Part shown: piece after piece, positions 1-40,236 of the stretch
Layout: each line of letters starts with the position of its first letter
Numbering within the stretch: the first letter of the stretch is position 1
From: Deltaproteobacteria bacterium
GTDB taxonomy: Bacteria; Desulfobacterota; Deferrimicrobia; Deferrimicrobiales; Deferrimicrobiaceae
Reading direction: 5' to 3'
DNA: 40,236 nt
NCBI GenBank assembly: GCA_016220005.1
Contig: JACRIV010000032.1
Location: 1-40,236 of the forward strand
Position numbers and translations under genes: made by a program
The notes under the pieces: generated by a model
Told to the model about the DNA's origin: nothing
Seen by the model: only the letters and a program-made list of their open reading frames with translations
Databases searched by the model: none

Positions 1-1
1 C

Positions 2-376
2 CCGATCGTCTTCGCGATGGCCAACCCCGACCCGGAGATCATGCCGGAGGAGGCGGCGCCCTACGTGAGGATCATGGCGACGGGGCGTTCCGACTACCCG
101 AACCAGATCAACAACGTGCTGTGCTTCCCCGGGATCTTCCGCGGCGCCCTCGACTCCCGCGCCTCGATCATCAACGAGGAGATGAAGCTCGCGGCGGCCT
201 ACGCGATCGCCTCCTGCGTGGACAAGGAGGAGCTTTCCGAGGATTACGTCATCCCCTCGGTCTTCAACCGGAAGGTTTCCCCGGCGGTGGCCCGCGAGGT
301 TTCCAAGGCGGCCCACCGCACTAAGGTGGCTCAGCGTGCCCCGAAGGCGTACTCGGAAATCAACCTTGAGTCTTAG
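2..376 (+). CDS. NAD(P)-dependent malic enzyme, C-terminal part (5' truncated by window)
   Basis: Protein ANPDPEIMPEEA...YPNQINNVLCFPGIFRGALDSRASIINEEMKLAAAYAIA is typical of the malic enzyme C-terminus; frame is open to the window edge. Confidence 0.93.
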   Translation, partial: PIVFAMANPDPEIMPEEAAPYVRIMATGRSDYPNQINNVLCFPGIFRGALDSRASIINEEMKLAAAYAIASCVDKEELSEDYVIPSVFNRKVSPAVAREVSKAAHRTKVAQRAPKAYSEINLES

Positions 377-440
377 CAGGATTACGGTGCCACAAGCCGT
401 TCCGAACGCCGTTCCGCCGCAGCGACGTGCGGAAGGTGCG

Positions 441-662
441 GTGAAGACGATAACCCGGAAACGCCGATTCCCGGACCTTTCGGGGATGACCATCGGAACA
501 TGGAGGGTCCTCTACGAGGCGGTAGTGGACAGGAAGCGGCACTGCATGTGCCAGTGCGTCGAATGCGGTGTCAGAAAGATCATCATGGCCTTCAAGCTCC
601 GGCAGAGGTACGCCCTAAGGTGCCGGGAGTGCAAGATCAAGCAGGACCTCGTCGCGGTATAG
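441..662 (+). CDS. Small Cys4 zinc-ribbon-like protein (ORF open from 336; GTG 441 preceded by GGAAGG preferred)
   Basis: CxCxxC ... CRECK pattern in GTWRVLYEAVVDRKRHCMCQCVECGVRKIIMAFKLRQRYALRCRECK; resembles the zinc ribbon found with phage/HNH-type proteins. Confidence 0.5.
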   Translation: MKTITRKRRFPDLSGMTIGTWRVLYEAVVDRKRHCMCQCVECGVRKIIMAFKLRQRYALRCRECKIKQDLVAV

Positions 663-746
663 GGCGGACGCTTACCCATTGACAGCGCAACCCCGACTGT
701 GGAGCATGGGCAGTGAGTGCACACCACATCGAGGAGAGGCGGGTCG

Positions 747-1301
747 ATGAAAAGAACGTTGGCGGTCCTGTTGTTTCTGCTTCTTGCATCCGATGCGAAG
801 GCGTTGGAGGTCTCGGGAGTCACGCTTGCGCCCGTCCTGAACGTCAACAACCAGACACTGACGCTGAACGGGTATGGGATCCGCAAGAAATTCATCATCA
901 AGGTCTACGTCGGTTCGCTCTACTGCTCCAGCCGCGCGTCCACCCTGGATGAACTGCTGCGCGATCCGAAGGACAAGCTGATCAGGATGAACTTCCTCCA
1001 CAGCAAGGTCGAAAAGGGAAAGATCGTCGATTCGTTTTCCGAGGGACTCGAAAAGAATGCTCCCGAAGTCGCCCGCTCTCCGGAAGCGAAAAAATTCCTC
1101 TCCTTTTTCAGGAACGACTTCGTGAGAGGGGATACGGTGGATCTGGTATTGGGCGCCGACGGAACCGTTGCGGCGAAGCAGAACGGCAAAGTCCTCGGGA
1201 CGGTCCAGTCCGGGAAGCTTGCGAACGGGATTCTCTCCATTTATCTGGGGGAAAAGCCGGCAGACAGCGACCTGAAGAAAGGGATGCTGGGTATCAGATA
1301 G
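747..1301 (+). CDS. Chalcone isomerase-like exported protein
   Basis: Signal peptide MKRTLAVLLFLLLASDAKA, then LEVSGVTLAPVLNVNNQTLTLNGYGIRKKFIIKVYVGSLY; SD GAGGAGAGG upstream. Confidence 0.8.
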   Translation: MKRTLAVLLFLLLASDAKALEVSGVTLAPVLNVNNQTLTLNGYGIRKKFIIKVYVGSLYCSSRASTLDELLRDPKDKLIRMNFLHSKVEKGKIVDSFSEGLEKNAPEVARSPEAKKFLSFFRNDFVRGDTVDLVLGADGTVAAKQNGKVLGTVQSGKLANGILSIYLGEKPADSDLKKGMLGIR

Positions 1302-1302
1302 G

Positions 1303-1899
1303 ATGTCCCCCAGGAACCGCGCATCCCTTTACGAAAAAAAGTCCCGCGCCACGCGACAGAGGATTCTCGTGGAGGCCACGAAGCTCTTCGCGCGCCGGGG
1401 CTACCACAAGACCACCGTGGCCGACATCGCCTCGGCCATAGGGATGACCCAGGGCGCGTTGTTTCATCACTTCCCCAGCAAGGACGCGTTGCTCCAGGCG
1501 GTTGTCGAACGCCTGGCCCGCGGCATGGACAGCTACCGGGCGCCGTTGGCGGAAGGGGGCTCGGCCGATGCGGTACGGAAGATCGTGAACCTGATGGTCG
1601 AGCATTTCAATCGGCAGCCCGAAGCCACCATCTGCCTTGCCGCCCTTGCCACGGAATTCGCCGGCACCGACGACCCGATCCTGGAGAGGATCCGGCGCAT
1701 CTACGACAGGTTTGTCGATCCTTTCGCAATTGTCCTTTCGACGCATCCGACGGTTCGAGATCCCCGGGCGGCCGCGATCTCCTTCATCGGCGCCGTCCAG
1801 GGGATCGCCATCCAAGGCTTGTTGAGGGAGGGGAACCCCCCTCTTGCCGCATTGGCCCCGGCGTTCCTGGACATGATGAACATGCCCGTGAAGTGGTGA
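1303..1899 (+). CDS. TetR/AcrR family transcriptional regulator
   Basis: N-terminal HTH RQRILVEATKLFARRGYHKTTVADIASAIGMTQGALFHHFPSKDALLQAVVE. Confidence 0.93.
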   Translation: MSPRNRASLYEKKSRATRQRILVEATKLFARRGYHKTTVADIASAIGMTQGALFHHFPSKDALLQAVVERLARGMDSYRAPLAEGGSADAVRKIVNLMVEHFNRQPEATICLAALATEFAGTDDPILERIRRIYDRFVDPFAIVLSTHPTVRDPRAAAISFIGAVQGIAIQGLLREGNPPLAALAPAFLDMMNMPVKW

Positions 1900-2041
1900 A
1901 GGGCGCTCTCCGCAGCATCCCGGCGAAACGATAACCGGATACTCCCGGGGCGACTTGTCCTCCGAAGCGGCAATGCCGTGCGGGGGGAGAGGGCTTTCTC
2001 CAGGGGACAAGCGGCGGTGGAGCCGGTCGGATATTTCCCCC

Positions 2042-2070
2042 TTGACATAGTAGATACTATCTACTATGTT
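2042..2070 (+). promoter_or_regulatory. Promoter (-35 TTGACA 2042-2047, 17-nt spacer, -10-like TATGTT 2065-2070) overlapping perfect 25-bp palindrome ACATAGTAGATA-C-TATCTACTATGT (2045-2069)
   Basis: Read directly from sequence; 12-nt arms are exact reverse complements around C2057. Confidence 0.85.
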
Positions 2071-2099
2071 CCTTTCCATCCGGCTCCCGGAGGTGCATC

Positions 2100-2852
2100 G
2101 TGAAGATTCTCGTGACGCTCAAGCCCGTCCCCAACCCTGACGAGAAGGTCAAGGTCAGGGAGGACGGCAAGGGGATCGTGCGCGAAAACATCAAGACAGT
2201 GGTCAATCCTTTCTGCGAGATCGCCGTGGAAGAGGGTTTGCGGATCAGGGAGGCCCATGGAGGCGAGGTGGTCGTGCTGACCGTCGGACCCCGGGAGAGC
2301 GATCAGCAGCTTCGCACGGCGCTGGCGATGGGGGCGGACCGGGGGATCCTGGTCGAAGCCGCCGGGGATCTCGACAGCCTGGCCGTGGCCAAGGTGATCG
2401 CGAAGGTGGCGGCCGAAGAGAAGCCCGATCTGGTCCTCAACGGAAAGCAGGCGGTGGACGACGACAACAACCAGGTGGGGCAGATCCTTGCGGCGCTCCT
2501 ATCCTGGCCGCAGGCGACCTTCGTTTCCAAGCTGGAACCGGATATGGGGTGCAGGAAGGCGAAGGCGACCCGGGAAGTGGACGGAGGGCTGGAGACGATC
2601 GAGGTCCCGCTGCCGGCGGTCATCACGGCGGACTTGCGGCTCAACGAGCCCCGGTATGCGTCCCTGCCGGGGATCATGAAGGCGAAGAAGAAGGAAGTGA
2701 AACTCGTTCCCGTCGCCTCTCTCGGGGTGGACACGAAGCCTAAGGTTCGCGTCCTCTCCCTGACGCCGCCCAGGCAGCGTTCCGGCGGCCGGAAGGTGGC
2801 GGATGTGGCGGAGTTGGTGTCCCTGCTTTCGAACGAGGCGAAAATACTTTAG
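2100..2852 (+). CDS. etfB: Electron transfer flavoprotein beta subunit
   Basis: MKILVTLKPVPNPDEKVKV...NPFCEIAVEEGLRIREAHGGEVVVLTVGP; GTG start with GGAGG SD. Confidence 0.95.
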   Translation: MKILVTLKPVPNPDEKVKVREDGKGIVRENIKTVVNPFCEIAVEEGLRIREAHGGEVVVLTVGPRESDQQLRTALAMGADRGILVEAAGDLDSLAVAKVIAKVAAEEKPDLVLNGKQAVDDDNNQVGQILAALLSWPQATFVSKLEPDMGCRKAKATREVDGGLETIEVPLPAVITADLRLNEPRYASLPGIMKAKKKEVKLVPVASLGVDTKPKVRVLSLTPPRQRSGGRKVADVAELVSLLSNEAKIL

Positions 2853-2856
2853 TCCG

Positions 2857-2967
2857 GGGACGTTCTTAAACTTTTCAGGCGGCATGGGGACGTTCTTCAA
2901 CTTTCGGTAGTTTCCCTTTCTTGAAAGTTGAAGAACGTCCCCAGACTGAAAAGTTTAAGAACGTCCC
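2857..2967. repeat. Nested inverted repeat made of four copies of a ~19-nt GGGGACGTTCTTMAACTTT unit
   Basis: Outer arms 2857-2878/2946-2967 (22 nt, exact) and inner arms 2885-2905/2923-2943 (21 nt, exact), 17-nt loop 2906-2922. Confidence 0.95.
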
Positions 2968-2980
2968 TGGAGGAAAAGTT

Positions 2981-3961
2981 ATGGCTGACATACTGGTTGT
3001 TGCGGAACATCAGGAAGGGGTCTTCAGGAAGACGAATCTCCATACGCTTACGGCGGCGAATACGCTTGCGGCCCTTCTGGGGGGCGAGGTGGACGCGCTG
3101 GTTCTGGGCCATGGGGCGGCGCCGGTGGCGGACACGTTGGCGGGATACGGCGTGCGGAAAGTCCTCCTGGGCGATGATCCCGCCTTCGCCCGCTACCTCG
3201 CCGTGACCTATGCCGCGGCGGTGGCCCAGGTGGTCAAGGAAAAGGGGTACGGCGCGGTCCTGGCTCCCGCCTCGACCTTCGGGAAGGATTTTATGCCGCG
3301 CCTTTCCGGGCTGCTCGACGCCCCGCTGGCCGGCGACATCGTGGAGCTGGAAAAGGAAGGGGAAGCGATTCGCGCGAAGCGGCCCATTTATGCGGGGAAC
3401 GCCATCGCCACCGTGGAACTGATCGGAACACCGGTGCTCTTCACCGTCCGCCAGACGGCATTCGACGCCGCCGCGCCTTCCGGCGCGCAGGCCCCGGTGG
3501 AATCGGTGAATGTGACGGCGGACCCGCGTGGAACCGTTTTCGTCTCGCGACAAGAAACGAAGTCCGCCCGGCCGGAGCTGACAGAGGCCCGGGTGGTGGT
3601 CTCGGCCGGGCGCGGAATCAAGGGGCGCGAGAACCTCGGGATGATCGAGGAGCTGGCCGATGCGCTCAAGGGGGCCATCGGGGCCTCCCGGGCGGCGGTG
3701 GATGCCGGGTGGGTCCCCAACGACTGGCAGGTGGGACAGACCGGCAAAATCGTCGCGCCGGAGCTCTATATCGCGGTGGGGATCTCGGGGGCGATCCAGC
3801 ACATGGCCGGAATGAAGGATTCCAAGGTGATCGTGGCGATCAACAAGGACGAGGAGGCGCCGATCTTCCAAGTAGCCGACTACGGACTGGTGGGCGACCT
3901 CTTCAAGGCGGTCCCCGAGCTTGTGGAAGAGCTGAAAAGAGCGAATTCAATACAGGCTTGA
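2981..3961 (+). CDS. etfA: Electron transfer flavoprotein alpha subunit (ORF track start at 2921 lies in the repeat; ATG 2981 follows GGAGG)
   Basis: [35 protein letters not shown] ... [73 protein letters not shown]. Confidence 0.96.
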
Positions 3962-3984
3962 TCGCGGAAGCGACGGAGGGAAGC

Positions 3985-6321
3985 ATGAGACGGATCGACA
4001 AGGCGGCCGTACTGGGCGCCGGCGTCATGGGGGCGACGATCGCGGCCCATCTCGCCAACGCCGGAATCCGCGTGCTGTTGCTGGACATCGTGCCGCAGAA
4101 ACCGAGCGCGGACGAGAAAGCCGCGGGGCGCACTCTCGCCGATCGAGAGGTCAGGAACCGGATCGCTGCGGCGGCTCTCGATTCCTTGAGGAAGATGAAG
4201 CCTGCCGCCTTCTACTCCCCCGGGTACGCCTCGTACATCGAGGCGGGAAATTTCGAGGACGACGCGGGGAAGATCCGGGAATGCGACTGGGTGATCGAAG
4301 CCGTCATCGAAAACATGGAGATAAAGAAAACGCTCCTTGCCGACACGGTCGTCCCCAACCTCAAGGAAGGCGCCGTCCTCTCGACCAACACCAGCGGGCT
4401 TTCCGTCAACGAGCTGGCGGAGTCCCTCCCCGAGGGGGTTCGGAAGAATTTCCTGGTCACCCACTTCTTCAACCCTCCGCGCTACATGCGATTGGTCGAA
4501 ATCGTTTCCGCCAAGGACACCGACCCCGAGGTCGCCGCCTTCATGGCCGGCTTCATCTCCCGGCGCCTCGGGAAGGGGGTCGTCTACGCCAAGGACACGC
4601 CCAACTTCATCGCGAACCGGATCGGCGTGTACGCCTTGTACAACTGCATCCGGAACATGATGGAGATGGGGATGACCGTCGAAGAGGCGGATGCGGTCGC
4701 CGGTCCCGCCACCGCCAGGCCGAAGAGCGCGGCGTTCCGCACCGCGGACCTGGTGGGGATCGACACCCTGCTCCACGTGGGAAACAACTCCTACGACCTC
4801 CTGGTCTCCGACGAAGAGCGGGACATCTTCCGGGCTCCCGAATTCGTCCGGGACATGGTGAAGAAAGGCCTGCTGGGGAACAAGAGCAAGCAGGGCTTCT
4901 ACAGGAAGGAAAGGAAGGAGAGCGGTTCCGTCAAACTCTATTACGATTACGCAACCGGGTCCTATGTGGAATCCCGGCGGCCGAAGTTCGCCTCGCTGGA
5001 TGCCGCAAAAAGGATCGACGATCCGGCCGCCCGGCTTCGGTCGACGGTCTCCGGCAAGGACCAGGCCGCGCAGTTCGCCTGGAGAAACCTTCGGGACACG
5101 CTGATCTACGCATTCAACCGCATGCCGGAGATCGCCGACGACGTCGTCAACATCGATTGCGCCATGAAATGGGGGTTCAACTGGGAGCTCGGACCCTTCG
5201 AAATGCTGGACGCCATCGGGGTGAAACATTTCGCGGAGAGGGCGGAAAGCGACGGGGTGAAGGTCCCCGCCGGGCTCAAGACCGTCGAAAGGTTCTACCG
5301 GCACGGGCAGGGGAGGGAAGGCCGTTTCGACCTCTCCATCCTGAAGTCGAACGGCGGCCTGGTGGAGAAGAACGCAGGCGCTTCGGTCCTGGACCTCGGT
5401 GACGGCGTCTTCTGCCTCGAATTCCACAGCAAGATGAACGCAATCGGGAACGACATCCTCTCCATGGTCCACAAGGCGGTGAGACGGGCGGAGACGGAAG
5501 GGGCGGGCCTGGTGATCGCCAACCAGGGGAGCGCCTTCTCCGCGGGGGCGAACCTGATGCTGCTGACGACCGCGATCGCGGAGGGGTCGTTCGACGAGAT
5601 CGCCCTCACGGTGAGGAACTTCCAGAAGGCGACGATGGCGGTCAAGTACGCCCGGGTGCCAGTGGTCGCGGCGCCGCACAATCTCGCGCTCGGCGGGGGG
5701 TGCGAGATCTGCCTCCATTCCGACGCCATGAACCCCCATGCGGAGACGTACATGGGGTTGGTGGAGATCGGGGTCGGACTCCTGCCGGCGGGAGGGGGGA
5801 CCAAGGAGATGGCCGTTCGCGCCATCCGCATGGCGGAGGATCACGAGACCGACGTCTCCCCGTTCCTCTTCAAGAACTTCATGAACATCGCCATGGCGAA
5901 AGTGAGTACGTCGGCCGTGGAACTGCAATCGATGGGTTTCCTGCGGCACGGCGACGCCGTGACGATGAACATAGACCGCCTGATCCCGGACGCGAAACGG
6001 AAGGTCCTCGCCCTCGCGGCCAACTATCGCCCTTCCCTGCCTTTGACCGGCCTCAAGGCGCCGGGGAGGAGCGTGGCCGCCAGCATCAAGTCCCAGTTGT
6101 GGAACATGAAAGCGGGAGGTTTCATCACGGACTACGAAGAGCATCTCGGGAAGGTGATCGCGGACGTCATCACGGGAGGCGACGTGCCCTCCGGGACGCC
6201 GATCACCGAAGAGTACCTCCTGGAGCTGGAGCGGGAAGCCTTCGTGAGGCTGTGCGGGCAGAAGAAGACCTTCGAACGGATCCGGCACATGCTCTCGAAG
6301 GGGAAGGCGTTGAGAAACTGA
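3985..6321 (+). CDS. 3-hydroxyacyl-CoA dehydrogenase / enoyl-CoA hydratase bifunctional protein (FadJ/FadB-like)
   Basis: [29 protein letters not shown] (Rossmann), [16 protein letters not shown]-terminal crotonase [13 protein letters not shown]. Confidence 0.94.
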
Positions 6322-6335
6322 TGGGGAGGAGACCG

Positions 6336-7508
6336 ATGCGAAGCGCTTATATACTGGCCGCCTTTCGTACCGCCGGCTGCAAGGCGAAAAAAGGGAAGTT
6401 CAAGGATGTCCGGCCCGACGACCTTGCAGCAGCCGCCATCCGGGGGCTCCTGGACCGGACGGGAATCGACTCCCTGGAAATCGACGATGTCGTCCTCGGC
6501 TGCGCGTTCCCCGAAGGCGAGCAGGGGATGAACGTGGCGAGAATCGCGGCGATGAAGGCGGGTATCCCTTTCCAGGTCCCCGCCCAGACCGTCAACCGGT
6601 TCTGCTCCTCCGGCCTCCAGAGCATCGCCGCTGCGGCGGATCGTATCATGGCGGGGTTCGCGGACTGCATCGTCGCCGGAGGGGCGGAAAGCATGAGCAT
6701 GGTCCCGATGGGGGGGAACAAGTTCAGCGCCAACCCCTCGCTGGTGGCCGCGTGGCCGGAATCGTTCGCCTCCATGGGGATCACGGCCGAGATCGTCGCG
6801 GAGAAGTGCGCCGTCTCCCGGGCGGATCAGGACGCCTTCTCCGTGATCAGCCACGCCAAGGCGGCCGCGGCCATCGACGCGGGGAAGTTCCGGGAAGAGA
6901 TCATCCCCGTGGAGACGGAAACGTGCTTGCCGGCCGGCGGCAAGCTGCAGAGGGGAAGCGAGGTCGTCGCCGAGGACGACGGGGTGCGAAGAGATACGAC
7001 GCTCCACGGGCTGGCCAAGCTGAAGCCTGCGTTCAAGGTCGACGGGACGGTGACGGCGGGGAACTCCTCCCAAGTGACCGACGGGGCGGCCGCGGTCCTC
7101 GTGGTCTCGGACGATTTCCTGAAAAAACACCGGAAAGCCCCCCTTGCCCGGTTCGTTTCTTTCGCCGTGAGAGGCGTCTCGCCGGAAATCATGGGGCTCG
7201 GCCCCGTGGAGGCGATCCCCGCGGCCTTGAAAATGGCGGGATTGAAACCGGAGAACATCGGACTGATCGAGCTCAACGAAGCGTTTGCCTCCCAGTCCCT
7301 GGCGTGCATCAAGACACTGGGACTCGACCTTTCCCGGGTGAACGTCAACGGAGGGGCGATCGCGCTGGGGCATCCCCTCGGGTGCACCGGGGCCAAGCTG
7401 ACCGCCACTCTCCTCCATGAAATGCGGCGGAGAAAAACGCGGTACGGAATGGTCTCCATGTGCATCGGCGGGGGGATGGGGGCGGCGGGGATTTTCGAAT
7501 GGATGTAA
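6336..7508 (+). CDS. Acetyl-CoA acyltransferase (thiolase)
   Basis: [69 protein letters not shown]. Confidence 0.95.
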
Positions 7509-7549
7509 AAAACCGGGCGGACCGACACAAACCGGAGCGAGGTGAGGAT

Positions 7550-9334
7550 ATGTTGACGACCAAGAAGATCTACAAGGGCGGCGAATACCTGGTCGCGGAA
7601 GTCGCCAGGGACGACGTGTTCACGCCGGAGGATTTCAGCGAGGAGCAGATGCAGCTCGCCGAAACGACCGAGCAGTTCGTGGCCGGGGAGGTCCTGCCCA
7701 ACGTCGAAAAGTTGGAGAATCATGATTTCGCGCTGATGGTCAGGCTCCTCAGGAGGGCCGGCGAGCTCGGGCTCCTGATGATCGACGCCCCCGAGGAGTA
7801 CGGCGGCCTCGAGCTCTCCAAGGCGACAAGCATGCTGGCCGCCGAGAAGATTTCCCCCTACGGCGGTTTCGCGGTGGCTTTCAGCGCGCACACGGGCATC
7901 GGCACCCTGCCCCTTGTGTTCTACGGGACGAAGGCCCAGAAGGAGAAGTATCTGGGAAAGCTCATCACCGGGGAGTGGATCGCCGCCTATTGCCTCACGG
8001 AGCCCAATTCGGGCAGCGACGCCCTCGGCGCGAAAGCCACCGCTGCGCTCTCCCCGGACGGGAAATATTATCTTCTCAACGGGACCAAGCAGTTCATCAC
8101 CAACGGGAGCTTCGCCGACCTCTATACCGTATTCGCCAAGATCGACGGAAAGCATTTCACCGCCTTCCTGGTGGAGCGGACCTTCGAGGGGGTGGCGCCC
8201 GGGGCGGAGGAAAAAAAGATGGGGATCAAGGGATCGTCCACGACTCCGCTGATCCTCGAGGACGCGAAGGTGCCGGTGGAGAACGTGCTGGGGGAGATCG
8301 GGAAAGGGCACAAGATCGCCTTCAACGCCTTGAACGTCGGGCGTCTCAAGCTCGGGGCCAACGTGACGGGCGCCGCCAAGGGCGCCTTCGCCGAAGGCGT
8401 GAAGTACGCCAACCTGCGGAAACAGTTCGGCGTTCCCATCGGGACGTTCGGCGCGATCAAGGAGAAGATCGCGGACATGGCGGCCGCCCTCTTCGCCTCC
8501 GAGTCGCTCGTGTACAGGCTTGCAGGGATGATCGACGACCGGCTGGCGACCATCGACAAGGGCACGCCGGATTATTACGAGGCCTACCAGCAGGGGATCG
8601 AGGAGTACGCCATCGAGTGTGCGATCGCGAAGGTGTTCTGCAGCGACGTCCTGGCCCGCGTGGTGGACGAGGTCGTCCAGATCCACGGAGGGTACGGTTT
8701 CATCCAGGAATACCCCGCGGAGCGGTGCTACCGGGACGAGCGGATCAACCGGATCTTCGAGGGGACGAACGAGATCAACCGGATCCTGGTTCCCGGGATC
8801 CTGCTGAAAAGAGCCCTCAAGGGGGAGATCCCGCTCCAGCGGGAAGCGATGAAGGCGATCGAGGCGATGATGACGCCCTCGTTCGATGAAGCGGACGGCT
8901 CCGTTCCGTTTGCCGCCGAGAAAGCGCTCCTTTCGAACCTTAAATCGGCCTTTCTGGTCGTCGCCGGGGCGGCGGCGCGGAAATATATGGATCGGATCAA
9001 GGACGAGCAGGAAATCCTGTTGGCCCTCGCGGACGCGGCCATCAATATCTTTGCCGTCGAAAGCACGGTGCTTCGGGCCGAAAAGATCCTGGGAGGCGCA
9101 AGCGAAGGCAGGAAGTCCGCCCTCGCGGCGGCGGTGAAGGTGTTCGCCTTCCACGCGGCGGAAGAGGTCTCGAAGGCGGCGAAGAAAGCCGCCTTCTACG
9201 CCGAGGAGGGGGACAACCTGACGATGCTGCTGGGAGGGATCCGGCGGTTCACGAAATACGATGCGTCGGGGCTCCTCCAGGCCAAGAGAACGCTGGCGGA
9301 AATCGCGCTCGAGGCCGAACGATATATCTTCTGA
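7550..9334 (+). CDS. Acyl-CoA dehydrogenase, long form with C-terminal extension (~594 aa)
   Basis: YCLTEPNSGSDALGAKATA, LNGTKQFITNG, IHGGYGFIQEYPAERCYRDERINRIFEGTNEINRILV. Confidence 0.95.
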   Translation: MLTTKKIYKGGEYLVAEVARDDVFTPEDFSEEQMQLAETTEQFVAGEVLPNVEKLENHDFALMVRLLRRAGELGLLMIDAPEEYGGLELSKATSMLAAEKISPYGGFAVAFSAHTGIGTLPLVFYGTKAQKEKYLGKLITGEWIAAYCLTEPNSGSDALGAKATAALSPDGKYYLLNGTKQFITNGSFADLYTVFAKIDGKHFTAFLVERTFEGVAPGAEEKKMGIKGSSTTPLILEDAKVPVENVLGEIGKGHKIAFNALNVGRLKLGANVTGAAKGAFAEGVKYANLRKQFGVPIGTFGAIKEKIADMAAALFASESLVYRLAGMIDDRLATIDKGTPDYYEAYQQGIEEYAIECAIAKVFCSDVLARVVDEVVQIHGGYGFIQEYPAERCYRDERINRIFEGTNEINRILVPGILLKRALKGEIPLQREAMKAIEAMMTPSFDEADGSVPFAAEKALLSNLKSAFLVVAGAAARKYMDRIKDEQEILLALADAAINIFAVESTVLRAEKILGGASEGRKSALAAAVKVFAFHAAEEVSKAAKKAAFYAEEGDNLTMLLGGIRRFTKYDASGLLQAKRTLAEIALEAERYIF

Positions 9335-9345
9335 TCCGGAAGTCG

Positions 9346-9447
9346 ATGGGGGAGCTGCGGCTGCGCGGCCCCTGGATCGCGGACGGGTACTACAGGGATC
9401 CCGAACGCACGCGGGAAACGGTGAAAGACGGTTGGCTTTGCACCGGC
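9346..9447 (+). pseudogene. Remnant of AMP-forming acyl-CoA synthetase
   Basis: MGELRLRGPWIADGYYRDPERTRETVKDGWLCTG matches the conserved GEL.vRGP.i..GYY.dPe.T.e...dGW..TGD motif, then homology ends abruptly. Confidence 0.75.
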
Positions 9448-9682
9448 CTCCCATCCCCGGCATGCCCAGGTCCAGGATCACCAGGTCGAACAGTTCCCGG
9501 GCCGGCCGGAAAAGCTCGAGGAACTCCACCGTGTGGGCCACCTCCCTGTTCAGGTCCAGCGGCCTCTGCCGCGTCCTCGAGGGTGTGCGGGCTAGGCCCG
9601 AATAGAGGATGATGCCGAGCGCAGGGAGGATGGCCAGGAAGACAAGGAAGAGGAGGTGGCGCCGATCGCCTTGTACGGGCAC
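9446..9682 (-). pseudogene. Remnants of a sensor histidine kinase N-terminus joined to a response-regulator receiver fragment
   Basis: Minus-strand VPVQGDRRHLLFLVFLAILPALGIILYSGLA (kinase N-terminal TM) ... LNREVAHTVEFL ... FDLVILDLGMPGMGG (REC phosphoacceptor motif). Confidence 0.6.
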
Positions 9683-9703
9683 GAATGATATAGTATTTCC
9701 GTA

Positions 9704-11203
9704 ATGAAGGTCCTGCTTCTTCGGCCACATCCGGGAAACGAGCGGTTCGGGCTGGGACCCTTTTTCCGCGTGGAGCCGCTCGGCCTCGAGTATGTCGGCG
9801 CGGCGCTCCGGGCGCGCGGACACGATCCGACCATCGCGGACCTGCGTTTCCGCCCGGGCGCATCCGCCTGGGTGCGCCGCACGCGTCCCCGGGTGGTAGG
9901 CATCTCCTGCCCCCACTCCCTGGAGTACGACCGGGTGCGCGAAACCGCCCGCGAGGTTCGGCGGGCGGCGCCGGAGGTGTTCGTGCTCGTCGGCGGCCAT
10001 GCCGCGGCGGCCTATCCGTCGCCGCTCGAGAGCGACGGGATCGACGCGATCTGTCTCGACGACGGCGAGGAGGTCGTGCCGGCGCTGGTTGAGGCGCTCG
10101 AAAAGGGAGTCCCCCTTGAGACGGTCCCGGCGCTTCGCCTTCGGACGCGGGACGGCTGGATCTCGACGCCCCCCCTCCCGGAGCGAACCGGCCTGGACCA
10201 CGTGCCGCTGCCGGCCCGGGACCTCGTCGCGCGCCATCGGAACGGGTACCACTGCCTCATCTTCAAGCCGGTCTGGCTCGTCGAAACGGCCCGAGGCTGC
10301 CCCTTCCGGTGCAGCTTCTGTTCGGTCTGGCAGCTCTACGACCGGTCGTTCCGGGAACGGTCGGTCGGGGCGGTCGTGGAGGACTTCGCCTCGGCGGGGG
10401 ACGCGGTCTTCGTCGCCGACGACCTTTTCTGGAACCACCCTGGGCGCAGCCTCGAACTGGCGGAAGCGCTCCGGAAGCGAGGCGTCTTCAAGCGCTGGCT
10501 GCTCGTGCAGACCCGCACGGACGTCGTCTGCCGATCCCCCGAGCTGCTCGAGGCGTGGCGGCCCCTGGCGAAGGACTTCGACCTCTTCATCGGCCTGGAG
10601 GCGGCGACCGACGGCGGCCTTGCCCAGGTGGACAAGGACGTCGAGGTCGGGTCGACCGTCGAGGCGGTGCGTATCGCCCGGTCCATGCGCTATGGCGTGA
10701 ACGGCAACTTCCTCATCGATCCCGACTGGGGAGAGGAGGACTTCGAGGAGCTATGGGAGTTCGTATCTGCTTACGGCCTGCAGCGGGCGGGCTTCACGAT
10801 CCTGACGCCCCTGCCGGGGACCGAGTTCTTCCGGGAGATCGCTCCCCGCCTCGAAGGGCAGCCCTGGTTCAAGTACGACATGCACCACCTGCTGTGGGAG
10901 CCGCGCCTCGGGGCGAAGCGTTTCTTCGATCTTTACGCCGAGACCTGGCGCCGGTCGATTCTGAACGTTGCGGGCCGGAAGGGCTGGGGCGCCTGGATGC
11001 GCCAGATCCGGCCCGTCCACATCCCGTATCTCACCCGGGTTCTCTGGCGCACCCAGAGGATGATGAGGGCCGCGGCCTACCTCCAGGAGTTCGAGGCCAC
11101 GAAGGGTACTTTCCCCGAGATCCCGTCCTGCGCCGCGGTAACGGTCACCGGGTCGGGAAATCCGGCGCAGGGCGAGCCCCGAAGGACCCGTCCCGAGTCC
11201 TGA
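9704..11203 (+). CDS. B12-binding domain radical SAM protein, resembles hopanoid C-3 methylase HpnR family
   Basis: N-terminal B12-type region LEPLGLEYVGAALRARGHD-like; CPFRCSFCS radical SAM CxxxCxxC; C-terminal DPDWGEEDFEELWEFV...TPLPGTEFF. Confidence 0.8.
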   Translation: MKVLLLRPHPGNERFGLGPFFRVEPLGLEYVGAALRARGHDPTIADLRFRPGASAWVRRTRPRVVGISCPHSLEYDRVRETAREVRRAAPEVFVLVGGHAAAAYPSPLESDGIDAICLDDGEEVVPALVEALEKGVPLETVPALRLRTRDGWISTPPLPERTGLDHVPLPARDLVARHRNGYHCLIFKPVWLVETARGCPFRCSFCSVWQLYDRSFRERSVGAVVEDFASAGDAVFVADDLFWNHPGRSLELAEALRKRGVFKRWLLVQTRTDVVCRSPELLEAWRPLAKDFDLFIGLEAATDGGLAQVDKDVEVGSTVEAVRIARSMRYGVNGNFLIDPDWGEEDFEELWEFVSAYGLQRAGFTILTPLPGTEFFREIAPRLEGQPWFKYDMHHLLWEPRLGAKRFFDLYAETWRRSILNVAGRKGWGAWMRQIRPVHIPYLTRVLWRTQRMMRAAAYLQEFEATKGTFPEIPSCAAVTVTGSGNPAQGEPRRTRPES

Positions 11204-11215
11204 GCCGGCGGAGGC

Positions 11216-12031
11216 CTACGCCACCTCGCGTTTCTCCACGTCGAAATCGGTGGCCTTCGACATCTCCATCCCCCTCCATGTCATCTCCCTGAGGAATGCC
11301 TCGGCCTCCTTCTCGAAGCCCGGGACCGGCGAGCTGCCGTCGGAGAGGAGAACAAGCTTCCTGACGGAGTCCTTGCCCATGTGGTCGGCGAGGTCCCGTA
11401 CCGTGTTGGCGACGCAATGCGAGAGCGCCTCGCCCGCCACGGCGATGATGTCCGCGGTGCGAAGAGCGTCGATGAGCCGGGTGTTCGGCAGCGTGGTCGG
11501 GTCGGACTCGTCGGGAACGTCAGCTTGGACAGCGCTGTAATGCTCCGTCCACGTGTTGGTCCCCTTCACAACGTAATCGACGACGGCGTGGCTCTTCTCC
11601 CATTCCAGGAGCGCCGAATGTACCGGCCCGTACACGTTGTTGCCCCAGGAGCCGATCAGGCAGTGGGGCGGCCACACGCACAGGGGGTACCGCCCGTTCT
11701 TCGCCAAGGAGCGAACGTAACGGAGCACGCGCTCCCGGTGCGCGGGGTTTCCCGGTATCCAGCGGCCCTTCTCCACGTCGTCGACCGTGATGATCGTGAA
11801 CGGCTCGGGGTGGCTTCCCCGCTCGTCCACCCAGAAGATCGGGTGGGCCACGTCCGACAGGTGGTGCGTGTCCAGCGTGACGTGGATCGCCTCCACCCGA
11901 TCCTTCATGCGAAGGATCAGGCGCCCCAGCCGCTCCATGTCCCCGTCCGCCCCCTTGACGTACAGGGATCCCTTGGGGTCGCAGAAGTCGTTCTGGGGAT
12001 CGATGATGAGTAAGTGCAGTTTCGTCGCCAT
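11216..12031 (-). CDS. Isochorismatase/nicotinamidase-like cysteine hydrolase
   Basis: HLLIIDPQNDFCDPKGSLYVKGAD...HVTLDTHHLSDVAHP...VAGEALSHCVANTVRDLAD. Confidence 0.82.
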   Translation of the reverse strand: MATKLHLLIIDPQNDFCDPKGSLYVKGADGDMERLGRLILRMKDRVEAIHVTLDTHHLSDVAHPIFWVDERGSHPEPFTIITVDDVEKGRWIPGNPAHRERVLRYVRSLAKNGRYPLCVWPPHCLIGSWGNNVYGPVHSALLEWEKSHAVVDYVVKGTNTWTEHYSAVQADVPDESDPTTLPNTRLIDALRTADIIAVAGEALSHCVANTVRDLADHMGKDSVRKLVLLSDGSSPVPGFEKEAEAFLREMTWRGMEMSKATDFDVEKREVA

Positions 12032-12078
12032 GCGACCTCCCTTCTTCAGGTTGATAGCGATCGGGGCGGTATCAGCTT

Positions 12079-13104
12079 TTATCCATTGGATTCTTTTTGT
12101 TTTTCGCCGGTTTCTTTTCTCGTTCCGGTCCCCGTCAGCTCCAGGAACCGCGCCCGCTCCCGCCAGGAAGAAGAGGTGTTCTTGGCCCGGCAGAGGGCCT
12201 GCATCTTTACGGCGATGGAGCGGGCACGCGCCCCTTCGGCCAGGTTCGCCTGGAACTCCCCGATCGTGGCGGGATGGAGGGTGACCTTGGCATACCGCCC
12301 TCCGTTCACGTCGACCATGAAGAGGAAGGATTCGTCGTTGCGTTCGATCGCATCCACCGCGTAATCGTCCACGAAATCGCCGGCCGAATAGAAGATCGGG
12401 CGATGCCGGTAGATTTCGACGGCGCGGAAGACGTGCGCCGAGTGGCCGAACACCACATCGGCGCCGGAGTCCACAAGGGCGTGAGCGAAGGCGACGTGTT
12501 CCTCCGGCACCTCGTATCCCCAGTTCGGCCCCCAGTGGGCGGATACAACGACCAGATCCGCTTTGCCCTTGGTCTTCTCGACGAGGCGGCAGAACCGCTT
12601 CGCTTCGCCATCCTTCGGATCGGCCGGCAGGTAAAAGATCCCCGGCTTCCGTTTGGACGCCCGCCAGCCGGGTTCGTTGTCGGAAAATGCGAAGAGGGCC
12701 GCCGTCCTGCCCCCGATCCGGAAGACCGCCGGGGCCTCCGCTTCGAGAGCGTTCCTGCCCGCGCCGGCGTGATGGATGCGGTTCCGGTCCAGGATGTCGA
12801 GCGTATCCCGCAGCGCGACCTCTTCGAAGTCCAGGATATGATTGTTGGCCAGGGAGACCGCGTCGATTGCCGCGCGCCGGAGGACCTCCACGTTTTTGGC
12901 GTCCGACCGGAAATGGAACGCTTTTGTTGCGGGCGACCAGGGGGCGCCCCGGTCCGAGATCGCGCACTCCAGGTTGCAGAACCGGGCATCGGCGTCCCGG
13001 AAGATTTCGAGAGTGTCTCCCCAGGGGTACTCGGGGGGCAGCTCTTTCAGAGCCCGGTTCACCATCCTGCCGAGCATCACGTCGCCGACGAAGAGCAGTT
13101 TCAT
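12079..13104 (-). CDS. CapA family poly-gamma-glutamate synthesis-like metallophosphatase
   Basis: MKLLFVGDVMLGRMVN...NLECAISDRG...SLANNHILDFEEVALRDTLDIL...VVSAHWGPNWGYE...GADVVFGHSAHV. Confidence 0.9.
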   Translation of the reverse strand: MKLLFVGDVMLGRMVNRALKELPPEYPWGDTLEIFRDADARFCNLECAISDRGAPWSPATKAFHFRSDAKNVEVLRRAAIDAVSLANNHILDFEEVALRDTLDILDRNRIHHAGAGRNALEAEAPAVFRIGGRTAALFAFSDNEPGWRASKRKPGIFYLPADPKDGEAKRFCRLVEKTKGKADLVVVSAHWGPNWGYEVPEEHVAFAHALVDSGADVVFGHSAHVFRAVEIYRHRPIFYSAGDFVDDYAVDAIERNDESFLFMVDVNGGRYAKVTLHPATIGEFQANLAEGARARSIAVKMQALCRAKNTSSSWRERARFLELTGTGTRKETGEKQKESNG

Positions 13105-13111
13105 CCACGCC

Positions 13112-13696
13112 TCAAGGGGTGAGATGGCGCCGGAACCATTCCACGGCGAGTCGCGCCACCTCTTCGAGGGCCCCGGGTTCCTCGAAAAGGTGGCTCGCCC
13201 CCGGGACGATCTCTATCCTCTTCGGAGAGGCCAGCTCCTCGTATGCCTCCCTGTTCATCCCGAGGACGACCTCGTCCTTTTCTCCGACGATCAACAGGGT
13301 CGGCGCCTTGACTTCGGCCAGGGAGTCCATCGCCAGGTCCGGCCGCCCGCCCCGGGACACCACCGCTTTGATCTTGGGCGAAAGCGCCGCTGCCGCCTTG
13401 AGTGCCGCAGCCGCCCCGGTGCTTGCGCCGAAATAGCCCGGGATCATTCCTTTCGTCTCGGGCCTCTCGATCAGCCACCGGGTGGCCCGGATCAGTCGGT
13501 CGGCGATCAGGTCGATGTCGAACCGTTTTCGGTAGATCAGGTCCTCCTCTTCGGTCAGCAGGTCGAAAAGCAGCGTTCCGATCCCCGCTTCCTGGAGGGT
13601 CCGGGCCACGAAGGCGTTTCTGGGACTCAAACGGCTGCTGCCGCTCCCGTGCGCGAAGATGACCATTCCCGCCGTCTTCCCGGGCAGAACCAGCAT
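13112..13696 (-). CDS. Alpha/beta hydrolase (dienelactone hydrolase family); true start probably further upstream
   Basis: VIFAHGSGSSRLSPRNAFVARTLQEAGIGTLLFDLLTEEED...YFGASTGAAAALKAAA...PTLLIVGEKDEVV...GASHLFEEPG; frame stays open upstream (SGKNLEIEIDSLSLPG). Confidence 0.85.
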   Translation of the reverse strand: MLVLPGKTAGMVIFAHGSGSSRLSPRNAFVARTLQEAGIGTLLFDLLTEEEDLIYRKRFDIDLIADRLIRATRWLIERPETKGMIPGYFGASTGAAAALKAAAALSPKIKAVVSRGGRPDLAMDSLAEVKAPTLLIVGEKDEVVLGMNREAYEELASPKRIEIVPGASHLFEEPGALEEVARLAVEWFRRHLTP

Positions 13697-13972
13697 CCCT
13701 GGCAGGGAAAGGGAATCGATCTCGATTTCCAGGTTTTTTCCCGACCTTTTCGTTTTCCTGCTCCCCGAACCCGGTCGCTGGGCAGGCGCCTCAACCGCGG
13801 TATCGCCGGCCCTGATATTTGGATGCGCGCCGTTGCCGGCAAGAAGGAAGTTTCCCCGCTTTTGATTCCGTCGGGGATGGACCGGCCGGGACGAAAAACG
13901 GCGAGCCTACATCTCATATGTAGAGGGAATGGACAGGCCGGAAACGGGGGTCTCGATCGGCGAGGGGAATCC

Positions 13973-14677
13973 ATGAGGCTTTACAAGGACCGTTGCGATG
14001 CCGGAAAACGGCTGGCCAGGGCTCTTACGCACTACACGGGCCGGGGGGACGTGATCGTCCTTGGGCTGCCCCGCGGAGGGGTGGCCGTGGCGTACGAGGT
14101 TGCCAGGGAGCTTGGCGTGCCGATGGACGTCCTCGTCGTCCGCAAGCTCGGCGTGCCCGGCCAGGAGGAGCTGGCGATGGGGGCGATCGCCTCGGGCGGC
14201 GTCCGGGTGCTGAACGACGACGTGGTGCGGTTCATGGGCATCGGTGGCGAGGAGATCGCGGCAGTCACGGCGAGGGAGCACCGGGAGCTGGAAAGGCGGG
14301 AGCGCGCCTATCGTGGAGACCGTCCGCAGCCCGACCTGCGCGGCCGCACCGTCATTCTCGTGGACGACGGTCTTGCGACCGGCGCAACGATGCGTGCGGC
14401 CGTCGATGCCGCCCGTGCCCGGGAAGCCGCGCGCATCGTCGTTGCCGTTCCCGGCGCCCCCGCCGACACGGCTGTATCCATGGAAAGGGAAGCGGACGAG
14501 ATGGTTCTTCTTGCCACGCCGGAGCCGTTCTATGCGGTGGGGACCATGTACGAGGACTTTTCCCAGGTCACCGACCAGGAGGTCCGCGGGTTCATCGAAC
14601 GGGCATCCCGCGCTCCAGGGCCTGTCGGCCGGTCTGGGGAGGATGACGGGGAGAGTGCAGGGCAGAGGACCCGTTAG
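13973..14677 (+). CDS. Phosphoribosyltransferase family protein
   Basis: VIVLGLPRGGVAVAYEVARELGVPMDVLVVRKLGVPGQEELAMGAIASGG...VILVDDGLATGATMRAAVDAAR. Confidence 0.9.
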   Translation: MRLYKDRCDAGKRLARALTHYTGRGDVIVLGLPRGGVAVAYEVARELGVPMDVLVVRKLGVPGQEELAMGAIASGGVRVLNDDVVRFMGIGGEEIAAVTAREHRELERRERAYRGDRPQPDLRGRTVILVDDGLATGATMRAAVDAARAREAARIVVAVPGAPADTAVSMEREADEMVLLATPEPFYAVGTMYEDFSQVTDQEVRGFIERASRAPGPVGRSGEDDGESAGQRTR

Positions 14678-14818
14678 GAAGCGGCGGGACGCAAAAATTG
14701 CGCAACCGGTCTTCCGCGAGCGACATCTCTTTATTGACTGAAAACTTTACGGCTCTCTTCGAGCCGATTTCGCTTGAGAGCCTGTCGACTCGCACATCGC
14801 GTGGAAAGGGGATGCGCC

Positions 14819-15352
14819 ATGCAGGAACGGACCGGTATCGTCACCTCCAGGGGAAACCCCGTAACGCTCCTCGGCCCGGAGATCCGCGTCGGGGACAAGG
14901 CCCCGGACTTCCGCGTGGTGGACAATGGAATGGCGCCGGTGACGCTTGCGGACTTCAAGGAAAAGATCAAGATCATCAGCACCGTCCCTTCGCTCGATAC
15001 GCCGGTCTGCGACCGGGAGACCCGCCGTTTCAACGAAGAAGCGGCGAGGCTTCCCGGAAGCGTGGTGGTGCTGACCGTCAGCCTGGACCTCCCGTTCGCC
15101 CAGAAGCGCTGGTGCGGAGCGGCGGGAGTGGACCGCGTGAAGGTTCTTTCCGACTACCAGGACCGGTCGTTCGCCGCCGCCTACGGAGTGCTGATCAAGG
15201 AGCTCAAGCTCCTGTCCCGGTCCGTTTTCATAATCGACGAGAAGGACGTGGTCCGATACATCCAGCACGTGAGGGAGACCGGCACGGAGCCGGACTACGA
15301 CGCGGTACTCGGCGCCGTCAAAGGGGTCTTGGAGAGCCTGCCGGGTCGTTGA
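14819..15352 (+). CDS. tpx: Thiol peroxidase (atypical 2-Cys peroxiredoxin)
   Basis: KIISTVPSLDTPVCDRETRRFNEEA...LDLPFAQKRWCGAAGVDRVKVLSDY. Confidence 0.95.
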   Translation: MQERTGIVTSRGNPVTLLGPEIRVGDKAPDFRVVDNGMAPVTLADFKEKIKIISTVPSLDTPVCDRETRRFNEEAARLPGSVVVLTVSLDLPFAQKRWCGAAGVDRVKVLSDYQDRSFAAAYGVLIKELKLLSRSVFIIDEKDVVRYIQHVRETGTEPDYDAVLGAVKGVLESLPGR

Positions 15353-15436
15353 GCCTCGTCCGGCTTCGCAATTTTCCAATGAGGTCGATGTCGTCGGGGA
15401 GCGCGGGAAGGGCGTCCATGGGGAATATTCCATGCC

Positions 15437-15907
15437 CTATCCCGCTCCCAGGATCTCCTTGAGCTGCCTCTCCACCGCCTCACGGTGGGTACCCTTCCAG
15501 TAGATCCTTCGACAGGAACGGCAGGTCACAAAGGTCTCCTGGGTCCTGTACACGTAGGGGGGGACCCGAGCGGCCGCGGCGCTCTTCTCGATCTCGTCCA
15601 GCGGCTCGTTGCACAGGAGGCACCGGGTGAGCACGCGGGATTCGGGATCGATGGAAAAGGCCCGCACGACCTGACGGAGCTGGTCCTTGTAGCCGTCGTA
15701 AAGAACGAAGAAATGGTTCTCCCTCGCCTTCCGCCGCCGGATCAGGAGGGTGTCGCGGGTCAGGATCAGCCGCCTGCTCCGGTCGGCCCGCTCGACGAGC
15801 TCATCGTCCGGGATCGACGGGAAATACTCGACGTCGCACCCCAGCAGGCGCATCCATTTCGCCAGCTTCCCGAGCATCGTATCGGCAATGAACCGGGTGT
15901 CCATCAT
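15437..15907 (-). CDS. Mut7-C RNase domain protein
   Basis: FIADTMLGKLAKWMRLLGCDVEYF...RRLILTRDTLLIRRR...C-terminal CLLCNEPL and CRSCRRIYWKGTH zinc ribbon. Confidence 0.9.
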   Translation of the reverse strand: MMDTRFIADTMLGKLAKWMRLLGCDVEYFPSIPDDELVERADRSRRLILTRDTLLIRRRKARENHFFVLYDGYKDQLRQVVRAFSIDPESRVLTRCLLCNEPLDEIEKSAAAARVPPYVYRTQETFVTCRSCRRIYWKGTHREAVERQLKEILGAG

Positions 15908-15959
15908 TTTATATATTTTCCGATAATTTGCGCTTTGTGTCAGGATAGCAAAATTTCGT

Positions 15960-16979
15960 TTGAAACATTGGCCCTGTTCGCGAATCCAAAAGGGCGGTTT
16001 CGAACCGACCTGCCGACCGGCGGCGTGCGGCGCATGGATCTACACCGGGATCATCCCCGAAGAGGGGAAGAACCGGGCGAAGTCCCGCAAGGGGGACGAG
16101 TGGATCTCGCCGAACTGGGGTTTCGCCTGGCCGGCGAACCGCCACATCATGTACAACCGCGCTTCGGCCGATACGGCCGGCAGGCCCTGGTCCGAGAAGA
16201 AGAAGCTGGTCTACTGGGACCCCGCGGCCGACAGCGGGACGAAGGACGCCCGGGGCAGGCCGGTACCGGGCAAGTGGGTCGCGCCCTCCGGCGAGGGGAT
16301 CGACTTCCCGCCGGCGAAGCCGCCCGGTTCCCGGGGGAAGGACAGCGGCCTGGCCTTCGACTGGCTGGGCGGGAACGATCCCTTCATCATGCGGTCCGAC
16401 GGCAAGGCATGGCTCTTCGCGCCGGTCGGCCTCGTGGACGGACCGATGCCCGCGCACTACGAGCCGTACGAATCTCCGGTCCGCAACCTGCTCTATTCGC
16501 AGCAGTCCAACCCGGTGGCGAAGGTGTGGAAGATCGAGGGGAATCCCTATCACAAGACGGCCGACCCCGGGTTCCCCATCATCGTCTCCACCTACCGGCT
16601 GACCGAGCATCACCTGAGCGGGACGATGAGCCGGTGGCTCCCCTGGCTCGCGGAGCTGATGCCCGAGCTCTTCTGCGAGATCTCCCCGGAGCTCGCCGCC
16701 GAGAAGGGGATCAAGAACGGCGGGTACGTCACGATCCGCACGGCGCGGGGCGAGGTCCAGGCCCGCGCGCTGGTGACGCGCCGCATGCGCCTCTTCACCA
16801 TAGCCGGCAGGACCGTGCACGAGATCGGCCTGCCTTGGCATTGGGGCTGGCAGGGGACCGCGCAGGGCGACGTGGTGAACAACCTGAGCGCGCTCGTGGG
16901 GGACCCCAACGTCACCATCCACGAAGGGAAGGTCTTCACGTGCAACGTCCGCGCGGGGAAGAAGGGAGGCGCCGCATAA
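15960..16979 (+). pseudogene. Formate dehydrogenase alpha (molybdopterin oxidoreductase) C-terminal remnant; catalytic N-terminal two-thirds absent
   Basis: Homology starts ~16015 at CGAWIYTGIIPEEGKNRAKSRK; PNWGFAWPANRHIMYNRASADTAGRPW and C-terminal MopB domain present, no [4Fe-4S]/Mo-ligand region; opposite-strand gene starts at 15907. Confidence 0.85.
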
Positions 16980-16980
16980 C

Positions 16981-18003
16981 ATGGCCAAGGGAATGTTTGT
17001 CGATACCTCCATCTGCACCGGCTGCAAGGCCTGCCAGGTGGCGTGCAAGGAATGGAACGGCCTTCCCGGGGAGCCCGCCCATTTCCGGTTCGACCCGGTC
17101 GACAAGCGGCCGGTGGCCGTCAATTTCACGGGCAATTCGTACGACAACACCGGCGACCTCTCCGCCACCGACTGGCGGCACGTCCGCTTCATCGAGCAGT
17201 TCGACGAGAAGCGCGCCCGCGGGCGCTGGCTGTTCTCGAGCGATTCCTGCAAGCACTGCAACGACGCCGGCTGCCTGAACGCCTTCCCCACGGGCGCCAT
17301 CGTCCGGACCGACCTGGGCAACGTGTTCGTCCAGCAGGACGTCTGCATAGGATGCAAGTACTGCATTCCGTCCTGCCCCTTCGGCGTGATCGCGCTCCGC
17401 GAGGAAACGGGCACCGTGCACAAGTGCACGTTGTGCAACGACCGGATACACAACGGCCTGGGAACCGCCTGCGCCAAGGCCTGCCCGACCGGATCGATCC
17501 GGTACGGGGAGGTCCGGGAGCTCAAGGCCCGGGCCGACGCGCGCCTTGCCCGGCTCAAGGCGCTGGGATACGGCGAGGCCAACATCTACGGCTACAAGGA
17601 GGCGGGCGGCCTCAACGTGTTCTACCTGTTCCTGGACCGGCCCCCGGTGTACGGCCAGCCGGAGGAGCCGGACGTGCCCCAGCGGCGCCTCGCGGTTTCG
17701 TCCGCTGTGACCGTGGCCGGTGCGTTGGCGCTTGGAGCGGCGGCGCTGGTCAGCTTCCGGGAGAGGGGCAGACGCCTGAGGAGGGAGAGGAGGAGAAGAA
17801 ATGAGCCCCGAAACGCATGCTCCGGGTTGGGAATGGTTTTTCGTCGCGGGGTATTTCTTCGTCGCCGGGGTCTCGGCAGGGGCGTACTTCATCGGGTCGC
17901 TGGCCGAACTGTTCGGGGACGAACGCCACAAGGAGATCAGCCGGACGGGATACTACATCGCCTTCCCGCTGGTCCTGCTCACTCCTCCGCTCCTGATCGG
18001 TGA
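16981..18003 (+). CDS. Formate dehydrogenase iron-sulfur (beta) subunit; in-frame stop only at 18003, expected end ~17804
   Basis: CTGCKACQVACKEWNGLP, CKHCNDAGC, CIGCKYCIPSCPFG, CTLCNDRI...CAKACPTGS; C-terminal TM; 3' part overlaps nrfD-like gene by ~200 nt. Confidence 0.85.
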   Translation: MAKGMFVDTSICTGCKACQVACKEWNGLPGEPAHFRFDPVDKRPVAVNFTGNSYDNTGDLSATDWRHVRFIEQFDEKRARGRWLFSSDSCKHCNDAGCLNAFPTGAIVRTDLGNVFVQQDVCIGCKYCIPSCPFGVIALREETGTVHKCTLCNDRIHNGLGTACAKACPTGSIRYGEVRELKARADARLARLKALGYGEANIYGYKEAGGLNVFYLFLDRPPVYGQPEEPDVPQRRLAVSSAVTVAGALALGAAALVSFRERGRRLRRERRRRNEPRNACSGLGMVFRRGVFLRRRGLGRGVLHRVAGRTVRGRTPQGDQPDGILHRLPAGPAHSSAPDR

Positions 18004-18712
18004 CCTCGGGCGGCCGGAACGCTTCTGGCACCTGATGCTCCACGGCGGGACAGGAATCCCTTACGTCAACCTGCAGTCCCCCCTGTCGGTCGGCTCATGG
18101 GCCCTGCTGGTCTTCGGCGGGATCTCCCTTCTCTCGTTCCTCGACAACCTGGTGGCGGAAGGGAAGCTGCGCAGCGCGCCTTTCGCCGCCGCGTACCGCA
18201 GGCTCCCGAGGAAGTTGTACGCCGCCTTCGGCTCGGCGGCGGGCTTCTTCGTGGCGGGCTACACCGGCGTGGTGCTGAACATCACGGCGCGCCCGCTCTG
18301 GGCGGCCTCGGACCCGCTGGTCGGCGCGCTCTTCATCGCATCGTCCGCCTCGACGGGAGCGGCGGCTATCTACCTTGTCCTGGCCGCCCGAAAGATGCTG
18401 CCGGGACTTCGCCTCGCGCCGTTCGAACGTTTCGAGCGCCTGGCGAAGATCATCGAGATCGTGCTGGCGATCACGGTCGTCCTGATCGCAGGGAAGTTCG
18501 CCGCGCCGCTGCTTCGGGGGGGCTACGCGGCGATGTACTGGGGCGGGGCCGTGCTGTTGGGAATGCTCGTCCCCCTGGCGGTGGGCTGGTATGCGAAACG
18601 CACGGGCGCCGGCGGAGAGCCCTCCCCCGGGCTGGCGACCGCCATGGCCGTTCTTGTCCTTCTCGGCGGAGCCTTCCTCCGGATCAGCCTGGTGCAGGCA
18701 GGGCAGGTGTGA
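17801..18712 (+). CDS. NrfD-like polysulfide reductase/formate dehydrogenase membrane subunit
   Basis: EWFFVAGYFFVAGVSAGAYFIGSLAELFGD...PPLLIGDLGRPERFWHLM; multiple TM segments. Confidence 0.92.
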   Translation: MSPETHAPGWEWFFVAGYFFVAGVSAGAYFIGSLAELFGDERHKEISRTGYYIAFPLVLLTPPLLIGDLGRPERFWHLMLHGGTGIPYVNLQSPLSVGSWALLVFGGISLLSFLDNLVAEGKLRSAPFAAAYRRLPRKLYAAFGSAAGFFVAGYTGVVLNITARPLWAASDPLVGALFIASSASTGAAAIYLVLAARKMLPGLRLAPFERFERLAKIIEIVLAITVVLIAGKFAAPLLRGGYAAMYWGGAVLLGMLVPLAVGWYAKRTGAGGEPSPGLATAMAVLVLLGGAFLRISLVQAGQV

Positions 18713-18778
18713 AGCGCAGCGAGCGCAGGATGGGCGAGCGATTTGCCTCACCCTAAAATGACGCAGGAGGAAACCGGG

Positions 18779-19633
18779 ATGTCCGGGATCGACACGGATC
18801 CGCTGTCGGAGCGCCTGAGAACGATTGCACAGGATTCCCCCGACCTGGGGGAGGCGGCCGAGATCTACCGCCGTACCCTTCTGCTCCTCCGGAACGCCGA
18901 CCTGCATGTCCGTCCGTCCCCGATCACGGAAGACCTTGCGCGGGAGCGGATGGCGGCGGGCGCGCCGCTCCTCCGGGGTGAAACCCTCGAGTTCGACCTC
19001 CGGGTCGCGCGGGACTTGATGCGTGCGCTGGTCCTCGGGCTGGAAGAGCGGTGCGTCACCGACTTGAACCCGGTTCGGAGCGCACTGGAGGAGGACCGGC
19101 TGCCGGTGTCCGACCTGCTGCGGCGCGCCGCTACGGGGGACCACGGCTACGTCCAAAACGTGGCGCGCGATGCGGGGATTGCCCCCGGCCTCCTGTGGAC
19201 GCTCGCCCGGAACACGATCAAGCCGGCCCTGCGCGCATGGTGCCGGCAGCTCACGCCCCTCCTCCATCGCGCCGGCGGATGGGAGAAGGGGTACTGCTTC
19301 ATCTGCGGCGCGAACGCCGTCCTCGGAGAGCTGCAGGGGAACGACCAGGCCAGGCACCTGCGCTGCGGGCAGTGCGGAGCGGACTGGCCGGTCCGCCGGC
19401 AGCTATGCCCCCATTGCGGGAACGAGGACCATGAAACGCTCAGCCTCTTTTATCCCGACCGCCGCCGCGAAACGGTCCGGATCGAAGGGTGCGACCGCTG
19501 CGGGGGGTATCTCAAGGTGATCGCCGCCTTTGCCCCGACGCCGCCGGAACAGCTTGCGGCCGAAGACCTCGCCACCCTGCACCTGGACTATGTCGCGCAG
19601 AGACTGGGGTACGAACGCGGTCCCGTCCGATAA
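18779..19633 (+). CDS. fdhE: Formate dehydrogenase accessory protein FdhE
   Basis: KGYCFICGANAVLGEL...RHLRCGQCGADWPVRRQLCPHCGNEDHE...IEGCDRCGGYLKVI; AGGAGG SD upstream of ATG 18779. Confidence 0.92.
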   Translation: MSGIDTDPLSERLRTIAQDSPDLGEAAEIYRRTLLLLRNADLHVRPSPITEDLARERMAAGAPLLRGETLEFDLRVARDLMRALVLGLEERCVTDLNPVRSALEEDRLPVSDLLRRAATGDHGYVQNVARDAGIAPGLLWTLARNTIKPALRAWCRQLTPLLHRAGGWEKGYCFICGANAVLGELQGNDQARHLRCGQCGADWPVRRQLCPHCGNEDHETLSLFYPDRRRETVRIEGCDRCGGYLKVIAAFAPTPPEQLAAEDLATLHLDYVAQRLGYERGPVR

Positions 19634-19684
19634 GGCGCGCCGCCGGTTTGCCCGTCCTGGTTGCTGTGAAATGCCGCCGGGGGG

Positions 19685-20752
19685 TCAACCGGCGGGCGGC
19701 GGTCCTGCCGCAGCCCTCCGGTTGACGACCACCCTTCCCGGCTTCCCGACTTCGCCGTCGACGGCATACGTGAACTCATGGAACAGGCCGATCGCCCACA
19801 GGTTGGTCAGGAGATGCTGCGTGATGCGTGAGGTGGTGAACGCCGATTCTTCCCCGCACAGCGAGAGGTAGGGGACGATCTGGTCCGGGAGATGGGGGTC
19901 CAGAGCGGCGCCGGTGGAAAGATAGGCGAGAAGATCCTTCGCCGCTTCCTCCCCGATCGTCTCGGCCCGCTTCCCCAATGCCCCGAGGGAGGCGAACCCG
20001 GCGACGGTCCGCTCGGAGGCGGCGTGCAGGTACAGGTACGTCCCCTGGCCGGGGGTCGGAACGGAAAGCTCGGCCACATCCACCGGGCACTCCCCGCGGC
20101 CGAGCCCGGAATGGAGCCTGCGCAGGGCCGCGTCCCTCTGCCGTTCCGCGATCGAGGGAGGGAGGCCTCCGGTGGCGGAGCATCCGTTAATCTCCAGGAG
20201 ATCTCCTCGCTCCGTCCGTCTCAGGGGAAGGAGCGTTCCCGCAGGCTCGATCTCCGCACGGATCCTTCCGCCCCCCCGGGGATAGAACCCGTAGGACTCG
20301 ATGGACAGCGTCACGCGAGCCCCAAGCGTTGCAAGGGTCGGGACGAAGACCTTCGCGACGTAATCGTAGCAGGGGCTGAAAGGGACGTGGGTCCCCCCCA
20401 CGAGGGTGAGCGCGCTCTTCTCCTTCGCGAAAAGGAGGGCGGGGAGCAGGGCCTGGAGGAGAAGCAATGTAGAGCCGGCGGTCCCGACGTCGCAGGAATA
20501 ATCGCCCCCGGTGACCTCCCCCGGCGAGAAGACGATCTCGGTCGCGCCCCCTTTGTCCCCCTGAACCTGCGCCCCGGAGATGCGCTGCGCCGCCCGGACG
20601 CCGGTCAGGTGCTGAGGCATCAGTCCGGGCCTTTTCCGGCCTTTCCGGAGGTTGACGATCCGGAAGGGCTTCCGGAACAGGCACGACAGGGCGAGGGCGG
20701 TCCGCAGGATCTGCCCGCCCCCCTCCCCCTGACTTCCATCGATCTCGATCAT
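19685..20752 (-). CDS. rtcA: RNA 3'-terminal phosphate cyclase
   Basis: [57 protein letters not shown]-terminal [12 protein letters not shown]. Confidence 0.95.
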
Positions 20753-21717
20753 GGGATCAACAGGACCTTGCCCGTGGTCTTTCGGCCCGCCAGCCGCCGA
20801 TGGGCCTCCGCCGCCTCGGCGAGCGGGAATTTCGCCCCGATCCGCACTTTGAGGATCGCTTCGGCCACCCAGCCGAGCACATCGTTTGCCCGCCCGAGAA
20901 GCTCCTCCCGGGTCAGCGTGTAATGGGCCAGGGAAGGCCGGGTCAGGAAAAGTCCTCCCTTGTTGTTCAGGACCTGGGGATCGAAAGGGGGCACAGGGCC
21001 GCTGGACTGTCCGTAGAGCACCAGGTACCCCCTCGGGGCGAGGCAGCCCAGGCTCTTTTCGAAGGCCGCCTGCCCGACCGAGTCGTAGACCACCTGCACA
21101 CCACGGCCGTCGGTCAGGCGCCTGACCTCGGACTCGAAATCCTGCTCGGAGTAAAGGATCACGTCGTGGGCGCCGAACGCCCGGGCGAGATCGGCCTTTT
21201 CCGGCGTGGAGACGGTGCCGATCACCCGCGCCCCGCACATCTTCGCGATCTGCACCAGCAGGAGGCCCACTCCCCCGGCCGCCGCATGGACCAGGCACGC
21301 GTCTCCGGCCTTCAAGGGGTAGCTACCGTGGGCCAGGTAATGGGCAGTCATCCCCTGGAGCATCACGGCCGCGGCGGTTTCCGAACCGATCCCTTGGGGG
21401 AGCGCAACCAGTTTCCAGGACGGAACGACCGCATACTCGGCGTAGGCGCCGATCGCTCCGGCGTACGCCACACGGTCGCCGGCCGCCACCTCGGTCACTC
21501 CCGGCCCCGTCTCCGCCACGACGCCCGCGCCCTCGTTGCCCGGCGTGAAGGGAAGCGGCGCCCGGTACAGGCCCGCCCTCTGGTAGATGTCGATGAAATT
21601 GACCCCGATGGCCTCGAGGCGGACGAGCGCCTGGCCTTCCGCAGGACGAAGAGGGGGGAGTTCCTCCAGAGACATGGCCTCGGGGCCGCCGTACTGCCGG
21701 ACTCGGATCGCTTTCAA
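20749..21717 (-). CDS. NADPH:quinone oxidoreductase (zeta-crystallin/QOR family)
   Basis: [68 protein letters not shown]. Confidence 0.93.
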
Positions 21718-21804
21718 CGTTTCCTCCCTGGCGCGAAACCCGTTGCTGTGCGTTCAGCGGCGGCCCCAAGGCTTTCGAGCGGAGGTCCGTCCGCTGCAAC
21801 GCGA

Positions 21805-21830
21805 TAGATTAATTAGATTTGAATTATACT
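21805..21830. promoter_or_regulatory. AT-rich intergenic promoter region between divergent QOR and ACAD genes; TAATT-N7-AATTA inverted repeat
   Basis: TAGATTAATTAGATTTGAATTATACT in an otherwise GC-rich intergenic region. Confidence 0.4.
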
Positions 21831-21944
21831 GAATGCGTTCCCCCTGTCCCCACGCGTATCGGCCTATGCACCGATTGGATTTCGACGGAAGGGAGAATCC
21901 CATGGCGCGGACGAAACCCCTGCAATCCGAGGAGGACAGGCTCA

Positions 21945-23105
21945 ATGTTTAAAGCAATCGATTACTACGATATGGAAAGCGACCTGAGTTCCGAGGCGCG
22001 GATGATCCGGGACGCGGTCCGGGGGTTCGTCGAGCGGGAGTTCCTGCCGATCGTACGAGACCACTACCGCGCCGGCACGTTTCCCGTTCACCTCATCCTG
22101 AAGCTGGGGGAGATGGGCCTGTTGGGCGCGAACCTGAAAGGCTTCGGTCTGCCGGGGATCGACAACGTCTCCTACGGTCTGGCGATGCAGGAGCTCGAAC
22201 GGGGGGATTCGGGGCTGCGCAGCGCCGCCTCCGTCCAGGGGGCCCTCGTGATGTACCCGATCCACACGTTCGGGAGCGAGCCCCAGAAGGAGCGGTGGCT
22301 GCCGCTCCTGGGCGCGGGGAAGGCGGTGGGGTGCTTCGGCCTGACCGAGCCCGACCATGGGTCCGATCCGGGGGGGATGAAGACCAGGGCCGTCAAGGAC
22401 GGGAACGGTTATCTCCTCAACGGCACGAAGATGTGGATCACCAACGGCACGATCGCGGACGTTGCCGTGGTGTGGGCGAAGCTCGACGGCGTGGTCAGGG
22501 GGTTCCTTGTGGAGAGGGGGACGCCGGGGTTCTCCGCGCCGGAGATCAAGTCGAAGCTCTCCCTGCGCGCATCCGTTACTTCCGAGCTGATCCTTGAAGA
22601 CGTCCGGGTGCCCGGGGAGAACCTTCTGCCCGGGGCGCGGGGCCTTTCGGGCCCGCTCATGTGCCTGACCCAGGCGCGGTACGGGATTGCATGGGGCGCG
22701 GTCGGCGCGGCCCTGGCCTGCTTCGACGAAGCGCTGAATTACGCCAGGGAGCGCAGGATGTTCGGGCGTACGCTCGCCTCCTTCCAGCTCACCCAGGCCA
22801 AGATCGCCGACATGGCGACCGAGATCACGAAGGCCCAGCTCCTGGCCCTGAAGCTCGGCCGGCTGAAGGACGCCGGGGCGATGCGCCCCCAGCAGGTAAA
22901 CATGGCCAAGCGTAATAACGTGCGCACGGCACTGGAAGTGGCCCGCACCGCCCGCGGGATGCTGGGGGCCAACGGGATCAGCGACGAATACCAGGCGATG
23001 CGGCACATGTGCAACCTCGAATCCGTGGACACCTACGAGGGGACCTACGAGATCCACACCCTGGTCCTGGGAAAGGATCTCACCGGGATCGATGCCGTAT
23101 CGTGA
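21945..23105 (+). CDS. Acyl-CoA dehydrogenase (glutaryl-CoA dehydrogenase-like)
   Basis: GFGLPGIDNVSYGLAMQELERGDSGLRSAASVQGALVMYPI; CFGLTEPDHGSDPGGMKTRA; ESVDTYEGTYEIHTLVLGKDLTGI. Confidence 0.93.
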   Translation: MFKAIDYYDMESDLSSEARMIRDAVRGFVEREFLPIVRDHYRAGTFPVHLILKLGEMGLLGANLKGFGLPGIDNVSYGLAMQELERGDSGLRSAASVQGALVMYPIHTFGSEPQKERWLPLLGAGKAVGCFGLTEPDHGSDPGGMKTRAVKDGNGYLLNGTKMWITNGTIADVAVVWAKLDGVVRGFLVERGTPGFSAPEIKSKLSLRASVTSELILEDVRVPGENLLPGARGLSGPLMCLTQARYGIAWGAVGAALACFDEALNYARERRMFGRTLASFQLTQAKIADMATEITKAQLLALKLGRLKDAGAMRPQQVNMAKRNNVRTALEVARTARGMLGANGISDEYQAMRHMCNLESVDTYEGTYEIHTLVLGKDLTGIDAVS

Positions 23106-23171
23106 CGGGTTTGCGCAACGAAACCGCAGTCCCGCCGGGGGAATCATATCACGGGAATAGGAGGTGTCCCG

Positions 23172-24194
23172 ATGGCCGCCCACGAACTCGAATCCGTCGC
23201 AAGGTCTTTGGTCGCGGAGGGGAAAGGGATCCTTGCCGCGGACGAGAGCTCTCCCACCATCGAGAAGCGGTTCCGGACGATCAACATTCCTTCCACCGAG
23301 GAGAACCGCCGGTCCTACCGGGAGCTGCTGTTCACGACCCCCGGCATCCCGGAATTCATCAGCGGCGTCATCCTGTTCGACGAGACCCTCCGGCAGAAGG
23401 CACGGGACGGCGTCCCCTTCCCGGAGCTCCTCTCCCGGCAGGGGATCGTCCCCGGCATCAAGGTCGACAAGGGGGCGAAGGACCTGGCCGGCTTTCCCGG
23501 CGAGAAGATCACCGAGGGGCTCGACGGCCTGCGGAGCCGCTTCGCGGAGTACCGGGGCCTGGGCGCCCGTTTCGCCAAGTGGCGCGCCGTGATCGCCATC
23601 GGCGAGGGCATTCCCACGGCGTACTGCCTCAAGGCCAACGCCCGCGCGCTTGCGCGGTACGCCGCCCTGTGCCAGGAAGCGGGGCTTGCGCCGATCGTCG
23701 AGCCGGAAGTCCTCATGGACGGCCCGCACACCCTCGAGTGTTGCGAAGAGGTCACCACGGAGGCGCTGCGCCTCGTATTTTCCGAGCTTCTCGAGCACAG
23801 GGTGGCGCTTGAGGGGATGCTGCTCAAGCCCAACATGGTGGTCTCCGGGAAGGGCTGTCCGAAGCAGGCCGGCGTCGGCGAAGTCGCGGAAACGACTATC
23901 CGCTGCCTGCGCCGGGTCGTCCCCCCGGCGGTTCCCGGAATCGTCTTCCTCTCCGGTGGACAGACCGCCGAGCAGGCGACCGAGCACCTGAGCGCCATGA
24001 ACGCCTTGGGCGGGTACCCGTGGGAGCTCTCGTTCTCCTACGGGCGCGCGCTGCAGGATCCGGTCCTCAAAGCGTGGAAAGGGGAATTCGCCAACCTCCC
24101 GGCGGCCCAGAGCGTCTTCCACCATCGCGCAAAGTGCAACGGCGCAGCACGTTACGGCCGGTACACGAGGGAGATGGAGAAGTCGGCCGCCTGA
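23172..24194 (+). CDS. Class I fructose-bisphosphate aldolase (eukaryotic-like family)
   Basis: GKGILAADESSPTIEKRFRTINIPSTEENRRSYRELLFTTPG; VPGIKVDKG; LEGMLLKPNMV; IVFLSGGQTAEQATEHLSAMN. Confidence 0.95.
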   Translation: MAAHELESVARSLVAEGKGILAADESSPTIEKRFRTINIPSTEENRRSYRELLFTTPGIPEFISGVILFDETLRQKARDGVPFPELLSRQGIVPGIKVDKGAKDLAGFPGEKITEGLDGLRSRFAEYRGLGARFAKWRAVIAIGEGIPTAYCLKANARALARYAALCQEAGLAPIVEPEVLMDGPHTLECCEEVTTEALRLVFSELLEHRVALEGMLLKPNMVVSGKGCPKQAGVGEVAETTIRCLRRVVPPAVPGIVFLSGGQTAEQATEHLSAMNALGGYPWELSFSYGRALQDPVLKAWKGEFANLPAAQSVFHHRAKCNGAARYGRYTREMEKSAA

Positions 24195-24215
24195 AATCGG
24201 AACACCTTCCGGTTT
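24194..24215 (+). terminator. Terminator-like hairpin at aldolase stop
   Basis: AAATCGGAA-CACC-TTCCGGTTT (9 bp, one T-G wobble); no long T tract. Confidence 0.5.
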
Positions 24216-24250
24216 AATTCATCTAAAAAAAGAATAGCGAACGCGGATCA

Positions 24251-24318
24251 CGCGGCAAGGCGAATAAATGGGGCTGCGCAAAACGTCTGCTTTCAAGGAC
24301 GGTTCCCGCATCCGCGGG
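24251..24318 (+). other. Candidate structured leader: three successive short hairpins upstream of lipoprotein gene
   Basis: CGCGGC/GCTGCG (24251-24256/24273-24278), CGTC/GACG (24284-24287/24298-24301), CCCGC/GCGGG (24305-24309/24314-24318). Confidence 0.3.
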
Positions 24319-24353
24319 GGGACGTAAAAAACGAGAGGAAGGGGTGTGGAGGA

Positions 24354-24821
24354 ATGCGACGGGGAGTGATATTTCCGGTGGTTCTGGCATTTGTGTTTTC
24401 CGGGTGCGCCACAATGGGGCCGAAAGAGCAGGCGGGCACGGTCATCGGCGGCGCCGGCGGCGCCCTGATCGGGTCGCAGGTGGGCGGCGGCAGCGGCCGC
24501 CTGGTGGGCGTCGCCATCGGGACGCTGGCCGGCGCCCTGATCGGGCAGGAGATCGGCAAGTCTCTGGACCGGGCGGACAGGCAGGCGATGGAGTCAAGCG
24601 CCCAGCGCGCCCTGGAGTACAACAAGACGAACGAGCCCTCCACCTGGCATAACCCCGACTCCGGGCACAGGGGGTCGACTACCCCTCGCCGGACCTACCG
24701 CACGGCGGAGGGGAGATACTGCCGGGAGTACCAGCAGACGGTCATCATCGGGGGTGAAGAGCACCAGGCGTACGGGACGGCCTGCAGGCAGCCCGACGGA
24801 AGCTGGAAGATCGTGAAGTAG
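24354..24821 (+). CDS. Glycine-zipper outer membrane lipoprotein (17 kDa antigen-like)
   Basis: Lipobox LAFVFSGCATMG; GTVIGGAGGALIGSQVGGGSGRLVGVAIGTLAGALIGQEIGKSLD. Confidence 0.88.
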   Translation: MRRGVIFPVVLAFVFSGCATMGPKEQAGTVIGGAGGALIGSQVGGGSGRLVGVAIGTLAGALIGQEIGKSLDRADRQAMESSAQRALEYNKTNEPSTWHNPDSGHRGSTTPRRTYRTAEGRYCREYQQTVIIGGEEHQAYGTACRQPDGSWKIVK

Positions 24822-24826
24822 ATGCC

Positions 24827-25729
24827 ATGAAGGTCTTCGTTACCGGCGCCACCGGGTACATCGGCTTCAATGTGGCGCAGGCGTTCCGCCGGGCCGGCCA
24901 CGAAGTGTTCGGCCTCGTCCGCAGCGAGGAGAAGTCCAGGGCGCTCGCCCGGAGCGAGATCCACCCCGTTCTGGGCAGCATGCAGGAGCCCGAAAGCTAT
25001 TCCGACGCCGCGGCGGAATGCTCCGTGCTTGTCCACGCCGCCGCCGATCTTTCGGCGGACACGGTGGCGCTCGACAAGAGGACGGTGGAGACTCTGCTCG
25101 ACGCCGCCTGGAAAGGTCCCCGTCCCAAGACCGTCATCTATACCAGCGGGGTCTGGGTGCACGGCCACACCGGCGCGCGGATGGTGGACGAGACCGCGCC
25201 CCTCGATCCGCCGAAGCTGGTGAGCTGGCGGCCGGCGGTGGAGCAGGAGGTGCTGACCGCCCCGGGGATCAAGGGGCTGGTCCTTCGGCCCGGGTGCGTC
25301 TACGGCAGGCAGGGCGGCATGACGGGGATGTGGTTCGGCGGCGCATGCAAGGAAAAATCCCTGCGGGTGGTGGGCGACGGGAACAACCACTGGGCGATGG
25401 TCCACGTGGACGACCTGGCGGAAGGGTACCTCCTCGCCGGGGAGCGGGGGTACGGAGGCGAGATCTTCAACCTCACCGACCGCTCCCGCGCCTCCGTGGG
25501 TGTGATGACCAGGGCCGCGGCCTGCGCCGCGGGTTATGCCGGAAAGATCGAGTTCGTCCCCGCCGCCGAAGCGGCGAAGACGATGGGGGATTTCGCCGAG
25601 TGCCTCGACCTCGACCAGCACGTGGACGCCCGCAAGGCGGTCCGCCTGCTGGGATGGCAGCCCCGGCACGGCGGCTTTGTGGACGAGGTCGAGACCTACT
25701 TCGCGGCCTGGAAGGCCTGCCAGGGCTGA
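24827..25729 (+). CDS. NAD-dependent epimerase/dehydratase (SDR)
   Basis: MKVFVTGATGYIGFNVAQAFRRAGHEVFGLVR. Confidence 0.92.
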   Translation: MKVFVTGATGYIGFNVAQAFRRAGHEVFGLVRSEEKSRALARSEIHPVLGSMQEPESYSDAAAECSVLVHAAADLSADTVALDKRTVETLLDAAWKGPRPKTVIYTSGVWVHGHTGARMVDETAPLDPPKLVSWRPAVEQEVLTAPGIKGLVLRPGCVYGRQGGMTGMWFGGACKEKSLRVVGDGNNHWAMVHVDDLAEGYLLAGERGYGGEIFNLTDRSRASVGVMTRAAACAAGYAGKIEFVPAAEAAKTMGDFAECLDLDQHVDARKAVRLLGWQPRHGGFVDEVETYFAAWKACQG

Positions 25730-25746
25730 ACCGTGAGGCCGCGGAC

Positions 25747-26733
25747 GTGAAGGCGGTCCTCCTGTCCGGTTTCGGCGGCGTGGAGGTGCTGCGCATCGGC
25801 AGCCACGCCGATCCCGTCCCGGGGGACGGCGATCTGCTGGTGCGGGTCCGGGCGACCGCCCTGAACCGCGCGGACCTGCTGCAGCGGAGAGGGAAGTATC
25901 CACCGCCGAAGGGCGCTCCGGAAATCCTCGGGCTGGAGATGGCGGGGGAGGTGATCGAGGCGGGGCAAGCCTGCCAAGGCTTTAAAAAGGGCGACCGCGT
26001 CTGCGCCCTCCTGCCGGGCGGAGGATATGCGGAACTCGCGGCGGTCCCGGCCGGGATGGCGATGCGGATTCCGGAGAACCTGACCTTCGACGAGGGGGCG
26101 GCGATCCCGGAGGCGTTCCTCACCGCCTATCAGAACCTGTTCAACCTGGGTGGACTCGTCGCGGGCGCCACGGTCCTCGTCCACGCGGGGGCAAGCGGCG
26201 TCGGGACGGCGGCGATCCAGTTGATCCGGGAGGCGGGGGCATTCGCGATCATCACGGCGGGATCCCCGGGCAAGATCACCCGCTGTTTGGAGCTGGGCGC
26301 GCGCGCCGGCTGGGACTACAAGGAAGGGTTTTTCGCCCCCTGGGTCGCGGAGCAGACGGAGGGGAGGGGGGCGGACCTCATCCTCGACTTCGTGGGAGCG
26401 CCCTACCTCGAGCAGAACCTCGCGTCCCTGGCGGAGGACGGGAGATTGATCGTTGTCGGCGTACTGGGGGGAGCCGTGGCCGGACGTCTGGACCTCGGCG
26501 CGCTCCTGATGAGGAGGCTGCAGATCATCGGGACCTCGTTGCGTTCCCTCCGCCGGGAGAGGAAGGTCGCCCTCACCCGGCAGTTCCGCGCCTTTGCGCT
26601 CCCGCGATTCGCGGACGGAAGGCTCAAGCCGGTCATCGATTCCGTCTACGACTGGACGGAAGTGGCGAAGGCCCACCTGCGGATGGAATCGAACGCCAAC
26701 ATCGGAAAGATCGTGCTCCGCGTCGTGGGGTGA
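25747..26733 (+). CDS. NAD(P)H quinone oxidoreductase, PIG3 family (GTG start)
   Basis: VKAVLLSGFGGVEVLRIG...RVRATALNRADLLQRRGKYPPPKGAPEILGLEMAGEV; VHAGASGVGTAAIQLI. Confidence 0.92.
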   Translation: MKAVLLSGFGGVEVLRIGSHADPVPGDGDLLVRVRATALNRADLLQRRGKYPPPKGAPEILGLEMAGEVIEAGQACQGFKKGDRVCALLPGGGYAELAAVPAGMAMRIPENLTFDEGAAIPEAFLTAYQNLFNLGGLVAGATVLVHAGASGVGTAAIQLIREAGAFAIITAGSPGKITRCLELGARAGWDYKEGFFAPWVAEQTEGRGADLILDFVGAPYLEQNLASLAEDGRLIVVGVLGGAVAGRLDLGALLMRRLQIIGTSLRSLRRERKVALTRQFRAFALPRFADGRLKPVIDSVYDWTEVAKAHLRMESNANIGKIVLRVVG

Positions 26734-26800
26734 CGGTGCCATCCCCGGCCTCACGGAGGCGTCCCTGTCACTCCTTCGCAGGCGCTCTCGCGCCGGGCCC

Positions 26801-28081
26801 TTACTTTTTCAACGCCGCCTCGAGCCTGCGGGCATTGACCGTGAGCGGCGTCAGCGGGAGGGATTGCAGCCTGCGCTCCTGGCTGTCCTCGATGACGGAT
26901 ACCGGACCGTCCATCTCGGCCTGAATTTCCTCGGTGGTGTCGCCCAGGCACAGGACGACGCCTTCGAGCACCCTCTTCCGAACGTTGATCTTGGCGTTCG
27001 CGTTTTCCGAGGATCGATCCCCGCCGGAAGCAAGCACGGTTCGCACGCCGATCGGGGAGCCGAGGGTGCCGGCTTCGATTCCCGAAAGGGCGATGCATTC
27101 CCCTCCCGAGATTACTCCCTTCGGGACGATGATGCACGCGCCGGACCGGATCCTGGAATTGCGGATCTCCGACTCCACCGTCACGTTCCCCCCGCATTCG
27201 ACGACGACCTCGTTGAGGAACCGGGCAAACAGATTCCCCGTGCAGACGATGGCGCCCTTGCCCTGACCGGACATGCCCCCGATCGTGATGTTCCCGCCCG
27301 AACGGATCTGGCAGTTCCCGGCGTTTCCCGAGACTTTGATTCCTTTCGTTGAGGAAATCTTGAATCCGTCCAGCACGTCCCCGCGTACGTCGACGAAACC
27401 GGCGAAGTCGATGTTGCCGATCTCGTAATCCACATCCCCGTTGACGACGAAGCCGCTCTCCACCGATACCGTATTGCCGTCGTAGACGACCCGCCCTTCC
27501 GCCGTGGCGATGATCTTCTTCCCGTCCTCCTCAAGGCGGATCCCCCGCCCGATGGTGAGCCGAATCGGCTTGACGGCGGGCGCGGGAACGGTCGATCCTG
27601 TCACCAGGACCCCCTGCCTCCCTTCCTCGGCAGGATGCAGCAGGGCGATCTCCGCCCCGGGCTGAACGTTCGTGAAGGAATGGGGGTTGTGGAAGTCGAT
27701 CACGCCGTCTTCGTCTTCCTTATACTCGGCCAGCCCGGTGTGGGGGCGGACGATGAACTCGACCCAGCCGTCGCGGCCTGGTTCGGCCCGCATCCCTCTG
27801 GCCAGCGGGACTTCCTTCTGAGGCTTTCCGGAACAGGCGTTTCGGGTGAACGAGGAAACGGCCTCAAGATCGATCCCCTGACGGATCCCGCAACGGTTCA
27901 GCAGGTCCAGCAGGTTCGAATCGTTGATGAAGCTGCCCGCGCCTTTCGGTTCGAGCGAGCATCGGCATTCCAGTCCGCCGTCGACAAGCTCGACGTCGAA
28001 GGTGTACGACTCATGTTCCACTCTGCCCGCGATTACGCCGCTCGCCGCGTCCATCGCCATCTCCAAACCGGAATGTCTCAA
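26801..28081 (-). CDS. FapA/DUF342 family protein
   Basis: Beta-helix-like C-terminal repeats: GDVDYEIGNIDFAGFVDVRGDVLDGFKISSTKGIKVSGNAGNCQIRSGGNITIGGMSGQGKGAIVCTGNLFARFLNEVVVECGGNVTVESEIRNSRIRSG. Confidence 0.88.
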   Translation of the reverse strand: MRHSGLEMAMDAASGVIAGRVEHESYTFDVELVDGGLECRCSLEPKGAGSFINDSNLLDLLNRCGIRQGIDLEAVSSFTRNACSGKPQKEVPLARGMRAEPGRDGWVEFIVRPHTGLAEYKEDEDGVIDFHNPHSFTNVQPGAEIALLHPAEEGRQGVLVTGSTVPAPAVKPIRLTIGRGIRLEEDGKKIIATAEGRVVYDGNTVSVESGFVVNGDVDYEIGNIDFAGFVDVRGDVLDGFKISSTKGIKVSGNAGNCQIRSGGNITIGGMSGQGKGAIVCTGNLFARFLNEVVVECGGNVTVESEIRNSRIRSGACIIVPKGVISGGECIALSGIEAGTLGSPIGVRTVLASGGDRSSENANAKINVRKRVLEGVVLCLGDTTEEIQAEMDGPVSVIEDSQERRLQSLPLTPLTVNARRLEAALKK

Positions 28082-28216
28082 CCCAGATTTACGTAATTGG
28101 TTTTGCCTTTCCTGGCAGTCTGCTTTTTTCCTTTTTCAGCTTTTCGATACCGTGAGTTCCGATCGATTGCCCAACTATCTTATCGGCAGAAATTCCGCAA
28201 AACCTTACCTTTGCAA

Positions 28217-28693
28217 TCAACGGATCTGGCCGCGCACCTCTCCGCCCGGCATCTGCTTCGTGTGGATGTTGACGTACGCCTCGCCCGCCTTGAGCTTCCC
28301 GATCAGGGCGCTGAGCGGCTTCCCCTTAAGGTTGCCCTGCAGGTTCTCCGCCTTGATGTCCCCCTCCGCCAGGGTGCCTTCGAACCTGCCTTCCTTGAGC
28401 ATTGGAGGCGGGCCGGGCGGATACAGCCACGCGGCGACCGGGCCGTCCTTCCCCTCCGGCGCGAGATGGATGTGCCCCATCTGGACATTTTCGATGTTGG
28501 AGACGGTGACCTTGTAGTGCAGGGCGGTTCCGTCCTTGCTCAGTTCAAAGGTCGACATCCCGGAAGCCATGCTGCCCCCGATCCCCTTCATGTCCGCCAC
28601 GAAATTGTGCTGGGAATCCGCTGAGGCGGCGAGGGCTCCGGCAAGAACGAACAGGGTGGCCAGCAAGCCAGACAGCAGACAGGACTTTCGCAT
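28217..28693 (-). CDS. CHRD domain exported protein
   Basis: Signal peptide MRKSCLLSGLLATLFVLAGALAASA; YKVTVSNIENVQMGHIHLAPEGKDGPVAAWLYP...AYVNIHTKQMPGGEVRGQI. Confidence 0.88.
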   Translation of the reverse strand: MRKSCLLSGLLATLFVLAGALAASADSQHNFVADMKGIGGSMASGMSTFELSKDGTALHYKVTVSNIENVQMGHIHLAPEGKDGPVAAWLYPPGPPPMLKEGRFEGTLAEGDIKAENLQGNLKGKPLSALIGKLKAGEAYVNIHTKQMPGGEVRGQIR

Positions 28694-28743
28694 ATTCCCC
28701 CCTTTCCGGATCACTTCAGGGTTGCGGTTCCTTGGAACGGTTG

Positions 28744-28787
28744 GTCGCCGCCCCAGCCCACGGAGCCGGGTCGGCGACGTTTTTTTT
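28744..28787 (+). terminator. Strong hairpin followed by T8 (plus-strand terminator geometry), lying in the 5' leader region of the minus-strand CHRD gene
   Basis: GTCGCCG(28744-28750)...CGGCGAC(28772-28778) then GTTTTTTTT. Confidence 0.55.
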
Positions 28788-29111
28788 AAGATGAAGGAAT
28801 ATTTCGCCCGGTTCCGGTTTTCCACCGTTTCCGGCTCGGAGTGGGGAGGCCCCTCGTACGCTCGTTCCGGACAGCCGGTCGCGGGCGCGGAGGACTGCAC
28901 AGGCTGCTGAAGGAAAACAAGGTTGGGGGGAAAAGAGTTGGTGGGGGGGTACGCAGACGCGGGAGCGGAGGTAGAATTGAAGTTATATATCACCGCCTGC
29001 GCCTCTCCGGGCGTCGGCGCGAAAAGAGGTGATGCGCCGGGAACGAATCGAAACGGGCACCTGGCGGAATCGGCCATCACAACCAGCGAAGTAGAGAAGG
29101 AGGGAAAAGCG

Positions 29112-29387
29112 ATGGCACGTTACCTGATCGAGTCTCCCCACACTAAGGAGGAATGCCTGCAGGCGCTGGATGAGATCCTGGCGCGCGGGCCCGGGGAGCT
29201 GGCCAAGTACGACTTCGGCTGCATGTCCGGCGATCACACCGGGTATGTGATCGTGGAGGTGGGGAGCGAATCGGAGGCCCGGGGACTCGTCCCGTCCTTC
29301 CTGCGCGGCAAGGCGCGGATCGTAAAGCTGGACAAGTTCACCCCCGAGCAGATCAAGTCGTTCCACGAGATGAAGAAAACCGCGTGA
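29112..29387 (+). CDS. Small conserved protein of unknown function (~91 aa)
   Basis: MARYLIESPHTKEECLQALDEILARGPGELAKYDFGCMSGDHTGYVIVEVGSESEAR...; GGAGGG SD upstream. Confidence 0.75.
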   Translation: MARYLIESPHTKEECLQALDEILARGPGELAKYDFGCMSGDHTGYVIVEVGSESEARGLVPSFLRGKARIVKLDKFTPEQIKSFHEMKKTA

Positions 29388-29437
29388 AAGGGATCGGGGA
29401 GGCCTGCCAGGGAGAAGGTCCTCCCCATGGATTGACC

Positions 29438-29466
29438 GGAAAGGCCGGCGAAGAGCCGGCCTTTCC
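29438..29466 (+). terminator. Terminator-like perfect hairpin
   Basis: GGAAAGGCCGGC-GAAGA-GCCGGCCTTTCC, 12-bp perfect stem, after the 29387 stop. Confidence 0.65.
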
Positions 29467-29486
29467 ATGAGCAGGGGAGGCGTGCC

Positions 29487-30050
29487 ATGAGGAATCCCCA
29501 CTCGCCGGGAAGACGGTTGGTCGTCCTTTCGCTCTTCGGCCTGCTGGCCGCAACCTTCGCAATCGGGTTATCCCCGGGGGGCGCCGCGATGGCATTCGAA
29601 CTGGCGAGTCAAGCATTTCAGCCGAACCAGACGATCCCGAAGAAATATACCTGCGACGGTCCGGACCTCTCGGTCCCCTTGGCCTGGCGCGATCCTCCGG
29701 CGGGGACGAAGAGCTTCGCGCTGGTCGCGGACGACCCCGATGCCCCGGCCGGAACGTGGGTCCACTGGGTTATCTACGACCTGCCCGCCGACGCGAGGGA
29801 GCTCCCGGAAGGGGTCCCTCCCAAGGACGTCCTCCAGAACGGGGCCGCGCAGGGGGTGAACGACTTCAGGAAGGTGGGCTACGGCGGTCCCTGCCCTCCC
29901 CGAGGACCGGCGCACCGGTATTTCTTCAAGCTGTATGCGCTGGACGGGAAGACGGGGCTTAAGCCCGGGGCCTCCAAGAAGGCGCTCCTGGAGGCGATGA
30001 AGGGGCACATCCTGGGCGAGGCGCAGCTCATCGGGCGGTACCAGCGGTAA
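29487..30050 (+). CDS. YbhB/YbcL family Raf kinase inhibitor-like (PEBP) protein
   Basis: IPKKYTCDGPDLSVPLAWRDPPAGTKSFALVADDPDAPAGTWVHWVIYDLPA; GGPCPPRGPAHRYFFKLYALD. Confidence 0.95.
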   Translation: MRNPHSPGRRLVVLSLFGLLAATFAIGLSPGGAAMAFELASQAFQPNQTIPKKYTCDGPDLSVPLAWRDPPAGTKSFALVADDPDAPAGTWVHWVIYDLPADARELPEGVPPKDVLQNGAAQGVNDFRKVGYGGPCPPRGPAHRYFFKLYALDGKTGLKPGASKKALLEAMKGHILGEAQLIGRYQR

Positions 30051-30076
30051 GCGGGAATCCGGGCGAACTTCCTGCC

Positions 30077-31087
30077 TTACGGCGTGAGCACCGCCCGCAG
30101 GCGGACCTGCCCTTTGCGCAGCCTGTCCAGGACCTCGTTGACCTGGTCCAGCGGGTAGTGCTCCACCATCGGGGCGATCCCGTGGTCGGCGGCGAATCGG
30201 AGCATGGCGTCCATGTCGTCCCGGGTCCCGATGACGGAGCCGCAGATGGCTTTCTGGCCCGTGATCAGCCCCGCGGGGATGAGCGAAGCGCTCTCGGCGA
30301 TCGCGGCGAGGACCACCAGCGTTCCGTTGGGACCGAGCCCCGGGATGCACTGCTCGAAGAGCTTCGCGGAGATGCCGGTGAGCAGGATCAGGTCGGCGCC
30401 TCCCATCCGGGAGAGCCGGCTTCCGATCTTCTCCTTCTCCGTGTCGACGACCTCCCGGGCTCCCATTTGCCGGGCGAGGTCGCTCTTCCCTTCCCCTCGG
30501 AGGATGGCCACCACCCGGGCTCCCATCGCCGCCGCCATGCGGAGCGCGAGATGCCCCAGCCCCCCGATTCCCGCCACCGCGACGGTTTTCCCGGCGAGGT
30601 TGCCCGCCCTGCGCAGGGGGGCGAAGACCGTGATCCCCGCGCACAACAGGGGGGCGGCCGTAACGAGGTCCAGCCCCTCCGGTATCCGGTGAGTGAAGGC
30701 CGCGGGCGCCTTGACCCGCTCCGCGTAACCGCCGTTCACCGTGACCCCGGTGCTCTTCTGGCCGGCGCAGAGCATCTCCGCGCCCGAGCGGCAGGGGGCG
30801 CATTGCCCGCACGCGTATTGCATCCAGGGGACTCCCACGGGGTCCCCCGGCTTGAGGCCGGTCACCGCGCTCCCCGACTTCTCGACGACCCCGGTCACTT
30901 CGTGCCCGGGGATGATGGGCAGCGGCGTCCCCCAGTCCTTCCAGTCCCCGTCGACCAAGTGGAGGTCGCTGTGGCAGACCCCGCAGGCCTTGACCCGGAT
31001 CAGCACCTCCTCCGGCCCGATGGAGGGGGCCGGGACGTCCGAGAGGACGAGCGGCTTTCCGAACGCTTCGCAGACGGCGGCTTTCAT
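30077..31087 (-). CDS. Zinc-dependent alcohol dehydrogenase
   Basis: VKACGVCHSDLHLVDGDW...PIIPGHEVTGVVEKSG...CGQCAPCRSGAEMLC; AVAGIGGLGHLALRMAAAMGARVVAI. Confidence 0.94.
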   Translation of the reverse strand: MKAAVCEAFGKPLVLSDVPAPSIGPEEVLIRVKACGVCHSDLHLVDGDWKDWGTPLPIIPGHEVTGVVEKSGSAVTGLKPGDPVGVPWMQYACGQCAPCRSGAEMLCAGQKSTGVTVNGGYAERVKAPAAFTHRIPEGLDLVTAAPLLCAGITVFAPLRRAGNLAGKTVAVAGIGGLGHLALRMAAAMGARVVAILRGEGKSDLARQMGAREVVDTEKEKIGSRLSRMGGADLILLTGISAKLFEQCIPGLGPNGTLVVLAAIAESASLIPAGLITGQKAICGSVIGTRDDMDAMLRFAADHGIAPMVEHYPLDQVNEVLDRLRKGQVRLRAVLTP

Positions 31088-31564
31088 CTAAGTGTCCCCC
31101 GCCAGCTCGGCGATCTCCGCGCTGTCGCTGATCTCGATGGCGCCCATCACGCTCATGGCGCCGGGGCATTTCACGAGGTAGGTCCCGAGCGCCTCGCGGG
31201 CATCCTCCGTCTTCCCCGGAGGGACCTTGAGCGTGTACTTCACCCGGATCTTCGTGATTCTAAGCACCCCTTCGACATCCTCGATGTCCCCCTCGACGTC
31301 GGCCCGGAACCGGTCGGCGAATGTGGGGATCTTCTTTCCGGCCAGCACCGTGGCCAGTGTCCCCATCATTCAGCCGCCCACCGCCCCGACGATGTGGTCG
31401 AGCGTGGCGGCGTGCTCCTTCTCGGGCTCCACCTTGTAGAAATGCTTGATGCCGCCGTGGACGCCGTAGTAGACCGGCTCCGCGAACCCCTCGATGACCG
31501 CCTTCCGCGTCGGCCCCTTCTCGCGGGTCACCACGATCCGAGACGTGTGAACCACCCGGCCCAT
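31088..31564 (-). CDS. OsmC-family peroxiredoxin-like protein with in-frame TGA (31370-31372) at the first catalytic Cys position; candidate selenoprotein
   Basis: Two contiguous same-frame ORFs: ...HAATLDHIVGAVGG-[TGA]-MMGTLATVLAGKKI...LRITKIRVKY...YLVKCPGAMSVMGAIEIS; second OsmC Cys (KCP) intact. Confidence 0.85.
31325..31372 (-). promoter_or_regulatory. Candidate bacterial SECIS downstream of the TGA
   Basis: Minus strand TGA-N12-CTGGCC-ACGGTGCT-GGCCGG (31338-31357; 6-bp stem, 8-nt loop), possible outer stem GGGGA/TCCCC (31360-31364/31325-31329). Confidence 0.5.
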
Positions 31565-31677
31565 GTCGTTCTCCTTTCCCCGTGGTAGTCGCCGCCCGGT
31601 CCTTTTGTTGCCGGGCGGGGCGGGAACGTTTCGGCGGCGTCCTCGCCGCCCCCCGGATACTATGCACCAGACGCCCC

Positions 31678-31815
31678 CTATTCGTCATCCAGCATCCTGT
31701 GCTTCGCACCCTCCACGTCGTCGTACTGGTCGCTGCGGACCGCCCAGACGAACAGGAGCCAGGCGCCGGCGCCAAGGACGATCGAGATGAGGATGAGCAG
31801 CCAGGTCGTCCACAT
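31678..31815 (-). CDS. ccoS: cbb3-type cytochrome oxidase assembly protein CcoS (45 aa)
   Basis: MWTTWLLILISIVLGAGAWLLFVWAVRSDQYDDVEGAKHRMLDDE; missed in the ORF track because of its length. Confidence 0.9.
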   Translation of the reverse strand: MWTTWLLILISIVLGAGAWLLFVWAVRSDQYDDVEGAKHRMLDDE

Positions 31816-31827
31816 CGCTCTTTTCCT

Positions 31828-34245
31828 TTATGCCTTCCTCAATCTCATGGAATTCCCCACCACCATCAGCGAGCTTGCCGCCATGAGGGCCGCAGAGAGG
31901 ATCGGGTGGAGGTTTCCCGAGACCGCGAGGGGGATCGCGACCAGGTTGTAGGAAAAGGCCCACGCCAGGTTCTGGCGGATGACCCTCATGGTCTTCCGGG
32001 AGATCGACAGGAAGCGGGGGATGAGCCGCAGGTCGTTCGTCATCAGGACGGCGTCCGCGCTCTCGAGCGCGATGTCCGTGCCCCTTCCCATGGCCATCCC
32101 GACTCGGGCCTCGGTCAGCGCCGGGGCGTCGTTGACCCCGTCCCCGATCATCATCACCCTGCCTCCCGCGTTCCGCGCCTTGCCGATGATCTCCGCCTTC
32201 TCCACGGGTGTGACCCGGGACTGGACGAGGTCGATCCCCGCCTCCTTCCCGATGCGCGACGCCACCGGCCCGCTGTCCCCGGTGACCATCCGGACGCGAT
32301 AGCCTTCCTTTTTCAGCAGGCGGACCGACTCTTCCGCTTCCCCTCGCAGTTCATCCACGGAGGAGAGCAGGCCCAGGACCTGTTTTTCGTCGGCCAGGAA
32401 GACCGCCGTCCTGCGCGCCTCCGAGATCTCGCGGAACCTCTCCTCCTGGGCGCCGGTGACCGGGACGCCGTTCAGGGAGAGAAACTTGGCATGCCCGAGG
32501 AACAGCCGACGACCGCCGACGATCCCTTCCACTCCCAGACCGGCGTGCGCCTTGAAGGCCGAGACGTCAAGGAGCTCTCCCGGCGCGACGCCGCGGCCGA
32601 TGGCCTTGGCGATCGGGTGCTCGGACGGGGCTTCCAGGGAGGCGGCAAGCCGCAGAACCTCCCGCGGCGCAAGCCCGAAACCGTCCACGTGCGCCAGGCA
32701 CGGCCTGCCGTAGGTCAGCGTCCCGGTCTTGTCGAGGAACACCTCGGTCACCGACGCCCCCGCCTCCAGCACGTCTCCGCCGCGGACGAGGATCCCCTGC
32801 GCGCGGGCCGCGTTCGACCCGATGAAGACGGCCAGGGGGGTCGCCAGCCCCAGGGCGCACGGGCAGGCGACGACCAGCACGGAGATCGCGACAAGGATCG
32901 CACGGAGAGGGGGGTCCCCCCACTGCAGTCTCGCGCCCAGGGTGAGGGCCGCGACGGCGATCACCGCCGGGACGAACCATCCGACCACCCTGTCTGCGTG
33001 GCGCTGGACGGGAGCTTTCCTCGCCTGGGCCTCCTCCACCGCTCTGACGATGCGGGAGAGGACAGTCTCTTTGCCGGTCTGCGTGACGCGGACGACGAGC
33101 CTTCCGCTCCCGTTGACCGTTCCCGTGCAGACCGCACTCCCTTCGCCCTTGGCGACGGGACCGGCTTCGCCCGTGAGCGTCGATTCGTCCGCCTCGGAGG
33201 CCCCCTCGATCACGATCCCGTCCGCCGGGATCTTCTCCCCGGGAACGATCTCGATAATGTCGTTCGCCCGGAGGGACGACACCGGGACCGTTTCGGTCCG
33301 GGGGGCGTGTCCTCCGAAGCCGCTCCCCATCCTTCTCCTCGCCTCGCGGGGGGCCAGGCGGACGAGCCGGCCGATCGATTCCTTTGCCCTGCTCCTGGCG
33401 GCCGCCTCGAGATACCTGCCGAGCAGGATCAGGGTGATGATCATCCCCGCGGTGTCGAAGTAGACCTCCCCGCCGACGACGAGCATCGCGGCACTGTATG
33501 CATAGGCGGAAAAGGAGCCCAGGAAGACCAGGGTGTCCATTCCGGGGGCGCGGTTCCGGATCCCCGCCAGGGTATTACGGAGGAAAGGGTATCCCGAGTA
33601 GAAGATCACCGGCGTGGTGAGCGCGAACGACAGCCACTGGAACCACGCGAGGAATTTCGGCTCGATCCCCTGGAAATATCCCGCGTAGAGCGCGGTGGTG
33701 AAGGTCATGACCTGCATGGAGAGGAAGGCGGCGGTGCCGAACCGGAGCAGCAGGTCGCGTTTCTCCCGGCGCAGGCTCTCTTCGAGCTCCCCGGTTTCGC
33801 AGGGGTGGGGCGCGTACCCAAGCTCCCGGATCCAAGAGGCGATCTCCGCGATGCCTGCCGATCCCGGGCGAAAGCGTATCTTCGCCCGGCCGGTGGCGTG
33901 GTTTACCCGGACGAGGGATACCCCCGGCTTCCGGCCGAGGTACCGCTCGATGACCCACACGCAGGAGGCGCACCGGATCCCGGAGATCGCCAGGGTTGCC
34001 TCATGCTCGCCCTCCCTCTCGACGACGCAATCCGAGAGCGCATCCGGGTCGGCTGCGAAGAGCTCGGGGGGCCCGGGGACCCAACCGGTCCGCCTGCGGT
34101 AGAACTCCGCGAGACCTTGGGCGTGGAGGAGCGCGTAGATGGACCGGCAGCCGGGACAGCAGAAAAAGGCTTCCCTGCCCCCCACCTCCTCGCGGATCGC
34201 GGTGTTCGCGTCGAGGGGGAGGAGGCAGTGTTCACAGGTCGCCAT
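31828..34245 (-). CDS. ccoI: Copper-translocating P1B-type ATPase (CcoI-like)
   Basis: IRCASCVWVIERYLGRKPGV, ACPCALGLATPLA (CPC), FLDKTGTLTYGR, MIGDGVNDAPALTEARVG. Confidence 0.94.
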   Translation of the reverse strand: MATCEHCLLPLDANTAIREEVGGREAFFCCPGCRSIYALLHAQGLAEFYRRRTGWVPGPPELFAADPDALSDCVVEREGEHEATLAISGIRCASCVWVIERYLGRKPGVSLVRVNHATGRAKIRFRPGSAGIAEIASWIRELGYAPHPCETGELEESLRREKRDLLLRFGTAAFLSMQVMTFTTALYAGYFQGIEPKFLAWFQWLSFALTTPVIFYSGYPFLRNTLAGIRNRAPGMDTLVFLGSFSAYAYSAAMLVVGGEVYFDTAGMIITLILLGRYLEAAARSRAKESIGRLVRLAPREARRRMGSGFGGHAPRTETVPVSSLRANDIIEIVPGEKIPADGIVIEGASEADESTLTGEAGPVAKGEGSAVCTGTVNGSGRLVVRVTQTGKETVLSRIVRAVEEAQARKAPVQRHADRVVGWFVPAVIAVAALTLGARLQWGDPPLRAILVAISVLVVACPCALGLATPLAVFIGSNAARAQGILVRGGDVLEAGASVTEVFLDKTGTLTYGRPCLAHVDGFGLAPREVLRLAASLEAPSEHPIAKAIGRGVAPGELLDVSAFKAHAGLGVEGIVGGRRLFLGHAKFLSLNGVPVTGAQEERFREISEARRTAVFLADEKQVLGLLSSVDELRGEAEESVRLLKKEGYRVRMVTGDSGPVASRIGKEAGIDLVQSRVTPVEKAEIIGKARNAGGRVMMIGDGVNDAPALTEARVGMAMGRGTDIALESADAVLMTNDLRLIPRFLSISRKTMRVIRQNLAWAFSYNLVAIPLAVSGNLHPILSAALMAASSLMVVGNSMRLRKA

Positions 34246-34260
34246 GGGTCGGTACTCTCC

Positions 34261-34953
34261 TCAACGCAGCAGGCCCCTGGCGGCGTAGATCCCCCCCAGC
34301 GCGACGAGGAGCAGCGCCGCGATGCGGTACAGCCTGCTCCGCAACCGCCCCCCCAGCAGGCCCGCCGCCTTCCCGATCAGGAGCAGGGAGGGGACCGTCC
34401 CCGCGCCGAAGAGCGCCATCGCCAATAAACCGCGCAGGAACCCCTCCGCGGGGGTCTTTGCCTCCATCCCGACCCTGGCCGCGGACAGCAGGGCGGCGTA
34501 GACGATCCCGCATGGCAGGAATCCGAGGACCATCCCGAGCGGGTAGAAGGCCCCGATCCCTTCCTGGTCCGCAAGGGCGTGGACGATCCTCGGGAAGGGC
34601 TTTGTCGGGTCGAACCTCCCGAAGGCGAAGTCCTTGCGGCCGATCCACCCCCCGATCGCCAGCCCGAGGATCATGATCAGTACCCCCGTTCCGGCCAGGA
34701 CTGCTTTCTGGAACGGCTCGATGGGCACGGCTATCCGCACAAAGGAGCCGCTAAGGCCGACGGCTCCGCCGAGGAGGGCATAGGTGGTCACCCGCCCGAG
34801 GTTGTACAGCGCATGGGGGAGCAGCTCGCCTCTCCGCCCCGGTCCCAGGGCCAAGGCCGCGACGAAGGGGCCGCACATGGCAATGCAATGCCCGAACCCC
34901 CCGAGCAGGCCGGAGGCGAGGAGCACCGCGTAGGTGGAATCAGCGGACCACAT
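34261..34953 (-). CDS. Sulfite exporter TauE/SafE family protein (CcoS/CcoI-associated)
   Basis: LLASGLLGGFGHCIAMCGPFVAALAL...HALYNLGRVTTYALLGGAVGLSG...LGFLPCGIVYAALLSA. Confidence 0.9.
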   Translation of the reverse strand: MWSADSTYAVLLASGLLGGFGHCIAMCGPFVAALALGPGRRGELLPHALYNLGRVTTYALLGGAVGLSGSFVRIAVPIEPFQKAVLAGTGVLIMILGLAIGGWIGRKDFAFGRFDPTKPFPRIVHALADQEGIGAFYPLGMVLGFLPCGIVYAALLSAARVGMEAKTPAEGFLRGLLAMALFGAGTVPSLLLIGKAAGLLGGRLRSRLYRIAALLLVALGGIYAARGLLR

Positions 34954-35770
34954 CGAACGTGTAGGCGACTTCCGTCCCGCCAGGCACGGAAACGGTGGCC
35001 GCCCAGGTGCGCGCACCGCTGCCGCACCGGACGATCACCCCTTTTCCCCGGAACCGTCCGTCGCCTCCCTTTCGGAGGCCTACCCGGTTGGGGGGCATCC
35101 GCATCCCGGGCATGGAGAGATCGATCCATGGAAGCCCGTGTCCGTCGTATCCCGCGATCTCCACGGTGAAGAGGAGCTCCCTCATCGCCGTCACGGGCTT
35201 GGGGGCGATGTCCAGCGTCACCGTCAGATCTCCGGCGGATTTCGTGACGGGCCCCGCGTGAAGGGCCTGTCCTCCGCAGTCGCTCTGCGGCGGAGGGAGG
35301 ACGGCGTCTTTCCCTCCGTGCGCCGTCTCCCCGGCTCCCGCGGCGGCGATCCATCGTTTCTGCGCCCGGATCGCTCCGCTCTCCGCCTCGAGCCGGAACA
35401 TCCATTCCCCCTCCGCCGGCAGGAAGACGTCGGCGGCGTAGCTTCCCGGATTTCCCTCGGCCAGGGTGAACTTCCGGTCGCCGTTCACCCCCGATATCCG
35501 CATCGCCGCGAGGGTCACTTTGGCGCCCCGAAGGGGCCCGGAGGAGGTGGAGATCGCCGCGGAGAACCTGTTGTGCCCCTTCTCGAGAGATTGGGGGACG
35601 CTGATCGACAGGCCGGCCCGTTCTTCCCGTTCCCTCTCCGCAAGGTAGCCGGTCGCCCGCAGGTAGTAGTTCTCCTCGACCAGCCCGTCGTAGGATCTCC
35701 CGGCGGCGTAGAGCGAGAGCCCGAGCAATATCGCGAACGCCGCGTATATCCCGCAGATCAGCTTCTTCAC
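34940..35770 (-). CDS. FixH/CcoH-like membrane protein fused to a second YtkA-like domain
   Basis: N-terminal TM, GRSYDGLVEENYYLRATGYLAER (FixH), C-terminal SMPGMRMPPNRVGLRKGGDGRFRGKGV (YtkA-like). Confidence 0.75.
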   Translation of the reverse strand: MKKLICGIYAAFAILLGLSLYAAGRSYDGLVEENYYLRATGYLAEREREERAGLSISVPQSLEKGHNRFSAAISTSSGPLRGAKVTLAAMRISGVNGDRKFTLAEGNPGSYAADVFLPAEGEWMFRLEAESGAIRAQKRWIAAAGAGETAHGGKDAVLPPPQSDCGGQALHAGPVTKSAGDLTVTLDIAPKPVTAMRELLFTVEIAGYDGHGLPWIDLSMPGMRMPPNRVGLRKGGDGRFRGKGVIVRCGSGARTWAATVSVPGGTEVAYTFDVVR

Positions 35771-36521
35771 GGGAAGGTCACCTCTTTTTTTACGGCGAAC
35801 CCCGGGCCGCTGGCCACGAGCACGACGCGGTTCGCGGCTCCCCCGGGACGTTTTGCCAGCAACTTCCCCGCGCGGCGGGAACGCGGCGGGACGGTGATCT
35901 CCCGGTCGCCCATGAGCGTCGCCCCTCCCTCAATCCCCAGGCGGAGCGTCATCGGATTGCCCGTTCCGTTTCGGACGGCGTATCCGTAACGGTTGGCGCC
36001 GGAGTTCCCGATCTTCTCCTCCCAGTGCGCGTCGAACGCCACGCCGGGCCGCAGCGCCAGAAAGGCGGCGAAGGCGAGCCCGGCCGCGGCGGGCGCGGCG
36101 CCCGCGAGCGCCGCCTTGCCGCGGAGGATCCTCCCCCGGTAGGCGATGAACGGGTCGATGCCGCGCCGCGCCGTCATCGACCGGCAGGCGTCGATGCACT
36201 CCGCGCAGGCGATGCACTCCCGTTGCGCCCCGTTCCGGACGTCTATTCCGGCGGGACAACGCGCCACGCAGAGATCGCAGCGCAGGCACGACGCGTCCCG
36301 ATCCCGGTCGTAGGCGATCGTCAGCGTGTTCCCGTCGAAGAGGACGTTCTGGAGCATGGCGTACGGGCACACCGACCGGCAGAAGCGGACGCCGGCGAAG
36401 GCGAGCACAGGTCGGGGATATCGAAGCGCAGCAGGCTCTCCCCGCCGGCCGAAAGGAAAGGGATACCCAGCACTGCCGCCGCCTGGGCAAGGGCGGCGAC
36501 CCGCCTCCTTCTTTTCCACAT
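35767..36521 (-). pseudogene. ccoG: CcoG-like ferredoxin, probably disrupted by internal deletion/frameshift at ~36408
   Basis: N-terminus MWKRRRRVAALAQAAAVLGIPFLSAGGESLLRFDIPDL in one frame; VLAFAGVRFCRSVCPYAMLQN...CLRCDLCVARCPAGIDVR...CIACAECIDACRSM in another. Confidence 0.65.
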
Positions 36522-36561
36522 GCGAGGTTCCCGTGTCTCTCACGCGGAAGGCTGCCCGTGA

Positions 36562-37038
36562 TCAGGGCTTGGCGCCCCGCTCCCGGACGGAGTCCACGTA
36601 GGCAAGCACCTTCCAGATCCGCTCGCGGCCAAGCTGCGCCTCGAAGGAAGGCATCCCGTTCGGCCGTCCCCCGGCGATCGTCTCGTACTTCTTGTCGTCG
36701 GACTCGCCGTATTTGAGGTGCGCGGTCAGGTCGGGTCCCACGCCCCCCTTGAGGTCCTTGCCGTGGCACCCGGAGCAGTTCTCGCCGAAGATCACCCGTC
36801 CTTCGACGATCGCCTTGGGGTCCATCTCGTAAGGGTTTTCACGCATCGCGCCGGCCGGCGCCGCCTTGCGCGCGTCGGCCGTCTCCTTTTCCAGCACCCT
36901 GTACTGGGACCAGCCGCTGATCTCGGGCGTGTACCGGGCGATGTAGTAGACCCCCCAGGCGATCAGGGCGAAAAAGAAAACGAGAAAGGCCCGCGGCGCC
37001 TTGTTGTGGCGTTCGAACTCCCGGAGCTCCTCCGTCAT
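36562..37038 (-). CDS. ccoP: cbb3 oxidase subunit III (CcoP), short form with a single CxxCH heme site
   Basis: RAFLVFFFALIAWGVYYIARYTPEISGWSQ; GRVIFGENCSGCHGKDLKGGVGPDL; MPSFEAQLGRERIWKVLAYV. Confidence 0.88.
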   Translation of the reverse strand: MTEELREFERHNKAPRAFLVFFFALIAWGVYYIARYTPEISGWSQYRVLEKETADARKAAPAGAMRENPYEMDPKAIVEGRVIFGENCSGCHGKDLKGGVGPDLTAHLKYGESDDKKYETIAGGRPNGMPSFEAQLGRERIWKVLAYVDSVRERGAKP

Positions 37039-37088
37039 TGTCGTCTCCTCCGCGAACGGTGCCGCGGCGCTCCCGCGCCCGGCCGCCG

Positions 37089-37235
37089 CTATTCGTCGTC
37101 ATCCTTGAGCATGCGATACTTGGGGGCCTCCACCCGGTCGCGCCGGCGCCTGTCGAAGTAGAAGACGACGATCCCGGCGAAGACCGCGCCGAGCGCCACG
37201 GTGAAAAGGAGATAGGCCCAGCCGCCGCCGGTCAT
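37089..37235 (-). CDS. ccoQ: cbb3 oxidase CcoQ/FixQ-like subunit (48 aa)
   Basis: MTGGGWAYLLFTVALGAVFAGIVVFYFDRRRRDRVEAPKYRMLKDDDE between ccoO and ccoP; start overlaps ccoO stop. Confidence 0.8.
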   Translation of the reverse strand: MTGGGWAYLLFTVALGAVFAGIVVFYFDRRRRDRVEAPKYRMLKDDDE

Positions 37236-37915
37236 TTCCTTTCGAGGCTCCTCTTCTCCAGCTCCTTCACGTCGCGCCCCAGCTTCTGGAGGTAGGCCAC
37301 CAGCGTGTCCAACTCCGTGATCTCCCCCCGGACCGGACCGGGCGTTACGAGCGCCCGCTGGTTTGCTGCGGGGAAGTTCGGATCGGCCACCTGAAGCCGA
37401 AATGCGTCGATCTGGCGGGCCACCTCCTCGGGGCCGTATCCGTATCCCAGCACGGCGACCTTCTTCGCCGTGTAATCGGTGGAGAGTTTTTTCTCCGCGA
37501 GCCATCGGTAGGCGGGCATGTTCGATTTCGCGAACATCCCCTGCGGGTCGACCGTGTGCCGGTAGTGCCACGCATCGGGGTATTTCCCGCCGACGCGGGC
37601 CAGGTCCGGACCGGTACGGCGGGAGCCCCACAGGAACGGCCGGTCGTAGGCGAACTCTTCGGGCTTGGAGTACTCCCCGTAGCGCGCCACCTCCGTCCGC
37701 AGGGGGCGCACCGTCTGCGTGTGGCAGTTGTTGCACCCTTCCCGGATGTAGATGTCCCTCCCCTCGAGCTCGATCGCCGTGTAGGGCTTGATGTACCGGC
37801 TGACCGGCTGGGTGGACGGCATGAAGAGCGGGATGAAGGTGGTCACGAGCGTGCCCACCGAGATCACGACGACCGATGCGATCGCGAAGAGCACCGGTCT
37901 TTCGTACAGGTTCAT
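37232..37915 (-). CDS. ccoO: cbb3 oxidase subunit II (CcoO)
   Basis: YTAIELEGRDIYIREGCNNCHTQTVRPLRTEVARYGEYSKPEEFAYDRPFLWGSRRTGPDLARVGGKY. Confidence 0.97.
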   Translation of the reverse strand: MNLYERPVLFAIASVVVISVGTLVTTFIPLFMPSTQPVSRYIKPYTAIELEGRDIYIREGCNNCHTQTVRPLRTEVARYGEYSKPEEFAYDRPFLWGSRRTGPDLARVGGKYPDAWHYRHTVDPQGMFAKSNMPAYRWLAEKKLSTDYTAKKVAVLGYGYGPEEVARQIDAFRLQVADPNFPAANQRALVTPGPVRGEITELDTLVAYLQKLGRDVKELEKRSLERK

Positions 37916-39333
37916 CCGATTCCTCCTTTCCGGAACAGAGGGTTGCGGGAGGCGGCCATGGGCCTCGGGGCGGCGGTCTTGACCAGGTTGTAGGCGAACA
38001 CGACGATCCCGGCGAAGTACAGGACGCCGCCGGCGAAGCGGATCATCCAGAAGGGGTAGAAGGCGGCGACGACGTCGAGGAAGCTGTAGGCGAGCGACCC
38101 GTCGGGGTTGGTCGCCTTCAGCATGGCCCCCTGCATGATTCCGCCGATCCACAGCGTCACCGTGAAGAGGAGCTGCCCGACGAGGATGAGCCAGAAGTGG
38201 ACGTTCGCGAGCCGCACGCTGTATATCTCGCGTCCCGACGTCTTCGTCACGATGTAGTAGAGGGAGGCCGAGACGATCATCGTGACCCAGCCCATCGTCC
38301 CCATGTGGACGTGTCCCACGACCCATTCGGTGTAGTGGAAGAAGCTCGTCAGCGTCCGCAGCGCCTGGGTCGGCCCCTGGAGCGTCTGGAGGCCGTAGAA
38401 GGTGATCCCCAGGAGGAAGAACTTGGCGAGATAGTTCGTCCTCATCTGCTCCCAGTTCCCGTTCATCGTGTAGTACCCGTTGATGACGGACGCCCAGGAA
38501 GGGGCGATGAGAAACAGGCTGAAGGCGAGCGCGACGGTCTGGATCCACTCGGGCACGGGGGTCAGCATCAGGTGGTGCGCCCCGGTCCAGAGGTAGCCGA
38601 AGACGAGGGACCAGAAGGCGATGATCGAAAGCCGGTGGCTGTAGATGGACAGCCCCGTCGACTTCGGGAGGAAGTAGTAGAACATGGCGAGGATCGGGAA
38701 GGTGAAGACCGACGCGACCGCATTGTGCCCGAACCACCATTGGACATTGGCGTCGTTCACGCCGGCGTAGATCGAGTACGACTTGAAGAGGTTCACCGGG
38801 ACTTCAAGATTGTTGAGGATGTACACCGCCGCGACGGTGACCACGGTGGCGATGAGGAACCAGAGGGAGACGTACATCTGCTTCTCCCGGCGCCGGATCA
38901 GGGTCCCGAAGACGTTGGCGGCGAACATCACCCAGAGGACGACGACCCCGATATCCAGCGGCCATTCCAGCTCCGAGTATTCCTTGGACGTGTTGAGGCC
39001 GGCGAAAAGGGAAAGGGCGGCCAGAACGATCGCAGCGTTGAAAAGGTAGAGGTGCGCCTTGGCCAGCCGCGGGAACGCCAAGGGGGTGCGGGTAAGCTTC
39101 TCGAGGATGTAGTAGCTGCAGGCGAAGACCCCCGCGAGGGTGAACCCGAAGATCAACCCGTTGGTATGCACGACCCGGAGGCGGCCGAAGGCGAGCCACG
39201 GAGTCAGGTTCAGCGCGGGATGGAACATCTCGGCGGCGAGCCACAGGCCGACGATCAGGCCCACGATCAGCCAGAAGACCGCGGAAAAGGCGAACCTCCT
39301 TGCGATTGATGCGCCGTGACTGTCGTCCTTCAT
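37912..39333 (-). CDS. ccoN: cbb3 oxidase subunit I (CcoN)
   Basis: TNGLIFGFTLAGVFACSYYILEKL; VQWWFGHNAVASVFTFPILAMFYYFLPK; HHLMLTPVPEW; HYTEWVVGHVHMGTMGW. Confidence 0.96.
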   Translation of the reverse strand: MKDDSHGASIARRFAFSAVFWLIVGLIVGLWLAAEMFHPALNLTPWLAFGRLRVVHTNGLIFGFTLAGVFACSYYILEKLTRTPLAFPRLAKAHLYLFNAAIVLAALSLFAGLNTSKEYSELEWPLDIGVVVLWVMFAANVFGTLIRRREKQMYVSLWFLIATVVTVAAVYILNNLEVPVNLFKSYSIYAGVNDANVQWWFGHNAVASVFTFPILAMFYYFLPKSTGLSIYSHRLSIIAFWSLVFGYLWTGAHHLMLTPVPEWIQTVALAFSLFLIAPSWASVINGYYTMNGNWEQMRTNYLAKFFLLGITFYGLQTLQGPTQALRTLTSFFHYTEWVVGHVHMGTMGWVTMIVSASLYYIVTKTSGREIYSVRLANVHFWLILVGQLLFTVTLWIGGIMQGAMLKATNPDGSLAYSFLDVVAAFYPFWMIRFAGGVLYFAGIVVFAYNLVKTAAPRPMAASRNPLFRKGGIG

Positions 39334-39785
39334 GGTCCCTCCTCCGCGATTCCTGCCTCGAATGCAGGGGTGTATTCTTCCTGGTCCGCAAGCATTCGGA
39401 TGGTATATTCCCCGAGCTTCGCCGCGAGAACGCCCTGGATCTCCTTCCATGCCGAGTGGGCGGCGCACCGCGAGGCCAGGGAGCACGTTTCCCTTTCCAC
39501 CATGCAGTCGTTCAGGGAGATAGGCCCCTCCACGGCCTCGATCACCTGGAGGAGCGTGATGTCCGCAGGGCTGCGTGTGAGGCGGAATCCGCCCCGGACC
39601 CCCCGCGCGGAGGACAGTATCCCGCTCTTGACGAACTTCTGCAGGATCTTGGCCAGGAAACTCGGGGGGATCCCTCGGGGGCGAGCGACCTCCATGACGG
39701 TGTGGACCTTGAGGGGCCTTCGCGCCATGAAAATCAGACAGCGGATGGCGTAGTCGGTTTCGCGGGAAATCCTCATATCGGACAA
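39330..39785 (-). CDS. Rrf2 family transcriptional regulator with candidate [Fe-S] cysteines
   Basis: MRISRETDYAIRCLIFMA...IPPSFLAKILQKFVKSGILSSARGVRGGFRLTRSPADITLLQVIEAVEGPI...NDCMVERETCSLASRC (C-x6-C-x5-C); stop overlaps ccoN start. Confidence 0.93.
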   Translation of the reverse strand: MSDMRISRETDYAIRCLIFMARRPLKVHTVMEVARPRGIPPSFLAKILQKFVKSGILSSARGVRGGFRLTRSPADITLLQVIEAVEGPISLNDCMVERETCSLASRCAAHSAWKEIQGVLAAKLGEYTIRMLADQEEYTPAFEAGIAEEGP

Positions 39786-39923
39786 TATCTATCTGATTTG
39801 ATGTTCACTGTCAACGCAAATCGTCGCAATTATTGGAATTAAGATTAAATAAATTTGGAAAAACTTCCGAAAAGGAAGGGAGAGGATGGGCGGGGGAGCC
39901 TCGTCCTCGAGCGAGGGGAATCC

Positions 39924-40236
39924 TTGATCGCCGTTCTTGTCGGCACCACGTTTCTCCAATTCCTGGCGGCGTTCCTGTCGATCCGGTTCGTATATCACCG
40001 CCGGCTGGGCCGCCCTTGGCTTCTCGTCACTCTTGCCCTGCTCATCATGGGGGGATTCCGGTTCTTCACGATCGTCGGAAGCCTCCCGGAATCCGCTAGC
40101 TGGACGGTGGAGCTCGGCAGTCCCCAGGAGGCCGGCCGGTGGCTTACCGACCCGGGTATGGAGCCGATCGCCCTGCTTGTCTCCCTCCTGCTGGCGTCCG
40201 GATTCGCCCTCACGGACCGATGGTTCCGCCTGAGGG
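39924..40236 (+). CDS. N-terminus of a polytopic membrane protein (3' truncated by window), TTG start; not in ORF track
   Basis: LIAVLVGTTFLQFLAAFLSIRFVYHRRLGRPWLLVTLALLIMGGFRFFTIVGS...IALLVSLLLASGFALTDRWFRL; open frame with three hydrophobic segments. Confidence 0.55.
   Translation, partial: MIAVLVGTTFLQFLAAFLSIRFVYHRRLGRPWLLVTLALLIMGGFRFFTIVGSLPESASWTVELGSPQEAGRWLTDPGMEPIALLVSLLLASGFALTDRWFRLR

Follow-up and report, generated by a model that had tools for sequence, protein, structure and literature searches.

In Ohr proteins, an Arg and a Glu activate the first of two cysteines, the peroxidatic one; a disulfide then links it to the second Cys and is reduced by lipoylated proteins (PMC5962072). 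OsmC-like proteins carrying selenocysteine (Sec) are already known as a kind. Three Sec-containing sequences sharing the motif UxxT were reported from the Sargasso Sea in 2005, with two sets of 10 and 17 Cys homologs (PMC1088965), five Sec and 161 Cys sequences were found in the GOS data (PMC2398784), and the group appears in catalogues and reviews of 2022 and 2026 (PMC9312934, PMC13188914). The first-pass annotation of the locus described here, which pointed to such proteins in earlier metagenomic surveys, was correct on this point.

The present gene lies in a 40,236-nucleotide stretch of a deltaproteobacterial draft genome (hereafter, the window), on the minus strand. Two abutting open reading frames in the same frame (31564-31370 and 31369-31088) are separated by a single TGA at 31372-31370, within GAVGG-[TGA]-MMGTLATVLAG, exactly as first annotated, and no other stop interrupts the joined frame. 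Read through, it encodes a product of 158 residues (MGRVVHTSRI...GAVGG-U-MMGTLATVLAG...LVKCPGAMSV...) in which the UGA is codon 65; were it a stop, the truncated product would have 64 residues. The features of the locus are as follows.

31571..31576, minus strand: ribosome binding site (AAGGAG) preceding the ATG at 31564 by 6 nt, read from the sequence
31088..31564, minus strand: predicted gene for an osmC-like selenoprotein of 158 aa, ending in TAG, with U65 and C133 (read-through translation; Pfam OsmC, 36.8 bits; TGA in 79/79 relatives)
31370..31372, minus strand: UGA read in frame, predicted to encode Sec65 and located at the first (peroxidatic) Cys position of OsmC/Ohr (translation, profile alignment and conservation)
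31338..31357, minus strand: upper hairpin of a predicted bacterial SECIS, with a CUGGCCA/UGGCCGG stem of 7 bp, loop CGGUGC, UGA-to-loop distance 19 nt, -11.5 kcal/mol
31325..31364, minus strand: extended SECIS hairpin with lower stem GGGGA/AUCCCC, -16.5 kcal/mol, the lower stem not being kept in all members
31166..31168, minus strand: codon (TGC) for the predicted resolving residue, Cys133, which is unchanged throughout the family (translation and family alignment)
30077..31087, minus strand: zinc alcohol dehydrogenase/aldehyde-reductase-like gene, its ATG directly after the osmC stop

A promoter scan returned nothing, and Rfam placed no family on the stretch, giving only a sub-threshold chance match.

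The read-through product scores 36.8 bits against the Pfam OsmC model (PF02566), above the gathering cut-off of 27.5. Its similarity to characterised OsmC and Ohr sequences is weak: the best NCBIfam OsmC match, the subfamily model TIGR03562, gives 13.3 bits, far below its cut-off of 85.8, and a phmmer search of PDB sequences with the single protein returned no match. A family profile was therefore needed for PDB matches; built from 38 relatives, it retrieved E. coli OsmC (1qwi, 1nye), Thermus OsmC and Ohr proteins with E values of 0.004-0.06. In the alignment to 1qwi (E 0.004), codon 65 is matched to the Cys in AAHAACFSMA, and Cys133 to that in CPVSQ. The by-eye placement of the TGA on the first active-site Cys, with the second Cys retained in LVKCPGAMSV, is thus borne out. 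An AlphaFold2 model computed from a 38-row alignment (mean pLDDT 93.7, pTM 0.85) adopts the OsmC fold, and all 50 PDB structural matches listed are OsmC/Ohr or OsmC-like proteins, with TM scores of up to 0.75 by query; the best among those listed is an uncharacterised OsmC-like protein, 2onf. Profile alignment and model together place the protein in the OsmC superfamily, its first redox position being occupied by a UGA and its second by a Cys. It resembles E. coli OsmC and bacterial Ohr in its predicted fold and in having two redox positions separated by some 66-68 residues. It differs from them in having Sec in place of the first Cys, in its very low identity and in an N-terminal region with invariants of its own. 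The residues invariant in the subfamily are R20, H36, Y43, D56, G68, T69 and E95. As regards the Arg19/Glu51 set of Ohr, R20, at best a possible counterpart of the Arg, is invariant; the family alignment has no obvious Glu about 10 residues before U65, and in this the subfamily may differ from Ohr. The genome also encodes a second OsmC-family protein (L016; G000:C118:37966-38283), in which the first Cys is kept (GLGSCLAVG) and a Ser replaces the second (SPVMDIV).

One recent mutation, or a TGY codon misread as TGA in sequencing or assembly, would leave a lone stop in a frame that is clean elsewhere. The distribution of the codon among relatives makes such a pseudogene or error extremely improbable here. 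TGA occupies codon 65 in all 79 distinct full-length relatives, which span several phyla and reach down to about 31% identity, and also in three partial ones. The residues that follow it are [ML]xGT in 79/79, and the second Cys is present in all full-length relatives but one, whose codon contains an N. Codon differences in 19 comparisons fall at third positions in 521 of 762 cases upstream of the UGA and in 675 of 1303 downstream, a pattern that indicates purifying selection on both sides. Since third positions carry most of the differences on either side and the TGA is found in every full-length relative, assembly error and recent decay are excluded; the conservation of the TGA by itself refutes the pseudogene or assembly-error candidate.

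The same uniformity was encountered in each set of genomes searched. One genome per GTDB species yielded 42 relatives, of which 41 cover the site, all with TGA. In 198 related genomes, further relatives carried TGA in every case except two remote proteins (L088 and L089), which have TGC at the site and are 31-34% identical over part of their length. Profile searches of the phylum of an Acidobacteria member (297 genomes) gave matches in 26 genomes, every site-covering match having TGA, and those of the phylum of a Planctomycetaceae member (392 genomes) gave two matches, both with TGA. No Cys form was detected among full-length relatives in about 900 genomes searched by profile or protein; the scope of this search also includes one pattern-based scan of a species collection, which finds close relatives only. 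The relatives come nearly all from metagenome-assembled genomes. Binning or gene transfer may account for the phylum labels of single members (L022, Verrucomicrobia; L027, Actinobacteria; L048, Nitrospira), and the family tree is a quick build with unreliable deep branches. The first annotation had suggested looking for TGA or Cys in homologs at this column. The usual mixture of the two is absent, and a subfamily with TGA throughout strengthens, and does not weaken, the case for a Cys-to-Sec substitution. Three relatives (L053, 1719-2243; L045, 2001-2471; and L090) have another in-frame TGA close to the C-terminus, most likely a true stop codon.

According to the bacterial SECIS model, the hairpin has a loop of 3-9 nt with a G in its first two positions, an upper stem of 4-16 bp, a spacing of 16-37 nt from the UGA and a minimum free energy of at most -7.5 kcal/mol (PMC13188914). 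The hairpin that follows the UGA agrees with the model in all of these respects. Compared with shuffled sequences, its fold taken singly is unexceptional (z -1.36), and the argument for a SECIS is for this reason a comparative one. Where the amino acid is the same, codon identity at the stem codons 70-71 and 74-75 is 0.88, 0.88, 0.81 and 0.65, against a mean of 0.43 outside, and of all stretches of 11 codons in the gene, the one that begins with the UGA has the highest synonymous conservation. In a comparison of 49 distinct sequences, 97.7% of cells keep the stem paired, more than in any shuffle or slid register, and the stem contains compensatory changes from C-G to U-A and from G-C to C-G. 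An automated SECIS test is passed by 43 of 55 distinct members, versus 47 of 301 control windows (16%) from the same genes; among the 12 members that fail, several do so through competing pairing in a short fold, with the 7-bp stem still possible.

The main-layout hairpin cannot form in a distant clade recovered mainly by the Acidobacteria search, in which only 49% of the corresponding cells are paired. Members of this clade carry another stem of 7 bp (GGCGCGC/GYGCGYC), which is capped by a UGGAA-type loop and starts 6 nt further downstream, so that the UGA-to-loop distance is 25 nt. The shifted stem is paired in 95.2% of cells and includes four compensated pairs, a covariation reached by none of 500 shuffles. 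Because a different hairpin keeps the same function, selection on Sec insertion is strongly supported.

These hairpins bear directly on whether the UGA could be a true stop, with the locus comprising two genes or being expressed by termination and reinitiation at TGAATG. An ATG directly after the stop is indeed found in 62 of the 79 members, as this explanation would have it; the remaining 17 read TGACTG or TGACTA and have no ATG there. No ribosome binding site was seen upon inspection of the sequence before the inner ATG at 31369, both halves are required for the OsmC fold in the model, and the stem-loop is conserved and covarying at the RNA level. We therefore regard a genuine stop as very improbable.

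The means of decoding the UGA as Sec are largely present in the genome, a draft of 2.32 Mb in 142 contigs that is 90.7% complete. It contains a tRNA-Sec (75.6 bits, anticodon TCA), SelA (570 bits), SelB (a 641-codon frame, 338 bits) and a full-length Sec formate dehydrogenase (G000:C59; 1390 bits) with its TGA in ARIUHSATVAAL. SelD was not found in this draft with a family profile and a relative's protein as queries. Thus, of the selA, selB, selC and selD genes that the first-pass annotation proposed to look for, the first three were recovered and the fourth was not. SelD is present in 31 of 40 genomes of the related set, and the majority of same-family genomes have it, with a TGA of its own; incompleteness of the draft is therefore the most probable explanation for the missing gene. 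Outside this genome, a tRNA-Sec scoring at least 65 bits was found in 28 of the 32 others in which the gene occurs (duplicates removed), and the other four have no clear one.

The formate dehydrogenase and SelD selenoproteins of this genome and family resemble the OsmC-like protein in depending on the same UGA-decoding system with an in-frame SECIS; they are unrelated proteins, from families with known Cys forms (PMC1794560). In L060, L062 and other related genomes SelD is itself a selenoprotein with one in-frame TGA, and several genomes have two copies. The window also holds, at 15960-16979 on the plus strand, a fragment from the C-terminal end of a formate dehydrogenase alpha subunit (TIGR01553 positions 725-1008 only, the molybdopterin-binding domain); no N-terminal part lies upstream, and it is a truncated copy.

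Reassignment of UGA to an ordinary amino acid throughout the genome would likewise leave the frame open. However, several orthologs, among them L070, L021 and L022, themselves end in UGA, the genome possesses the Sec-insertion set except SelD, and the SECIS is conserved, all of which makes reassignment a most improbable explanation. The invariant TGA, the conserved and covarying SECIS, the tRNA-Sec, SelA, SelB and the Sec formate dehydrogenase uphold the original proposal of a Cys-to-Sec substitution over random decay. Very probably, then, the gene product is a true selenoprotein belonging to the OsmC/Ohr superfamily, in which a SECIS directs Sec insertion at UGA65, most likely for peroxidatic and resolving chemistry between Sec65 and Cys133.

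We propose that UGA65 would be decoded by the tRNA-Sec, SelA and SelB of the host, with decoding directed by the SECIS hairpin 19 nt downstream, within the coding region, as indicated by the conservation and anatomy of this element. The folded protein would be a dimer, like OsmC and Ohr. Sec65 would act as the peroxidatic residue, its selenolate attacking a hydroperoxide or a similar electrophilic oxidant to give a selenenic acid, which Cys133 would resolve to a selenenylsulfide that is in turn reduced by a cellular dithiol. By analogy with the family, a redox role for the Sec65-Cys133 pair is likely. The particular substrate, probably organic hydroperoxides, and the dithiol reductant are suggested with a confidence that barely exceeds an even chance. 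Peroxidase activity is uncertain because the similarity to characterised OsmC and Ohr proteins is weak and the Ohr Glu has no obvious counterpart, and to the hydroperoxidase role we assign a probability of a little over one half.

The same selenoprotein might alternatively be no hydroperoxidase at all, and could serve as a Sec-based reductase or a sulfur/selenium-transfer protein of the wider OsmC/YhfA group acting on another substrate. Its sequence is distant from true OsmC and Ohr, its closest structure among those listed is the uncharacterised 2onf, the invariants R20, H36, Y43, D56 and E95 are not clearly the Arg/Glu set of Ohr (PMC5962072), and the neighbouring genes differ between clades. 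On the other hand, no member has lost either redox position, Sec is well suited to peroxide chemistry, and the gene here follows a cbb3-oxidase assembly cluster, even though this neighbour is not conserved among relatives. We consider a non-peroxidase function a serious possibility, if one clearly short of an even chance.

The cluster in question (31678-37038, minus strand) lies directly upstream of the selenoprotein gene and on the same strand; it comprises a copper-type P-type ATPase, a DsbD-like protein, FixH, a cytochrome c and, as its last member, FixS/CcoS (31815-31678). Downstream, the zinc alcohol dehydrogenase/aldehyde-reductase-like neighbour is shared by about eight distinct relatives of the same family. 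Clustering of the neighbours among relatives gave only clade-specific genes and no functional context.

Returning to the Sec65-containing hydroperoxidase candidate and its family, the protein is like the catalogued OsmC-like selenoprotein in belonging to PF02566/COG1765, in having Sec at the catalytic Cys and in being followed by a bacterial SECIS. Judged by the published description of the motif, it would be set apart from the UxxT entry by U[ML]xGT, with the Thr at +4, in 79/79 members. Going by the same kind of descriptions, the catalogued entry is outnumbered by its Cys homologs, whereas the present subfamily has no detected Cys form. We found no paper on this subfamily in the open-access literature beyond the OsmC-like catalogue entries. 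What appears to be new here is a U[ML]xGT subfamily that occurs in several phyla with no detected Cys forms and with two predicted SECIS layouts. That it represents an uncatalogued and always Sec-dependent branch of OsmC with no Cys version, found in Desulfobacterota-like bacteria, Acidobacteria, Planctomycetes and others, and whose SECIS has moved at least once, is a more tentative claim, to which we give close to, and slightly less than, an even chance.

Gene finders split this protein in two or lose its first half. Moreover, nearly all selenoprotein families have Cys homologs (PMC13188914), and a family of some 80 genes that has none is easily missed because some search methods require them. 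The two SECIS layouts within one family amount to a natural experiment on the relocation of a hairpin inside a coding sequence. If the subfamily is truly Sec-only, Sec would be essential to its chemistry and not an optional upgrade of Cys, and families lacking Cys homologs are well suited to the question of when Sec is indispensable.

What the first reader, a model, noticed from the sequence alone, without database searches (positions are those of the whole stretch)
31325..31372. bSECIS-like hairpin directly downstream of the OsmC TGA
On the minus strand the TGA is followed by ATGATGGGGACA and then CTGGCC-ACGGTGCT-GGCCGG: a 6-bp stem (one U-G) with a GGU-containing 8-nt loop starting ~19 nt after the UGA. 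A further GGGGA/TCCCC pairing can close an outer stem. Known bacterial SECIS elements place a small apical loop with a conserved G about 16-37 nt after the UGA, so the geometry fits.
Basis: partly seen in the sequence, partly recalled or inferred. Interest (0 to 1): 0.7.

Follow-up and report, generated by a model that had tools for sequence, protein, structure and literature searches.

The report
Selenocysteine signal in OsmC gene
The small RNA hairpin just after an in-frame "stop" codon is very probably a genuine signal telling the ribosome to insert the rare amino acid selenocysteine, making this gene one redox enzyme rather than two broken ones; its family carries selenocysteine in every near full-length relative found, and current annotation models miss it.

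Summary
Confirmed, with corrections. On the minus strand, the TGA at 31372-31370 sits exactly at the catalytic-Cys position of an OsmC/Ohr-fold protein (158 residues, 31564-31088). The downstream hairpin (31357-31338; 7 bp, loop CGGUGC starting 19 nt after the UGA) meets every published bSECIS criterion. On one sequence it is weak evidence (p = 0.13 against synonymous codon choice), but comparison is decisive. All 64 distinct close homologues carry TGA, never TAA, TAG or Cys. Synonymous codons are frozen only at codons 70-75, the hairpin itself. The stem is 96.6% paired, with a C-G to U-A swap in several lineages and one G-C to C-G flip. The genome has tRNA-Sec, selA and selB; selD was not found in this 91%-complete assembly. 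OsmC-like selenoproteins are already known (UxxT type, NCBIfam NF041052), but this is a different, apparently Sec-only subfamily (UxxG) that no NCBIfam model recognises. Unexpectedly, the sister clade keeps the same UGA but has its hairpin two codons further downstream, with its own covariation. No experiment has shown Sec insertion.

The parts
31088..31564 (-). Predicted Sec-containing OsmC-family gene, 158 residues with U65, read through one TGA (stop codon included)
   Evidence: Translation with TGA=U; Pfam OsmC PF02566 E 5.6e-9; AlphaFold2 mean pLDDT 94.9; Foldseek best hit an OsmC-family structure, 2onf, TMt 0.84
31370..31372 (-). In-frame UGA, predicted Sec65, at the OsmC catalytic-Cys position
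   Evidence: TGA in all 64 distinct UMMG-clade members and in all 35 members, against 20 TGA, 16 TAA and 6 TAG at the terminal stops of 42 of them
31338..31357 (-). bSECIS hairpin, 7-bp stem (31357-31351 with 31344-31338)
   Evidence: Hairpin alone -10.4 kcal/mol; 96.6% of cells paired with covariation; synonymous constraint at codons 70-75 only
31345..31350 (-). Apical loop CGGUGC; fits the N1-G-[G/U]-N-N2 pattern (C-G-G-U-G)
   Evidence: G[G/U] near the start of the loop in 57 of 58 distinct sequences, against 48.2 +/- 1.6 expected from synonymous recoding; pattern as given in PMC13188914
31324..31329 (-).
31360..31365 (-). 5' arm of the outer stem (UGGGGA); same caveat

Best explanation
The hairpin at 31357-31338 is a bacterial SECIS element. 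When the mRNA is translated, SelB carrying Sec-tRNA-Sec binds the GG-containing apical loop and decodes the UGA at 31372-31370 as selenocysteine, so that 31564-31088 gives one 158-residue OsmC-fold protein with Sec65 in place of the peroxidatic Cys and the invariant Cys133 as partner (resolving) residue. Shown by computation: one conserved frame across a strictly conserved TGA, a constrained and covarying hairpin, Sec machinery in the genome, an OsmC fold. Inferred from established bacterial Sec biology: SelB binding and Sec insertion. Inferred from the OsmC/Ohr family: hydroperoxide or related thiol-dependent reduction as the activity.
For: TGA only, in 42 of 42 first-set sequences (41 loci and the window), against mixed terminal stops of 20 TGA, 16 TAA, 6 TAG. 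No Cys orthologue: of 395 genomes of the own phylum all near full-length matches carry a TGA, and so do all 32 near full-length matches in 396 genomes of the phylum of L041. Synonymous codon identity exceeds expectation by +0.25 to +0.54 at codons 70-75 and by about 0 elsewhere. Stem 96.6% paired, covariation 0.256 against 0.193 +/- 0.008 shuffled, 0 of 500 shuffles as high; sliding the partner gives at most 51% paired. U16-A35 for C16-G35 needs 5 label changes on the protein tree, at least 3 forced by well-supported branches; C18-G33 for G18-C33 arose once. The synonymous Leu codon tracks the partner: TTG with A35 6 of 6; CTG with G35 46, A35 4, C35 3. 60 of 62 hairpins fold at or below -7.5 kcal/mol. 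Own genome: tRNA-Sec 75.6 bits, selB 308.5 bits, selA 570 bits. Independent second case in the sister clade.
Against: No experiment. selD not found in the 90.7%-complete own assembly, although 19 of its 25 class relatives have one above cut-off. In isolation the window hairpin is not exceptional for its peptide and codon usage (p = 0.13). In 9 of 62 homologues the minimum-energy fold of +4..+39 prefers another pairing. The basal pair 16-35 is broken in 9 of 58 sequences.
Confidence: 0.96

Rival explanations
1. The UGA is a real stop and the AUGAUG that follows starts a second, translationally coupled reading frame (termination-reinitiation), giving two polypeptides of a split OsmC.
For: AUG directly follows the UGA in all 58 distinct UMMG-clade segments, and the second frame alone is a 93-residue ORF.
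Against: Most of the sister clade has CUG at that codon. TGA is never replaced by TAA or TAG. The cut would fall inside the central helix (residues 54-76 of a 94.9-pLDDT model), exactly on the catalytic residue. It does not explain a covarying hairpin 12-32 nt downstream with a GG loop, or its confinement to codons 70-75.
Confidence: 0.02
2. The hairpin is a by-product of coding: the peptide LATVLAG written in GC-rich codons gives CTGGCC...CTGGCCGG, which self-pairs because GGCC is palindromic.
For: The single-sequence synonymous test gives p = 0.13; synonymous recodings still keep 5.5 of 7 pairs on average.
Against: Observed 6.76 of 7 pairs, above all 500 recodings. Ala71 is GCC in 60 of 64 genes, against 371 of 783 elsewhere in the same genes; Leu70 is never CTC, CTT, CTA or TTA. 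The synonymous CTG to TTG switch follows the partner base.
Confidence: 0.01
3. The TGA is a nonsense mutation or sequencing error in an OsmC pseudogene.
For: None beyond the stop itself.
Against: The same TGA in independent assemblies of many genera and several phyla, with no other internal stop, no length change, and purifying selection on the protein.
Confidence: 0.005

Closest known systems
Bacterial SECIS (bSECIS) consensus model, as summarised in PMC13188914
   Same: Loop of 6 nt (3-9 allowed), stem of 7 bp (4-16), G in the first two loop positions followed by G, loop 19 nt after the UGA (16-37), -10.4 kcal/mol (limit -7.5).
   Different: Nothing that falls outside the model. The basal pair is variable, and an outer stem is not conserved.
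OsmC-like selenoprotein, UxxT type (PMC1088965, PMC2398784; NCBIfam NF041052 OsmC_like_Se)
   Same: Pfam OsmC, Sec at the catalytic-Cys position, bacterial SECIS downstream; bacterial and from environmental sequence.
   Different: Motif U-M-M-G here against UxxT there (for example U-L-L-T in L109). P0001 does not match NF041052 at E <= 0.1. The UxxT family profile also matches many Cys proteins in the phylum, whereas no Cys orthologue of the present subfamily was found.
OsmC / Ohr peroxiredoxin-like proteins with Cys (E. coli OsmC 1qwi and 1nye, Ohr 6ebg and others)
   Same: Fold (TMt 0.66-0.84) and position of the two redox residues (C65 equivalent and C133; the profile aligns both with 1qwi).
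   Different: About 10-20% sequence identity; Sec in place of the first Cys.

Membership tests
bSECIS element | Apical loop of 3-9 nt and upper stem of 4-16 bp | tested here: met
   6 nt and 7 bp; criteria from PMC13188914
bSECIS element | G in the first two loop positions, usually N1-G-[G/U]-N-N2 | tested here: met
   CGGUGC in the window; G at loop position 1 or 2 in 55 of 58 distinct sequences, G[G/U] in 57 of 58
bSECIS element | 16-37 nt from the UGA to the loop | tested here: met
   19 nt
bSECIS element | Free energy at or below -7.5 kcal/mol | tested here: met
   -10.4 for the hairpin alone; 60 of 62 homologues pass
bSECIS element | Acceptance by the bSECISearch program | not testable with these tools
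   Program not available; only its published constraints were applied by hand
bSECIS element | Bound by SelB and needed for UGA decoding | not testable with these tools
   Needs an experiment
Bacterial selenoprotein | UGA aligned with a conserved functional Cys of homologues | tested here: met
   Position 65 aligns with the first OsmC Cys in the profile match to 1qwi; Cys homologues L103 and L105 have GGC-L at that place
Bacterial selenoprotein | Sec machinery in the genome (selA, selB, tRNA-Sec, selD) | tested here: inconclusive
   selA, selB and tRNA-Sec met; selD not found in the 91%-complete assembly but present in 19 of 25 class relatives
OsmC family (PF02566) | Score above Pfam's gathering cut-off and OsmC fold | tested here: met
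   36.8 bits against 27.5; Foldseek hits all OsmC or Ohr at the top
NF041052 OsmC_like_Se (UxxT type) | Score above the curated cut-off of 95 bits | tested here: not met
   P0001 has no match at E <= 0.1; the sister-clade protein L041 scores 15.4 bits
NF041052 OsmC_like_Se (UxxT type) | UxxT motif | tested here: not met
   U-M-M-G-T

The most novel reading that the evidence does not exclude
A Sec-only OsmC subfamily, distinct from the known UxxT family, in which the SECIS element has changed register during evolution: the same UGA is served by a hairpin at +16..+35 (GG at +24,+25) in the UMMG clade and by a different hairpin at +22..+40 (GG at +30,+31), two codons further 3', in the mostly acidobacterial sister lineages, each with its own covariation.
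Probability: 0.75. Interest if true: 0.55.

Novelty: new member of a known kind. Interest (0 to 1): 0.45.

Why it matters
It turns two apparent ORFs (64 and 93 residues) into one selenoenzyme, in a subfamily that NCBIfam's existing OsmC selenoprotein model does not recognise, so the gene is likely to be split in annotations. The apparent absence of any Cys orthologue is unusual, since nearly all selenoproteins are said to have Cys homologues (PMC13188914), and suggests a reaction that needs selenium. The two SECIS registers on one conserved UGA give a natural experiment on how a coding-region recoding signal can move while the protein stays aligned, and on what spacing SelB tolerates.

Tried and rejected
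Rfam scan of 30900-32000: no relevant match; the only one, a weak frameshift-element hit on the + strand (E 3.2), was rejected as chance. A single-sequence P0001 search of the PDB found nothing real; the profile found E. coli OsmC. Outer GGGGA/TCCCC stem tested and rejected as a family feature. The UMMG-clade hairpin was tested on the sister clade and rejected there (49.8% paired, covariation at shuffled level), which led to the second register. selA presence does not discriminate well: it is common in the phylum with or without this gene, though the three class members without selA also lack the gene. Gene neighbourhood gives no conserved operon.

Full report
Observation. Against dinucleotide shuffles the 54-nt segment has z = -3.9. 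That control ignores the protein; against synonymous recoding of the same peptide the window alone reaches only p = 0.13. The claim therefore rests on comparison.

Reading frame. Reading TGA as Sec joins a 64-residue and a 93-residue ORF into one 158-residue protein with Pfam OsmC above its cut-off. AlphaFold2 on 60 family members gives mean pLDDT 94.9, with residue 65 in the middle of the long helix 54-76 and Cys133 at the break between helices 119-132 and 134-139. Foldseek's top hits are all OsmC or Ohr proteins. The profile aligns C65 and C133 with the two redox Cys of E. coli OsmC. C65 and C133 are invariant in the alignment, as are R20, D56 and others (Sec is printed as C there).

The UGA is strictly conserved. 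41 loci plus the window: 42 TGA at this codon, while terminal stops are 20 TGA, 16 TAA and 6 TAG. In all, 81 of 82 loci in which the codon could be located have TGA, the exception being a distant Cys protein at 34% identity (some loci are repeats of one genome). In 395 genomes of the own phylum every near full-length match has a TGA; in 396 genomes of the phylum of L041 (recorded as Acidobacteriota) all 32 near full-length matches do. Proteins without the stop appear only as distant or partial matches. Sampling was limited to these two phyla and one genome per species.

Synonymous constraint. For 64 UMMG-clade genes (1930 pairs under 80% identity), the excess of identical codons over expectation is +0.54, +0.53, +0.46, +0.25, +0.54 and +0.37 at codons 70-75, and averages -0.001 (s.d. 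0.07) outside codons 65-80. These six codons are +16 to +33 from the U of UGA; the stem is +16 to +35. Ala71 is GCC in 60 of 64, Leu70 CTG or TTG only.

Covariation. Seven pairs are 96.6% formed in 58 distinct sequences; the covariation score exceeds all 500 shuffles, and sliding the partner drops pairing to 51% or less. Related sequences can beat such shuffles without structure, so the tree matters: U-A for C-G at 16-35 needs 5 changes, at least 3 forced by well-supported branches; C-G for G-C at 18-33 arose once, in the Desulfatitalea group. The measure 'pairs with a change on both sides' (2) is not above its shuffles, because five of the seven pairs are fixed or vary on one side only; the case rests on the counts, the tree and the synonymous test together. 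Leu70 is TTG only when the partner is A35 (6 of 6), CTG mostly with G35 (46 of 53).

The outer stem GGGGA/TCCCC is present in the window's near relatives only, and its codons show no synonymous constraint.

Machinery. The own genome has tRNA-Sec (75.6 bits), selB and selA. selD was not found; 19 of the 25 class relatives have one above cut-off, almost all with a TGA of their own. With 90.7% completeness the gap is most simply an assembly gap, but that is inference. 24 of 25 gene-bearing genomes elsewhere in the phylum have selA, as do 14 of 15 sampled through other loci.

Sister clade. Related proteins with motifs such as U-L-T-G or U-L-L-G (L041, L043, L044, L102, L124-L152) also all have TGA, but the UMMG-clade hairpin is not formed there (49.8% paired, no covariation). 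Instead an 8-bp stem at 22-29/33-40 with apical UGGAA or UGGAG is 91.1% paired, with four pairs changed on both sides (3 of 500 shuffles) and covariation above all shuffles; mean 7.29 of 8 pairs against 5.22 +/- 0.19 for synonymous recodings. Pair 27-35 is the clearest: the third base of codon 73 is A with GTG (Val) and G with GCG (Ala) at codon 76, 31 of 31 paired. The UMMG clade is one group (100/99) inside these lineages, so the hairpin moved by two codons probably once, with the sister register likely older; rooting is weak because the Cys outgroups are very distant. Both registers satisfy the 16-37 nt rule.

Known or new. OsmC-like selenoproteins were reported from the Sargasso Sea and GOS data (PMC1088965, PMC2398784) and are listed with motif UxxT in a 2026 review (PMC13188914). 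NCBIfam has NF041052 for them. P0001 does not match that model, whose phylum members carry U-L-L-T (L109). None of the 119 families in the review's table has this motif with PF02566. The library held is partial (no subscription papers), so an earlier mention cannot be excluded; the Olavius algarvensis study of 2007 is one I could not read, and L027 comes from such a symbiont.

Function. By family, a thiol or selenol peroxidase acting on organic hydroperoxides is most likely (inference). Weak support from neighbours: Rrf2-type regulator genes lie next to it in seven loci, a MarR-type regulator in two, rubrerythrin in two (not all members of each cluster were scanned). In the window it lies between a CcoI-like copper ATPase (31828-34245) and a Zn alcohol dehydrogenase (30077-31087).

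Noticed in passing
L041, L043, L044, L102, L124-L152: Sister clade of the OsmC selenoprotein with the same UGA but a SECIS hairpin two codons further 3' (pairs 22-40 to 29-33, GGA apex), with its own covariation.
   Followed up: yes
L120 (G000:C118:37906-38289): The own genome holds another OsmC-family protein without a TGA, with a Cys in the motif LGSCLAV.
   Followed up: partly
Class relatives G001-G025: selD in most relatives is itself interrupted by one TGA, that is, a probable Sec-containing SelD; two different such copies appear in some genomes (G007, G008, G009, G022).
   Followed up: no
L016, L023, L026, L032, L078, L085, L088: A gene cluster whose representative is an Rrf2-type regulator lies beside the OsmC selenoprotein gene in seven loci, hinting at redox or iron-sulphur control.
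   Followed up: partly
L009, L011: Nearly identical genes in assemblies labelled Opitutaceae and Acidobacteria; the former genome shows no selA, so its label or binning is doubtful.
   Followed up: no
window 31582-34428 (+): A 948-residue ORF antisense to the copper ATPase gene, probably a GC-rich shadow ORF rather than a gene.
   Followed up: no
window 31815-31678 (-): Small ORF MWTTWLLILISIVLGAGAWLLFVWAVRSDQYDDVEGAKHRMLDDE, which looks by eye like CcoS next to the CcoI-like ATPase; my Pfam query for it used the wrong frame and found nothing.
   Followed up: no
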